From an uncultured Paracoccus sp. (GTDB lineage Bacteria > Pseudomonadota > Alphaproteobacteria > Rhodobacterales > Rhodobacteraceae): 64,000 bases of DNA. A program made the position numbers and the translations under genes. The notes under the pieces were generated by a model. The model did not search any database, had not been told where the DNA came from, and saw only the letters and a program-made list of their open reading frames with translations. Shown piece by piece: positions 1 through 64,000 of the stretch; the stretch's first letter is position 1; every line of letters starts with the position of its first letter. The DNA lies in NCBI RefSeq assembly GCF_947496875.1, contig NZ_CANMEH010000010.1, positions 86,453 through 150,452 on the forward strand, in the 5' to 3' direction.

Positions 1-441
1 GCGCTGATGGAACATCGCCGCTTCACCCCCGAACATTTCCGCACCTTTCACCCCGGCGGCAAGCTGGGCGCCCGGCTGGCGCGGGTTGGGGACCTGATGC
101 ATGCCGACATGCCGCTGGTTGCCGAGGACACGCCGATGACCGAGGCGCTGCTGACGATCAGCAGCAAGGGGTTCGGCGTGACGGGGGTCACCGGCCGTGA
201 CGGGCGGCTGACCGGCGTCATTACCGACGGTGACCTGCGGCGACACATGGACGGTCTGCTGGCCCGCACCGCCGCCGAGGTGATGACCCGCGACCCGCGC
301 ACCATCGCCCCGGACGCCCTGGCCGAGGCTGCGCTGGCCCAGATGCAGGACCGCAAGATCACGACCCTGTTCGCGGTCGAGGACGATCGGCCGGTGGGCA
401 TCCTGCACGTCCACGACTGCCTGCGCGCCGGGATGATCTGA
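1..441 (+). CDS. kdsD: Arabinose-5-phosphate isomerase (KdsD/KpsF), C-terminal part with CBS domain pair; 5' end outside window
   Basis: ORF 7..441 contains HPGGKLGARL and tandem CBS-like segments (VITDGDLRRHMD...VMTRDPRTI); followed by lptC-lptA-lptB as in many Gram-negatives. Confidence 0.9.
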   Translation, partial: ALMEHRRFTPEHFRTFHPGGKLGARLARVGDLMHADMPLVAEDTPMTEALLTISSKGFGVTGVTGRDGRLTGVITDGDLRRHMDGLLARTAAEVMTRDPRTIAPDALAEAALAQMQDRKITTLFAVEDDRPVGILHVHDCLRAGMI

Positions 442-1034
442 TGCCCGACGGGCCGACCCTGCGCAGCAGGATCGTGCGGGGGCTGCGCGTGGTGTTTCCC
501 CTGGCGGCGCTGGGAATCCTGTCGCTGCTGTTCCTGCTGGCCCGCCAGCCCTCCGGCGACCGGGCGATCCCCTATGTCGAGGCGGATGCCGAGGCGCTGG
601 CCCAGAAGACCGGAATGACCGCGCCGCGCTTTGCCGGGGTGACCCGGGACGGCGCGCAGCTGGCCCTGCGGGCCGCGCAGGCGGTGCCCGAGGGAGAGGG
701 GGGCGACGGCGAGGGCAGCGCCCGCGACGTGGTGCTCGACTGGCAGGCGCGGGACGGGCTGACCGCCCGGCTGGTTGCGGCCGATGGCAGCGTGGCGGAC
801 GGGCTGATCCACCTGTCGGGCGGCGTGACGATGACGACCTCGACCGGGTGGAAGGTGACCGCCCCGGTGGTCGAGGCGTCGACCGGGGCCGACCGGATCG
901 TGGCCCCGGCCCGGGTCAGTGCCGAGGCGCCGTTCGGCACCGTCGATGCGGCCGCGATGGACCTGCGCCGCCAGCCCGACGGCACCCATGTTCTTGATTT
1001 GAACGGCGGGGTGCGTCTGCTATACCGCCCCTGA
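441..1034 (+). CDS. lptC: LPS export ABC transporter periplasmic protein LptC
   Basis: N-terminal TM helix then LptC-like beta domain; position between kdsD and lptA; start overlaps kdsD stop. Confidence 0.85.
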   Translation: MPDGPTLRSRIVRGLRVVFPLAALGILSLLFLLARQPSGDRAIPYVEADAEALAQKTGMTAPRFAGVTRDGAQLALRAAQAVPEGEGGDGEGSARDVVLDWQARDGLTARLVAADGSVADGLIHLSGGVTMTTSTGWKVTAPVVEASTGADRIVAPARVSAEAPFGTVDAAAMDLRRQPDGTHVLDLNGGVRLLYRP

Positions 1035-1052
1035 CCAAGGGAGAAGGCGCCG

Positions 1053-1580
1053 ATGCCGCTTGACCGTCCGCGCGCACTGACCGTGCCAGCCCTGCTGGCG
1101 GCGCTGTCCCTGGGGGCGCTGTCACTGGCGGCTGCCCTGCCTGCGCCGGCGGCGGCGCAGACCGTGGCATTCGGCGGGATTACCGCGGATGTCACCGCGC
1201 CTGTCGAGATCGCAGCCGACAGCCTGCAGGTGGACCAGTCGACCGGCGAGGCGGTGTTCAGCGGCAACGTCGTGATCGGCCAGGGCGAGATGCGGCTGTC
1301 GGCGGAACAGGTCACCGTGATCTATGCCCCCGACACCAACCAGAAGATCAGCCGCCTGCACGCCACGGGAAAGGTAACACTGGTCAACGGCCCGGACGCC
1401 GCCGAGGCGCAGGACGCCGTCTATGACGTGGCCAGCGGCAACGTCACCCTGACCGGCGATGTCATGCTGACGCAGGGGCAGAGCGTGCTGTCGGGCGAAA
1501 AGATGGACGTGAACCTGTCCACCGGGACCGCCAGCGTGTCGGGACGGGTGCGCAGCGTCCTGCAGCCCGGCGGGAACTGA
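1053..1580 (+). CDS. lptA: LPS transport periplasmic protein LptA (OstA-like)
   Basis: Signal peptide; [21 protein letters not shown] OstA-type motif; synteny. Confidence 0.92.
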
Positions 1581-2386
1581 TGAACGGCCCGCCCGCGTCG
1601 CTGGACGCCGCCGCGCCGATCGCGGCGCCGGTCGGGGCGGCGCAGGCCGGACCGAGCCCCGGGCAGGGTCTGCAGATCACCGGACTGCGCAAGTCCTATC
1701 GCAACCGCCCGGTGATCCGCGACGTGTCGCTCGATCTCGATCGGGGCGAGGTGGTGGCCTTGCTGGGGCCGAACGGGTCGGGCAAGACCACGTGTTTCTA
1801 CTGCATCGCCGGGCTGATCCTGCCGGACGCCGGGCAGGTCCTGATCGAAGGGCGCGACGCCACCGTGCTGCCGATGTATCGTCGTGCCCGGATGGGGATC
1901 GGCTATCTGCCGCAGGAGATGTCGATCTTTCGCGGTCTCACGGTCGAGCAGAACATCATGGCCGTGCTGGAGGTCGCCGAGCGGTCCGGCCACCGCCGCC
2001 GCGACCGGCTGGAAGAGCTGCTGGGCGACTTTTCCATCGCGCATCTTCGCAAGGCCCCCGCGCTGGCGCTGTCGGGCGGCGAGCGCCGCCGGGTCGAGAT
2101 CGCGCGCTGCCTGGCGTCGGACCCCCGCTATCTGCTGCTGGACGAACCCTTCGCCGGCGTAGACCCGATCGCCGTCGGCGAGATCCGTGGACTGGTCCAC
2201 GATCTGAAGGCGCGCGGAATCGGGGTGCTAATCACCGATCACAACGTCCGTGAAACCCTGGGCATCGTCGATCGGGCCTACATCCTGCACGACGGTCATG
2301 TCCTGAAATCCGGCAGTACCGCGGACATCGTGGCCGATCCCCAGGTGCGCGAGGTTTACCTGGGAGCAGGGTTCCGATTGGCCTGA
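1580..2386 (+). CDS. lptB: LPS export ABC transporter ATP-binding protein LptB
   Basis: Walker [10 protein letters not shown], signature LSGGERRR, Walker [13 protein letters not shown]; synteny. Confidence 0.97.
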
Positions 2387-2581
2387 CGCGACGCAACCGC
2401 GGCGTGCGTTGCGGCGCGGGCCGCGCGGCCCGTTGACAGGCGCCCCGGGCTGTTACCAAATCAAGGGGCGGGCAGCATCCCGCAGCCCGCGGGATGCGCC
2501 GCGCAGACGATCCGTCGTCGGCCGGACCCCCGCACTGCGGGATCGGTGTCCGGCCGCGAAGACCGCAGAAAGGACGCGAAA

Positions 2582-3163
2582 ATGCGCTATCAGATCAGTG
2601 GCAAGCAGATCGACATCGGGGACGCACTGCAGACTCATGTCCGGACCGAGCTGGGCGAGACGATCGCCAAGTACGCCCAGCGGCCGACCGATGCCAACGT
2701 GATCTTTTCCCGGGATGCGCATCAGTTCCAGTGCGAGGCGGTGGTGCACCTGTCGACGGGTCTGACCGCGCAGGCCAGTGCCCAGGCCACTGAAATCTAC
2801 GCGGCCTTCGAGGCCTGTCGCGAGAAGATGGACAAGCAGCTGCGCCGCTACAAGCGCCGGCTGAAGGATCACCACAAGGATCGCGACCAGCAGCCTGTTG
2901 TCTATGCGGCCGAGCCCAGCTATGTGCTCGCGGCTGACGAGGATACGTGGGAATCGCAGGACGAAGGTGGCCTGCAGCCCATCATCATCGCGGAAATGGA
3001 AACCCGCGTCCCGACCCTGTCGGTGGGTGACGCGGTGATGCAGATGGAACTGTCCGGCACCCCGATGCTGGTGTTCCGGAACGAGAAACACGGAGGGGTC
3101 AACGTGGTGCATCGCCGCGACGACGGCAATGTCGGCTGGATCGACCCCCGGACCGCGGAATGA
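2582..3163 (+). CDS. hpf: Ribosome hibernation-promoting factor, long form
   Basis: MRYQISGKQIDIGDALQTHV N-terminus and C-terminal extension MQMELSGTPMLVFRNEKHGGVNVVHRRDDGNVGWIDP. Confidence 0.93.
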   Translation: MRYQISGKQIDIGDALQTHVRTELGETIAKYAQRPTDANVIFSRDAHQFQCEAVVHLSTGLTAQASAQATEIYAAFEACREKMDKQLRRYKRRLKDHHKDRDQQPVVYAAEPSYVLAADEDTWESQDEGGLQPIIIAEMETRVPTLSVGDAVMQMELSGTPMLVFRNEKHGGVNVVHRRDDGNVGWIDPRTAE

Positions 3164-3249
3164 CGATGCGCCTGCGACCCTGACCCGACCGCTGCCGGCA
3201 ACCCGCTGCAGACGGGTTGCGCGGGGCGGGACCAAACGATGGGTGAAAG

Positions 3250-3714
3250 ATGCAGATCAGCGAAATCCTGAAACCGGCCGCGGTGCGGTCGGTTTCACAC
3301 GTCGCCAGCAAGAAACGGCTGTTCCAGGATCTGTCGGACCTGGCCCACAGCGTCTATGGCGTGAACGAGGCGGCCACCCTGGATGCCCTGCAGGAACGTG
3401 AAAGCCTGGGGCCCACCGGCGTGGGCAACGGGGTGGCGCTGCCGCATGCCCGGCTGCACGGGCTGGACCGGGTCGTGGCGCTGTTCATGCGGCTGGAAAA
3501 GCCGATGGACTTCGACGCCGTCGACAAGCTGCCCGTCGATCTGGTGTTCGCCCTGCTGGCGCCGCAAAGCTCGGGCGTCGATCACCTGAAGGCGTTGGCG
3601 CTGGTGTCGCGCACGTTGCGGGACGCCGACCTGCGCGCCAAGCTGCGCGCCAACGACGATCCGGTGGCGCTGCACGCGGTGCTGGCGGCGGCGCAGGACA
3701 TCAAGGCGGCCTGA
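3250..3714 (+). CDS. ptsN: PTS IIA-like nitrogen regulatory protein PtsN
   Basis: EIIA-Ntr motif GVGNGVALPHARL; downstream of hpf. Confidence 0.93.
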   Translation: MQISEILKPAAVRSVSHVASKKRLFQDLSDLAHSVYGVNEAATLDALQERESLGPTGVGNGVALPHARLHGLDRVVALFMRLEKPMDFDAVDKLPVDLVFALLAPQSSGVDHLKALALVSRTLRDADLRAKLRANDDPVALHAVLAAAQDIKAA

Positions 3715-3756
3715 GCCGGCCGCCTTCGGACGGATCCGCGCCGGGCGACTGCCGGG

Positions 3757-4482
3757 TCAGCGGCCGCCGGCAATGTCCAGGTGGGCGCCGGTGACATAGC
3801 TGGCCTCGGATGACAGCAGCCACAGGATCGCGGCCGCGACCTCCTCGGGGCGGCCGGCGCGGCCCATCGGCGTCGCCGGTCCGACCCGCGCGGCGCGGTC
3901 CGGCTCGCCCCCATCAGCGTGGATGTCCGTCTCGATCACGCCGGGGCGCACGGCGTTCACCCGGATTCCGGTGGGACCGAGTTCCTTGGACAGCCCGACG
4001 GTGAGGGTGTCGAGCGCCCCCTTGGTCGCGGCGTAGTCGACGTATTCGCCGGGTGATCCCAGCCGGGCGGCGGCCGAGGACACGAACACGATGGCGCCGC
4101 CCGGCTGCAGCCGGCGCACCGCTTCGCGCGCCACGTACAGCGCGCCGGTCACGTTGGTGCGGACCACCCGATCCAGACGGTCGGGGGTCATGTCGGCCAG
4201 GGTCGATGCCTGCGCCACGATGCCCGCGTTGACCACGACCCCGTCCAGCCCGCCCAGATGCGCCACGGCCGCGTCGAACAGGGCCGCAACCTGACCGGCG
4301 TCGCCGACATCCGCGCCGAACGCGGCGGGCCGCGGCCCTTCGGTCGCGACCTGCTCCACCGCCAGACGTGCCGCGTCCTCGTTGCCCCGGTAGCCGAGCG
4401 CGACCTCCCACCCGCGCCGTGCGGCGCCAACTGCGGTCGCCAGACCGATCCCGCGTGTGCCGCCCGTGATCAGAAGCTTCAT
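3757..4482 (-). CDS. SDR family oxidoreductase
   Basis: TGGTRGIGLA nucleotide-binding motif; YAATKGAL active site. Confidence 0.9.
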   Translation of the reverse strand: MKLLITGGTRGIGLATAVGAARRGWEVALGYRGNEDAARLAVEQVATEGPRPAAFGADVGDAGQVAALFDAAVAHLGGLDGVVVNAGIVAQASTLADMTPDRLDRVVRTNVTGALYVAREAVRRLQPGGAIVFVSSAAARLGSPGEYVDYAATKGALDTLTVGLSKELGPTGIRVNAVRPGVIETDIHADGGEPDRAARVGPATPMGRAGRPEEVAAAILWLLSSEASYVTGAHLDIAGGR

Positions 4483-5222
4483 GGCCTGTATCCTTCAAAG
4501 GTGATGTTGTCGGCGTGCCGTCGTGCGGCGGTTTCCTGGTCGCGGGACCGGATCGTCCAGCAGAATACCGGAACGCCCCGCGCCCGCAGCGCCGCCACGG
4601 CAGGGTTCGCGAGGTCCAGGTGATGGTGCGAGACAAAGGACGCCCCGACCCCGTCGAAATCGGCAATGCGGGCCAGATCGGCGCGGCGCGCGGCCGGCAG
4701 CGCGGGCCAGTCGTCGGGCGCAAAGCCGCAGGTCGTCAGGCCGACGGTCAGCTGCGGCGCGATGTCGTGGACCGCGGCCACCATGTGGGGGTTGAACGAC
4801 ATCACGGCGACATGGTCCGCATGATCGGCCAGCAGCAGTGCAACTCGTTCCGGCAGCGGGCCAATATCCGGGCCAAGCTGCCCGTCCTGGTCCTTGATTT
4901 CCACCAGCAGGGGGACTCGGGCGTCGATCTCGTCCAGCACGGCCTGCAGCGTGGGGATGGTGTCGTCGCTGCCCAGCAGCCGGCGCTGACCCGCCCCGTC
5001 CATGGAAAGGGTCGAAATCGTCCCCGGCTGGCCGGTCAGCCGTTGCAGGTCATGGTCGTGAAAGACCAGCGGGGTGCCGTCCGACGCGGGCTGGAGGTCC
5101 AGCTCGATGGCGTAACCTGCCGCCACGGCCGCCCGAAACGCCGAGCGGGTGTTTTCCGGAACGCCGGGCCCGTGCAGGCCGCGATGCGCGATTGGACGAC
5201 ACAGCAGGTCGGGCGGCATCAC
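4479..5222 (-). CDS. Glycerophosphodiester phosphodiesterase family protein
   Basis: AHRGLHGPGVPENT...ELDLQPASDGTPLVFHDHDLQRLTG typical GDPD motif. Confidence 0.93.
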   Translation of the reverse strand: MMPPDLLCRPIAHRGLHGPGVPENTRSAFRAAVAAGYAIELDLQPASDGTPLVFHDHDLQRLTGQPGTISTLSMDGAGQRRLLGSDDTIPTLQAVLDEIDARVPLLVEIKDQDGQLGPDIGPLPERVALLLADHADHVAVMSFNPHMVAAVHDIAPQLTVGLTTCGFAPDDWPALPAARRADLARIADFDGVGASFVSHHHLDLANPAVAALRARGVPVFCWTIRSRDQETAARRHADNITFEGYRP

Positions 5223-5674
5223 CCGATCTCGAACACGGCGTCGATCTCGACGGCCACGCCGCGGGGCAGGGCAGGGGCGCTAACCGCCACGCGGGCGTGC
5301 CGGCCCTTGGCGCCGAATACCTCGACCATCAGGTCCGAACAGCCGTTGATGACCTCCGGCTGGTCGGTGAAGCCGGGGGCAGAGTTCACGAAGCCGGTCA
5401 GCTTGACCACACGGGCGACCCTTTCCAGCGACCCGAGCGCCGCCTGCGCCTGGGCCAACAGCGCCAGACCGCAGCTGCGGGCCGCCGCCGCGCCGTCCGC
5501 CACGTCCAGATCGTCGCCCACGCGACCGCAGATCAGCCCGTCCGCCCCGCTGGAAATCTGGCCGGACACGAACAGCAGGTTGCCGGACTGCACGTAGGGC
5601 ACGTAATTGGCAGCCGGCGCGGGCGCCGCGGGCAGGGTGATGTTCAGTTCGGACAGGCGGGCATCGATGGACAT
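5219..5674 (-). CDS. RidA family protein
   Basis: YVQSGNLLFVSGQIS...VKLTGFVNS...RVAVSAPALPRGVAVEIDAVFEI pattern. Confidence 0.9.
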   Translation of the reverse strand: MSIDARLSELNITLPAAPAPAANYVPYVQSGNLLFVSGQISSGADGLICGRVGDDLDVADGAAAARSCGLALLAQAQAALGSLERVARVVKLTGFVNSAPGFTDQPEVINGCSDLMVEVFGAKGRHARVAVSAPALPRGVAVEIDAVFEIG

Positions 5675-5763
5675 GAATTTCTCCTGGTGTCGTGCGCCCG
5701 GATCCTACCCACCGGTGACGACATTTGTCCCGCGCAATCTGGTGCGGCGGTGCGTGACCGGGA

Positions 5764-8700
5764 TCAGGCCACCAGCGCCTCGGCCCGGCGCAGATCGACG
5801 CTGACCATCTGGCTGACCCCCTGTTCGCCCATCGTGACCCCGAACAGCCGGTCCATCCGCCCCATGGTCACGGCGTGATGGGTGATGATCAGGAAGCGGG
5901 TGTCGGTGCGCCGCGTCATCTCGTCCAGCAGGTCGCAGAAACGGCCCACATTGGCGTCGTCCAGCGGGGCGTCGACCTCGTCCAGCACGCAGATCGGGGC
6001 GGGGTTCGCGAGGAACACCGCAAAGATCAGCGCCAGCGCCGTCAGGGTCTGTTCGCCCCCCGACAGCAGCGAAAGCGTCGCCAGTTTCTTGCCGGGCGGC
6101 TGGCACAGGATTTCCAGGCCGGCGTCCAGCGGGTCGTCGGATTCGACCATCACCAGCCGCGCCTCGCCGCCGCCGAAAAGATGCGTGAACAGCGTCCCGA
6201 AACTCGCGTTGACGGCGTCGAAGGCCGACAGGATCCGCTGGCGCCCCTCGCGATTCAGGCTGCCGATGGCGGCGCGCAGCTTGTGGATGGCGGCGGTCAG
6301 ATCGTCGTTTTCGGCCAGCAGGGTCGTCCGCTCGTCCTCCAGCGCGCGCTTGTCCTCGTCGGCGCGCAGGTTCACCGGGCCGATGGCATCGCGCTGACTG
6401 CGCAGGCGCAGCAGCCGGCTTTCCAGCTCAGCAAGGTCCGGTGCCGGATCGGCGGTCGCGTCCAGGCGGCTCTCCAGCTCTCGTGGCCCGGCGCCGGTTT
6501 CCGCGGTGATACGGGCCAGTGCTGCCGCTTCCGCAGCCTGCGCCGCCTCGGCCCGCGCCGCACAGGCGGCCCGTTCCTCGCGGGCAGCCGAGGCGGCGCG
6601 CTCCGCCTCGCGGGCGTGGCCGGTGGCCTGCAGCAGGGCCGCGCCGGCTTTGGCCAGCGCAGCGCGGGCGCGGTCGAGGCGCTGCTGCGCCGCATCCTCT
6701 CGCGCCGCGATCTCGGCGCGGCGTGCCGCCAGTCGGGCGGGCTGGTCCTGCGCAGCGGTCAGCTCGGCCACGGCGGCGCGGTGCCGATCCTGCAGTTCCG
6801 CGGTGCGACGGTCGGCTTGGTCCAGCCGGGTGCGCCAGCCGGCGTGCTCGCGGGCGATCTCCTGCAAGCGGCGGGCACGACTGGTGTCGTCGCGGGTCAG
6901 CTGGTCCAGCGTGGCGCGGCGGGCGACCGTGTCGGCGCGTGCCGCCTGCGCCGCCTCCCGCGCGTCGGTCAGCGCGCGGGTTGTGGCCTCGGGGTCGGGC
7001 AGTTCCGCGCGGGACCGCTGCGCCGCGTCAAGGCGGGTGCGGGCGTCGGCGGCGTCGGCGGCATGACGCGTCAGTTCGGCGCGGGCGGCCTCGATCTGCC
7101 CGGTGGCGAGCGACAGGTCGGATTCCGCGCGGGTCGCGGCGCGGCTGTGCTCGGCCAGCGCTCGTTCGGCCGCACGGTGTCTGTCACGGGCATCGGCCTC
7201 TGCCCTCGCGGCCTCGGCCAGCCGGTTCTTAGTGGCAGAATGCGCGGCGGCGGCCTGATCGGCGCGTTGGCGCGCCGCGTCGGCTCGGTGGGCAAGATCG
7301 GCCAGGCGGTTGACCTGTTGCAGATGCAGCGCGGCGGTGGAGACGGCGTCGCCGGCCGGAACCGTCAGCCCGTCCCACCGGAACAGGTCGCCCTGCCGCG
7401 TGACCAGGCGCTGTCCGGGGTGCAGCGCCGGTTGCAAGGCCGCACCCGTGGCCGCGTCCGGAACCAGCCCGGTCTGTTCCAGCCGCCGCGCCAGCATCGC
7501 GGGTCCGGTCACGTGATCGCCCAGCGGTGCCGCCCCGGCAGGTAGCTCAGGCGCGGCGGCATAGGCAGGCAGGTCCCGCCATCCGCTTGCGCCGGGGTCG
7601 GGTGCCGGCGGCGCGGCCAGATCATCCCCCAGTGCCGCACCGAACGCCGCCTCGAACCCCGGCGCTACGGTGACCAGGTCCAGCAGCCGCGGTCCTGCGG
7701 TCCGGCCACGCGCCACCAGCCGGGTGAGGGCATGCCGCTCGGCGTCGAGGGTGCCCGCCTCGCCTTCGGCCGCGGCGCGCGCGGCGCGGGTCGACGTCTC
7801 CTCGGTTTCCGCAGCCGTGCGGGCGGTCTCGGCAGCGGCCAGGGTTTCCTCTGCGGCGCGGGCGTTTTCGCCGGCGGTGGTTCGGGCCGCCTCTGCCCCG
7901 GTCAGCGCCGCTTCGGCCGCACGACCCTGGGCGCTGGCGCGATCGGCGGTTGCGGTCGCCGCGGCCGCGGCCGCTTCGGCCCGGCGCAGCATCGATTCCA
8001 GATCGGTGACCAGCCGATCGGCCGACTGGTGGCGTGCCGCCAGCCGCGCGGCCTCGTCCGTGAGCTCGGCAAGTTGGACCTCGATATCGCGCAACGCGTC
8101 GGCGGCAGATGCTGCCGCCGCTTCGGCCGCGGCCACCCGATCCTCGTGGCCAAGGCCCGCGGTCTCCAGTTCGTCCCGCTCCCGGTCGAGCCGCTGGACC
8201 ACTTCGGTCGCGTCGCGGTTCAGCGCCGCTTCGCGTTCGATGTCGCGATCCAGCTGCACAACGCGGGCACGCAGGGTGGTGACTGCCTGGGCGGCGCGCG
8301 CTTCGGCATCATCCAGCGCCTCGCGTTCGGCCTGCGCGCGGGCCAGGATCGCGGCGGCGATCGCCTCCTCTTCACGCAACGGGGGCAGGGCGGTTTCTGC
8401 GGCAGTGCAGGTGGCGGCCGCCTGTCGTGCCGCCGCCTCGGCGCGGGCGACTTGGGCCCCGGCCCGGTCCAGCGCTGCCGCCGCGTCGTTGCGGGCGCGG
8501 TCCGCCTGGGCCCAGCGGTGATACAGAAGCGCCGACTCGACGTGGCGCAGTAGGGTTCCGATCTCGCGGTAGCGGGCCGCCGCCCGCGCCTGGCGGGTCA
8601 GCGCCGCCGCCTGCGCCGCCAGTTGCTGCAGCGTGTCGTCGACCCGGGTCAGGTTGGCTTCTGCGCCGTTCAGCTTCAGCTCGGCTTCGTGCCGGCGCTG

Positions 8701-9222
8701 GTACAGGCCGCTGATCCCGGCCGCCTCTTCCAGGATGCGGCGGCGTGCCTTGGGACGGGCGTTGATCAGTTCGCTGATCTGCCCCTGCCGCACCAGCGCC
8801 GGGCTGTGCGCGCCGGTCGAGGCGTCGGCGAACAGCATCTGAACGTCGCGCGCCCGCACCTCGCGGCCGTTGACCCGGTAGGCGCTGCCGGCGTCCCGGA
8901 CGATCCGCCGCGATATCTCCAGCACGTCCGTGTCGTTGAACCCGGCCGGAGCCAGCCGGGCGCGGTTGTCGACGGTCAGCACCACCTCGGCGTGGCCCCG
9001 GGCAGGGCGGCGGGTGGTGCCGGCAAAGATCACGTCCTCCATCCCGTCGCCGCGCATGGCGCTGGGGCGGTTTTCCCCCATCACCCAGCGCAGCGCCTCG
9101 AGCAGGTTGGACTTGCCGCAGCCGTTCGGTCCCACCACGCCGGTCAGGCCGTCGCTGATCACCAGCTCGGTCGGGTCGACGAAGCTCTTGAACCCGTTCA
9201 GGCGAAGGCGGTCAAAGCGCAC
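5764..9222 (-). CDS. smc: Chromosome segregation protein SMC
   Basis: 1152 aa; Walker A GPNGCGKSN, long coiled coils with central hinge, C-terminal LSGGEQTLTALALIFAVFLANPAPICVLDEVDAPLDDAN. Confidence 0.95.
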   Translation of the reverse strand: MRFDRLRLNGFKSFVDPTELVISDGLTGVVGPNGCGKSNLLEALRWVMGENRPSAMRGDGMEDVIFAGTTRRPARGHAEVVLTVDNRARLAPAGFNDTDVLEISRRIVRDAGSAYRVNGREVRARDVQMLFADASTGAHSPALVRQGQISELINARPKARRRILEEAAGISGLYQRRHEAELKLNGAEANLTRVDDTLQQLAAQAAALTRQARAAARYREIGTLLRHVESALLYHRWAQADRARNDAAAALDRAGAQVARAEAAARQAAATCTAAETALPPLREEEAIAAAILARAQAEREALDDAEARAAQAVTTLRARVVQLDRDIEREAALNRDATEVVQRLDRERDELETAGLGHEDRVAAAEAAAASAADALRDIEVQLAELTDEAARLAARHQSADRLVTDLESMLRRAEAAAAAATATADRASAQGRAAEAALTGAEAARTTAGENARAAEETLAAAETARTAAETEETSTRAARAAAEGEAGTLDAERHALTRLVARGRTAGPRLLDLVTVAPGFEAAFGAALGDDLAAPPAPDPGASGWRDLPAYAAAPELPAGAAPLGDHVTGPAMLARRLEQTGLVPDAATGAALQPALHPGQRLVTRQGDLFRWDGLTVPAGDAVSTAALHLQQVNRLADLAHRADAARQRADQAAAAHSATKNRLAEAARAEADARDRHRAAERALAEHSRAATRAESDLSLATGQIEAARAELTRHAADAADARTRLDAAQRSRAELPDPEATTRALTDAREAAQAARADTVARRATLDQLTRDDTSRARRLQEIAREHAGWRTRLDQADRRTAELQDRHRAAVAELTAAQDQPARLAARRAEIAAREDAAQQRLDRARAALAKAGAALLQATGHAREAERAASAAREERAACAARAEAAQAAEAAALARITAETGAGPRELESRLDATADPAPDLAELESRLLRLRSQRDAIGPVNLRADEDKRALEDERTTLLAENDDLTAAIHKLRAAIGSLNREGRQRILSAFDAVNASFGTLFTHLFGGGEARLVMVESDDPLDAGLEILCQPPGKKLATLSLLSGGEQTLTALALIFAVFLANPAPICVLDEVDAPLDDANVGRFCDLLDEMTRRTDTRFLIITHHAVTMGRMDRLFGVTMGEQGVSQMVSVDLRRAEALVA

Positions 9223-9361
9223 GCGGGCCCCGCGAATATGGTCCTGTCCGGCAGCAGACTGGCAGAATGATGGCGCTCGGTCAACATCTTGGGGTTATAC
9301 GGCAAGGCTCTACAAGATCCCCGATCTATACATCGCGCGCATGCGCGCTATCCTCGCGCGA

Positions 9362-9718
9362 ATGATCCCCGCTTTGTCCCTGATCCTGGCTTTTCAACTG
9401 GTGGGTGAAGTCGCCTCACGCGGACTGTCCCTGCCGCTGCCGGGCCCCGTGACCGGGTTGTGCCTGCTGGTCGGCTGCTGCCTTGTCTGGCCAGGTCTGG
9501 CCGACCGTCTGCGGCCGGTGACGCAGGGGCTATTGGCCCATCTGTCGCTGTTCTTCGTGCCGGCCGGCGTGGGGGTGGTCGCGCATCTGCCGCTGTTGCG
9601 GGATCACGGGGTGGCGCTGGCCGCGGCCCTGGCCGGATCGACGCTGCTGTCCATCGCGGCTGGAGCGTGGGCCTTCGTCCTGATCGCGCGGCGACTGGGG
9701 GATCGCGATGCTGGCTGA
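9362..9718 (+). CDS. CidA/LrgA family protein (holin-like)
   Basis: Membrane protein IPALSLILAFQLVGEVASRGLSLPLPGPVTGLCLL; paired with LrgB-type gene. Start 9341 or 9362; the longer upstream ORF is not supported. Confidence 0.85.
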   Translation: MIPALSLILAFQLVGEVASRGLSLPLPGPVTGLCLLVGCCLVWPGLADRLRPVTQGLLAHLSLFFVPAGVGVVAHLPLLRDHGVALAAALAGSTLLSIAAGAWAFVLIARRLGDRDAG

Positions 9719-10427
9719 CCCCGCGCTGATCTGGGCCTATCTGACCCAGGGGCCGCTGCTGTGGCTCACGCTGACCCTGATCGCCTATCTGATCGGCGAC
9801 GCCATGTTCCGGGCGGCCGGTCGGCGCAGCTTTGCCAATCCGGTGCTGATCGCGATGATCCTGCTGGGGCTGATCCTGATCGCGACGGACACCAGCTATG
9901 CGACCTATTTCGAGGGCGCGCAGTTCGTGCATTTCATGCTGGGGCCGGCGACCGTCGCCCTGGCGATGCCGCTCTACGACAACCTGCCGCGGGTGCGCCG
10001 CGCGGCGCTGCCGATCTTGGCGGGGCTGTTTGCGGGATCCCTGGTCGCGATCCTGTCCGCGCTGGCGATCGCCTGGGGGTTCGGGCTGAAACCCGAGGTG
10101 CTGGCATCGCTGGCGCCCAAGTCGACCACCGCCCCGGTCGCGATCGGGATCGCGGAGCGGCTGGGGGGACAGCCAACGCTGACCGCCGTGCTGGTGCTGC
10201 TGACCGGCGTGTTCGGGGCGATGGTCGCGACGCCGTGGCTGAATCTGATCGGGGTGCGCGACTGGCGCGCCCGCGGCCTGGCGGTGGGAACCGCCGCGCA
10301 CGGGATCGGCACCGCCCGGGCCTTTCAGGTCGACCCGACCGCGGGCGCGTTTGCGGGGATCGGCATGGGCCTGAACGCCGTGTTGACGGCAATCATCGCG
10401 CCACTGGTGCTGCGGCTGTTCCTGTGA
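9708..10427 (+). CDS. LrgB/CidB family protein
   Basis: FMLGPATVALAMPLYDN, APKSTTAPVAIGIAERLGG, AHGIGTARAFQ motifs. Confidence 0.93.
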   Translation: MLADPALIWAYLTQGPLLWLTLTLIAYLIGDAMFRAAGRRSFANPVLIAMILLGLILIATDTSYATYFEGAQFVHFMLGPATVALAMPLYDNLPRVRRAALPILAGLFAGSLVAILSALAIAWGFGLKPEVLASLAPKSTTAPVAIGIAERLGGQPTLTAVLVLLTGVFGAMVATPWLNLIGVRDWRARGLAVGTAAHGIGTARAFQVDPTAGAFAGIGMGLNAVLTAIIAPLVLRLFL

Positions 10428-10451
10428 CCGGTGTTTCCGGGGTCGCCACGC

Positions 10452-10480
10452 AAAAAAAAAGCCGCCCGAAAGGGCGGCTT
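10452..10480 (-). terminator. Rho-independent terminator for the minus-strand gene 10502..10828
   Basis: Minus strand reads AAGCCGCCCTTTCGGGCGGC followed by a T tract; perfect stem plus U-run. Confidence 0.85.
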
Positions 10481-10501
10481 CGCAACGCGGAGCGACCGGC
10501 C

Positions 10502-10828
10502 TCAGGCGGCTTCGGCTTCTTCCGCCTCGGCGGCCATGCGCCGTTCGCTTTCCTCGCGCGACAGCGCCACCGAGGTCCGCACGCCCTTGCTGACGAATTC
10601 GACCAGCCCGTTGACGACGCGTTCGTTCGGGTCGATGCCGGCGCAGCTCAGCACCTCGCGGCCGTCGCGGGACCGCGCCCAGCGGGCGATCTGCTCGGCG
10701 CCGTTGCCGTATTTCTTGTCATCCGCGATCGCATCGTCCAGGGCGGCGAGCACAACCGCAGCAAACAGCTTGCGAGCCCGCTGCCCCTGTTCGAAGTTGA
10801 AGGCAGACCCATCCACGAAATCGCGCAT
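10502..10828 (-). CDS. Small conserved alphaproteobacterial protein (DUF6280-like, from memory)
   Basis: MRDFVDGSAFNFEQGQRARKLFAAVVLAALDDAIADDKKYGNG...REVLSCAGIDPNERVV; ends next to a terminator. Confidence 0.75.
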   Translation of the reverse strand: MRDFVDGSAFNFEQGQRARKLFAAVVLAALDDAIADDKKYGNGAEQIARWARSRDGREVLSCAGIDPNERVVNGLVEFVSKGVRTSVALSREESERRMAAEAEEAEAA

Positions 10829-11241
10829 ATGAAAACTTCCTGTTCCTGCTGTCCGCGCCTCGGCGCGGGCGGGCAATGGCCCCGCTCAACTGTCCCCTGG
10901 CTGGTCGGATGGCAGTAACCCTTCCGACCGTGATTCGATATTCCACCAGCCGCATTGCAGCCATGCACGTGATGCAACCCACAGTGCACACTGGCCTTCT
11001 GCGCCGCTTCGCCCGTTAACCGTGATCGTCCCGGGCGCTTGACAACGCGTGAAGGCTTATTCGGTTGCGCAGAATTCCGACTTCATATAGGCAACGTGCC
11101 CAACCGATCAAGCATTACGTGCTGCGACGCAGCATTTGCACGTCTGCGCGGCACTGGTGCGCGCCTTCCGTGCGTCGGGTCTCTGTAGACAACGCTTCGC
11201 GCCGCGCGATAGCCTGCCGCCTCGACAGCAGGAGCATCGCG

Positions 11242-12009
11242 ATGACGACAGGATGGCCGGAAACGCTGTGGATCGTTCGGCACGGCGAAAGCGCGGGGAA
11301 TGTCGCGCGGGACGCCGCCTATCAGCAGGGCCTTGCCCGGATCGAGCTGAGCGGTCGTGACGTCGACGTGCCGCTGTCGGATCTGGGGCGCCGGCAGGCG
11401 GAGTCGCTGGGACACTGGTTCTCGCAGGGCAAAGAGGGCGGTCAACCGAATGTCCTGCTGAGTTCGCCCTATCTGCGGGCCCAGGACACGGCGCGCCTGT
11501 TCCGCGACGCCGGCGGCTGTCCGCCGGACACCCGCATCCACCTGGACGAGCGACTGCGGGAAAAGGAATTCGGCATTCTCGACGGGCTGACGGGCCGCGG
11601 GATCCGCGCGGAATTCCCCCACCAGTCCGAGCTGCGCGCCACGCTGGGCAAGTTCTATCACCGCCCGCCGGGGGGTGAGAGCTGGTGCGACGTCATCTTC
11701 CGCCTGCGGGCGATGCTGGACACGGTCGGGCTGCATCACAGCGGCTGCCGGGTGATGATCGTGGCCCATCAGGTCGTGGTCCTGTGCCTGCGCTACATCA
11801 TCGAGGAGATGACCGAGCAGGAGATCCTGGCCATCGACGCGCAGAAGGATGTCGCGAACTGCTCGATCACCGAATATCGCCACCATCCCGGCCCGGAGGG
11901 AACCGACGGAGAGATGCGGCTGGTTCGCTACAACGTCACCGCCCCGATGGAGGTCGAGCATACCCCGGTCACGCGCGAACCCGACGCCATCGTGGGCAAC
12001 CGGGGATGA
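11242..12009 (+). CDS. Histidine phosphatase family protein (phosphoglycerate mutase-like)
   Basis: LWIVRHGESAGNVARD RHG motif; start chosen at 11242. Confidence 0.9.
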   Translation: MTTGWPETLWIVRHGESAGNVARDAAYQQGLARIELSGRDVDVPLSDLGRRQAESLGHWFSQGKEGGQPNVLLSSPYLRAQDTARLFRDAGGCPPDTRIHLDERLREKEFGILDGLTGRGIRAEFPHQSELRATLGKFYHRPPGGESWCDVIFRLRAMLDTVGLHHSGCRVMIVAHQVVVLCLRYIIEEMTEQEILAIDAQKDVANCSITEYRHHPGPEGTDGEMRLVRYNVTAPMEVEHTPVTREPDAIVGNRG

Positions 12010-12881
12010 GCGATCCGGTCACGCTGGACGCCGCCTGGCTGCGTGGTCACCCTTTGCCGGTCCATCCCGAACAGACCGACAAGAACAGCCGCGGCCGGGT
12101 CATGCTGGTCGGCGGCTCCAGTCTCGTGCCCGGCGGGCTGATCCTGACCGCCACCGCCGCGTTCCGTGCGGGCGCCGGCAAGGTGCAAGTGGCGTTGCCC
12201 GCGCCGCTGGCCATTCCGACCGGCATCGCCCTGCCCGAGGCCGGCATCTACGCGCTACCCGCCGACGAGAACGGCGAGATCGCGGACGCCGCCCCGGTGA
12301 CCGACAAGATCGGGTCCTGTGGTTGCCTTGCGCTGGGACCGGCCATTGCGACGCCCAAGGCGGCCGGGTTCGTTCTGGACGCGCTGTTGCCCGCGGCGGC
12401 CGACAACCCCGTGATCCTCGACGCGGCGTGCGTAGCGGCTGCGGCCGACCGGCTGGATGCCATCGCCGCACTGGCGGGCGGCAGCGTGCTGACGCCCCAT
12501 GCGGGCGAAATGGCGCAGCTGACGGGGCTGGATGCCGATGACATCGAGGCGCGCCGCGACGAGATCGCGGTGGAATGGGCTGCCCGGTTGCGCGCGGTGC
12601 TGCTGATCAAGGGGGCGACCACGCTGATTGCCAGTCCCGATGGCGAGCTGACGGTCTATGGTGGCGGCGGGGTCGGGCTGGCCACCGGCGGCTCGGGCGA
12701 CGTGCTGACCGGCCTGATCGCCGGCCTGATCGCGCGTGGCATGCCCGCGTGGGAGGCCGCCTGCTGGGGCGTCTGGCTGCACGGCGAGGCCGGCCGCCGG
12801 CTGGCCGAACGGCTGGGTGCGATGGGGTACATGGCGCGCGAACTGCCGGGCGAGGTGCCCAGTCTGATGCGGGGGATCTGA
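12006..12881 (+). CDS. NAD(P)H-hydrate dehydratase (NnrD/carbohydrate-kinase-like domain)
   Basis: GRVMLVGGSSLVPGGLILTATAAFRAGAGKV, LTPHAGEMAQL, GGSGDVLTGLIAGL motifs. Confidence 0.92.
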   Translation: MSDPVTLDAAWLRGHPLPVHPEQTDKNSRGRVMLVGGSSLVPGGLILTATAAFRAGAGKVQVALPAPLAIPTGIALPEAGIYALPADENGEIADAAPVTDKIGSCGCLALGPAIATPKAAGFVLDALLPAAADNPVILDAACVAAAADRLDAIAALAGGSVLTPHAGEMAQLTGLDADDIEARRDEIAVEWAARLRAVLLIKGATTLIASPDGELTVYGGGGVGLATGGSGDVLTGLIAGLIARGMPAWEAACWGVWLHGEAGRRLAERLGAMGYMARELPGEVPSLMRGI

Positions 12882-12935
12882 CCGGCAGCGACAGAGGTGG
12901 CCGGTTGCCGCCCCCGTGCAGATCAAACGGCCGCA

Positions 12936-13823
12936 TCACACGGGCGCAGGCACGACGATGCGGCGCCACGACCGGCTGGCGATCAGCACCCCGACGATCA
13001 CCAGCCCGCCGGCGGCCAGCTCCGTCGCGGACGGCATGTCGCCGAACGCGGCCCAGGACGACAGCACCCCCACCACCGGCACCAGCAGCGACCATGGCGC
13101 GACGACGCTGGCCGGGTGCCGGGTCATCAGCGTGTTCCAGATCCCGAAGCCGATCACCGACGAGCAGACGACGATGTAGAGCAGTCCCAGATTGGCGGGC
13201 AGCGCCGCGCGCGTGAACGCCCCGGCCAGCGCCGGACCGACCTGCGGCCCTTCGAGCAGCAGCGACAGCGCCAGCAGCGGCAGCGGCGGGATCACGGACA
13301 TCCACATGGTCAGGTGCAGCGGACGGGACGGGCGGGCCAGCCGCGAACACAGGTTGCCGATCGCCCAGCCCAGCGCCGCCAGCAGCGTCAGCACGACCGG
13401 CAGCCAGCTGGCCGTCTGCGCCCGCGCGGCGCCCACGATCATCAGCCCCGCGACGGCGATCGCCACGCCCATGCCGGCCCGTGCCGACAGCCGTTCCCCC
13501 AGCAGCAGGACAGCCAGCAGCATCGTGAACGGGGCCTGCGCCTGCAGCACCAGCGACGCCAGCCCCGGCGGCATGCCCACCGCCATGCCGGTATACAGGA
13601 ACGCGAACTGCATGAGGCCGAGACCCAGCCCGGTCCCGACCAGCCAGATCAGGCGGACCTGCGGGCGGGGGACCAGCAGGATCGTCGGTATCGACAGGAG
13701 GATGAAGCGCAGCGCCGCCGTCAGCAGCGGCGGGTAATGCTGCAGCGCATAAGCGGTCGCGGGAAAGTTCAGCCCCCACAGCACCGGGACCAGCATCGCC
13801 AGCAGGGTGTCGCGTCGGTTCAT
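12936..13823 (-). CDS. EamA/DMT family transporter
   Basis: Multi-TM protein MNRRDTLLAMLVPVLWGLNFPATAYAL...; true start 13823 rather than the long merged ORF to 15017. Confidence 0.88.
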   Translation of the reverse strand: MNRRDTLLAMLVPVLWGLNFPATAYALQHYPPLLTAALRFILLSIPTILLVPRPQVRLIWLVGTGLGLGLMQFAFLYTGMAVGMPPGLASLVLQAQAPFTMLLAVLLLGERLSARAGMGVAIAVAGLMIVGAARAQTASWLPVVLTLLAALGWAIGNLCSRLARPSRPLHLTMWMSVIPPLPLLALSLLLEGPQVGPALAGAFTRAALPANLGLLYIVVCSSVIGFGIWNTLMTRHPASVVAPWSLLVPVVGVLSSWAAFGDMPSATELAAGGLVIVGVLIASRSWRRIVVPAPV

Positions 13824-13882
13824 CTGGGGTCCCCTGCCACGGTCGGGCCACACAGTGCGATCCGGCCGCGGCCGGCGCAAGT

Positions 13883-14962
13883 TCAGCCGAACAGCGGCAG
13901 TTGCGGATCGGCCTGCGGCGGCTCTGCCGGGCACAGCGCCGACAGGGTGATGCCCAGCAGCCGGACCCCGCGCGGATCGGGCAGCACCTGGGGCAGCAGC
14001 GCGGTCGCCTGCGCCAGAAGCTCGGCCTGCGACGCAACCGGTCGGGGGTCGCTGTGGGCCCGCGTGACGATCCGGAAATCGGTGTACTTGGCCTTCAGCG
14101 TTACAGTGCGTCCGGTCACCCCGCGCGGCGCGGCGTGGCGCCACACCTTGTCGGCCAGCGGCACCAGTGCCTGGGCCGCCGCGTCGAGGTCGTGGATGTC
14201 CGTGAAGAAGGTGGTCTCGGCGCCGATCGACTTGCGTTCGCGGTTCGGGCGAACCTCGCGGTGGTCGATGGCGCGGGCGATGTTCCAGTAATACTGCCCC
14301 GCCTTGCCGAACCGCGCGGTCAGGAACTCCAGGCTCTGCCGGTGCAGGTCGGCGCCTGTGCGGATGCCATGCCGCTCCATCTTTGCAGCCGTCGCCGGAC
14401 CAACGCCGTGAAACCGCGCGATGGGCAGCGACAGGACGAAATCGGGCCCGTCCTCGGGGCGGATAACGAACAGCCCGTCCGGCTTGCGCTGGTCCGAGGC
14501 GAGCTTGGCCAGGAACTTGTTGTAGCTGACCCCGGCGGACGCGGTCAGCCCGGTTTCGGCGCGGATCAATGCCCTGATCTCGCGCGCGATCTGCGTGGCG
14601 GTGCGGCCATCGAGCCGGTCGGTCAGGTCCAGATAGGCCTCGTCCAGCGACAGCGGTTCGATGGCCGGGGTGAAGCGGGCGAAAATGTCGCGGATCTGGG
14701 CGCTGACCGCCTTGTAGACCTCGAAGCGCGGCTTCACGAAGACCAGGTCGGGGCACAGGCGCGCCGCCCGGACCGATGGCATCGCGGACCGCACGCCGAA
14801 GCGACGGGCCTCGTAGCTGGCGGCGGCAACGACGCCACGCGCCGACGATCCGCCCACCGCGACCGGCCGGCCGCGCAGGTCGGGGTTGTCGCGCTGCTCG
14901 ACCGACGCGAAGAAGGCGTCCATGTCGACATGGACGATGCGGCGGGACGGCGGTTCGGTCAT
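13883..14962 (-). CDS. dinB: DNA polymerase IV
   Basis: VHVDMDAFFASVEQRDNPDLRGRPVAVGG; SLDEAYLDLT; SAGVSYNKFLAKLASDQRKPDG. Confidence 0.95.
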   Translation of the reverse strand: MTEPPSRRIVHVDMDAFFASVEQRDNPDLRGRPVAVGGSSARGVVAAASYEARRFGVRSAMPSVRAARLCPDLVFVKPRFEVYKAVSAQIRDIFARFTPAIEPLSLDEAYLDLTDRLDGRTATQIAREIRALIRAETGLTASAGVSYNKFLAKLASDQRKPDGLFVIRPEDGPDFVLSLPIARFHGVGPATAAKMERHGIRTGADLHRQSLEFLTARFGKAGQYYWNIARAIDHREVRPNRERKSIGAETTFFTDIHDLDAAAQALVPLADKVWRHAAPRGVTGRTVTLKAKYTDFRIVTRAHSDPRPVASQAELLAQATALLPQVLPDPRGVRLLGITLSALCPAEPPQADPQLPLFG

Positions 14963-15045
14963 GGCGGCACCCTGGCGACGGTCGGCGCGGGCCGCTGCCG
15001 TCGCGTGCCGCATCCACGGCAGGGGGGACCCGCCCGGCGCAAAGC

Positions 15046-15792
15046 CTAGCCGGGAACGGTGATGCGCGCGTCGCCCGCGCGCAGCGGACCCCTGGCGCGA
15101 TCGAAGCGCAGATGCGCGATCGCCTGTCCGCCGGACTGGGTGAACAGCGTGCCGGCCTCGCGCCCGTCCTCGGTCAGGATTGCCGTGCCGACCGGGGCCT
15201 CGCCCTCGATCCGGACCGTGCGCAGGCCCTTTCGAAGCTCGGTCTTGTGCTTCATCCGGGCGGTGACCTCCTGCCCGACATAGCAGCCTTTGCGAAAATC
15301 GACGCCATGCAGGTCCTCGAACCCGGATTCCAGAATGAAGCTCTCGTTCGGGATCAGCTCGACCAGCGTTTCGGGGATGGTGTGGGCGACCCGGATCGCA
15401 TCCCAGTCGGTGCCATCATCGGGCGGCGGGGCATCCGCGCCAGCGTCGGTCCGGTACAGCCGCCAGCCCATGTCGGCATGCCGCGGGTCCGCGATCGCGC
15501 CGGCGGGCGCCGGACCGGTGCCGCGGCTGACGGTCACCGCAGCGGTGTCGAGCGTCACCTTGGCGCGCAGCCGGTACATCGTCAGCCGGCGCAGCAGGTC
15601 GTCGGCCAGGCGCTGATCGACGTCGACCAGCAGCGCGTCGTCACCGGGGACGACGAAGAAATCGGCCAGATACTTCCCCTGCGGCGTCAGCAGCGCGGCC
15701 CAGACCGGCGCCTTCGTGACGTCGTTGGTCACCAGGCCTTGCAGGAAATCCACCCGGTCATCGCCGCCCACGCGCAGGATCGTCCGCATCAC
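15046..15792 (-). CDS. ygfZ: YgfZ/GcvT domain-containing folate-binding protein
   Basis: DVTKAPVWAALLTPQGKYLADFFV and KGCYVGQEVTARMKHKTELRKGL (KGCYxGQE motif). Confidence 0.92.
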   Translation of the reverse strand: MMRTILRVGGDDRVDFLQGLVTNDVTKAPVWAALLTPQGKYLADFFVVPGDDALLVDVDQRLADDLLRRLTMYRLRAKVTLDTAAVTVSRGTGPAPAGAIADPRHADMGWRLYRTDAGADAPPPDDGTDWDAIRVAHTIPETLVELIPNESFILESGFEDLHGVDFRKGCYVGQEVTARMKHKTELRKGLRTVRIEGEAPVGTAILTEDGREAGTLFTQSGGQAIAHLRFDRARGPLRAGDARITVPG

Positions 15793-17531
15793 TCGCCCCC
15801 GAATTGCAGCCGGACCAGCGCCGCATAGGCGCCGTCCCGTTCCATCAACTGGTCATGGCTGCCCTGTTCGACAACCCGCCCGGCATCGATCACCACGATC
15901 CGGTCGGCGGCGCGGACGGTGGACAGCCGGTGGGCGATGATCAGCGTGGTCCGGCCGACCGAGAGCTCGGTCAGCGCGGCCTGCACCAGCCGTTCGGATG
16001 CGGCGTCCAGGGCGCTGGTCGCCTCGTCCAGCAGCAGCACGGGACGGTCGCGCAGGATCGCCCGGGCGATGCCGATGCGCTGGCGCTGCCCGCCCGACAG
16101 GGCCGATCCCCGGGGACCGGCGGCGGTGTCCAGGCCCTGCGGCAGCGGGTCGGTGAAGTCGGCCACGTGGGCGGCGACCACCGCGCGCCGCAACGCCTGC
16201 GCCTCGGCGCCGATCCCGGGGTCGATGTTCTCGCGCAGCGTCTCGTCGAACAGCGCGCTGTCCTGCGTCACCACCGAGAACTGGTCCCGCAGCACCTGCA
16301 GGTCGAACTCGTCCAGCGCCACGCCGCCCAGGGTGATCTGTCCGGCATCCGGGTCGACCATGCGGGTCAGCAGGTTGAAGACGGTGGATTTGCCCGCGCC
16401 CGAGGGCCCGACCAGGGCGGTGGTCTGGCCCGCCTCGGCGGCAAAGGTCAGGCCGCGCAGCACCGGCGTGTCGCCATAGGACAGCCTGACGTCGTGGAAC
16501 CGGATCGCGGTGTCGGGCGGCGGGTCGCGCCGCTGGCCCGACCGGATGGTCGGGTGGGTGTCGAAGATCGCGTAGATGCGTTCCAGCGACGTCGCGGCCA
16601 CCTGCCAGGCGCCCGCCAGCCCGCCCAGCCGACGCAGCGGCTGGAACGCCAGGGACAGGGCGGTGAAGAACGACATGAAGTCGCCGACGCTGCGTTCGCC
16701 GCGGGTGACCTGGGCGCCGCCAAGCGCCAGAACGCCCACGAAGCCCAGCCCGGTGACGATGTCGATCAGCGCCGGGATCATCGCCTTCATCGCGCTGATC
16801 TTGGTTTCACGCTGGCGCAGGCCCTCGACGATGCGGGCAAAGCGGGCGGTCTGATAGGCCTCCATCCCGTTCAGGCGGATCGCGGTAATCCCGTGCAGCA
16901 CCTCGTCCAGCCGGGTGGCGCGGCGCGAGGCCTCGGCTCGCGTCTGGCGGGTCTTGCGGCGGATGTAGCGCTGCACGAAGAACGTCGGAAAGATCAGGAT
17001 CGGCGCCCCCACCAGTGCCGCCAGCGTCCATAGCGGGTCGATGGCGATGGCGACGCCGAACAGCCCGATCAGCGAGATGACGTCGCGGCCGGCGCCGCTG
17101 ATGAAGGTGGTCCAGATGCCCTGGATCGCCTGGGTGTCGCCCTGGATGCGTTCGATCAGGGCCCCGGGCGAGTTCGCCTGGTAGAAGCTGCCGTCCAGCG
17201 TCAGGACGTGGCGCAGCAGGTCGGTCTGCAGCGCCACGGCGACCCCCTGCTGGACCGAGGTCAGCAGCGCCCGGGTGGTGACCAGGGTCACCGCGCGGAC
17301 CACGAACAGGCCGAAGATGATCCCGCCCACCCACCAGATCGCGTCGCTGTCGCCGCCCACGAAAACCCGGTCGAACAAGGGCTTGAGCATCCAGGACAGG
17401 ATCGCGAGGGTCGATCCCTCGATCACCATCAGCGCCATGGCGACGCCCATGCGCGGGGCATAGGGACGCAGATAGTCGCGCCACAGCCGGCCCGGCAGGC
17501 CGGACGGTCGATCGGCGCGTCGCGTCGTCAT
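15789..17531 (-). CDS. ABC transporter transmembrane/ATP-binding protein (MsbA-like exporter)
   Basis: TM domain plus GPSGAGKST, LSGGQRQRIGIARAILRDRPVLLLDEATSALD. Confidence 0.93.
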   Translation of the reverse strand: MTTRRADRPSGLPGRLWRDYLRPYAPRMGVAMALMVIEGSTLAILSWMLKPLFDRVFVGGDSDAIWWVGGIIFGLFVVRAVTLVTTRALLTSVQQGVAVALQTDLLRHVLTLDGSFYQANSPGALIERIQGDTQAIQGIWTTFISGAGRDVISLIGLFGVAIAIDPLWTLAALVGAPILIFPTFFVQRYIRRKTRQTRAEASRRATRLDEVLHGITAIRLNGMEAYQTARFARIVEGLRQRETKISAMKAMIPALIDIVTGLGFVGVLALGGAQVTRGERSVGDFMSFFTALSLAFQPLRRLGGLAGAWQVAATSLERIYAIFDTHPTIRSGQRRDPPPDTAIRFHDVRLSYGDTPVLRGLTFAAEAGQTTALVGPSGAGKSTVFNLLTRMVDPDAGQITLGGVALDEFDLQVLRDQFSVVTQDSALFDETLRENIDPGIGAEAQALRRAVVAAHVADFTDPLPQGLDTAAGPRGSALSGGQRQRIGIARAILRDRPVLLLDEATSALDAASERLVQAALTELSVGRTTLIIAHRLSTVRAADRIVVIDAGRVVEQGSHDQLMERDGAYAALVRLQFGGE

Positions 17532-17782
17532 CCCGGCCTCGTTCCCTGGTTCCCCCGGGGATAGCCCGGCGAGGCGGGGCGCGGCAAGCCTGACCCGAGG
17601 GCCGGGGCCGGACCGGGCGCTGGGCCTGCGGAAAGATCGTCACGGAAAAGGCGATGTTCATGCAGGGTTCATGCAGCTTTCATGAAATGTTCCGGGGTGG
17701 GCCGCAGCTGCCCTCGCCGCGGCCCGATTGACGGCGTGGCGGGCCGGTCCTACCGATGCGGCGTCTGCATCCCGAGGTGATC

Positions 17783-18952
17783 ATGAGCTTTGCCGCCGGC
17801 CGTCCCGTTCTTGCCATTCCGGGCCCGTCGCCCGTGCCCGACCGGGTGCTGCGGGCGATGCACCGGTCGTCGCCGGACATCTATGGCGGCGAGCTGGTCG
17901 ACCTGAACCTGCGGGTGATGGCCGACCTGAAGCGGCTGGCCGGCACCCGGCATCATCTGGCCCCCTATATCGGCAACGGCCATGCGGCGTGGGAGGCGGC
18001 GAACGCCAACCTGTTTTCACCGGGCGACCGGGCGCTGGTCCTGGCCTCGGGCCATTTCGGGCGCGGCTGGGCGCAGGCGGCGCGGGCCGTGGGGGTCGAG
18101 GTCGAGGTGCTGGATTTCGGCAACGCCGCACCGCCCGACCCGCAGCGCCTGACCGAGCGGCTGGCGCAGGACCGCGCGGGCAAGATCCGGGCGGTGATGG
18201 TCTGCCACGTGGACACCGCGTCGGGCGTCCGGGCCGACCTGCCGGCCCTGCGCGCGGCGATGGGCGATCACCCGGCGGTATTCGCCGTCGACGCGATCGC
18301 CAGCCTGGGATGCGAGCGGCTGCTGATGGACGAATGGGGCATCGACGTGCTGCTGTCGGCCAGCCAGAAGGGGGTGATGGTGCCGCCGGGGCTGGCCTTC
18401 GTCTGGTTCTCGGACCGGGTCGCCGCGCCGCGCGCGGGCGTCGGGCCGTACTGGGACTGGGCGGTGCGCGCCCAGGCGGCCGAGCTGTGGCGGTTCTGGG
18501 GCGGCACCCCGCCGGTCCAGCATATCTACGGCCTGGCCGAGGCGCTGGCGATGCTGCTGGACGAGGAAGGGCTGGAGGTCGCCTGGGCCCGGCACGAGGG
18601 GCTGGCCCGCGCCGTCTGGGCGGCGCTGGACGCCTGGGGCGCCGATGGGTCGGGGATCGGCGCCAATGTCGCCGCGGTCGCGGCGCGGGCCAGGTCGGTG
18701 ACCGCGGTGGCGCTGCCCGGCGCCGAGCGGCTGCGCGGCTGGACCGTCGACAAGGCGGGGGTGACGCTGGGGCTGGGGCTGGGCGCGGACCGGCCCGGCG
18801 ACGCGCTGCGGATTGCTCATATGGGCCATGCCAACGCGCATATGCTGCTGGGCGTGCTTGGGGTCATGCAGGCGGGGATGACGGCGCTGTCGATCCGCCA
18901 CGGCGCGGGCGGGCTGGACGCGGCGGCGGCGGAGATCGGCCGGCTGGCGTGA
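17783..18952 (+). CDS. Class V aminotransferase (pyridoxal-phosphate-dependent)
   Basis: PGPSPVPDRVLRAM, VDAIASLGCERLLMDEWGIDVLLSASQKGVMVPPGL (PLP lysine context); start 17756 or 17783. Confidence 0.88.
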   Translation: MSFAAGRPVLAIPGPSPVPDRVLRAMHRSSPDIYGGELVDLNLRVMADLKRLAGTRHHLAPYIGNGHAAWEAANANLFSPGDRALVLASGHFGRGWAQAARAVGVEVEVLDFGNAAPPDPQRLTERLAQDRAGKIRAVMVCHVDTASGVRADLPALRAAMGDHPAVFAVDAIASLGCERLLMDEWGIDVLLSASQKGVMVPPGLAFVWFSDRVAAPRAGVGPYWDWAVRAQAAELWRFWGGTPPVQHIYGLAEALAMLLDEEGLEVAWARHEGLARAVWAALDAWGADGSGIGANVAAVAARARSVTAVALPGAERLRGWTVDKAGVTLGLGLGADRPGDALRIAHMGHANAHMLLGVLGVMQAGMTALSIRHGAGGLDAAAAEIGRLA

Positions 18953-19217
18953 GCGGCACGGGTCTGCGGAGGGCGCCTGACACAGGGTGATGGCTAAGGG
19001 GCAGGGGCCGGGCCTGTGGCTGCTTGGATGACGGTTCCGTTTGGGTTTTCCGTAGCGGTCGGCAGCAAGTAAGCGTCGCCTGTGCCGGTCCCGGGTCGAA
19101 TGTCGATCCGAACCGCGGCGCCTCTGCAGTCCGCCGTTCGGCGGGGCGGGCCTCGCCCGCGAGGGCGGGACGGGGTGGGCGCGATCGGCCGGAGATCCGG
19201 CCGACCGCTTTGGGAGG

Positions 19218-20756
19218 TCAGTTCGACGGGCTGGTAGTTCCGGTTGGCGACGGGGTTGTCGGTGTGACGGCCCCCGTGCCGGTGTCGGATGTGCCCGTGT
19301 CGCCTGTGTCCGAGGCGCCTGCGTCCGACGTGCCCCTGTCCGGCATACTCGTGTCAGATGCGCCGGTGGTGGGCGAGTCGGATGGGGAGGTGCCGGTCGG
19401 CGAGGTGCCCGCAGCGGTGGACCCTGTCGCGGCGCCGGTCGATGCGGCACCGCTGTCGGTGTCGCTATCTGTGTCGGTCGCCGAGGCGGCGGGCTCGTCG
19501 TCCGTCGCGCTGCTGTCCGCCGCGTCCGGGGCAGAGCCGCCGGCGGCCGTGCCGGACATCGACGCGGCACCGCTGTCCGCGGCCCCCGAGGGCGCGTCGG
19601 CGGCGCCGCCGCCCGCCATGCCGTCACCCGACATGTCGTGGTCCGCCATGCCGCCATCCGGCGGGGTGGCACCGGCTTCGCCTGCGCCTGCCGCGCCGGC
19701 GTTCCGGTCCAGCCAGGCCTGCATGAAGTCGATTTCCTTCTCCTGCGCCTCGATGACCTCTTCGGCCAGGGCGCGCAGTTCCGGGTCGTCACCGTGTTCC
19801 AGCACGAGGCGCGCCATGTCCACCGCGCCCCGATGGTGCGGGATCATGCCGCGCGCGAAATCGACATCGGGATCGCCGGAAAACTCGATCATCATGTCTT
19901 CGTGCATCTTCGACATCGCGGCCGCAAAGGCCCGGTCGTGTTCGGACATCGCGGTCGGGTCGGCGGCGGCGGGCGCGCCGGCGCGGGGGGCGGGCATGCC
20001 CGGTCCGCCCATCTGCCCGTGCTGCATCATCTGCCCGTGCTGCATCATCGGGCCCCGCATGCCGTCACCTCGCATGCCGTCACCCCGCATGCCGTCGCGG
20101 TGTCCGTCGCCCCGCTGGCCATCGCGGTGCATGCCGCCGCCATGCATGCCGCCGCCATGCATGCCGCCGCCGTGCATGCCGTCCATCCCGTGGGCGTGCA
20201 TCATCGCGTGCAGCATCTCGTGCATGTAGTGGTGCATGGCGTGGTTCATGGCGGGGCCATGCATGCCCATCCCCATGCCCTGACCCATGCCGTGACCGCC
20301 GCCGTGATCCATGCCATGGCGCTGCATCGACTTGCCGCCCTGCCCGGGCATCCCCTGGCCCATCATCCCCTGGCGGTCCATGCCCATCATGCCCTGGCCT
20401 GCCATGCCCTGACCCGGCATCCCGTGACCGCGCATTCCCTGGCCCGGTGTTCCCTGGCCCGGCATGGTGTCGCCCATCATGCCAGCCCCGGGCATTCCCT
20501 GCATCGGCATCCCGGGCCGCGGCTGGCCCTGCAGGTTCTGGCCGTACATTCCGCCCGGCCGGTCGGTGGCGCCGGGGCTCTGGCTCCGGTTCGGGCCGGG
20601 CGCCGGGTCGCTGCCGGTGCTGGCGCCGGGCGTGCCCGTGTCTGGCCCGGTCTGGGCCCCGGTCTGGGCCGTCGTCTGGGCGGCGGCGGGCAGGGCGCTG
20701 ATCGCCAGCACCGCGGCGATGCGGCAGGCGGTCGTCATCAGGTCGAATCGGGTCAT
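19218..20756 (-). CDS. DUF305 domain-containing secreted protein with long Met/Gly/His-rich N-terminal region
   Basis: Signal peptide; MGxxMHGGG-type repeats; DUF305-like FARGMIPHHRGAVDMARLVLEHGDDPELRALAEEVIEAQEKEI; Ser/Thr/Asp-rich tail. Confidence 0.88.
   Translation of the reverse strand: MTRFDLMTTACRIAAVLAISALPAAAQTTAQTGAQTGPDTGTPGASTGSDPAPGPNRSQSPGATDRPGGMYGQNLQGQPRPGMPMQGMPGAGMMGDTMPGQGTPGQGMRGHGMPGQGMAGQGMMGMDRQGMMGQGMPGQGGKSMQRHGMDHGGGHGMGQGMGMGMHGPAMNHAMHHYMHEMLHAMMHAHGMDGMHGGGMHGGGMHGGGMHRDGQRGDGHRDGMRGDGMRGDGMRGPMMQHGQMMQHGQMGGPGMPAPRAGAPAAADPTAMSEHDRAFAAAMSKMHEDMMIEFSGDPDVDFARGMIPHHRGAVDMARLVLEHGDDPELRALAEEVIEAQEKEIDFMQAWLDRNAGAAGAGEAGATPPDGGMADHDMSGDGMAGGGAADAPSGAADSGAASMSGTAAGGSAPDAADSSATDDEPAASATDTDSDTDSGAASTGAATGSTAAGTSPTGTSPSDSPTTGASDTSMPDRGTSDAGASDTGDTGTSDTGTGAVTPTTPSPTGTTSPSN
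20029..20500. repeat. Short tandem coding repeats for MHGGG, MRGDG, MMQHGQ and MPGQG peptides
   Basis: Consecutive catgccgccgccatg / cgcatgccgtcacc units; protein MHGGGMHGGGMHGGGMH, MRGDGMRGDGMRG, MMQHGQMMQHGQ. Confidence 0.9.
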
Positions 20757-20807
20757 GTCTCGCTCCACTCGAAAGGGTTCGGAGAGGGAAACGCGCCATG
20801 CCGCCCG

Positions 20808-21731
20808 CTAGTTGCGGCGGATCAGGCGGAACGCGGCCGAGGCGAGCCAGCCGGCGGCCACGGCGAAGGCCAGCGACATCAGCCCGTACCAGAACGGCTG
20901 TTCCAGGGCGAGCTGGTAGAGCCAGCGTTCCAGCCCGACCTTCTTGACTGCGATCGGGGCGCTGTAGGCGCTGACCACCTGGCCGTCGCGGACCAGGAAG
21001 ATGCTGGTCTTGTACTGCCCCTCGATCAGGTTGGCGGGCAGCGTCACCTCGGCCCGGAACAGGGTCTGGTCGATGACGCTGACGGCCCCTTCTTCCAGCG
21101 CGTAGCGGCCCGCCTCGGTGCGCAGGCGCAGCAGCGCGGCGGTGAATTCGGTGGTGTCGGCGACCTGCACCGGCACCGCGAAGGAGCGGATCGCCAGCGG
21201 GATCGAGATACGGTGCTGCACGTCCTCGGCCGGGGAGAGCAGCTGCCCGAGCGGCGCGCTGGTCGCCACGACGTAGAAATCGGGGGCGGCGCCGACGGTC
21301 AGCGAGTCGGTGTTCACCCAGATCCCGAAGCGGCGTTCCTTGCGCCGGATCTTGACCGACTGGGACGGGCCCTGGACGGTGACGATGACCCCGATCGGCG
21401 GGCCCGGCGGCAGCGGCGCGTCGCGCTTGACCGCGCCGAAGATCAGGATCTCGGACCCGGTGAAGGTGGTGGTGATCGACACCGCGTCCTGGGACAGCCC
21501 GGCGACGACCTGTTCGCCGGCGGTCGTCTCGACCGCGACGGGGGCGGCATCGCCCGCGGCGGTCGGGCCCGGCGTGGTCAGCGGCGCGACCGGGGCGTCC
21601 GGCGGTGGCGGGTCCTGGGCGCGGCCGGGGGCGATGAGGGTGGCGGCGACCAGCAGCCCGGCCAGCAGCGTCGCGGCGAGGGTGGCGGACAGGGGGGCGG
21701 GCGGCCGGATCGCGCGGCGCGGCCGGCTCAT
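20808..21731 (-). CDS. TIGR02186-like transmembrane protein (family recalled, not searched)
   Basis: Signal peptide, beta-rich domain, C-terminal TM; directly downstream of and overlapping the TauE/SafE gene. Confidence 0.7.
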   Translation of the reverse strand: MSRPRRAIRPPAPLSATLAATLLAGLLVAATLIAPGRAQDPPPPDAPVAPLTTPGPTAAGDAAPVAVETTAGEQVVAGLSQDAVSITTTFTGSEILIFGAVKRDAPLPPGPPIGVIVTVQGPSQSVKIRRKERRFGIWVNTDSLTVGAAPDFYVVATSAPLGQLLSPAEDVQHRISIPLAIRSFAVPVQVADTTEFTAALLRLRTEAGRYALEEGAVSVIDQTLFRAEVTLPANLIEGQYKTSIFLVRDGQVVSAYSAPIAVKKVGLERWLYQLALEQPFWYGLMSLAFAVAAGWLASAAFRLIRRN

Positions 21732-22648
21732 CTCGGGGCCACCGGGGCCAGGGAATAGATGTCGTCGGGGCGCAGGAACAGGTCCAGCGCCAGCTTGGCG
21801 CAGACCACAAGCACCAGCGCCGCCAGCAGGATCCGCAGCTGTTCGGCGCGCAGCTTGGCGCCGAGCTGCGCGCCGAGCTGCGCGCCCACCACGCCGCCGA
21901 CGATCAGCAGCACCGCCAACATGATGTCGACGGTGTTGAAGCTGACCGCGTGCATCAGCGTGGTGAAGGCGCTGACCGCGGCGATCTGGAACAGCGAGGT
22001 GCCGATCACGACCTTGGTGGGCATCCCCAGCAGGTAGATCATCGCCGGCACCATGACGAAGCCGCCGCCGACCCCCATGATCGCGGCGAGGACCCCGACC
22101 GCGACCCCTACCGCCAGCGGCGGCAGCACGCTGATATAGAGCCCGGACTTGCGGAACTTCATCCGCAGCGGCAGGCCGTCCACCCAGCTGTGTTCGCGGC
22201 GGCGCGGCTTGGCGCTGCCGGGGCGACGGGAGGCGCGCAGGCTGTTCAGGCTTTCGCGTAGCATGGTCAGGCCGATGAAGCCCAGGAACACCACGTAGCT
22301 GAGCTGCACGACCAGATCGACCTGGCCCAGCCGCTGCAGCGCGGTGAACAGCCAGACGCCCAAATAGGATCCGAACACGCCGCCGACCAACAGCACCCAG
22401 CCCATGCGCATGTCCACCGTCTTGCGCTTGAGATGGGCGAACAGGGCCGAGGCCGACGAGGCGACGACCTGGTTGGCGCCGGTCGCCACGGCGATGGGCG
22501 GCGGGATGCCGATGAAGAACAGCAGCGGCGTGATCAGGAACCCGCCGCCGACGCCGAACAGCCCGCTCATCAGCCCGACGATGCCGCCCAGCCCGATCAG
22601 GACGAAGGCATTGACCGATACCTCGGCAATGGGAAGATAGATCTGCAT
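21728..22648 (-). CDS. Sulfite exporter TauE/SafE family protein
   Basis: [23 protein letters not shown] and [36 protein letters not shown] duplicated motif. Confidence 0.93.
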
Positions 22649-22933
22649 GGCCGCCTGTTCTGCTGAGCCATCTTGCCGGGGCGTTCCGGCCGCGTCAAAT
22701 CGTGATCCGCGCCGCCGCGGCCGGTTGCGCCGGCGCCGGGGCAGCGGCTAAGCAGGGCGGCGAGTGCCGGCCTCGCACCGTCCGACCCTGCCGCGACTCT
22801 GCAGCGGGCCGGGCACGGCGGGCGGGCACCGGCACCACGGCAGAACAGACCCCGGGCATCACCGGCACCACCAGACGACGCAGAGGCCGGCACCGCCGGC
22901 GGGACCACCACGGCAAACCAGAATGGGCAGGCG

Positions 22934-23728
22934 ATGCGGATCCTGATCACCAACGACGACGGCATCAATGCCCCCGGACTGGCCGCGATGGCCGACATCG
23001 CGGCCGAGGTGGCCGGCCCGCAGGGCGAGGTCTGGGTGGTCGCCCCCGCCTTCGAACAGTCCGGCGTGGCGCACTGCATCAGCTATACCCATCCGACCAT
23101 GATCGCCGAGCTGTCGCCGCGGCGCTGGGCGGCCGAGGGCAGCCCGGCCGACTGCGTGCTGGCCGGACTGGCCGACATCATGCGGGACGCGCCCCCCGAC
23201 CTGGTCCTGTCGGGGGTGAACCGCGGCAACAACGCCGGCGAGAACGTGATGTATTCGGGCACCGTGGGCGGCGCGATGGAGGCCGCCCTGCAGGGCCTGC
23301 CCGCCATCGCGCTGTCGCAGTATCTGGGGCCGGGCACCGCCGGGCTGGAGGATCCGTTCGAGGCGGCGCGGGTGCACGGGCCGCAGGTGATCCGGCGGCT
23401 GCTGGATTACGGCGACTGGACCTCGGACGACGATTTCCGGCTGTTCTACAACGTCAACTTTCCGGCCACCGGCGCCGACGGGGTGCGCGGGATGCGGGTC
23501 GGCGCCCAGGGCCGGCGCCAGGGCGTGCGGTTCGGGGTGGCGCCGCATGTCTCGCCCAGCGGCCGGCGGTTCCTGTGGATCACCGGCGGATCGCAGCAGG
23601 CCCGCGCCACCGCCGACAGCGACGTCGAGATCCTGCTGGACAGCTATGTGTCGGTGACGCCGATGCGCCCGGACCTGACCTGCCACGCCTCGCTGGGCCT
23701 GCTGCAGGAGGCGCTGGACGACCGATGA
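22934..23728 (+). CDS. surE: 5'/3'-nucleotidase SurE
   Basis: [16 protein letters not shown]...; [29 protein letters not shown]. Confidence 0.97.
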
Positions 23729-24489
23729 GCGCGGCAGGGGGCGGGCGGGCAGGCAGCGGGACCGGACGCGGGCAGCAGGCCGGGCAGGAGAGCGGGCATC
23801 AGGCGGGGCAGGGGCCCGGGCCGGCCGACCGCGATGCCGGGTCCGGCCCCGGCTCGGCCAGCGAGCAGAAGATGCGCTTCGTCTATGCGCTGCGCTCGCG
23901 CGGGGTGACCGATCCGCGGGTGCTGGACGCCATGGAACGGATCGACCGCGGCGCCTTCGTGCGCGGCCATTTCGAGGACCGCGCCTATGACGACACGCCG
24001 CTGCCGATCGCCTGCGGGCAGACGATCAGCCAGCCGTCGGTGGTCGGGCTGATGACCCAGGCGCTGGAGGTCGGGCCGCGCGACACCGTGCTGGAAGTCG
24101 GGACCGGGTCGGGCTATCAGGCCGCGGTGCTGTCGCTGCTGTGCCGGCGGGTGATGACCGTGGACCGGCACCGGCGCCTGGTCACCGAGGCCGAGGCGCT
24201 GTTCCGGCGGCTGGGCCTGACCAACATCACCACCCGGGTGGCGGACGGGTCGCACGGGTCGCCGGAGCAGGCGCCGTTCGATCGCATCATGGTGACCGCG
24301 GCCGCCGAGGACCCGCCGGGGCCTCTGTTGTCGCAACTGAAGATCGGCGGTATCATGGTGTTGCCGGTCGGCCAATCGGATGCGGTCCAGACGCTGATCC
24401 GCGTCACCCGTGAACCGCACGGCTTCCGGTATGACGAGTTGCGGCAGGTACGGTTCGTGCCGTTGATCGAGGGGTTGGGACAGACATGA
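23725..24489 (+). CDS. pcm: Protein-L-isoaspartate O-methyltransferase
   Basis: [43 protein letters not shown] overlap with surE. Confidence 0.96.
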
Positions 24490-24516
24490 CCCCCGCACAG
24501 GAATGAGGACGGGCAG

Positions 24517-25521
24517 ATGCGAGTTTCCCTTGGGTCGGGGCTGACCCTGACGGTGCTGATGCTGGCGGCGGGCTGCGCGCCGGTGGCGGGACCCGGCGCG
24601 CCGGGCACGGCGGTGCAGACCGCACCAGCCCAGACCGCGCCGGGCCAGGCGGCGCCGGGCGCCACGCCACCGGGCACCACGGCGGCCAGGACGGTGCCGT
24701 TCCAGATCCGCATCCCGCGGCTGCAGATGCCGGTGTTCGGCGCGCCCGCCGCGACCGCGACGGCCGCCGGGCAGCCGCGCGTGACCGACCCGTTCGCCGG
24801 CCAGGGGGTCCGCACCCCCGCGATCGAGGGCGCGCCCGCAACCGGGACGGCCGCCGGCGCGCAGCCGGCCCCGGCCGCCCCGCAGAGCCACACGGTTGTC
24901 AGCGGGGACTCGGCCTGGTCGATCGCGCGCAAATACGGGATCAGCCTGCAGCAGCTGGCCGCGGCCAACAACCTGCCCGAGTCGATGACGGTGCGGCTGG
25001 GGCAGACCCTGACGATCCCCGCGGCGGGGCCGACCCGGGTCGCGGTGACCGCGCCCGGCGCAGGCTCGCCCACGCCGGCGCCGCCATCGGCCAACACACC
25101 GCTGCCGCGCGAGACGACGACGCCCGCCGCCCGCCCCCAGGCGCCCGATCTGGGCGCCACGCGGACCGCCGCGTCGGGCAGCGGCCGGCTGCTGATGCCG
25201 GTCGACGGGGCGATCATCCGTGCCTACAGCAAGGGGCAAAACGAGGGGATCGACGTCGCCGCCGCGGCCGGCACCCCGGTGCGCGCCGCCGCTGGCGGCA
25301 CGGTCGCCGCGATCACCCGCGACACCGAAGGCGTGCCGATCGTCGTGATCCGCCACCAGGGCGACCTGCTGACGGTCTATGCGGGGCTGGACGGGCTGCG
25401 GGTCGACAAGGGCCAGCAGGTCAGCGCCGGGCAGACGATCGGCACCGCCCGCGGCACCGGCAGCATCCATTTCGAGGTCCGCAAGGGCTTCGACAGCGTC
25501 GATCCGGAAGGCTATCTGTGA
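24517..25521 (+). CDS. LysM / M23 peptidase domain lipoprotein (NlpD/EnvC-like)
   Basis: Lipobox-like LAAGC, LysM HTVVSGDSAWSIARKYGISLQQLAAAN, M23 domain with IHFEVRKGFDSVDPEGYL end. Confidence 0.9.
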   Translation: MRVSLGSGLTLTVLMLAAGCAPVAGPGAPGTAVQTAPAQTAPGQAAPGATPPGTTAARTVPFQIRIPRLQMPVFGAPAATATAAGQPRVTDPFAGQGVRTPAIEGAPATGTAAGAQPAPAAPQSHTVVSGDSAWSIARKYGISLQQLAAANNLPESMTVRLGQTLTIPAAGPTRVAVTAPGAGSPTPAPPSANTPLPRETTTPAARPQAPDLGATRTAASGSGRLLMPVDGAIIRAYSKGQNEGIDVAAAAGTPVRAAAGGTVAAITRDTEGVPIVVIRHQGDLLTVYAGLDGLRVDKGQQVSAGQTIGTARGTGSIHFEVRKGFDSVDPEGYL

Positions 25522-25575
25522 GCGCGGCGCGCGGCTCGGCCTGATCGGGCCGGACCGGGGCGGGGCGCGCGGCGG

Positions 25576-26025
25576 CTAGAGCCCGAAGCTCACATGCCCC
25601 TGCGGGTCGATCGGCCAGGCAGGGTTCCACGCGATTTCCCAGGCATGTCCGTCGGGATCGGCGACATAGCCGCGATAGCCGCCATGCGGCGGGGCATCCG
25701 CAGGGCGCAGGATCGTGCCGCCCGCGCGTTCCAGCGCCGCCATCACCGGGTCCACATCGTCGCGCCGGCCGACATTGTGGGCCAGCGCCACGGCGCCCGT
25801 GCCGGCGGGGCCAGACGTCGGGCCGGGGGCGGCAGCACCGGGGCGCCGCATGTCCGCCGCAAGCGCGGATGCCAGCCAGGTGGCCAGCACGAAGCCGTTC
25901 ATCTGGTAGAAGATGATCTCGGCGCTCTCGAACACCGGGGCCCAGCCGAACCCGTCGACATAGAACCGGCGCGAGCGGGCCGGATCGGCGATCCCCAGCG
26001 TCACCACCGCCATCTGCTGCTGCAT
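25576..26025 (-). CDS. VOC family protein
   Basis: MAVVTLGIADPARSRRFYVDGFGW...GGYRGYVADPDGHAWEIAWNP. Confidence 0.88.
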   Translation of the reverse strand: MQQQMAVVTLGIADPARSRRFYVDGFGWAPVFESAEIIFYQMNGFVLATWLASALAADMRRPGAAAPGPTSGPAGTGAVALAHNVGRRDDVDPVMAALERAGGTILRPADAPPHGGYRGYVADPDGHAWEIAWNPAWPIDPQGHVSFGL

Positions 26026-26123
26026 GTTTTCGACCCCCGCTGCGCTGCCATGCCACGCGCAGTCTGGTCCCGCGTGGTGGGGCGACGCAAGCGCCTGCGC
26101 AGGCCGCACGCCCGAGGGTGTGG

Positions 26124-27548
26124 TCAGTTGCGGTCCCGGCCGATCGCGCGCAGGACGCGGTCCAGGTTGTCACCCTGCTCGCTGGTGTAGGGCGCATCGC
26201 GCACGGCGTTGTAGTAGGCCGAGGGGTCATAGGTCGGGATCCCGAGCTTGAGATCCTCGACGGTCAGAAGCCCCATCGCCGCCAGCAGCTGGTAATGGGC
26301 CAGCTGCAGATTGGCCTCGGCCGAGATCAGGTCGGCGCGGGCTTCCAGCAGGTCCTGTTCCGCGTCCAGCACGTCCAGGGTCGTGCGCGCGCCCAGCAAC
26401 GCTTCCTCGCGGACCCCCTCATAGGCCTGCCGCGCGGCCGAGATCTGTTCGTTGATCGCGACGATCTGGGCTTGCGCGATATCGATGTTCGCCCAGGCGA
26501 CGCCAACCGCCTGGTCGACCTGGCGCGCGGTGTTCAGCAGCGCCGACCGGGCGGCATCGCGGGACGCCATGGCGCGGCGGTGCTGCGACGACAGCCGCCC
26601 GCCGGCATAGAGCGTCTGGTTCAGTTCGATCCCGGCGCTGAGCGTGCCGGAGGTGCCGGTCTGGGTGCCGGTGGGCAGTCCCAGGGCGTTGCGGCTGGCC
26701 TCGGGCTGGCGGGTGCCGCTGACCCCGGCCTGCCCGGTGAGCATCGGCCGACGTTCGGCGGCGGCGGCGGCTACCTGCAGTTCCGACGCCGCGGTGGCGC
26801 GCTGCGCCTGCAGGATGGCGGGATGGGTGGTGCGGGCCACGGCCTGGGCGCTGGCCAGCGTGGCGGGCCGGTCCGGCCGGGGCGGCGGGGGATCGAGGTC
26901 ACCCGGCACGCGGCCGACCGCGGCGCGGTAATCCTCGCGGGCGATTTCCAGGTTGCCCTGGGCGCTGGCCAGCGCGGCGCGGGTGGCGGCCAGCTGCGCC
27001 TCGGCCAGCGACACGTCGGTGGTGGTGATCTCGCCGACCTCGAAGCGGTCCCGGGCGGCCTGCAGTTCCTGGCTGAGCAGGTTGACCGAGTTTTCCTGCA
27101 GGGCGACCTGCTGCTCGGCGCTGCGCACCGCCAGAAAGGCCTGGGTCGCCTGCAGCAGCACGTCCTGTTCGATCGCCACCAGCGACTGCCGGGTAGCCAG
27201 CACGTTTTCCTTGGCGATGTCGATCGCCAGCTGCGACCGGCCCCAGTCGAACAGCGTCATCTGCGCGACCAGCTGCAGCGTGGTGGCCGCGGCCTCGACC
27301 CCCTCGACCTGCTGGAAGTTGTGCGATGCGGCCCACTGCACCACCGGCCGCAGGGCGGACATGGCGGTCGCCACGTCCTCGTCCGCGGCGCGCAGCAGGG
27401 CACGGTTCTGTTCCAGCAGCGCCGAGTGCCGGTACGCGGCGACCATCGTGTCGGCCAAGCTTTCGGCGGTGGCCGGCAGCGCCAGCGTTCCCGACAGCGC
27501 CGCCGACAGGACCATGCCCCGGATCAGCCGGCGCGCCGCGCCGATCAC
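26124..27548 (-). CDS. TolC family outer membrane protein
   Basis: Signal peptide; [39 protein letters not shown], two coiled-coil repeats. Confidence 0.92.
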
Positions 27549-28210
27549 AGGGTGAACTCCCTTATCCGCTCCATCCCGGGCAGGATGGGGGCAAAGGCGT
27601 TGAAGGCGTAGCGCCAGTTGATCCGGCCGTCGATCTTGTGGCCCAGCCGGGCGACGCCCAGCCCGGCGCCGCGCCGGTCATCGTGCCACAGCGCGGCGAT
27701 GCGCCCCCCCTCGCGCAGCTGGTCGGCAATGGCGTCGGGCAGCTGTTCGATCGCGCCGTTGACGAGGATCGCGTCATAGGGGCCTTGCGCCGGCGCCCCC
27801 TCGGCCAGCGGCGCCCGGACGACGACCACGTTGTCGACGCCCTGTTCGGTCAGCAGGCGTTCCGCCTTTTCTGCCATGGTGGCGTCCTGTTCGACGGCAA
27901 CCACGGCCTGCGCCATCTGCGCCAGCACCACCGCCGAATAGCCGTAGCAGCACCCCAGATCCATCACCAGGTCGTCGTTTTCCAAGGCCAGCGCGTCGAT
28001 CAGCTTGGCCAGGCTGCGGGGTTCCAGCAGCACCCGCCCGTGCCCCAGATCGATGTTCTCGCCCGCATAGGCGATCTCGCGCCGCGATTCGGGGACAAAG
28101 CATTCCCGGGGCACCTGCAGCATCGCCGCGATCACCGGATACCGGGTGACGTCGTTGGGCCGGACCTGGGTGTCCACCATGGTGTTGCGGCGCTGGGCGT
28201 AATCGGGCAT
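27545..28210 (-). CDS. Protein-L-isoaspartate O-methyltransferase family protein (second PCMT-like)
   Basis: [48 protein letters not shown]; overlaps tolC start. Confidence 0.88.
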
Positions 28211-28405
28211 TGCGGCGAACCTTCGGCTGCACTGGTCGCGATGCGCTGGTCTTGCCACGAAAGACGGTGCGGGGCAACGGCACGGGTGGTCGCGCCGCCG
28301 CGCCGGTCGTCGGGGGCATCGCTACGACCCAGCACCGGCGGCGGTGTGGCCGCGCCCGGCTTGCGTGGCGCGATGCGATGGCCTATCTGACGCTCACCTC
28401 GAGGC

Positions 28406-28479
28406 GGCGGGTTGGCGGAGAGGTTACGCAGCGGATTGCAAATCCGTGTAGACCGGTTCGATTCCGGTACCCGCCTCCA
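28406..28479 (+). tRNA. tRNA-Cys (anticodon GCA)
   Basis: GGCGGGTTGGCGGAGAGGTTACGCAGCGGATTGCAAATCCGTGTAGACCGGTTCGATTCCGGTACCCGCCTCCA; acceptor stem GGCGGGT/ACCCGCC, encoded CCA. Confidence 0.95.
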
Positions 28480-28688
28480 TGGTTCCCGGACATGTTGCGC
28501 GCTTGTGCAGGGCGCCACGGGACGGCGGCAACAAGGCCGCCCTCGGCACAAATGGTTTCGCCTGTCGAAAAATGCACCGCGCCGGTTCGGCAGGTGGCGC
28601 TTGTCAGGCGCCCGGCAACGGGGTCATGGTGGGCCCGATCGCCGCGCAGAGCCGCGGCCCGTTGCTGCCGTCCCGAGAGGAGCCTGAC

Positions 28689-29687
28689 ATGAAGCTGACC
28701 CGTGCCACCCTTGCAACTTTGCTGGCCACAGCCGCCATGACCGTCGCGGTCCATGCCGAAACGCTGCGTTTGTCCCACAACACCGGCGACACGACGACGT
28801 GGCAGCAGGGGGCAGAGAAGTTCGGCGAGCTGCTGAAGGAAAAGACCGGGGGCGAGCTGGACGTGCGGGTCTTCCCGAATGCCCAGCTGGCGGGCGGCGA
28901 CCAGATGAAGCAGGCCGAGATGGTCGGCCGCGGCGCGCTGGACCTGGTGGTGACGTCGGCGATCAACGTGACGCCGCTGGTGCCGGAGATGGCGGTCTTC
29001 TCGCTGCCCTATCTTTACGAGAACTACGAGCAGGTCGACGCGACCACGCAGGGCCCCGCCGCCGACCGGCTGGAGGAGATCCTGCTGGAAAAGGGGATCA
29101 AGGTCCTGGCCTGGGGCGAGAACGGGTTTCGCGAGCTGACCAACAATGTCCGGCCCGTCAAGTCGCCCGAGGACATGAAGGGCCTGAACCTGCGGGTGGC
29201 CGGTCCGATGTATATCGACGTGATGAACGCGCTCGGCGCCAATCCGCAGCAGATGCAGTGGTCCGAGACGCTGACGGCGCTGCAGCAGGGTGTCGTGGAC
29301 GGTCAGGAAAACCCGATCGGCGCGGTCATCATCCCGCAGCAGGTCTACGAGATGCAGAAATACCTGACTGCCTGGCATTATTCGTATGACCCGATCTTCA
29401 TCGGCATCTCGAAGGCCAAGTGGGACGGGATGGACGCGGACACGCAGGCCAAGATGCAGGAGGCCGCGACCGAGGCGATGGACTACCAGCGTCAGATCAC
29501 GCGCGAGGGCACCGAGAAGGGGCTCGCGTTCCTCAAGGAAAAGGGCATGGAGGTCTATGAGCCCACGCCAGAGGAGCTGGCCGCGTTCCGCGAGGCGACG
29601 CAGCCCGCCTTCGACACCTGGGCCGAGAAGGTCGGGCCCGAGATCGTGAGCGCGTTCCAGGACACGATCGCCGCGACCGGACAGTAG
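28689..29687 (+). CDS. TRAP transporter substrate-binding protein (DctP family)
   Basis: Signal peptide; LRLSHNTGDTTTWQQGAEKFGELLKEKTGGELDVRVFPNAQLAGGDQMK. Confidence 0.94.
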   Translation: MKLTRATLATLLATAAMTVAVHAETLRLSHNTGDTTTWQQGAEKFGELLKEKTGGELDVRVFPNAQLAGGDQMKQAEMVGRGALDLVVTSAINVTPLVPEMAVFSLPYLYENYEQVDATTQGPAADRLEEILLEKGIKVLAWGENGFRELTNNVRPVKSPEDMKGLNLRVAGPMYIDVMNALGANPQQMQWSETLTALQQGVVDGQENPIGAVIIPQQVYEMQKYLTAWHYSYDPIFIGISKAKWDGMDADTQAKMQEAATEAMDYQRQITREGTEKGLAFLKEKGMEVYEPTPEELAAFREATQPAFDTWAEKVGPEIVSAFQDTIAATGQ

Positions 29688-29701
29688 GCCCTGGCCCCGA
29701 A

Positions 29702-29727
29702 GCGGGCGGCCGTTCCGGGCCGCCCGC
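29702..29727 (+). promoter_or_regulatory. Intercistronic hairpin between dctP- and dctQ-type genes
   Basis: Perfect 10-bp stem GCGGGCGGCC ... GGCCGCCCGC with 6-nt loop, 15 nt after the DctP stop; no U-tract. Confidence 0.75.
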
Positions 29728-29763
29728 ACTTCGTCCGCCCATTTGCCTGATCCCGAGCCTGCC

Positions 29764-30255
29764 ATGCGCTTTCTTGCCGACGAGGCGGAAAAGATCATCT
29801 GTGCCGTCCTTTTCCTGGCGATGACCGCGGTCGGCTTCGTCAACGTCTTCGTGCGCTATGCCACCAACTGGTCCATCGCCTCGACCGAAGAGCTGCAGAC
29901 CAGCGGCTTTCTGATCCTGACGATATTCGGGGCGGCCATCGCGGCCCGGCGCGGCGAACATCTGGCCGTCACGCTGGTCACCGACATGCTGCCGCTGGGG
30001 CTGCGCCGGCTGGTGATGGCCGTTGCGGTGCTGCTGTCGGTGCTGCTGCTGGGCATGTCGGCGTGGTTTTCCTGGCAGGCGCTCGCCAATCTCTACGGCA
30101 ACGGCATGCGCTCCTATGCGCTGGGGATTCCGGCCTGGTACTATCAGGCAGCGGTGCCGTTCGGGTTCGCGCTGATCATCCTGCGCTATCTGCAATATGC
30201 GGTCCGGGCACTGCGCGATCCCGATCATGTACGGGGCGAGATCCCCGATGCCTGA
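29764..30255 (+). CDS. TRAP transporter small permease (DctQ family)
   Basis: Four-TM protein between SBP and large permease genes; start 29743 or 29764. Confidence 0.9.
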   Translation: MRFLADEAEKIICAVLFLAMTAVGFVNVFVRYATNWSIASTEELQTSGFLILTIFGAAIAARRGEHLAVTLVTDMLPLGLRRLVMAVAVLLSVLLLGMSAWFSWQALANLYGNGMRSYALGIPAWYYQAAVPFGFALIILRYLQYAVRALRDPDHVRGEIPDA

Positions 30256-31579
30256 CCTGCTGGGCGACATCCCGGCCGGAACCCAGATGATCCTGGCGTT
30301 CTTCGGCCTTCTGGCGGTGGGGCTGCCGGTCGCCTTTGCGCTGGGCCTGTCGGCGCTGTACGCGATGTGGCTGATCGGGTTCGGCTTCGATCTGGCCGGC
30401 GACCTGATCGCGTCGGGCATCGCCAAGTATTCGCTGCTGGCGATTCCGTTCTTCATCCTTGCCGGCGCGCTGATGGGCTCGCTGGGCATTGCCGAACGGA
30501 TGATCCGGTTCTTCCGGGTGCTGATCGGCAACCTGCCCGGCGGCATGGGCGTCGTGGGGACCATCGTCTGCCTGTTCTGGGGGGCGGTGTCGGGGTCTGG
30601 CCCGGCCTCGGTGGCGGCGATCGGCCCGATGCTGATCCGCGCGATGGAGGAGGACGGCTATGACCGGGCCTTTGCCGCCGGGCTGGTCTGCACGGGGGCT
30701 GCGTTTTCCATCGTCATCCCGCCGTCGATCGGGCTGGTGATCTATGGCGTGATCGCCGAGACCTCGATCTCGCAGCTGTTCATCGCCGCGGTAGTGCCCG
30801 GCACCTTCATGGGGCTGTCGATGCTCGCGGTGCTGCCCTTTGCCCGGCGGCGGGTGCGCACGCGGGTGGCGCTGGACGCGATCAGCCCCGATCCTTATGC
30901 CGGCCTGCCCTACGGGTCCCGGCTGTGGCGGTCGTTCCGGGACAGCCTGTGGGGGCTGCTGACCCCGGTGGTGATCCTGGGCGGCATCTATGCCGGGGTC
31001 TTCACCCCGACCGAGGCGGCGCTGGTCGCCACCGTCTATGCGCTTGCAATCGGTGCCTTCGTCTATCGCACGCTGACGCTGGCCGGGCTTTACGAGACCC
31101 TGGCGGACGCCGCGGCCTCGTCGGCCGTGGTGATGCTGATCGTGGCCTATGCGAGCCTGTTCGGTTGGGTCGTCACGGTCGAGGACCTGGTCGGCACCTA
31201 TTCGACGGCGCTGCTGGGGATCAGCGACAATCCCTCGGTCGTGCTGCTGGTCATCATGATCATCCTGCTGATTGCGGGGATGTTCATGGATGCGGTCACG
31301 GTGATGTTCATCTCGCTGCCGATCTTCATGCCCGTGGTGCACCAGCTCGGCTGGGACCCGGTGTGGTTCGGGGTGCTGCTGATGATCAACCTCGCGATCG
31401 GGCTGATCACCCCGCCGGTGGGCATCAATTTGTACGTGGCGGCGAACGTCACCCGCCTGCCGATCGAGCGGGTGGCGCGGGGCGCGATACCCTTCCTGCT
31501 CGCAAGTCTCGTCGGGCTCGCCGTCGTGGCGGCCTTCCCGGACATGTCCCTGGGCCTGACCCGCCTGATCGGAGGTTGA
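30248..31579 (+). CDS. TRAP transporter large permease (DctM family)
   Basis: GAVSGSGPASVAAIGPMLIRAMEEDGYDRAFAAGL; LITPPVGINLYV. Confidence 0.95.
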   Translation: MPDLLGDIPAGTQMILAFFGLLAVGLPVAFALGLSALYAMWLIGFGFDLAGDLIASGIAKYSLLAIPFFILAGALMGSLGIAERMIRFFRVLIGNLPGGMGVVGTIVCLFWGAVSGSGPASVAAIGPMLIRAMEEDGYDRAFAAGLVCTGAAFSIVIPPSIGLVIYGVIAETSISQLFIAAVVPGTFMGLSMLAVLPFARRRVRTRVALDAISPDPYAGLPYGSRLWRSFRDSLWGLLTPVVILGGIYAGVFTPTEAALVATVYALAIGAFVYRTLTLAGLYETLADAAASSAVVMLIVAYASLFGWVVTVEDLVGTYSTALLGISDNPSVVLLVIMIILLIAGMFMDAVTVMFISLPIFMPVVHQLGWDPVWFGVLLMINLAIGLITPPVGINLYVAANVTRLPIERVARGAIPFLLASLVGLAVVAAFPDMSLGLTRLIGG

Positions 31580-32359
31580 ATGACGCAGAGGATCGCACTG
31601 GTGACCGGCGCTGCCCGGGGTATCGGACTGGCAGCCACCCGGCTGTTCCTGGACAGCGGCCATCGTGTGGCGATGATCGACATCGACGGCGCGGAACTGG
31701 CCCGCGCCGCACGAGACCTGTCGCCCGGAGCGGACGACAACAGCGTCCTGCCGGTCGTCTGCGACGTCTCGGACCTGGATCAGGTCGCCGCCATGGCAGA
31801 CCAGGTGCGCGACACGTTCGGCCGGGTCGACGCGCTGGTCAACAATGCCGGGGTGGCCGATTTCCGACCGCTGGGGCAGACGGACTTTCAGATCTGGCGC
31901 ACCGTCATGGCGACCAATCTGGACGGCGTGTTCCTGACCTCGCAGGCGGTGATCCCGCTGATGGGCCGGGGCGGGGCGATCGTGAACATCGCGTCGATTT
32001 CCGGCCTGCGCGCGTCCACGCTGCGGGTGGCCTATGGCACGTCCAAGGCGGCCGTGATCCAGTTGACCCGCCAGCAGGCGGTCGAATTGGGCGAGCGCGG
32101 CATCCGCGTGAACTGCGTGGCGCCCGGGCCGGTGGACACGAAGCTGGCGCTGGCGGTTCACAGCCCGCAGATCCGCGCCGCCTATCACGATGCCATTCCC
32201 CTGAACCGCTATGGCAGCGAGCGCGAGATCGCCGAGGTGATTGCCTTTCTGTGTTCGGATCGGGCCAGCTACGTGACCGCGCAGGTGGTCGCGGCGGATG
32301 GCGGGTTCGAGGCGACCGGCGTCGGCCTGCCGGCGTTGCGGCAGGATGAACCGACCTGA
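31580..32359 (+). CDS. SDR family oxidoreductase, co-operonic with TRAP transporter
   Basis: TGAARGIGLA; YGTSKAAV; begins immediately after DctM stop. Confidence 0.92.
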   Translation: MTQRIALVTGAARGIGLAATRLFLDSGHRVAMIDIDGAELARAARDLSPGADDNSVLPVVCDVSDLDQVAAMADQVRDTFGRVDALVNNAGVADFRPLGQTDFQIWRTVMATNLDGVFLTSQAVIPLMGRGGAIVNIASISGLRASTLRVAYGTSKAAVIQLTRQQAVELGERGIRVNCVAPGPVDTKLALAVHSPQIRAAYHDAIPLNRYGSEREIAEVIAFLCSDRASYVTAQVVAADGGFEATGVGLPALRQDEPT

Positions 32360-32411
32360 CCTTTCTGCACGGATCACCGCGCGGGCATCTTCGCCCGGGG
32401 CAGGGACGCCG

Positions 32412-33629
32412 ATGATCTATCGGGCGCTCACGACGGCTGCAGGACCATTGCTGCGGGCGGGGGCGCCGCTGGCAGGGGCCGACTGGCGCCAGCGGCTGGT
32501 CCTGGACGAGGCGTCCGGGCATCCCGCAGACGGCGTGTGGCTGCATGGCGCGTCGGTGGGCGAACTGGCCTCGGTCCGCCAACTTGCGCTGACGCTTGCC
32601 CGGAGCCTGCCGGTAATCCTGACCGCGAACACGACCACGGGCCGCGAACTCGCGGCGGGGTGGGGGCTGCCGGCCCGGCTGGCGCCGCTGGACCTCCCGG
32701 CGGTGGTGGATCGCTTCTTCCGACGCTACGCGCCAGCGGCGGTCGTCACGGTGGAAAACGAGATCTGGCCCAACCGGGCCGCCGCGGCGCGGGCCCGGGG
32801 TGCCGCCCAGGTCGTCGTGGGGGCGCGGATGTCGGCGCGGTCGGCGCAGCGCTGGGCCCGGCTGCCCGGGCTGATCCGCCCGGTCCTGGCCGGGATCGAC
32901 GCGCTGTCCGCGCAGGACGCGACGACCGAGGCTCGACTGCTGGGCCTGGGCCTTCCGCCCACGGCGCTGCTGCCGCGGCTGCAACTGAAGCTGCTGGACC
33001 CCGCGGCCACTCCGGCCGCCCCGCCGGGGCCCGAGCGGGATCGCACCTGGCTGGCTGCGTCGACCCATGCCGGCGAGGACGAGATCGTGCTGGACGCATT
33101 CCTCGCGGCGCGGCGGCAGGTGCCGGACCTGCGGCTGGTGCTGGCCCCGCGTCACCCGCAGCGCGGGGATGCCGTCGCCGCGCTGATCGCGGCACGCGGC
33201 CTTCCAGTCGCCCGGCGCTCCGCCGGCGCGGATGCGGCTGAACCCGTGCTGCTGGTCGACAGGCTGGGCGAGATGCCGCGCTGGTATGACGCGGCCGGGA
33301 TCTGCCTGACCGGCGGGTCGCTGGTCGATCACGGCGGCCACACGCCATGGGAGCCGGCGGGCCACGGCTGCGCGATCCTGCACGGCCCGCATGTGGCGAA
33401 TGCCCGTGACGATTATGCGGCGCTGGACGCCGCGGGCGGCGCGCTGCCGGTGCGGGCGGATGATCTGGCCGACAGCGTCGCCCGGTTGGCCGGAAACCCG
33501 GCCGAGGCCCGGGCGGCTGGCCGCGCCGCCCGCGCCCTGCTGCAGCAGCGGGCGGGCGAACCGTCGGTGCTGGTGGACCGCATCCTCGACCTTGCCCGGC
33601 AACCCGAGCGGGATGCGGCGCTGCCTTGA
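32412..33629 (+). CDS. waaA: 3-deoxy-D-manno-octulosonic acid transferase
   Basis: WLHGASVGELASVRQLALTLARSLPVILTANTTTGRELA; GGSLVDHGGHTPWEPAGHGCAILHGPH. Confidence 0.92.
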   Translation: MIYRALTTAAGPLLRAGAPLAGADWRQRLVLDEASGHPADGVWLHGASVGELASVRQLALTLARSLPVILTANTTTGRELAAGWGLPARLAPLDLPAVVDRFFRRYAPAAVVTVENEIWPNRAAAARARGAAQVVVGARMSARSAQRWARLPGLIRPVLAGIDALSAQDATTEARLLGLGLPPTALLPRLQLKLLDPAATPAAPPGPERDRTWLAASTHAGEDEIVLDAFLAARRQVPDLRLVLAPRHPQRGDAVAALIAARGLPVARRSAGADAAEPVLLVDRLGEMPRWYDAAGICLTGGSLVDHGGHTPWEPAGHGCAILHGPHVANARDDYAALDAAGGALPVRADDLADSVARLAGNPAEARAAGRAARALLQQRAGEPSVLVDRILDLARQPERDAALP

Positions 33630-33677
33630 TCCGGCTGTCCGCGATGGCGATATTGGCTCTCTGAAGGAGAGACCTCG

Positions 33678-34085
33678 ATGATCCGTTATGCGCTGAACTG
33701 TGCCGGCGGCCATGAGTTCGACGGGTGGTTCCGCTCGGCCGACGATTTCGACCGGCTGAACGCGGCAGGTCAGGTCGCCTGCATCATGTGCGGATCGACC
33801 GAGGTCGGAAAGGCGATGATGATGCCGGCCGTGCCCGCCGCCAGGAAGAAGCTGCAGGACAGCCCCGCCAGCATGAGCCCGCTGGAAAAGCTGCGCCGGC
33901 ACGTCGAGGCGAACTCGGATTATGTCGGGCTGAGCTTTGCCGCCGAGGCGCGCGCCATGCACGAGGGCCGCGTGCCGGAACGGGCGATCCACGGCGAGGC
34001 GCGGCCCGACGAGGCGCGCCGCCTGCTGGAGGACGGCATCCCGGTGGCCCCGCTGCCGTTCCGGCCCACCAGCAAGACGAACTGA
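33678..34085 (+). CDS. DUF1178 family protein
   Basis: MIRYALNCAGGHEFDGWFRSADDFDRL...IMCGSTEVGKAMMMP. Confidence 0.92.
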   Translation: MIRYALNCAGGHEFDGWFRSADDFDRLNAAGQVACIMCGSTEVGKAMMMPAVPAARKKLQDSPASMSPLEKLRRHVEANSDYVGLSFAAEARAMHEGRVPERAIHGEARPDEARRLLEDGIPVAPLPFRPTSKTN

Positions 34086-34225
34086 CGCCGGCACGCCTCT
34101 GTCGCCCCGGCCAGTCCACGCCTCCGCAGCACCAGCCGGCGGCCGATGCATGCGGCTGGCCTTGCGCGGCTTGCAACGCCCCCTTAGAAGCCGCCGGGTT
34201 CCACGGACGCTGACGGGAGGCTGAC

Positions 34226-35482
34226 ATGCCGCTGCTTGTGATGAAATTCGGCGGCACCTCGGTTGCCGACCTGGATCGCATTGCGCAAGCCGCGCGCAAG
34301 GTGCAGCGCGAGGTGGAACGCGGCTATGACGTCATCGTCATCGTCAGCGCCATGTCGGGCAAGACCAACGAGCTGGTCGGCTGGGTCGAGGGCACGTCGC
34401 GGTTCTATGACGCGCGCGAATACGATGCGGTCGTCGCCTCGGGAGAGAACATCACCGCCGGGCTGATGGCGCTGCGCCTGCAGGAGCTGGGCGTTCCGGC
34501 GCGCAGCTGGCAGGGCTGGCAGGTGCCGATCAACACCACCGACCAGCACGGCGCGGCCCGCTTCGTGTCGATCCCGCGCGACCACATCGACGCCAAGTTC
34601 GGCGAAGGCATGCGGGTGGCCGTGGTGGCGGGGTTCCAGGGGATCGGTCCGGACGGGCGCATCACCACGCTGGGCCGCGGCGGGTCGGACACCACGGCCG
34701 TCGCCTTTGCCGCCGCATTCGACGCGGAACGCTGCGACATCTATACCGATGTGAACGGCGTCTACACGACCGATCCGCGAATCGCCCGCAAGGCGCGCAA
34801 GCTGGAGCGGATCGCGTTCGAGGAGATGCTGGAGCTGGCGTCGCTGGGCGCAAAGGTGCTGCAGACCCGCTCGGTCGAGCTGGCGATGCGGTACAATGTG
34901 CGCCTGCGGGTGCTGTCGTCCTTTGAGGACACCGACGAAACCAGCGGCACGCTGGTCTGTGACGAGGAAGATATCATGGAATCCAAGGTCGTCTCGGGCG
35001 TCGCCTACAGCCGCGACGAAGCCAAGGTCACGCTGGTCACGGTCGAGGACCGGCCGGGCATCTCCGCCGCGATCTTCGAGCCGCTGGCGGATGCGGGGGT
35101 CAATGTCGACATGATCGTCCAGAACATCTCGGAGCGGGACTACGAGAACCACCCCGGCGCGGTTACCGACATGACCTTTTCCTGCCCGGTGAACCAGGTC
35201 GACCGGGCCCGCAAGGCCGTTGAGGATGCCCGCGCCCGCGGCCTGATCGCCTATGACGAGCTGGTGGTCGATGACGACGTGGCCAAGGTCTCGGTGGTAG
35301 GCATCGGGATGCGCAGCCATACCGGGGTCGCGGCGCGCATGTTCAAGGCGCTTGCCGACGAGAACATCAACATCAAGGTCATCGCCACCAGCGAGATCAA
35401 GATTTCGGTGCTGATCGACCGCAGGTATATGGAACTGGCTGTCCAGGCGCTGCATGATGCCTTCGAGCTCGAGAAAGCCTGA
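34226..35482 (+). CDS. lysC: Aspartate kinase
   Basis: MKFGGTSVADLDRI; GRGGSDTTAVAFAAA; two ACT-like C-terminal segments. Confidence 0.96.
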   Translation: MPLLVMKFGGTSVADLDRIAQAARKVQREVERGYDVIVIVSAMSGKTNELVGWVEGTSRFYDAREYDAVVASGENITAGLMALRLQELGVPARSWQGWQVPINTTDQHGAARFVSIPRDHIDAKFGEGMRVAVVAGFQGIGPDGRITTLGRGGSDTTAVAFAAAFDAERCDIYTDVNGVYTTDPRIARKARKLERIAFEEMLELASLGAKVLQTRSVELAMRYNVRLRVLSSFEDTDETSGTLVCDEEDIMESKVVSGVAYSRDEAKVTLVTVEDRPGISAAIFEPLADAGVNVDMIVQNISERDYENHPGAVTDMTFSCPVNQVDRARKAVEDARARGLIAYDELVVDDDVAKVSVVGIGMRSHTGVAARMFKALADENINIKVIATSEIKISVLIDRRYMELAVQALHDAFELEKA

Positions 35483-35534
35483 CCAAGCCGATCGTCCGGG
35501 CACGAACGGTCGCCGCGCAGCGGAGGACGGCGAG

Positions 35535-37784
35535 GTGAGCGCATCCCTGATCGAAAGCGAGTCCCGCAAGCTGCTGCAGCGGCTGCGTGAAACGCTGGCC
35601 GCGGCGGGGGGCGGGCAGGACCGGCTGGACAGCATCACCCATCACATCAACGATTCGATCAAGACCGACGTCTGTTCCATCTATCTGTTCCGCGACGCGA
35701 ACACGCTCGAGCTGTGTGCCACCGAGGGGCTGCGCCCCGAGTCGGTCCACCAGACCCGGCTGCGCCTGGGCGAGGGACTGGTCGGCCGTGTTGCCGTCAC
35801 GGGCCAGCCGATCAACACCGCCAACGCGCCGGCCGAGCCCGGCTTTCGCTTCATGCCCGAGACCGGCGAAGAAGTGTTCCCGTCGTTCCTTGGCGTGCCG
35901 ATCCGGCGAGTGGGCGAGAAGCTGGGGGTTCTGGTGGTCCAGTCCCGTGATCCGCGCCTGTTCTCGGACGACGAGATCTACGGGCTGGAAGTCGTGGCGA
36001 TGGTGCTGGCCGAGATGGCCGAACTGGGCGCGTTTCTGGGGGGCGGGTCGGATTCGCTGCCCAGCCGGCATCGGTTTCCGGTGATGTTCCGCGGCATCGG
36101 CGCGCAGGACGGTACCGCCGAAGGGCAGGTCTGGCTGCACGAACCGCGCGTGGTCGTCACGAACCCTGTCGGCGACGATCCGGACCGGGAGCGCGCCCGG
36201 CTGCACGAAGCCATGGCGATGCTGCGCGCGACACTGGACGAACTGCTGACCGACGAGCTGCTGGTCGGGGGCGAGCCGGCCGACGTGATGAAGACCTATC
36301 GCATGTTCGCCAACTCGCGCAGCTGGCTCAAGCGCATGGAAGAGGACATCGACCTTGGCCTGTCGGCCGAGGCGGCGGTCGAGAAGGAGCAGAGCCACGC
36401 GCGGGCGCGGCTGGAACGGGCCGCCGATCCGTATCTGCGTGACCGCCTGCATGATCTGGACGACCTGTCGAACCGACTGCTGCGAATCCTGACCGGCCAG
36501 GGGCGCGATACCGGGGCCGAGATGCCGGCGAACCCGATCCTGGTCGCCCGCACCATCGGCCCGGCCGAGCTGCTGGAATACGGCCGCAAGCTGCGCGGCG
36601 TGGTGCTGGAGGAGGGCAGCGTCGGCAGTCACGCCGCGATCGTCGCGCGGTCGCTGGCCATCCCGCTGGTGGTCCATGCGGGCCGGATCACGACCGAGGC
36701 GCTGAACGGCGATCCGATCCTGGTCGACGGCGAGGACGGCATCGTCCACCTGCGCCCCGAGGAAAGCGTGGCCGCGGCGGTGCGTGACAAGGTCGCGATG
36801 CACGCGGAGGCGCAGAAGCAGTATGACGGGCTGCAGTCCCTGCCGGCCGCGGCGACCTGCGGCACCCGGATCGAGCTGCACATGAATGCAGGCCTGATGG
36901 CCGACCTGCCCTCGCTGAACGGATCGGGCGCCGAGGGCGTGGGACTGTTCCGGACCGAGCTGCAGTTCCTGACCCGGACCCGGGTGCCCCGGCGCGGCGA
37001 TCTTGCGCTGCTCTACCGACGGGTTCTGGACAACGCGCAGGGCAAGCCGGTGGTGTTCCGTACCCTGGATATCGGGTCCGACAAGGTCCTGCCCTACATG
37101 AAGGCGCAGGACGAGCCGAACCCCGCGATGGGGTGGCGGGCCATCCGAGTCGGGCTGGACAAGCGCGGCGTCCTGCGCATGCAGTTGCAGGCGCTGCTGC
37201 GGGCGACGGCAGGCCGGCCCTTGCACGTGATGTTTCCGTTCATCGCCGATCCCGGGGAATTCGCGCTGGCGCGCCAGGTGCTGAGCGATCAGGTGGAACG
37301 CGAACGCCAGTTCGGCCACGCCCTGCCCAGCGAGATCCGGGTGGGCGCCATGCTGGAAACACCCTCGCTCGCGTTCGCCCCGCCGGCGTTCTTTCGGAAC
37401 TGCGACTTCGTGTCGATCGGCGGCAATGATCTGAAGCAGTTCTTCTTTGCCGCCGACCGCGAGAACGAGATGGTGCGGCGGCGCTATGACACGCTGTCGG
37501 TATCGTTCCTGCTGCTGCTGCGGCAGATCGTCGAACGGTGCCGCGATGCGGGGGTGCCGGTCAGTTTCTGCGGCGAGGACGCCGGACGGCCGGTCGAGGC
37601 CGTCACGCTGGCGGCGCTGGGGCTGCGTCGGCTGTCGATGCGGCCGGCCTCGATCGGGCCGGTCAAGCACCTGATCCGGCGGATCGACCTGTCCGCCCTG
37701 ACGCAGGTTGTCCACGCGGGGCTGGACGACGGGGTCGACAGCCTGCGGCCGGTGGTCACCGACTGGCTGGCACGGAACGGCTGA
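35535..37784 (+). CDS. ptsP: Phosphoenolpyruvate--protein phosphotransferase PtsP (GAF + EI domains)
   Basis: GAF region [37 protein letters not shown] phospho-His motif; [26 protein letters not shown] start at 35535 preferred; 35454 possible. Confidence 0.94.
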
Positions 37785-38895
37785 TTCCCGCCTCGGCGTC
37801 CAGTTTCTGGCCCAGATGTTCCGCGATCGCCAGGCTGGCGGTCAGCCCGGGGCTTTCGATGCCGAACAGGTTGACCAGACCCGGAACCCCGTGAACGGCG
37901 GGCCCATCGATGCGGAAGTCGGCCGCGGGCTGGCCCGGGCCGGAGAGCTTGGGGCGGATCCCGCAATAGGTCGGCTCCAGCGCGTCGGCCGGTACGCCGG
38001 GCCAGTACCGGGCGATCTGGTCGGCGAAGTGCCCCATCCGGGCGCCGTTCACCTGATAGTCGATCCGGTCGATCCATTCCACATCGGGGCCGAACCGCAT
38101 GCTACCGCCCAGATCCAGGGTCAGGTGCACGCCCAGGCCACCGGGTTCGGGCACCGGGTAGACGAGATGGGAAAACGCCGGACGCCCCGGCACGGCGAAA
38201 TAGCTGCCGCGCGCCAGCAGCGTGTCGGGGACGTGGCCCGGATCCAGCCCGTCGATCGCGCGCGCCACGTCGGACGCCCGCAGCCCGGCGGCGTTCACCA
38301 GGACCCGGCAGCCGAGGGTGAAGCGACCGTCGGCGCCATCGGTGTCGACCTCGAACCCGTCGCCTCGCGCGCGTGCCGCGACAAGGGCGGTGTTCAGCGC
38401 CAGCGCGGCCCCATGTGATTCTGCCTGGCCCTGCAGCGCCAGCATCAGCCCGTGGCTGTCGATGATGCCCGTCGAGGGCGACAGCAGCGCGGCGGTACAG
38501 GCCAGTTCCGGTTCCATCGCCTGCGCCTGGGCTGCAGTGATCCGCTGCAGGTCCACCCCGCAGGCGCGCGCATGGCCGGCGATGCTGTCCAGGGCTGGGT
38601 GCTGGTCCGCGGATGTGGCCACGATCAGCTTGCCGCAGCGCCGGTGGGCCACACCGTTGGCCGCGGCGAAATCATACAGCATCTCGCGTCCGCGCACGCA
38701 TAGCCGCGCCTTGAGGCTGCCGGGCTGGTAGTAGATGCCGGCGTGGATCACCTCGGAATTGCGGGAACTGGTTTCGGTGCCGATAGCGCCCGCGCGTTCG
38801 AGGATCAGCACCTCCATCCCGCGGCGTGCCAGTTCGCGTGCGACTGCCAAGCCGACAACACCGGCACCGACGACGATCGCGTCCACATGATCCAT
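37756..38895 (-). CDS. FAD-dependent oxidoreductase (L-2-hydroxyglutarate oxidase LhgO-like)
   Basis: [52 protein letters not shown]; start at 38895, not the longer in-frame ORF to 39618. Confidence 0.9.
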
Positions 38896-38959
38896 GAGAT
38901 CTTCCCCTTTCCACACCCCGGTCATCGGCGCGCCGACGATGAACGGCACGGTCCGAGAC

Positions 38960-39500
38960 TGGAAGGTGGGAATGGCGGACCCGGAGCGGAAATGCGAGAA
39001 GTTCGCGTTCAAAACCTCCACCCGGATCTGGTGGCCTTCCTTGAAAAGATTCGAAGTCGGCTGAAGGGCGAACGTGTATTCGTAGACCTCGCCTGGCTCG
39101 ACAGGGACACGAGCATCCAGCCCTTCGCGTGAGCTCGCGCGGATGATCCCGTTGGAGATGTTGTAAGCCTTCCCGTCCGGATGGACATCAACGAGCTTGG
39201 CGGTGAAATCCGTGTCTGGCGCAGTCGATGCGGCGAAGAGCACCATTTCGATCGGCCCGGTCACCTCGACATCGGCTTCAAGCGGCGGCGTCGAATAGAC
39301 CAGCACATCCGCTCGATCCCCGACCTTCGCCTGGTCGTAGGGTTCGACGGGAGCGACATCAGGTGTGCAACACGAATGCCCGCCTCGGCTCGGGACCAGA
39401 TTCGCGGGATCACACGTGAACTGGTTCACCCGCTGATCCGCCGGTGGCTCTTCGGTTGATAGCGAGCCGTTGCCGTACCGGGTGCCCGAGCCATAACAGC
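38960..39500 (-). pseudogene. C-terminal remnant of a CocE/NonD-type hydrolase, in frame with the oxidoreductase ORF (boundaries approximate)
   Basis: [29 protein letters not shown]...[64 protein letters not shown]...[13 protein letters not shown]; no catalytic N-terminal domain present. Confidence 0.75.
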
Positions 39501-39622
39501 TCACTGTTGCTCGACGGGGCATTCCTCGCCCAACAGGACGCTCAACGCCGCTGTCTTCATTGCGACGTACTCCTGTCGCCATGCTGCCGCACGACGCTCT
39601 AGCTGCGCGGACATCCAAGCCT

Positions 39623-42600
39623 CTAGCCAGCCATCAGCGCCGTGTTGCCGCCCGCTGCGGTCGTGTCGACGCAGAGATGACGCTCATGCGCGACATGGCC
39701 GACATCCGGCATCGCCGTAACGAGTTGCAGGATCTCGCCGTCGCGCGCTGCCAGCGCCCGCGCATAGGCCCGGGCGCGACCCTCGTCACCCCACCACAGC
39801 ACGTTAGAGAAGCCGGAAATTCGGGTCAGCCCCTCGGGTACCAGCTTGCCCTCGACCCCGACAGCCATGCCGCCAAGCGCCTCGACGGCTGCGATCTGTG
39901 CCTGCATCGCGGCGGCGCCTGGCCCCAGACATAGCAGCGGCGGGCGGGTGTAGCTGGTCAGGCGGTTCAGTTCGCCCGTCGGACCCGGCATCAGCCTTTC
40001 GGCGATCCGCCGCTCGGACGCTGCGGCCAGAGCCTGGCGCAGCGCCCCTAGGTCAACATCCGACGACCATTCCTCGCCGGATTGCGTCGGGTCGTCGGGC
40101 GCATGAAAACGGGGGAGGTAGTCAGGTCCCCCGGCCTTCGGTCCGGTGCCGGACAACCCCTCTCCGCCGAACGGCTGGCTGCCCACGACCGCGCCGATCT
40201 GATTCCTGTTGACGTAGATGTTGCCGACATGGATCGCGTCGCTGACCTCTTGCACGCGGCTGTCGATGCGGGTGTGCATTCCGAAGGTCAGGCCGAAGCC
40301 GCGGGCGTTGATGTCGGCGATTACCCTCTCAAGATCGCCGCCCTTGAAGGTCGCGACGTGAAGGACGGGGCCAAAGACCTCGCGCTCCAGTTCACCGATG
40401 CCGTCCACCTTCAGCAGGGTGGGCGGATTGAAGTGACCTTGCCCGGGCGCCTCAAGCCGGTGCATCACCCGCTTCTCGTTCCGGCTGATATAGGCCGCGA
40501 TGTCGGACTGAGCCTCAGCGTCGATGACCGGGCCGACATCGGTGGACAGGTGCCACGGATCACCGACGTGGAGCTGATCCATCGCCCCCTTGAGCATCGG
40601 GATCAGGTGCGCGGCAACATCCTCCTGAACATAGAGGCAGCGCAGCGCCGAACAGCGTTGTCCGGCCGACCGAAAGGCCGAGGCAATGGCGTCGCGCACC
40701 GCCTGCTCCGGCAACGCCGTGGAGTCGACAACCATCGCATTCAGCCCACCCGTTTCGGCGGTCAGCGGCGTACCGGGCGTCATGTGTTCCGCCATCGCCC
40801 GGGCGATCAGTCGCGCCGTTTCTGTGGAGCCGGTGAACACTACCCCCTTGATGCGCGGATCCGAAGTCAGCGCCGCGCCGACGCTCGCCCCGTCGCCCGG
40901 CAGCAACTGGAGCGCGGCGCGTGGAACGCCCGCCCGGTGCAGCAGCCGGACGGCCAGATGCGCAATCAACGGAGTCTGCTCGGCGGGTTTGGCAAGCACC
41001 GCATTGCCCGCCATCAATGCGCCCGCGACCTGGCCGGTAAAGATCGCCAGCGGGAAATTCCACGGGCTGATCGCCGTGATGATTCCGCGCGGGGCGCGAT
41101 CCCGGCGCTCGCCCTCAGCGGCGTAGTAGCGCAGGAAATCGACCGCCTCGCGCAACTCGCCGACAGCATCCGCCAGTGTCTTGCCGGCCTCGCGGCCGAC
41201 GATCGCGAAGATGTCGCCAAAATGGCTTTCAAACAGATCCGCCGCCCGGCGCAGCGTGGCGGCGCGCTCCGCCGGGGTGACGCGCCAGACCTGCGCGTCC
41301 TCGATCGCGCGGGCGACGCAGTGTGCATCCGCCTCGGCGACCTGTCCAACGGTGTCGCAGGTGGCGGGGTTCAGGACCGGACACGTTGTTCCGGATGCTT
41401 CACGCACCGTCAGCGGACCGGCATCCGCAATGGAAACGTCACGGGCTGCCTCGATCCGCGCCAGCGTGGTTTCGTCGGTGAGGTCGAAGCCTCTTGAGTT
41501 CAGGCGGCCGCGGCCGAAGATATCGGCTGGCGGCACCAGTGACGCAGGGGCCCGGGCGCTGACCACCGCATCAAACGGATCACGAGCGATCTCCTCGGGG
41601 CTGACGTCGTCGTTGACGATCTGATGGACAAAGGACGAGTTCGCCCCGTTCTCCAGCAGGCGCCGCACGAGATAGGCTAGAAGGTCCCGATGCGCGCCCA
41701 CCGGCGCATAGATCCGGCAGCGCGTCTTCGCCTCTCGCAGAGCGATGTCGTGCAGCCGTTCGCCCATTCCGTGCAGGCGCTGGAACTCGTAATCGATGTC
41801 ACCGGCCATCTCGAGGATCGCCGCCACCGTGTGGGCATTGTGCGTGGCGAACTGCGGATAGATCCGGTCGGCATAGCCGATCAGCGTCTTCGCAAGCGTG
41901 ATGTAGCTGACATCGGTGGCCGTCTTCGACGTGAACAGCGGAAAGTCCGGCAAGCCCTCGACCTGGGCCCGCTTGATCTCGGTGTCCCAGTAGGCGCCCT
42001 TGACCAGCCGCACCATGATGCGGCGGTCCAGCCGCGCGGCCAGAGCGTGCAGCCAGTCGATCACCAGCCCGGCGCGCTTGCCATACGCTTGCACAACGAC
42101 ACCGAATCCGTCCCAGCCTGCCAGCGACGGGTCGGACAAAACTGCCTCGACCACCTTCAGCGAAATCACCAGTCGATCTTGTTCCTCGGCATCGATGTTC
42201 ATGCCCATGCCGCCCGCCTTGGCTCTCCGTGCAAGGTCCAGCACCACGGGCACCAACTCGGACAGCACACGGCGTTCCTGAGCCACCTCGAAACGGGGAT
42301 GCAGGGCCGATAGCTTGATGGAGATGCCCGGACTCGCCTGGACAGAAGTCTGGTCGTGGCATTTGGAGATCGCCTCGATCGCGCCGACGTAGTCGCGAGC
42401 ATGGCGATGGGCGTCCTCCTCCGTCATCGCCGCCTCGCCCAGCATGTCATAGCTGTAGGTATAGCCCTGTGCCTCGCTTGACATGGCCCTTTGCAGCGCA
42501 TCCTCGATGGTCTGGCCCAGAACGAACTGCCGGCCCATTTCGCGCATCGCGCCACCGACGGCGGTGCGGATCACCGGCTCGCCCAGGCGCCGGATCGCGC

Positions 42601-43030
42601 TCCGCAGCGTACCGGTGATACCGGGTTGATCGTCATGCAGCACCTTGCCGGTCAACATCAGCGCCCAGGTGGAGGCGTTCACCAGCGATGATGAGGCTTC
42701 CCCGAGATGCCTGCCCCAGTTCGACGGGGCGATCTTGTCCTCGATCAGCGCATCGATGGTGATCCGGTCGGGCACGCGCAGCATCGCCTCGGCCAGACAC
42801 ATCAACGCCACACCCTCCCGCGTGGACAGCCCGTATTCGGACAGGAAGTTCTCCATCAGCGTCGGCTTCGCCTCCCTGCGGATGCGGCGGACGAGATCGG
42901 CAGCGCGCCGGGATATCTGTTCGCGGGCCTGTGCGGAGATAGCCGACTGTGCCACCAGCTCGTCCAGCAGCGCGGCTTCGGAGCGGAACTTGGCATCCAG
43001 AGTGAAGGCGGGCCAATCGGTGGCAAGCAT
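39623..43030 (-). CDS. putA: Bifunctional proline dehydrogenase / L-glutamate-gamma-semialdehyde dehydrogenase
   Basis: PRODH region ([37 protein letters not shown]) and ALDH region ([34 protein letters not shown]); C-terminal PutA tail; start 43030 or 43048. Confidence 0.95.
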
Positions 43031-43256
43031 CGGGAACCTCCAGCCCATTTCTGAGACACGGCAGCAATCGGAGTCGATCAGGCCGACGTCGGCAGGATAG
43101 CAGACTGCACAGGTGCAAGTACGGGATGATCGCGCCGTTCCCCGGGAGGAACGGAAGTACATCGGAGCAAGTTGACTTGTGGCGCGGCCTTGCAGTTCGC
43201 GACCACTTGGGCCGGTGCTTCGTATGGGGTTCGCCGGTGTTCGCCCGCAGGAGCTC

Positions 43257-43871
43257 TCACCCGTCCTTGTCGAAAGATCCGGTGCGCAACGGGCCGGCCG
43301 GTCTGTAGGTGCTGATGACCACCCCGGAGGACGCGGCCTGCGACCTGACCAGCGCCAGTTCGCGGGGCGGCGATGCATCCGAAAAGAAGCGTTTGCCGGT
43401 GCCGAGCAGGACCGGAAACACCAGCAGCATAATCTCGTCCGCCAGATCATGGCCGAGCAGTACCGGGGTCAGTGTCGAGCTGCCCCAGACGATCAGATCC
43501 GGCCCGCTCTGGTCCTTGATGCGGCGAATGCCTGCGACGACCTCCGCACCCAGGTCCTCGACCGGCCCCCATGCGAGACTCTCCGGCCGGTGGGTCGCGA
43601 CGAACTTGGTGGCCGCGTTCAGACTGTCCGCCATGCGGCTCTTCCCGGCATTCGGCCAGTATCCGGCAAAGATGTCGTAGGTGCGCCGGCCCAGCAGCAG
43701 GTCGAAGCGCTCGCCATGCGCGGCGTCGATGGCCTCGCCCACGGCGGGATCGGCATGCGGCACCGCCCATCCTCCGTAAGGGTAGTCGCCGTCCTCGTTT
43801 GGTCCGCCCGGTGCCTGGATAACGCCGTCGAGCGAAATGTGCTCGATGATCCTGATCTTACGCATGTCCAA
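43257..43871 (-). CDS. Dihydrofolate reductase family protein (RibD C-terminal domain)
   Basis: MRKIRIIEHISLDGVIQAPGGPNEDGDYPYGGWA...LLLGRRTYDIFAGYWP. Confidence 0.9.
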   Translation of the reverse strand: MDMRKIRIIEHISLDGVIQAPGGPNEDGDYPYGGWAVPHADPAVGEAIDAAHGERFDLLLGRRTYDIFAGYWPNAGKSRMADSLNAATKFVATHRPESLAWGPVEDLGAEVVAGIRRIKDQSGPDLIVWGSSTLTPVLLGHDLADEIMLLVFPVLLGTGKRFFSDASPPRELALVRSQAASSGVVISTYRPAGPLRTGSFDKDG

Positions 43872-44145
43872 CCTCCTTCACCTTCGGCAGCGCTTCTGTG
43901 CTGCAGCCACTTTCCGGAGCGAATCGTGCCGCGCACGCAAACCCCGCTGATGCGCTCCACCTTTCTCCAACCGGGCGACGGGTACCGCAGATCGTAGCGC
44001 CAGACTGTCGCTGCACCAAGCGACGGTGGTCCCGCGGTGTTGGTGGCAGTGTGCGGCCGACCTCGCCGGACATCATTCCTGTAGCGTGCAACATCCGGGG
44101 CTCGAAGCCCCGCCCAGCTTCCCCCCGAGATCCCGCTGCTGGCCG

Positions 44146-44893
44146 CTACTGTGCTGCGGCCGCACTGCCGCCATGGGCGCGCTCCAACAGGCGCTCCACT
44201 TCGGGGCCGATCGCCTCCACCATCTTTCTCACGCCGGTGGCATTCGGGTGGATACGGTCCTCTTGCATCAGGTCGGCCACGGAAGCGCCCCGGGCGGCCT
44301 TGTCGCCTATCGGGCCGAGGAAGTTCGGGTAGTGGAGCGCACCCCACTGTCGAGCCACATCGCCATACATCGCGTCGAAATCCCGCTTGAAATCGGGACC
44401 GTAATTGCCCGGCGCAGGCAGCCCGGCGAGCAGCACCGGAACGCCGGCCGCATCGGCGGCCGCCAGGATTGTCTCCAGATTGGCACGGCTGACGGCGGGG
44501 TCGATCCCCCGCAGCAAGTCGTTGCCGCCCAATGCGACGATCATTGCATCCGGGGGCTCGGACAGCGTCCAGCCAATGCGCGCCGCCCCACCCGCCGTGG
44601 TATCGCCCGAGACGCCCGCGTTGATGACCGTCACGTCATGGCCACGGTCACGCAGCCACCTCTGAAGCACTGGCACGAAACCGTCCTCTGCGGGCAGACC
44701 GTACCCCTGTGTCAGACTGTCGCCCATGGAAGTGAGAACGAGTGGCTCGGCCCACATCGGCGCAACCGTCAGTAGCAGCGCCAAGACCGGGGCCAGCGTC
44801 GCGGTCAACGACCGGCGGTTGTAGAAACCAGCGTGCCTCCCATATCGTGATGTAACGGCCACGCGAGCCGCGTGACAAAGGGTCGTGCCCATG
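44146..44893 (-). CDS. Arylesterase / SGNH-type hydrolase (TesA-like); exact start unclear
   Basis: LVLTSMGDSLTQGYGLPAEDGFVPVLQRWL; ALGGNDLLRGIDPA; divergent to ABC genes as in tesA/ybbA loci. Confidence 0.88.
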
Positions 44894-45586
44894 GACGATA
44901 GCGCGATCCGGCTGCGGGATGCCCGCCTGACCCTGCAAGGCAGCGCCGGCCCGATCGAGATCCTGCGCGGCATTAGCCTCGAGATCGGGCGAGGTGAGAC
45001 GGTGGGGCTGGTCGGGCCGTCGGGGTCGGGCAAATCGTCGCTCCTCATGTTGATGGGCGGGCTGGAACGCGCCAGTGGCGGACAGGTCGATGCGCTGGGC
45101 CACGACCTGACAGCGCTGGGCGAGGACGCTCTGGCGCGCTTTCGCCTGGGCAATATGGGTGTGGTGTTCCAGTCCTTCCACCTCATCCCCACGATGACCG
45201 CACTGGAGAACGTCGCTACTCCGTTGGAACTGGCGGGGCGGGCCGATGCTTTCGACCGCGCGGCCGACACACTGCGGCAGGTCGGACTGGCAGCGCGGCT
45301 CGACCATTATCCCAGCCAGATGTCGGGCGGCGAGCAACAGCGGGTTGCATTGGCCCGTGCCGCCGCGCCCCGCCCCGCCATCCTGCTGGCGGACGAGCCG
45401 ACCGGCAATCTCGACGTCGCCAATGGGCACACGATCATGGACCTGCTGTTCGAACTCCGCGATGCGCATGGCGCAACGCTGGTCCTCGTCACCCATGAGA
45501 CTGACCTGGCAGCGCGCTGCGACCGCGTTGTGCGCATGGCCGACGGCCGGATTGAAGCCGATGTGCTGCCGAGCGCCGCAGAATGA
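44891..45586 (+). CDS. ABC transporter ATP-binding protein (YbbA/LolD-type)
   Basis: VGPSGSGKSSLLMLMGGLERASGG; MSGGEQQRVALARA; LLADEPTGNLD. Confidence 0.94.
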   Translation: MDDSAIRLRDARLTLQGSAGPIEILRGISLEIGRGETVGLVGPSGSGKSSLLMLMGGLERASGGQVDALGHDLTALGEDALARFRLGNMGVVFQSFHLIPTMTALENVATPLELAGRADAFDRAADTLRQVGLAARLDHYPSQMSGGEQQRVALARAAAPRPAILLADEPTGNLDVANGHTIMDLLFELRDAHGATLVLVTHETDLAARCDRVVRMADGRIEADVLPSAAE

Positions 45587-48111
45587 GCCTGCGGATCGCC
45601 GCACGCATTGCGTCGCGCGAGTTGCGCGGCGGCCTCCGCGCCTTCTGGATCCTGCTGATCTGCCTCGCGCTGGGTGTAGCGGCAATCGCGGCGGTTGGAT
45701 CGGTTCGCGCGGCGATCGAGGCGGGACTGCAGCGCGAGGGCTCGGCGATCCTGGGCGGGGATGCCGAGGTCAGCCTCACCTATCGATTTGCTGATCCGGC
45801 GGAACGGCGCTGGCTCGAGACTCACAGCATCGCCCTGTCCGAGATCGTGGATTTCCGCTCGATGGCCGTGGCAGGCGACGGGGAGCGCGCCCTGACACGT
45901 GTCAAGGCCGTCGACGCGGCTTGGCCTTTGGTCGGCGCGCCGCAGTTCGATCCGCCGATGACCGCGGCCCAGGCGCTAGGCCAGGCTCGGTCCGGCCTGC
46001 CCGGCGCGGCGATGGAGCAGGTGCTGGCCGACCGGCTTGGTTTGAAAGTCGGTGACCGGTTCCGGCTCGGCGTGCAGACGTTCGAACTTACCGCGATCCT
46101 GCTGTCCGAGCCTGACGCTGGCGCCGGGGGCTTCGGCTTGGGGCCGCGTACGCTGGTGCTGCGCACCGCGCTGGCAGAGAGCGAGCTGCTCGGCGCGGGA
46201 ACTTTGTTTGACAGCCGGTACCGCATGCGCCTGCCACCCTCAGCCGACCTCGACGCCTTGCGGGCAAAGCTGCGCGCGGCGTTTCCCGACAACGGTGCGA
46301 GCTGGCGTGACCGGCGCCAAGGGGCTCCCGGGATCGAAATCTTCGTCGATCGGATCGGCGCCTTTCTCGTGCTGGTCGGGTTGTCCAGCCTGATGGTCGG
46401 CGGGGTCGGCGTGTCGGCGGCCGTGCGCAGCTATCTGGACCACAAGACGCCTGTAATCGCCGTGCTGAAGACGCTGGGGGCCTCGGGCCGGACGATCTTC
46501 CTCATCTATATGCTGCAGATCGGGGCGGTCACCCTGCTGGGCGTGCTGGCGGGGCTGGGGCTTGGAGGCGGGCTGCCGGTCTTGCTGGCGCCGCTGATCG
46601 AGGCGCGGCTGTCAGTGCCGGCCGTGTTCCGCCCCTATCCGGGGCCGCTGGCCGAGGCGGCGCTGTACGGCCTGCTGACTGCCTTTGTCTTCACGTTGTG
46701 GCCGTTGGCGCGGACTGAGGGGGTGCGGCCTGCTGCGCTCTTCCGCGATAGCGGCGGCGACCGGCGGGGGCGGCCGCGCTGGATCTACCTGCTCGCGACC
46801 CTGGCGGGACTGGGGCTGCTGGTCGGTGCCGCGGCCTGGTTCTCGGAGGCGCCGATGCTGGCGCTCGGCCTGGCAGTGGGCACGCTTGGTGCGTTCGCTG
46901 TGCTCAGCCTGGCAGCGCTGCTGCTGGCACGCGTGGCGAAGGCAGCGGCGCGTGCACATTGGGTGCGCGGGCGCCCGGCGCTGCGGTGGGCACTGGCCGT
47001 CATTGGCGGGCCGCGGAACGAAGCGGTGTCGGTGATCCTGCCGCTGGGGCTGGGCCTTGCGGTCTTGGCCGCGGTCGGGCAGATCGACGCCAATCTGCAG
47101 TCGGCCATCCGCAACGAGTTGCCAGACCGTGCCCCGACCTATTTCTTCGTCGACATCCAGACGGACCAGTTGGACGGCTTCCGGGCGCGGCTTGACGCGG
47201 AGCCGCGGGTAACCGCGGTCGAGACCGCGCCGATGCTGCGCGGTATCGTCACGGCCATCAACGGCCGGCCGGCCGGAGAGGTCGCGCCCGGCCACTGGCT
47301 GCTGCGCGGCGACCGCGGTGTGACTTACGCTGCCACCCCGCCTCCCGGCACCAGACTAACCGTAGGGGACTGGTGGAGCGAGGACTACGCTGGGCCGCCA
47401 CTGGTCAGCTTCTCGGACGAGATTGCGCGCGAGATCGGCCTGACGTTGGGCGACAGCGTGACGGTCAACATTCTGGGCCGCGACATCACCGCCGAGATCG
47501 CAAGCTTGCGCGAGGTGGATTTCAGCGACGCCGGGATTGGCTTTGTGATGGTGATGAACCCGGCCGCGCTGACGGGCGCCCCGCACACGCATATTGCGAC
47601 CGTCTACGCGGCGCCTGAGGCCGAGGCCGCGATCCTGCGTGATCTCGGGCAGCGTTATCCCAACATCACCGCGGTGCCGGTGCGGGAGGCCATTGATCGG
47701 GCGGCCGAACTGCTCGCTGGGATCGCCGCGGCGACGCGGTGGGCGGCGGGTGCAACTCTGGTGACGGGCTTCGTCGTCTTGATTGGTGCGGCAGCGGCGG
47801 GCGAGCGCGGGCGGATCTTCGAGGCCGCGGTGCTGAAGACCCTGGGGGCCGTCCGGCTGCGCATCCTCGCCAGCTTCGCCTTGCGGTCGGCGCTGATGGG
47901 CGCGGCGGCAGGGCTGATTGCGCTGGTCTCGGGAGGGCTCGCAGGCTGGGCCGTCATGCGCTTCGTGATGGAAACCGAGTTCCATTTTGCCCCGGTCTCA
48001 GCCCTCGCCATAATTCTGGGCGGTGCGACGGCGAGCCTGCTGGCAGGGCTCGCGTTCTCCTGGCGCGCGCTCGCGGCGCGGCCCGCGACGGTGCTTCGGG
48101 GGCGCGAATAA
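45583..48111 (+). CDS. FtsX-like permease family ABC transporter permease (YbbP-type)
   Basis: 842 aa with N-terminal TM, large extracytoplasmic domain, MacB/FtsX repeats; overlaps ATPase gene. Confidence 0.92.
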   Translation: MSLRIAARIASRELRGGLRAFWILLICLALGVAAIAAVGSVRAAIEAGLQREGSAILGGDAEVSLTYRFADPAERRWLETHSIALSEIVDFRSMAVAGDGERALTRVKAVDAAWPLVGAPQFDPPMTAAQALGQARSGLPGAAMEQVLADRLGLKVGDRFRLGVQTFELTAILLSEPDAGAGGFGLGPRTLVLRTALAESELLGAGTLFDSRYRMRLPPSADLDALRAKLRAAFPDNGASWRDRRQGAPGIEIFVDRIGAFLVLVGLSSLMVGGVGVSAAVRSYLDHKTPVIAVLKTLGASGRTIFLIYMLQIGAVTLLGVLAGLGLGGGLPVLLAPLIEARLSVPAVFRPYPGPLAEAALYGLLTAFVFTLWPLARTEGVRPAALFRDSGGDRRGRPRWIYLLATLAGLGLLVGAAAWFSEAPMLALGLAVGTLGAFAVLSLAALLLARVAKAAARAHWVRGRPALRWALAVIGGPRNEAVSVILPLGLGLAVLAAVGQIDANLQSAIRNELPDRAPTYFFVDIQTDQLDGFRARLDAEPRVTAVETAPMLRGIVTAINGRPAGEVAPGHWLLRGDRGVTYAATPPPGTRLTVGDWWSEDYAGPPLVSFSDEIAREIGLTLGDSVTVNILGRDITAEIASLREVDFSDAGIGFVMVMNPAALTGAPHTHIATVYAAPEAEAAILRDLGQRYPNITAVPVREAIDRAAELLAGIAAATRWAAGATLVTGFVVLIGAAAAGERGRIFEAAVLKTLGAVRLRILASFALRSALMGAAAGLIALVSGGLAGWAVMRFVMETEFHFAPVSALAIILGGATASLLAGLAFSWRALAARPATVLRGRE

Positions 48112-48248
48112 GGGGCGGAGGTATTGTCAGAGGAACCGGTCTGGTGGAGCAACAAATGGCGTCGCAGGGTGGCTTCCGTCCAGCGAGCACGGGTATCTGC
48201 ACCTGAACCAACCATGCGTCACGGAACGGGGCGGGCCGGAACTGTGCC

Positions 48249-48851
48249 TTAAAAGGGATAAGGGTCACTGGCGTCGAACACGGCATCGAAACGATGCACC
48301 GGCATGACGCTGGTGAAGTAGTGATCTTCCGCCTCATGCCAGCTTCGTTCCCAAGCGCCGATTCCCGGTTCGCGGCCGCACAGCCGCTTTTGCCTTTCGG
48401 CATCGCTGACCACCACGAAGATGCGGAGATCGACCAGACCCGCCAATTCAGGTCGTGCAGCATAAACTCCCTCGATGATCACCAGTGGCCGCGGTGCGAT
48501 CACCTTCGGGACATCGCACAGTCGTCCGTCGAAGCTGTCCCAGTCGAAGGCACGCCAAGCAATCTCCTGGCCTGCGCGAATGGCCCCGAGCACCATCCGC
48601 TGGCGGGTCCAGTCGATGCATGCAGCAGCGCGTGAGGCCGCAGGATCCTGCCGCACCTGGGTCCCGCCCGCGTAGAAATCATCGCCCTCGATCAAGGCCG
48701 CGTCGAGGTGCTCGCACAGCGCCCGCGCGAGTGTGGACTTGCCCACGCCGCTTCGACCGTCGAGTGCCACGACGAATGGCGGACTGCGGTCTCCTGCCCT
48801 GTCGGCAATGAGATTGGCCAACTCTTGCAGGCCGGAGAGTGTGAGTTGCAT
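48249..48851 (-). CDS. Uridine kinase-like P-loop kinase
   Basis: PPFVVALDGRSGVGKSTLARAL; IEGDDFYAGG; PLVIIEGVYAARPEL. Confidence 0.87.
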   Translation of the reverse strand: MQLTLSGLQELANLIADRAGDRSPPFVVALDGRSGVGKSTLARALCEHLDAALIEGDDFYAGGTQVRQDPAASRAAACIDWTRQRMVLGAIRAGQEIAWRAFDWDSFDGRLCDVPKVIAPRPLVIIEGVYAARPELAGLVDLRIFVVVSDAERQKRLCGREPGIGAWERSWHEAEDHYFTSVMPVHRFDAVFDASDPYPF

Positions 48852-49052
48852 CCGCCTCGTCCTATTCAGCGCTTCAGGTTGGGCGGGTCGAATGGCAGGC
48901 CGATGTGTCACAGAGGAACCTCCAATGCCGTCCGGCTCTGATGCCCTTGCGCGCAAGGGGCTGCGAGGCGAGATATAGGGCTCCGGTCGGTCCTGAGCTT
49001 CGTTGCTTGAATCAGCCCATGCGCTTTACCGCCCGGGTAAACAGAAGGGAGC

Positions 49053-50024
49053 TTGAACGTTACTGCCATTGTCCCCTCATACGGATCCGCGTCGGCAGCC
49101 GGTGAAGCCAGTACTTCGTCGGCCAGCGAGTATTTCGACGGTTGTCGCGCCAGGATCGATGGGTTCGTGGACCTGCACTTCACCTGGCGGGGAACGTTGC
49201 GACTGCACGGTGCAGCATTCGGCTGGGACTTGCTGCGAGCGCCCCTGAATGTGGCGTTGGCGCCTGTGCTGGTGCTGACGCGGATCGCCGCTCTTGCGTT
49301 CCGCCGTCTTGGCCTCCGCCACTCTGGCGACTGGCTGGCGAGGCGCCGGATCCTGCTGCGTACTTCCGTCGCCGAGAGGATCGAGGCGCTGGTTGCCTCG
49401 CAGCTTCTCGCGCTCCCGCGCGTGGCTGGGGACAGTGATCGATCATCGGGCCGCCTGCCGACTGTGTCACATGGACCCGGGACATCCCTTCGAGGAGCGC
49501 GCGCGCCTGAGCCGAACGTCTCCGACCAGAAAATCGAGGCAGCGATCGGCGAATATGCCGGCGCTCGCTCCGCCGTGGCCGAAATGACCACAGCGATGTT
49601 TTCGCTGCTGTTCGGGGTTCTTGCATTCCAGGCTCTTACCCCTGGGATGATCTCGATGGCGCCGAGCGTTGCCGACGCATTGGCCCATGCTACGGCCATA
49701 TCGGACTTTCCGCTCGGCAGGACGATGGGCGGACTTTGGTATGGCGTGTTTCCGCCCCACGCCTCCGCCGCTCTGGTAGGGGTTACCATCGTCGGCCTTA
49801 TCATGATCGGGTCTGTCGCGACGTCTTTCGCCGGCGTTCTTGCGGATCCGGTGCAACGCCGCCTTGGCATCCATCGCCGTCGGCTTCTCCGGTTGATCGA
49901 TGCGCTCGAAGCGGAAGTGTCAGGCAGCACAATCAAGCCCTTTGTTGCGCGAGAGCACTATTATGCCCGCCTTGTGGATGTCTGGGACGCCGCTGCCACC
50001 GCCTTCCGCGGCCTTCGGAACTGA
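49053..50024 (+). CDS. Membrane protein of unknown function (possibly DUF6635-like)
   Basis: EYFDGCRARIDGFVDLHFTWRGTLRLHGAAFGWDLLRAPLNVALAPVLVLTRIAALAFRRLG; TM segments. Confidence 0.7.
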   Translation: MNVTAIVPSYGSASAAGEASTSSASEYFDGCRARIDGFVDLHFTWRGTLRLHGAAFGWDLLRAPLNVALAPVLVLTRIAALAFRRLGLRHSGDWLARRRILLRTSVAERIEALVASQLLALPRVAGDSDRSSGRLPTVSHGPGTSLRGARAPEPNVSDQKIEAAIGEYAGARSAVAEMTTAMFSLLFGVLAFQALTPGMISMAPSVADALAHATAISDFPLGRTMGGLWYGVFPPHASAALVGVTIVGLIMIGSVATSFAGVLADPVQRRLGIHRRRLLRLIDALEAEVSGSTIKPFVAREHYYARLVDVWDAAATAFRGLRN

Positions 50025-50263
50025 CCGAAGCGTTCCGGTGGATTCAGGACCGCGACTGCCGCAGTCCCAGCGCCACGCGATCGGGGAGCGGGATCAGCCG
50101 TCTGGCGAGGATAGCCGCGCGCAGGGTGCCTCATGCTTCCTCCTCGCTTGCGCAAACCAGTGTTGATCAGTCTGAACTGGCGTAAAGAAGGAGAGAACCG
50201 CTCGCGATTGACTCGAACCTGAGGATAAGCTGCATCGGCATACAGAGTAGAAGCGAGGCCAGG

Positions 50264-51199
50264 ATGCCGTGGACGTACGAAGGGCAACGGCTGACCGCCC
50301 GGGTTTTCGCGGTCGCGCTGGTGGCGCTGTCTGCACTGGCGCAGGCAGCGGAAGCGCGAACGGAGGACGGCCGGCTGAAAGTGGCCACGACCTTCACCGT
50401 GCTCGCCGACATGGCGCGGAATGTCGCCGGGGATGCGGCCGAGGTCGTGTCGATCACCAAGCCCGGCGCCGAGATCCATGGCTATCAGCCGACCCCGCAG
50501 GATCTGGTACGCGCCCATGACGCCGATCTTGTGCTCTGGAACGGTCTCAATCTCGAGTTGTGGTTCGAGCAGTTTCTGCGGCGGCTCGGCGACATGCCCG
50601 CCGCGGTGCTGACCGACGGCATCAAGACCATCCCGATCACCGAAGGGGATTACGAAGGCAAGCCCAACCCGCATGCCTGGATGGGGCTCGAGAACGCCCT
50701 GGTGTATATCGCCAATATCGAGAAGGCGCTGTCGGGGGCCGATCCCGGGAATGCCGCGCTCTATGCAGCGAATGCGGCTGACTACAGCGAGCGACTGATC
50801 GCCGAACTTCAGCCGCTGCGCGCCCGTATCGCCGAGATCCCCGAAGACCGGCGCTGGCTGGTCACCTGCGAAGGAGCCTTTCCGTATCTCGCGCGCGACC
50901 TCGGCCTGAAGGAGCTCTATCTGTGGGCGATGAACGCCGACCAGATGGGCACGCCCCAGCAGGTGCGAAAGGTCATCGACGGGGTTCGCGAACACGCGAT
51001 ACCTGCCGTCTTCTGCGAAAGCACGGTCAGTAGTGCCCCTGCCGAGCAGGTGGCCCGCGAGACAGGGGCGCGATTCGGCGGGGTGCTGTATGTCGACAGC
51101 CTCTCCGAGCCGGACGGCCCGGTGCCGACCTACCTGGACCTGCTGCGCGTCACTGCCACCACGGTGGCGGACGGGCTGGCTTCGGATCCGCCCAAGTGA
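50264..51199 (+). CDS. Metal (Mn/Zn/Fe) ABC transporter substrate-binding protein, SitA/MntC-type
   Basis: [76 protein letters not shown]. Confidence 0.95.
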
Positions 51200-52128
51200 A
51201 GTTGGCGCAAGACATGCCAGCCCGGCCGGTGATCGAGGCAGAGCGGGGCACGGAACGCCCGGCGGGGGAGGATAGCGCCGGGGGCGGCATTCTGGTCCGC
51301 GACGTCACTGTCACCTATCGCAACGGCCACACGGCGCTGCGCAACGCCAGCTTTGCCCTGCCGACCGGGACCATCACAGCACTGGTCGGGGTGAACGGGG
51401 CCGGCAAGTCGACGCTGTTCAAGGCGATCATGGGATTCGTGCCGCTCGCCCGGGGCGACATCCGCCTGCTTGGCCAGACGGTGCGCGAGGCGCTGCGCCG
51501 CAACCTGATCGCGTATGTGCCGCAGGCGGAAGAGGTCGACTGGTCCTTTCCGGTCCTCGTCGAGGACGTGGTGATGATGGGCCGGTACGGACATATGGGA
51601 TTCTTGCGCCGCCCGCGCGCACCCGACCGCGCAGCGGTGGACAGCGCGCTGTCGCGGGTCGGCATGTCGGACTTCCGGCACCGCCAGATCGGCGAGCTTT
51701 CCGGAGGGCAGAAGAAGCGCGTCTTCCTGGCCCGGGCGCTGGCCCAGGACAGCCGCGTGATCCTGCTCGACGAGCCTTTTACCGGCATCGACGTGAACAC
51801 CGAGGAGCAGATCACCCGGCTCCTGGGCGATCTGCGCGACGAGGGGCGGGTGATGCTGGTCAGCACGCATAATCTCGGCTCGGTGCCGGAATTCTGCGAC
51901 CGGGCGGTGCTGGTCAAGGGCACGGTTCTCGCCTCCGGCCCGATCCAGACGACATTTACCCGCGCAAATCTGGAGCGCGCCTTCGGTGGCGTGCTGCGCC
52001 ATTTTACGCTGGGCGGCCAGGCGCTCCACGACGACGACGACGGCCGCATGGTCACCATCCTGACCGACGACGAGCGCCCACTCGTGCAGTACGGTGGTGC
52101 GATGCAGCGCGCCGGGAACCGCGAATGA
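51196..52128 (+). CDS. Metal ABC transporter ATP-binding protein, SitB/MntB-type
   Basis: [48 protein letters not shown]. Confidence 0.95.
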
Positions 52129-52997
52129 GCGTGCTGCTGGAACCATTCGCCTATGCCTACATGACCAACGCAATGTGGGTCTCGGCGCTGGTCGGCGGGG
52201 TCTGCGCCTTCCTGTCCTGCTATCTGATGCTCAAGGGGTGGTCGCTGATCGGCGATGCGCTGTCCCACTCTGTCGTGCCGGGCGTTGCCGGCGCCTACAT
52301 GCTTGGCCTGCCTTTTGCGCTCGGCGCTTTTCTGGCCGGTGGTCTCGCGGCCGCGTCGATGCTGTTCCTGTCGGAGCGCTCGGGCCTCAAGGTCGACGTG
52401 GTGATCGGCATCATCTTCACCGCTTTCTTCGGTCTCGGGCTGTTCATGGTCTCGATCAACCCCATCGCGGTCTCGGTCGACACGATCACCATGGGCAACA
52501 TCCTGGCGATCACGCCGGGCGACACGCTGCAACTCGTCATCATCGGGGTCGTTTCGCTGAGCGTGCTGGCGCTGAAATGGAAGGATCTGATGGCGGTGTT
52601 CTTCGACGAGAGCCATGCGCGTTCAATCGGGCTGCGGCCGGGAGTCCTCAAGGCGGTGTTCTTCGTGCTGCTCTCGGCCTCGGTCGTGGCGGCAATGCAG
52701 ACGGTCGGGGCGTTCCTGGTCATCGCCATGGTGGTGACGCCGGGCGCCACCGCCTATCTGCTCTGCGACCGGTTCCCGCGGCTGATCCTCGTCTCGGTGG
52801 CGATCGGCACGCTGACCAGCTTTGTCGGCGCCTATCTGAGCTATTTCCTCGACGGTGCGACCGGCGGGATCATTGTCGTGCTGCAAACGCTGATCTTTCT
52901 TGCGGCCTTTGTCTGGGCTCCGAAGCACGGCTATCGCGCGGCCCGCGCGAAGGCGCGCGCGGCACTGCTCGCACCGCCAGAGCAGGCCTCCGGGTGA
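52125..52997 (+). CDS. Metal ABC transporter permease, SitC-type
   Basis: [47 protein letters not shown]. Confidence 0.95.
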
Positions 52998-53830
52998 CCG
53001 CGACGCTCCTGCTGCCCTTTCAGTTCGACTTCATGCGCAGCGCCTTCCTGATCGCCGCGATGATCGCGGTGCCGACGGCGCTGCTGTCCTGCTTCCTCGT
53101 GCTCAAGGGATGGGCGCTGATGGGGGACGCCGTCAGCCACGCGGTCCTGCCCGGCGTGGTGCTCGCCCACGTGAGCGGCCTGCCGCTGGTGATCGGCGCC
53201 TTTCTGGCCGGCATGATCACGGCGCTCGCGACCGGGTTCCTGTCGTCCAACAGCCGGGTCAAGCAGGACACGGTGATGGGCGTCGTGTTCTCGGGCATGT
53301 TCGGCCTCGGCATCGTGCTGTTCGTGGCGATCCCGACCAACATGCACCTGGACCACATTCTCTATGGCAACCTTCTGGGCATCGGGCCTGGCGATCTGTG
53401 GATGGCCGCCGCGATCTCGGTTCTGGTCAGCGGCGCCCTGCTGCTGCAGTGGCGCGACCTTGTGCTGCACGCCTTCGATCCGGCGCAGGCACAGGCCTCC
53501 GGACTGCGCGTGGGCTGGCTGCATTACGGGCTCTTGACGGCGCTGTCGGTCACCATCGTGGCCACGATGGTGGCCACCGGACTGATCCTGGCCGTGGGGC
53601 TGCTGATCGCGCCTGGTGCGATCGGTTTCCTGCTTGCCCGCCGCTTCGCGCACATGATGCTGATCGCTGTGGCCGCCTGCGTGAGCGCCATGCTGAGCGG
53701 GGTCTATGCCAGCTTCTTCCTCGACAGCGCGCCGGCACCCACGGTGATCCTGGTGCTTACCGCAATCTTCGCGGCAGCCCTTGCACGCCGGGGCTTTCGA
53801 ATCAGGCAGGCGAGACTGGTTGACCCCTGA
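52994..53830 (+). CDS. Metal ABC transporter permease, SitD-type (GTG start)
   Basis: FDFMRSAFLIAAMIAVPTALLSCFLVLKGWALMGDAVSHAVLPGVVLAH; overlaps SitC gene. Confidence 0.94.
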   Translation: MTATLLLPFQFDFMRSAFLIAAMIAVPTALLSCFLVLKGWALMGDAVSHAVLPGVVLAHVSGLPLVIGAFLAGMITALATGFLSSNSRVKQDTVMGVVFSGMFGLGIVLFVAIPTNMHLDHILYGNLLGIGPGDLWMAAAISVLVSGALLLQWRDLVLHAFDPAQAQASGLRVGWLHYGLLTALSVTIVATMVATGLILAVGLLIAPGAIGFLLARRFAHMMLIAVAACVSAMLSGVYASFFLDSAPAPTVILVLTAIFAAALARRGFRIRQARLVDP

Positions 53831-54365
53831 GCACTGCGGCGCGCCCGCGCACAGGATACTTCGACGACTGGAGGGACTGGGCGACGCTCCCGCGAAAGAG
53901 GGATCGTCGCCGTGGCAGACCTCGGACGAGAATGGCAGGCAGCGCCAGCGGCGGTGTCACCCGAGTCCCGTTGAGCGCCAACTTACGCACTTGACCCACG
54001 CCTCGTTCGGATCCGAGCGTAACATAGACGGGAATCTTGAGCCTCTCCGCGTCAACAACGCGCGCCAAGGACTCGGGACAGGCTATGGCTAGGTTTTTGG
54101 GGTGAAGTTCGCCAAAGACCATCTGGATAACGGTTGCGGCAACCGGACCAGGATCGTGCCCGTGGCGACGCTCACTTGGGTGGAGATACCTACCCCGCCC
54201 AGCAGGACACTCAGCGACTGACCGACCAGAGGCGAGGCCAACGAAGCCAACGAGCGGACCGGTGACGGTGATGCGAGTTGCACCACCGGCAGCATGAAGC
54301 TGGTGCGCCGCGTCACCGACAGGGCCCGCGCTTCCCGGCTTGGCTTGCGATCCGGTCTCACAAAA

Positions 54366-54847
54366 TCATTGCAGCAGCCGCGCACGCAGCCGTGGATCGG
54401 GCGTCGCGCAGATGTCGGTCTTGCCGAAGAGGTAGCGGTTGCGTGCGATCCGACGATAGAGCCACTCCCGGCCCGGTCGGGGGGACACGCATCAAGCCAA
54501 GCAGACGTCCCGGACCGCCAACCGCTGCGCCGATCCGGATGATCGCTTCCATGCCTGACCAGGCGCGCCCGTTCTCGAGGTACAGCCATGTTTCGGGGTC
54601 ATTGGGCTCCAGCCCGTAGTGCCGCGACAGGGCGGTGCCAAGCGCCGACTGGGTGGGGCAGATGCTAAAACTGGGTGGGGCAGATGCTAAATGGGTTCGC
54701 GCGGTCGAAGCGCGAGATAAGCCGCGCGCCCGATGCGCAGAGCACGCATTCGCCGTCCATCACGGCGATCGGCCCCGTGTCAGGGAAATCAGGCACCGCT
54801 GGGTCATCGCGGTACGAATGGGGCGGGCGCCGGCGAGGTTCAGCCAT
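54366..54847 (-). pseudogene. DCC/DUF393-family thiol-disulfide oxidoreductase pseudogene
   Basis: MDGECVLCASGARLISRFDRANPFSICPTQ...SALGTALSRHYGLEPNDPETWLYLENGRAWSGMEAIIRIGAAVGG...REWLYRRIARNRYLFGKTDICATPDPRLRARLLQ* recovered across two frameshifts. Confidence 0.88.
54648..54691. repeat. Perfect 22-bp tandem duplication
   Basis: actgggtggggcagatgctaaa repeated twice back to back. Confidence 0.97.
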
Positions 54848-55294
54848 TGGGGAAGCGTCGCGCCGATCAGCTGAGATGTAAAGGCGGCGTTGTGGCTCAC
54901 GTCCTCGCAGGGCTCGACCGCGGCGGCTGTATTCCTCCATCGATGAACTGGCAAACTGGGTGCAAATAATACGCGAGGCGTCCCGCTCGTCCGTGTTGAG
55001 ATGTTGCTCTACGGCCGTTGGCGATGTCACCGACGACCACGATCTTCCTCAACAACAGAAAGAACCTTGGGCGGCAGTACGCGTTGGCGATGCGGCGCCT
55101 GAGTGATCGTGATTACCTCGCTGACGGGAACCTGCGCTAGCGAAAGCCGATATCGAAGGTTCCGTTTTCAGCTCCTTCTTGCTTGCTCAAGAGACCTGAC
55201 GCGCAAGGCGTATCCGCAGGTCAACAATCCCCTAATGCGCCGTCGTGAATGTGCCGACTTTCTGCTATGATCGAATGATGCACGGGAGAAACGC

Positions 55295-55843
55295 ATGAAC
55301 GAACATGCCGCAAGCCTTCGAGAGCGCCAGGACCCCTTGCGCAAACGATACCGCGACGCGCCCGACGAGGCCCGCATTACCGACCACGCCATCGCCTCCA
55401 GCCCCGGCGCTGATCCGTTCCATGGCAGCGTCGCCGCCGGTGAGGGCGCGCCTTTCGCTTTCGGCATCCACCGAGCGGTTGGCGGCGATCACGACCTGCC
55501 CAATCCGGGCGATCTCCTGTGCGCAGCACTCGCCGCATGCCTCGATTCCACGCTGCGCATGATCGCAGCCCGGATGGCGGTCAATCTCGAAACCTTGGAG
55601 GTAACGGCAACCGCATTTGCAGATGTGCGTGGCTGCCTAATGGTGGATCCATCCATCCCCGCAGGCTTTGAACGCATCGAACTCGAGGTCCGCTTCGGAG
55701 CGGGGACCGGCACCGATCCCGCGCAACTCGAGGCGCTCACCGCCAATGCCGAGCGGTGCTGCGTCGTCCTGCAGACGCTCCGCGCGGGCATTCCCATCAC
55801 GACGAAATTCAGCGCCCCGGCGCTCGACGCCCGCGACGGGTAA
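55295..55843 (+). CDS. OsmC family protein
   Basis: PNPGDLLCAALAACLDSTLRMIAARMAVNLETLEVTATA...AERCCVVLQTLRAGIPITTKF. Confidence 0.9.
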   Translation: MNEHAASLRERQDPLRKRYRDAPDEARITDHAIASSPGADPFHGSVAAGEGAPFAFGIHRAVGGDHDLPNPGDLLCAALAACLDSTLRMIAARMAVNLETLEVTATAFADVRGCLMVDPSIPAGFERIELEVRFGAGTGTDPAQLEALTANAERCCVVLQTLRAGIPITTKFSAPALDARDG

Positions 55844-55959
55844 TCGGTGAAGAACTGCGCTCGCATTTTGTGGTATGCAATTCTCCAGTTCGACTGGCCA
55901 AGGCTCCCTGCCGGGGATCACGACATCGAGGACGTGCGCGCCTGGGCCGGGCTGGGTCG

Positions 55960-56322
55960 ATGACCGGCATTGACCACAACGCGGCGCTTGTCGAGCAGGT
56001 CCGGGCCCTGCTGTCGAACCGGGGCGCGGATGCACCCTGCCTCACCTACCAGGCGCTGGCCGCGGTGCTTGGCCTGACACCCCCCGGCACCATCCAGCGG
56101 ATCGCTGCAGCGCTGGAGCAGACCATGCGCGAGGATGTCGTCGCAGGCCGCCCCATGATCGCGGCGCTGGTCGTCAGCCGTGCGGATGGCCTGCCCCGGC
56201 GCGGTTTTTTTGATCTCGCGGTCGCTCTGGGCCGCTTTCCAGCCGACCCCGGCGGCCATCGGGCGGCGTGGCAGGCGGAATGTGCCGCGGTGCTCGGGCA
56301 GGTGGACGCGGAGGGAACGTGA
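55960..56322 (+). CDS. Small conserved hypothetical protein
   Basis: MTGIDHNAALVEQVRALLSNRGADAPCLTYQALAAVLGLTPPGTIQRIAAALEQTMREDVVAGRPMIAALVVSRADGLPRRGFFDLAVALGRF. Confidence 0.7.
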   Translation: MTGIDHNAALVEQVRALLSNRGADAPCLTYQALAAVLGLTPPGTIQRIAAALEQTMREDVVAGRPMIAALVVSRADGLPRRGFFDLAVALGRFPADPGGHRAAWQAECAAVLGQVDAEGT

Positions 56323-56521
56323 CCTTGGGTACGCGACCCGCGAAGGAGATGACCAGGTCTGGCGAAGGGAACTGGTTTTTGGTTCGCCTGTGCGGCAACG
56401 GTCCAGTTGCGCATACACGCGGCAAACAAACCGATGAACTGTGGCTCTCGTGAAGCGGGGGCCCCCGAGACGTCTCCTCCATACTCGATTGGTTGGAGAC
56501 CCGCTCCGGCAAGGCGCAGGA

Positions 56522-57391
56522 TCATGGCATCTTTCGTCTAGGCACCAGCACCAGTCCGCCCAGACCAGATGCGAAGATCACCGCAAGGCCGAGTAGCGCC
56601 AGCGGTTCTGGCCAGTCTCCGAAGACGAGAAAGCCGATCAGGGTGGCGACGATCAGCTGGAAATAGATCAGTGGCGCGGACACGGTGGCCGGCGTGGTCC
56701 GGTTCACGACCACCAGGAGATAGTTGCCGAAGGCCGAGGCGAGCGAGCTGACGATCAGCAAGGCCCAGATCCGCAGGTCGGCGCTTGCCGGAATGCCGGC
56801 AAGGCCCGCAGGCAGCAGCAGTATCGCCCCGATGACCAGTTGCGAGGCCAGCAGGAAGGCCGGCGGGTGAAAGGGTGCCAGCCAGCGGGTCGCGGTAAGG
56901 TAAGAGCCGTAGAACCCGCCGGCCATCAGCGCGAAGAGCATGCCGGTTCCCATCTCGCCGCCCGGCCGGACCACCAGCAGCACGCCGCCAAATCCCAGCG
57001 CCAGCATCGCCGTGCGCGCCCAGGAGACCCGTTCGCGCAGCAGCAGGGCCGAAAGCGCATAGGCCACGACCGGGCCGATGAAGAACGCGCCGAAGACGTT
57101 TGCGATGGGCTCGGTCCTGAGCGCGGTCATGATCGAGCCGATGCCGCCGACGATCAGTGCCGCCCGCAGGATCAGCCGCCAGTCAAGCAGGTCGCGCAGG
57201 TTGGAGCGCCGCAAGCCCAGCGACCAGGCGAGCAGCAGCGCGGCCAGGACGAAACGCGACCATGCCACGAACAGCGGCCGCACCCCTGCCTCCGTCAGCA
57301 GCTTGCCGGCCGTATCGCCGCAGACGATCGCCGTTGTGGCGAGGGCAACAAGGCCGAGAACCGCCAAGGGCGCAGGGGTGTGCATCCGCAA
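56522..57391 (-). CDS. DMT/EamA family transporter
   Basis: 10-TM profile with two EamA-like halves. Confidence 0.9.
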   Translation of the reverse strand: MRMHTPAPLAVLGLVALATTAIVCGDTAGKLLTEAGVRPLFVAWSRFVLAALLLAWSLGLRRSNLRDLLDWRLILRAALIVGGIGSIMTALRTEPIANVFGAFFIGPVVAYALSALLLRERVSWARTAMLALGFGGVLLVVRPGGEMGTGMLFALMAGGFYGSYLTATRWLAPFHPPAFLLASQLVIGAILLLPAGLAGIPASADLRIWALLIVSSLASAFGNYLLVVVNRTTPATVSAPLIYFQLIVATLIGFLVFGDWPEPLALLGLAVIFASGLGGLVLVPRRKMP

Positions 57392-57422
57392 TTTCCTTTA
57401 GCTGGATGAGCGTGCCCACTTG

Positions 57423-58349
57423 TCAGGGCGCGAGCCCGTTCAGAGCCCCCGCGCCCCATTGCATCTGCAAGCCACCACCCAGCTGAAGGGCCAGAGCGTC
57501 GGCGCTGTTGGTTCCGACATAGAGGACATCGGTCGCGGCCGGCTTTGGGAGCGTGTCGAGCCGCACAGCGAAGACGGCGAGCCGCCCGGCGCAGCCGGAG
57601 GCGTCGTGCAGCCGCCCAGCATCCGCATTGAAGCGGCCCGGCGTCGCAGCATCCACATCGCGCACCCGCTCCACATAGTCGTGATCCGAGGCCGCGCCCG
57701 CCTCAGGATCCACGTCCTCGGGCCGGATCTCACCCTCGTCGAGGCGGCGCAGGATAGTTTCCGGATCGTTGCCGAGCCGCAACCCGAGATTGTTGACGAG
57801 CCGGAGTGTGCCGTCCGCCGCCAGCCGCGCGAACAGCGCGAGTTCGGTGTATGCTGGGCCCCGCTGCACCAGCGCGCCGCCCGGCTGCGCGGAGATGCCG
57901 AGTTCGCGCAGCCCCGCGCAACTATCGTGGTAGATCGCCGTCGCGTTCAGTTGTCTGCCCTGCGGCCGGTAGTCCATGACATCGACCAGGAAGCTGGTGA
58001 TCTCGTGCGTCTTCGCGGCATGCGCGACTGCGCGGGCGGCCCATTTCGGGTCGCCCGCCAGCAGGTCCGGGTAGCCGTGCACCATGGTGCCCGCGCAGGA
58101 GCCCGAGGGCAGCACGACATAGTCGCAGTCCTCGAACGCCGCGACCGTCTGCCGGGCCAGGCGGGCGGTGTCGGCGTCGTCGCCACTGTTGAAGGCGGGC
58201 TGACCGCAGCAAGTCTGCTGACGCGGCACCTCGACGATGCACCCGGCCTCTTCCAGCAACTGGATCGCGGCGAACCCGATTCCGGGGCGGATGGCGTCGA
58301 CGAGGCAGGTGACGAACAGACCCACCCGCGGATTCGGTTTTGCGGACAT
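57423..58349 (-). CDS. Chimeric ORF: LutA-like (Fe-S)-binding protein N-half fused in frame to an internal segment of quinone-dependent D-lactate dehydrogenase (Dld)
   Basis: N-half VGLFVTCLVDAIRPGIGFAAIQLLEEAGCIVEVPRQQTCCGQPAFNSG...YHDSCAGLRELGI; then GGALVQRGPAYTELALFARL...DYVERVRDVDAATPGRFNADAGRLHDASGCAGRLAVFAVRLDTLP...YVGTN. Confidence 0.85.
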   Translation of the reverse strand: MSAKPNPRVGLFVTCLVDAIRPGIGFAAIQLLEEAGCIVEVPRQQTCCGQPAFNSGDDADTARLARQTVAAFEDCDYVVLPSGSCAGTMVHGYPDLLAGDPKWAARAVAHAAKTHEITSFLVDVMDYRPQGRQLNATAIYHDSCAGLRELGISAQPGGALVQRGPAYTELALFARLAADGTLRLVNNLGLRLGNDPETILRRLDEGEIRPEDVDPEAGAASDHDYVERVRDVDAATPGRFNADAGRLHDASGCAGRLAVFAVRLDTLPKPAATDVLYVGTNSADALALQLGGGLQMQWGAGALNGLAP

Positions 58350-58356
58350 ATCGGTC

Positions 58357-59572
58357 TCAGCCCATTACAACGACAGGCGCGCGACCGCGGTTCTGCGCCA
58401 TGAGGAACAGCACCCCGAGCGGCCACAGGACGGCCGCGATCCACCACATGTTGAAGCCTCCAGCCAGGAATGCAAACCCGAGCAGCCCCCCCCTGAACGA
58501 TGTAGTAGGTCATCGGGATCAGAGTCATGCGAATGATCTCGCCCTCGCGGTTCACCAGTCCGACGGTTGCGGACGCAGCCACCACGTTGTGCACGCAGAT
58601 CATGTTGCCCGCCGCGCCGCCAATGGCCTGCAGCGCCACCACGGTGCTCGCGCCCGTCGCGCCCAGCCCGATCTGTTCGGCGGTCGAGAACTGAAACAGC
58701 GAGAACATCATGTTGCTGATGGTGTTCGATCCCGCGACGAACGCGCCCATCGACCCGATCAGAGGTGCGAACATCGGCCAGGCGCTTCCTACCGCGGCCG
58801 AGACGCCTTCGGCCAGGACGATCGGCATGCTGGCCAGTGTGTCCGAGGCCAAGTTGATGAACACCTGCACCATCGGCACGGCAAGCAGCAGGGCAGGCGC
58901 GGCCGAGATCATGTTCGAGCCGGACGAATTCAGCGCCTTGACGTAGTCGCTCCCCCGCATGCCGTGCAGAAAGTAGGTGAAGACCGAAGCGATGATCAGA
59001 ACCGTTCCCGGCAGATACAGGACCTGAACCCGCGCCGTAATCCCGGAGGCAAACATGTCCTCCAGCGCCATCGTCACCCCGGGCGATGTCAGCCACGCCT
59101 TGACGGGCCCAACTGCGCGGGTCAGCACTAGCAGCACAACCACGAGGACATACGGCGCCCACGCCTTGAGCAGGGGCATCAGCCGGTCGCCGGCGCGATG
59201 GTCCTCAAGGTCGTCCAGCTTGCCCACCCAGGCGCCGTCCCACTGGCTGCGCGGGGGGAACTCGAAGACCTCCTTGGGAATGAACAGGCCCCGCTGCGCC
59301 GCCGGAACGACGATCAGCAGCCCGATGATGCCACCGACCAGGGACGGGAACTCCGGACCGAGGAGCCTGGCAATGATGTAGTAGGGGATGGTGAAGGCGA
59401 GCCCGGCGAAGAGCGCGAACTTCCAGATGCGGAAGCCCTCGACGAACGACCGGTTGGCGCCGAAGAAGCGCGTCAGCATGCCCACCAGCAACAGCGGGAT
59501 CAGGAAGCCGATCAGCCCGTGGAAGGTGGCGACCTTGACGGCGATGGTCATCAGATAGGTCACGAAATCCAT
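58357..59572 (-). pseudogene. L-lactate permease (LldP family), 5'-truncated and frameshifted
   Basis: Internal LldP sequence VTYLMTIAVKVATFHGLIGFLIPLLLVGMLTRFFG...FVAGSNTISNMMFSLFQFSTAEQIGLGATGASTVVALQAIGGAAGNMICVHNVVAASATVGL; N-terminal third absent; frameshift at C8 run 58486-58493. Confidence 0.88.
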
Positions 59573-59591
59573 TGGGGCGATCGTCGCTTCG

Positions 59592-60599
59592 GCCAGTGCG
59601 CTGCCGGGGCAGCCCGGCGATCCGGCGCTCCTAGCGGCGGTAGTCGAGGCCGAGAAGATACCTCCGAAGGACGTGGTCAACGTCAACGCACTGACCCGCG
59701 AATACCTGCTGAACTCGACCTTCGAGAAGAAGGCCGCCAGCACGCAGCCGGAATACAAGCGGATGCTGACCGAACTGGAGGTTAAGTTTGGGAAGCTGCC
59801 GATCCGGAAGAAATCGGCCAGGACCCTCCCGTAAAGCCCGCAACCGTCTGTCAGTACTGTCTGCCGTGTTCAGCTACGCCGCGCGCAGGGGGCGCATGGG
59901 ACAACCCGCTGGCCCGGTTCGAGCGCATCAATTCCGGCGACCGATCTGAGATGATCTGGACGGCCTGCGACATTGCTGCGTTTATGGCGGCCGCGCCTCT
60001 GGAACTGCAACAGGTGATGATCCTGGCCCTGCATACCGGCAGCGTTACGGCGACCTGATCCGCCTGCGCTGGTCGGATTATGCCGGAGAAGCGATCAGTC
60101 TCAAGCAGAACAAGACCAAGGCGCGGGTCACGATCCCGTATCGCAGGCGCTGTCGAGGATGCTGGACGGTATGGACCGGCGCGGTCCTTATATCCTGACA
60201 CGCAGCGATGGGCGGCCCTAGTTTACCGAGGGTGATAACAAAGAGCTGGGCAAGCAGTGGTCCGCGCATATGATCGCCTGCGGTCTGCGCCCGGCCGGGT
60301 ATTCGACGCTGCCCAAGGCTAAGAAGGCCGAGCATCTGCGCTTCAGCGACATGCGCGGAATGGCGGTCACGATGCTGTCCGTGGCGGGCTCTAAGGTTCC
60401 GCAGATCGCTTCGATTACAGGGCACACCCTGCAATCAGCGTATCCCCTCCTCGAAGAATATCTGGCGATGACGCCCGCCTTGTCCCAGGTCGCGATCCTC
60501 GTCTTGGAGAACAGTCCAGCAACCGCTTTTGCAAACCAACTGCAAACCGGCCCCCAAGGGGCCGTCCACCCCAAGAGTAAAGTTAAAGGAGACTATTAG
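59592..60599 (+). pseudogene. Tyrosine recombinase/integrase pseudogene
   Basis: Pieces LTREYLLNSTFEKKAASTQPEYKRMLTELEVKFGKLPI; EMIWTACDIAAFMAAAPLELQQVMILALHTG; RYGDLIRLRWSDYAGEAISLKQNKTKARVTIP; HLRFSDMRGMAVTMLSVAGSKVPQIASITGHTLQSAYPLLEEYL; interrupted by frameshifts and TAG at 60219. Confidence 0.85.
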
Positions 60600-60600
60600 G

Positions 60601-61122
60601 ATGGATGGCGGACCCGGAGCGATTCGAACGCCCGACCCCCAGATTCGTAGCCTGACAGCTGCCGTTGAATCGAAAGGAAAAATCCTGCAACCGGCGGTCA
60701 ACTGCGTTGTTTCCAATCAATCGGTTACAAAATCGGTGCAAACCGAAACGGGCTCAGAAAACAAAAACCCCAGTGCGCTGGCGGGCGCAACCGGGGTCGA
60801 TGTTCAAAGCGTCACTCTCTTTGATTATGTTACCCTAACTCGCCTGCAGGCGGCAAGTGCGTTGGCCGGCGCAATCGCGGCCTGTGATTCGGAAGACCGC
60901 ATTCCCTTCTTGGAACTGCTGCTGCAAGAACTGCGCCCTGGCTGGCCGCAGGTGCCGTTTCTCTGCGAACTGGTGGAGGAAGCTGGGTTCTGGGCTGATC
61001 GGGCGAGCCGGGCGGAACTGAAAGCCTACTGCCTCTCCTGCTATCAGCGGATGCGCCCTGACGATCAGGCCGCCTTCCTCGCCTACGTTCATCAGGGGAG
61101 GCGGCGTGATGGGCTTTCATGA
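60601..61122 (+). CDS. Hypothetical protein upstream of RepA-like ATPase; start uncertain (ORF overlaps tRNA fragment)
   Basis: C-terminal part ALAGAIAACDSEDRIPFLELLLQELRPGWPQVPFLCELVEEAGFWADRASRAELKAYCLSCYQRMRPDDQAAFLAYV looks like real protein; overlaps next gene. Confidence 0.6.
   Translation: MDGGPGAIRTPDPQIRSLTAAVESKGKILQPAVNCVVSNQSVTKSVQTETGSENKNPSALAGATGVDVQSVTLFDYVTLTRLQAASALAGAIAACDSEDRIPFLELLLQELRPGWPQVPFLCELVEEAGFWADRASRAELKAYCLSCYQRMRPDDQAAFLAYVHQGRRRDGLS
60606..60655 (-). repeat. tRNA-Arg-like 3' fragment (candidate att scar)
   Basis: Minus strand ...CAGGCTACGAATCTGGGGGTCGGGCGTTCGAATCGCTCCGGGTCCGCCA: ACG anticodon loop, T-arm and CCA, but no matching 5' acceptor GGACCCG at expected distance. 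Confidence 0.65.
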
Positions 61123-62563
61123 AATGGGCGCGCTGGACGCCCGCCACCGCGCGGAACACGGCTACGACCCCGCGCGCCATCTGACCGGCCGCGCCGCGGA
61201 GCTCGCGAACGCGCTAATCCCTATGAGCCGGGTTAAGGCGGTGCTGCGGTCCCGCTATCTGGTCAAGGGATGGCTAGATCGCGGGGCCATGTCGGTCGTT
61301 TATGGCGAATCCAACGTGGGCAAGACCTTCTTCGCGCTCGACCTGGCTGCCCATGTGGCGGCCGGGTTGGACTGGCACGACCACCGCGTCCCTTCGGGCG
61401 AGAAATGGGCGGGTCCAGTTCTCTACATCGCCACCGAGGGCGGCACGGGCATCCGCAACCGCCTCGACGCAATGAGGCGCGATAACCCCGAGCTGGGCGG
61501 CGACAACCTGATCCTGCTGCCCGCCGCGCTGGACCTCTGCACGTCCGAGGACAGCCAGTGGGTTGTCGAGATGATCCTGACCAAGCTGCCACAACGCTCG
61601 TCGTTGGTGGTGGTCGACACTTTGGCGCGGACGATGGGCAACGGTGACGAGAACACCGCCAAGGACATGGGTCAGTTCGTCCGCAGTATCGATCTGCTGC
61701 GCGAGGAAACCGGCGCACATGTCATGGTCATCCATCACAGCGGCAAGGATGCCAGCCGAGGCGCGCGCGGATCAGGCAGCCTGCGCGCGGCGGCGGATAC
61801 CGAGATCGAACTGAAGCGCAGTGATGTCGTCATCGTGGCAGAGGCCAAGAAGCAGCGGGACATGTCCTGCGACGGCGTGTTCGCCTACCGGCTCAAGAGC
61901 GTGTTTCTCGGGATCGATGACGACGGTGATCCTGTGTCATCTGCGGTTGTGGAGCCTGCCGATCCGGTCAGCCGCAAGGCAAAAGCCAAACTTACGGGAA
62001 CCGACAAGATCGGCATGCATGCGCTTTCCGACGCACTGGCGCAGCATGGCGAGGTCAGGACCGGCGACATGTTCCCGCGTTACCGCCAATGCGTTCCCAT
62101 TGAACGGTGGCATGAGTTCTGCGACCGGCACAGCCTTTCCAATGGTGAAGGCGATTCCAGCAAGAGAACGGCTTTCCACAAGCTGAAGAAGCGGCTGCAG
62201 GACAAGAACCTGATCCGCATCGTGGATGGCTTTGTCTGGCGGGTTCAGCCTGAGGACCGTTCCCTGACACGAGGGAACGCCTTCCTCGAGTGTGGGAACG
62301 TCACCCAAGACGCAGCCGCGCAAGGCCAGGGAACGCCTGTCCGGCCGGCAGGTGCTGGCGAGGCAGGCGACCGTTCCCACCGTTCCCAGACCGTTCCCGA
62401 GAACGAGGGGAACGCTGGTCATGCTGCCGTTCCCACCGTTCCCGCGCTCTGTAAGAGCGGGAACAAGGGAACGCTGACCCCGCCGGGCAATGATGATGTC
62501 CGCAATGTTGTGGAGAAGCCTAGCGTCACGGCGAACGTACCTCGCAAGTTGCGACGGCCATAA
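61106..62563 (+). CDS. RepA/RecA-like hexameric AAA family ATPase
   Basis: VVYGESNVGKTFFALDLAAHVAAGLDW; VVVDTLARTMGNGDENTAKDMGQFVRSIDLL; HVMVIHHSGKDASRGARGSGSLRAAADTEIEL. Confidence 0.9.
   Translation: MMGFHEMGALDARHRAEHGYDPARHLTGRAAELANALIPMSRVKAVLRSRYLVKGWLDRGAMSVVYGESNVGKTFFALDLAAHVAAGLDWHDHRVPSGEKWAGPVLYIATEGGTGIRNRLDAMRRDNPELGGDNLILLPAALDLCTSEDSQWVVEMILTKLPQRSSLVVVDTLARTMGNGDENTAKDMGQFVRSIDLLREETGAHVMVIHHSGKDASRGARGSGSLRAAADTEIELKRSDVVIVAEAKKQRDMSCDGVFAYRLKSVFLGIDDDGDPVSSAVVEPADPVSRKAKAKLTGTDKIGMHALSDALAQHGEVRTGDMFPRYRQCVPIERWHEFCDRHSLSNGEGDSSKRTAFHKLKKRLQDKNLIRIVDGFVWRVQPEDRSLTRGNAFLECGNVTQDAAAQGQGTPVRPAGAGEAGDRSHRSQTVPENEGNAGHAAVPTVPALCKSGNKGTLTPPGNDDVRNVVEKPSVTANVPRKLRRP
62258..62473. 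repeat. Cluster of 11 perfect GGGAACG/CGTTCCC heptamers (5 direct, 6 inverted) plus one near-match
   Basis: GGGAACG at 62273, 62294, 62329, 62408, 62467; CGTTCCC at 62258, 62372, 62381, 62392, 62428, 62437; GGGAACA at 62459. Confidence 0.93.
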
Positions 62564-62605
62564 CCGCCCATACACACTGCTGATCCCTTCATGTGGACCT
62601 GACTT

Positions 62606-62995
62606 ATGGAGTCACTCATGACCAACACTTCCCCTCCCAAACAAATGTCTCCCGAGGATCAGAAGAACCTGATCTGCGGAATCCTCACGGACTTCGCCAC
62701 CGATCCGGACGTGGAGGTTCTTTTCGCTTATCTGCGCCATTGCGGGCTCCCCATCTTAGCCCTGCGATCGGCTGAGGACATCATCCCGGCTTTCCTCGGC
62801 CTCTACCGGCTCCGGACGGGCCAATACGACGTCGACCGGGCCTGCGAGGACCTGAGGTGGTGGCCGCCGATCGCCGCGCGCATTGCCGAGCTCGAAGCGG
62901 AGGCAAGAACGAAACCAAGCGACATGGAGGCGGGTCGCGGAGCCAGCCCGTCGCAAGTAGGTGCAGCAGCGGAGATTTTGCCAGATGATTTGTGA
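62606..62995 (+). CDS. Hypothetical protein (element-borne); start 62606 or 62618
   Basis: ORF with plausible composition, between ATPase and zinc-ribbon genes; overlaps the following CDS. Confidence 0.65.
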   Translation: MESLMTNTSPPKQMSPEDQKNLICGILTDFATDPDVEVLFAYLRHCGLPILALRSAEDIIPAFLGLYRLRTGQYDVDRACEDLRWWPPIAARIAELEAEARTKPSDMEAGRGASPSQVGAAAEILPDDL

Positions 62996-63425
62996 CGGAA
63001 AAGCGCGCATCGACATCCGCCGCCTCCGGTGCGGGGACACCGATGCAATCACCGTATGTGGCATCACGCTGCCCGTCGTCCGGACCCCGTGTCACTTCGG
63101 CGGTACCCGCCACTGGTTTCTCTGCCGCCAGTGTGAGCGCCGCTGCGTTCTGCTTTATGAGGACGGCTACCTTTGCCGGATCTGCGTCAACGGGCGCTAT
63201 CGCTCGGAACTGGCTTCGCCGCGTAAGCGTCAGCTGCTCAAGTCTTTCAAGACCCGCGACCGCCTGGGGCAGACCGGATGGGAGGGTCTTCTCGCACCCT
63301 TTCCCGGAAAGCCCAAGCACATGCACTGGAGCACGTACCTGAAGATCCGCGCGGCGGCCGAGCAGCACGAACTGGGGTTCCTCCAGGATGAGCTCGCTAA
63401 GCTGAAGAAAAGCCGGAATCCATGA
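62985..63425 (+). CDS. Cys-rich putative zinc-ribbon protein
   Basis: RHWFLCRQCERRCVLLYEDGYLCRICVNGRYRSE: two CxxC pairs. Confidence 0.7.
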   Translation: MICDGKARIDIRRLRCGDTDAITVCGITLPVVRTPCHFGGTRHWFLCRQCERRCVLLYEDGYLCRICVNGRYRSELASPRKRQLLKSFKTRDRLGQTGWEGLLAPFPGKPKHMHWSTYLKIRAAAEQHELGFLQDELAKLKKSRNP

Positions 63426-63799
63426 AAGGTGATTGTCGGCCGGTGCATTGGCACAGCCCCTTGTCGGAAAAGAGGACCGGGCAGATGTTCCAAGATTCCT
63501 TCTCCGGCGCCAGACACCCACGTCTCCGGTTATCCCGCCCATCATGCCACGTGCCGCGCGTTTCGCCGCGAAGCCGCAACGACTGGGAATAGGTGGTGCA
63601 GCAGCTGCCAAGCCTGCCACCATGCGGTGGTCGCAGGTGACGACTTCACGGCAGCAGGTGCACAACAGAGGCGTGCCGGTTCCGCAGCAACACAACCCAC
63701 GCGCAGCTGACGTTCCGAAGCTCCGGTGTGCTACAAGGCAGCTATGTCTGCTGCGTGCGCCCCGGGCCGAAACAAATGCGGCTCTGTCATAGCGTATGC

Positions 63800-63949
63800 A
63801 TGACGGCCAAGGCGATGGCGATGGTGATTACGACCCAATGCTGCATTGCCGGTGGCGGTCCCGCCGGCCTCATGCTCGGCTACCTGCTCGCGCGATCAGG
63901 GATCGAGGTGATCGTGCTGGAGAGGGTCACGTCCGTCAAGCTGGTGTAA
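63800..63949 (+). pseudogene. Truncated FAD-dependent monooxygenase N-terminus
   Basis: TTQCCIAGGGPAGLMLGYLLARSGIEVIVLERVTSVKLV*: Rossmann GGGPAG then stop after ~50 aa. Confidence 0.7.
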
Positions 63950-64000
63950 TTTCCCGGATGGCCTGAGGGCATGATCAGGCGGCTTTCGTTGTGATGCTGA

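Follow-up and report, generated by a model that had tools for sequence, protein, structure and literature searches.

A conserved heptamer array at the 3′ end of a RepA-type helicase gene: a probable replication origin whose repeats co-vary with the recognition helix of the helicase

Why should the 3′ end of a helicase-like gene be crowded with copies of one seven-letter sequence? The question is raised by the window, a 64,000-nucleotide stretch of DNA from an uncultured Paracoccus sp. A letter count on both strands gives 11 exact copies of GGGAACG or its complement CGTTCCC between 62258 and 62473 (starts at 62258, 62273, 62294, 62329, 62372, 62381, 62392, 62408, 62428, 62437 and 62467), with a one-mismatch copy, GGGAACA, at 62459 and an isolated exact copy at 62092. 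A first-pass annotation had reported the same copies, had read them as iteron-like repeats in a RepA-like gene, and had suggested that they may mark an origin, or a site of autoregulation, for an element that is poorly described. Its counts hold, as does its statement that the motif occurs in both orientations and in two codon phases and is translated as GN, GT, RS and VP. The isolated copy falls where the gene encodes the conserved peptide MFPxxRQCV, and it probably does not belong to the array. Genome-wide there are 681 copies in 3.946 Mb, or 0.036 expected per 216 bp, and the heptamer is not dense elsewhere. The Poisson estimate for 11 copies is ∼3e-24, and ∼6e-20 once all positions are allowed for. 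Same-strand CGTTCCC pairs no more than 30 bp apart number eight in the genome, six inside the array and two outside.

One claim of the first-pass annotation, that the spacing is irregular, failed. Relatives share a common order: three direct heptamers with 9–11 bp spacing, often then an inverted copy of weaker match, a gap, a direct pair with ∼9 bp spacing, an A/T-centred palindrome, and two inverted heptamers 8–10 bp apart. A GCTGACCCAGCC-like tail usually follows the final inverted pair. The window array has this conserved layout from 62372 to 62473 (Table 1), and the copies from 62258 to 62335 are additional; a comparable extra set is carried by L086. The proposed hairpin CGTTCCC-gagaacgag-GGGAACG corresponds to R3–R4. 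Across the three nearest relatives (L086, L087 and L009), all of which read GGGAACG at the R7 position, the heptamers are 98% identical to those of the window and the spacers 82–85%. In an unbiased scan of 66 whole loci, 51 had their densest 7-mer cluster at the repA 3′ end, where 6.8 were expected; in the close family 27 of 30 did. The other 15 loci (e.g. L020, L029, L030, L134 and L135) do not, so a different arrangement is used by some relatives of RepA.

Table 1. Features of the repA locus and its left flank, in window coordinates
Feature	Position	Strand	Remarks
Integrase remnant, frameshifted	59598..60604	+	79% match to right end of L087 element
Attachment site: 3′ end of tRNA-Arg(ACG), 46 bp	60605..60650	.	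identical 46 bp flank intact 11.1-kb L087 element
repA: RepA-type hexameric helicase (AAA_25) with C-terminal winged helix	61106..62563	+	485 aa, intact ORF
Winged-helix domain, residues 289-387	61970..62266	+	AlphaFold pLDDT 88; helix-helix-helix-wing order
Recognition helix, first half, SSKRTAFHK, residues 351-359	62156..62182	+	R354, T355 and K359 predict heptamer
Extra upstream heptamer set, four copies	62258..62335	.	62258 direct; 62273, 62294, 62329 inverted
R1, R2, R3: three direct CGTTCCC	62372..62398	+	starts 62372, 62381, 62392
R4: inverted heptamer	62408..62414	-	possible hairpin with R3
R5, R6: direct heptamers	62428..62443	+	9 bp apart
Central palindrome GCGCTCTGTAAGAGC	62444..62458	.	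A/T-rich centre
R7 (GGGAACA) and R8 (GGGAACG), inverted pair	62459..62473	-	R7 has one mismatch

The array could in principle be a low-complexity coding repeat, a GN/VP/GT/RS peptide whose DNA similarity is incidental, and the window array does lie inside an ORF. Against this stand its two orientations and several phases, and the reading is refuted by eight relatives (L014, L016, L070 and L073–L077) in which the array follows the repA stop codon, outside the ORF; it is all but excluded. The array lies as much as 440 bp ahead of the stop codon, or starts at the stop, with its layout unchanged. Because it lies either inside the gene or begins at the stop codon, the array is a DNA site and not a peptide repeat. 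The earlier claim of repetition at the DNA level thus held, the array persisting where the peptide changes or vanishes.

The centre of the layout is conserved as a structure. Palindrome spacers in the relatives comprise 31 distinct sequences that stay self-complementary, with a mean stem of 4.97 bp against a shuffled mean of 2.76 and a shuffled maximum of 3.32. Pairing was scored as the longest stem; counting from the spacer ends misleads, the palindrome being offset. Folded as single-stranded DNA, positions 62428–62474 form a strong 47-nt hairpin (-17.7 kcal/mol, z -6.05). This hairpin is the point in favour of another alternative, in which the array would work in the repA mRNA, as a 3′-terminal hairpin or a terminator. 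However, no T run follows the palindrome, and an RNA element would leave both the covariation with the winged helix (see below) and the extra direct copies unexplained. Rfam gave no match, and this explanation is very unlikely.

The protein encoded over the array is a helicase with a C-terminal winged helix. Against Pfam, the repA product matches AAA_25 (1.4e-38) and otherwise just a sub-threshold AAA_24. The best Foldseek matches of the ATPase part are RSF1010 RepA structures (1olo, 1nlf and 1g8y; E ∼1e-11), and a profile search with hmmsearch also finds RSF1010 RepA (1g8y, 4e-15). The ATPase part has the RecA fold and is homologous to the RSF1010 RepA hexameric replicative helicase, and the first-pass label of a RepA-like ATPase holds. 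The AlphaFold model of the product has an overall pLDDT of 85. Its winged helix gives weak Foldseek matches to CRP/FNR DNA-binding domains (best E 0.05). When the recognition helices are aligned by eye (RTAFHKLKKRLQDKNLI against CAP RETVGRILKMLEDQNLI, the CAP sequence having been checked), R354, T355 and K359 fall near R180, E181 and R185 of CAP. These CAP residues are the ones that read bases. The placement is no more than suggestive, and such a correspondence is merely possible.

Stronger evidence that RepA reads the array comes from variation among relatives. The heptamer takes many forms, including CGTTCCC, CGTTACC, CGTTGCC, CGTCACA, CGTGACA, G/ACGGACA, CGTTACA, TGGGACA, CCGGACA, CTACAAA and GTATAAA. 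On a tree built from the helicase domain only, it changes 27 times among 45 rows, and close relatives often differ. A single well-supported clade holds three heptamers, CGTTCCC (L071), CGTTACC (L075) and CGTGACA (L074), and the recognition helix shifts along with them, from RTAFHK to RKAFFA to RQAFGR, respectively. Residues 355 and 359 rank top among 346 columns in mutual information with the heptamer. In leave-one-out nearest-neighbour prediction, limited to the 34 loci whose flavour occurs at least twice, residues 354, 355 and 359 recover the heptamer in every case (34/34, 100%), helix 351–359 in 97% and the helicase domain in 34%. The best of 476 nine-residue windows for this prediction begins at residue 351. 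An arginine at 359 is paired with ACA-type heptamers in 9–10 of 10 independent pairs (median p 0.002), a binary trait picked only after the alignment had been inspected. As a check on new loci, four RepAs recovered solely via the CGTTCCC DNA pattern carry the expected helix, RTAF(H/F)K. The strongly diverged phage 16-3, L033 and L058 all have CGTGACA together with Q at 355 and R at 359. L021 and L079 are an exception, combining CGTTCCC with a different helix (KKASRR). The covariation itself is shown; that RepA binds the array is inferred from sequence, without binding data, and is very likely on this evidence.

In L079 and L021, whose recognition helix is unlike that of other loci, the CGTTCCC copies are also differently spaced and accompanied by a GCGACGCGACGCGC hairpin.

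What would RepA do at this site? The iteron reading is supported because the heptamer is sparse elsewhere, the array outlasts the peptide, and the heptamer co-varies with the recognition helix. An iteron origin calls for multiple short, mostly direct repeats at one site of the replicon, and these are present. It also calls for repeats that match the specificity of the cognate initiator; the covariation meets this point, in the absence of binding data. We therefore consider it very likely that a small phage satellite, of a kind that integrates at a tRNA gene, has its replication origin in the array, with RepA as a self-specifying initiator helicase, both replication and binding being inferred from sequence. 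The first-pass proposal of an origin or autoregulatory site is supported to that extent, no binding or replication data being at hand. An A/T-rich stretch was sought at the array, and just the short palindrome centre (TATA/TTAA/TTTA/TGTA) was found; the lack of any other evident unwinding region speaks against an origin.

A competing reading is that the array is a RepA operator, bound by RepA to repress its own operon or to switch on downstream head genes, rather than an origin. The covariation between heptamer and RepA would suit any RepA-bound site, and many satellites have the array between repA on one side and the head genes on the other. However, it sits at the 3′ end of repA and not at the repA promoter, phages whose genes beyond repA are quite different have it in the same place, and RepA is a helicase and circular replicons also carry the array. 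An operator alone is unlikely, and the two roles could possibly coexist.

The origin reading has precedents in principle. SaPI Rep proteins recognise, through their C-terminal domain, iterons directly downstream of their own gene (PMC7581432). SaPI Rep/ori and SCCmec Cch2/ori (Ubeda et al. 2007 as cited in PMC7581432) resemble the window system in pairing an initiator helicase with a C-terminal domain for short iterons directly downstream of its gene, in occurring in satellites and islands, and in the proposal of two hexamers. The SaPI Rep-type layout (helicase, C-terminal reading domain, repeats at or downstream of the 3′ end) is matched here by the layout and the covariation, again without binding data. 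The helicases differ: SaPI Rep and Cch/Cch2 are of the DUF927 or D5 type, whereas RepA is of the RecA-fold RepA type, and a Pfam scan of the repA product found no homology to the SaPI Rep families (DUF927, D5/Primase_Cterm). The window-type array also differs in that it can be part of the coding sequence, that its heptamer pairs converge on a palindrome, and that three helix residues predict its flavour. By analogy, RepA may work like SaPI Rep without being a member of that family.

RSF1010, with RepA/RepB′/RepC, oriV iterons and the ssiA/ssiB hairpins, shares the helicase fold (1g8y, 1nlf, 1olo) and the combination of iterons with a hairpin. There, a separate RepC binds the iterons (PMC4234260), whereas the putative binding domain of the window RepA is fused to the helicase. 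The pRN1 orf904 origin likewise lies downstream of a rep gene whose product has a C-terminal winged helix (PMC4234260). That origin needs its stem-loop, and its authors propose the same arrangement for some phages (PMC4234260). It differs in having an SF3 helicase, a 100-bp stem-loop and no iterons. Lambda O/ori, P22 gene 18 and N15/PY54 repA also have an origin inside the initiator gene, as is proposed for the window; their proteins and iterons are unrelated to those of the window, and lambda O is not a helicase.

In the proposed mechanism, the C-terminal winged helix of RepA would bind the heptamers that its own gene carries at the 3′ end. Through the converging pairs (two direct, palindrome, two inverted), RepA rings would be loaded to either side of the A/T-centred palindrome and would unwind it, after which a primase and the host polymerase would take over. 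The ring-loading and unwinding steps rest on analogy with SaPI Rep, and RepA binding, ring loading, palindrome melting and replication direction all remain inferred. Carriers differ in their primase: a Prim-Pol domain is fused in 16-3, M. currus unnamed4 has a toprim gene ahead of repA, and no primase was recognised in the window. The putative DNA-reading domain and its target lie side by side, which would let them be exchanged jointly, and related elements would thereby gain new heptamer specificities.

Downstream from the attachment site, the window matches the left end of the L087 element, and the order across 59598–61109 is integrase remnant, tRNA-Arg att, orf and repA. This stretch is a head-to-tail (circular or tandem) junction of related L087-type elements. 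With its integrase broken and the 62459 heptamer mismatched, the window element is a decayed copy, probably of a phage satellite; it is incomplete, the contig ending at the window end. A second att copy lies inside an intact tRNA-Arg(ACG) gene at G000:C23:6305. Past repA, two ORFs at 62606–63425 (129 and 154 aa, the second Cys-rich) have no PHROG or Pfam match. In L087, positions 7761–8648 encode a 295-aa protein that overlaps the repA start, matches no family above the cut-off, and is a possible RepA partner.

Siblings in the same genus include 10–11-kb elements bounded by 46–49-bp tRNA repeats. These carry an integrase gene, repA, and genes for a terminase, a capsid protein, a protease and a portal-like protein; no tail gene was recognised among them. 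Capsid-forming PICI (cf-PICI) satellites are ∼10 kb and carry an integrase, their own replication gene, terminase, capsid, protease and portal. The siblings are similar in size and gene set, and the repeats and ORFs of the L087 (11.1 kb) and L090 (9.8 kb) elements fit cf-PICI gene content, not every ORF having been scanned. PHROG matches support phage gene content in L069/L016. A resemblance to cf-PICIs is possible; membership is not established, and there are no data on helper dependence or induction.

In many satellites the genes next to the array encode a head-tail adaptor and terminase, which would suit a DNA packaging site (cos/pac) serving those head genes. However, the terminase genes of phage CRP-811 lie at 30–32 kb of a 32.6-kb record and its array at 4.4–4.5 kb, the arrays of 16-3 and mu1/6 adjoin the helicase and the annotation of the stretch around them shows no terminase, and heptamer specificity follows the RepA winged helix. 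A packaging site was rejected on the gene order in these three phages, and it is very unlikely.

The origin candidate is not confined to satellites. Complete phages with the array include the lytic CRP-811 and CRP-821, the temperate 16-3, and Streptomyces phage mu1/6, in which it lies inside the helicase gene as in the window. GC skew of CRP-811 shows no origin signal and is uninformative, most genes lying on one strand. Four circular replicons also carry the array, pMRAD08 (21 kb), pKp_Goe_795-4 (17 kb), Caenibius p1 (38 kb) and M. currus unnamed4 (35 kb), and in each it is the densest 7-mer repeat of the stretch examined. They carry phage genes and are either phage-plasmids or excised satellites; their arrays may offer indirect support for a role in autonomous replication, itself inferred. 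A pattern-first search of viral contigs returned 25 arrays. Fifteen of them lie at a helicase gene by blastp, and most others either lie at one judged from a Walker-motif ORF picked out by eye or sit at the edge of a contig; two (L104 and L105) have no replication gene nearby and are possibly chance matches. Among 395 genomes of the order, the CGTTCCC-array pattern matched only in the window's own genome. This sample lacked the known siblings G020 and G033, so the pattern is rare rather than unique.

A bolder reading, which we consider likely, is that the RepA-type helicase, its winged helix and the heptamers travel together as a single specificity cassette, making up a widespread, apparently undescribed class of origin in phages, capsid-encoding satellites and phage-plasmids, with an origin motif readable from three residues. 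In principle, initiator helicases whose iteron origin lies within or downstream of their gene are already known. The literature searched, which did not cover subscription journals, held no description of this array, nor of a RepA-type helicase that combines a fused winged helix, converging heptamers around a palindrome and a three-residue rule; the paper on CRP phages mentions neither repeats nor an origin. Origins are unknown for most phages and satellites, and the rule locates a probable origin from the helicase gene alone in many elements and predicts the heptamer read. The site may hug the DNA-binding domain because both travel together, allowing new replication specificities that would bear on whether phages, satellites and phage-plasmids sharing a host are compatible. 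A small protein domain and short DNA would be enough to test directly whether a self-loading RepA-type helicase recognises its origin.

Other helicases carry related arrays. L099, L106, L110, L114, L120 and L141 encode DnaB_N + AAA_25 helicases related to mu1/6 gp21; their array sits inside the gene, ahead of a C-terminal tail that contains Cys. The motif used by mu1/6 is ACCTGCCC, and these six use CGTTCCC. In L097 and L107, CGTTCCC arrays adjoin large primase/helicase-like ORFs (by eye) that do not match the RepA set, and the motif may possibly serve other initiator classes.
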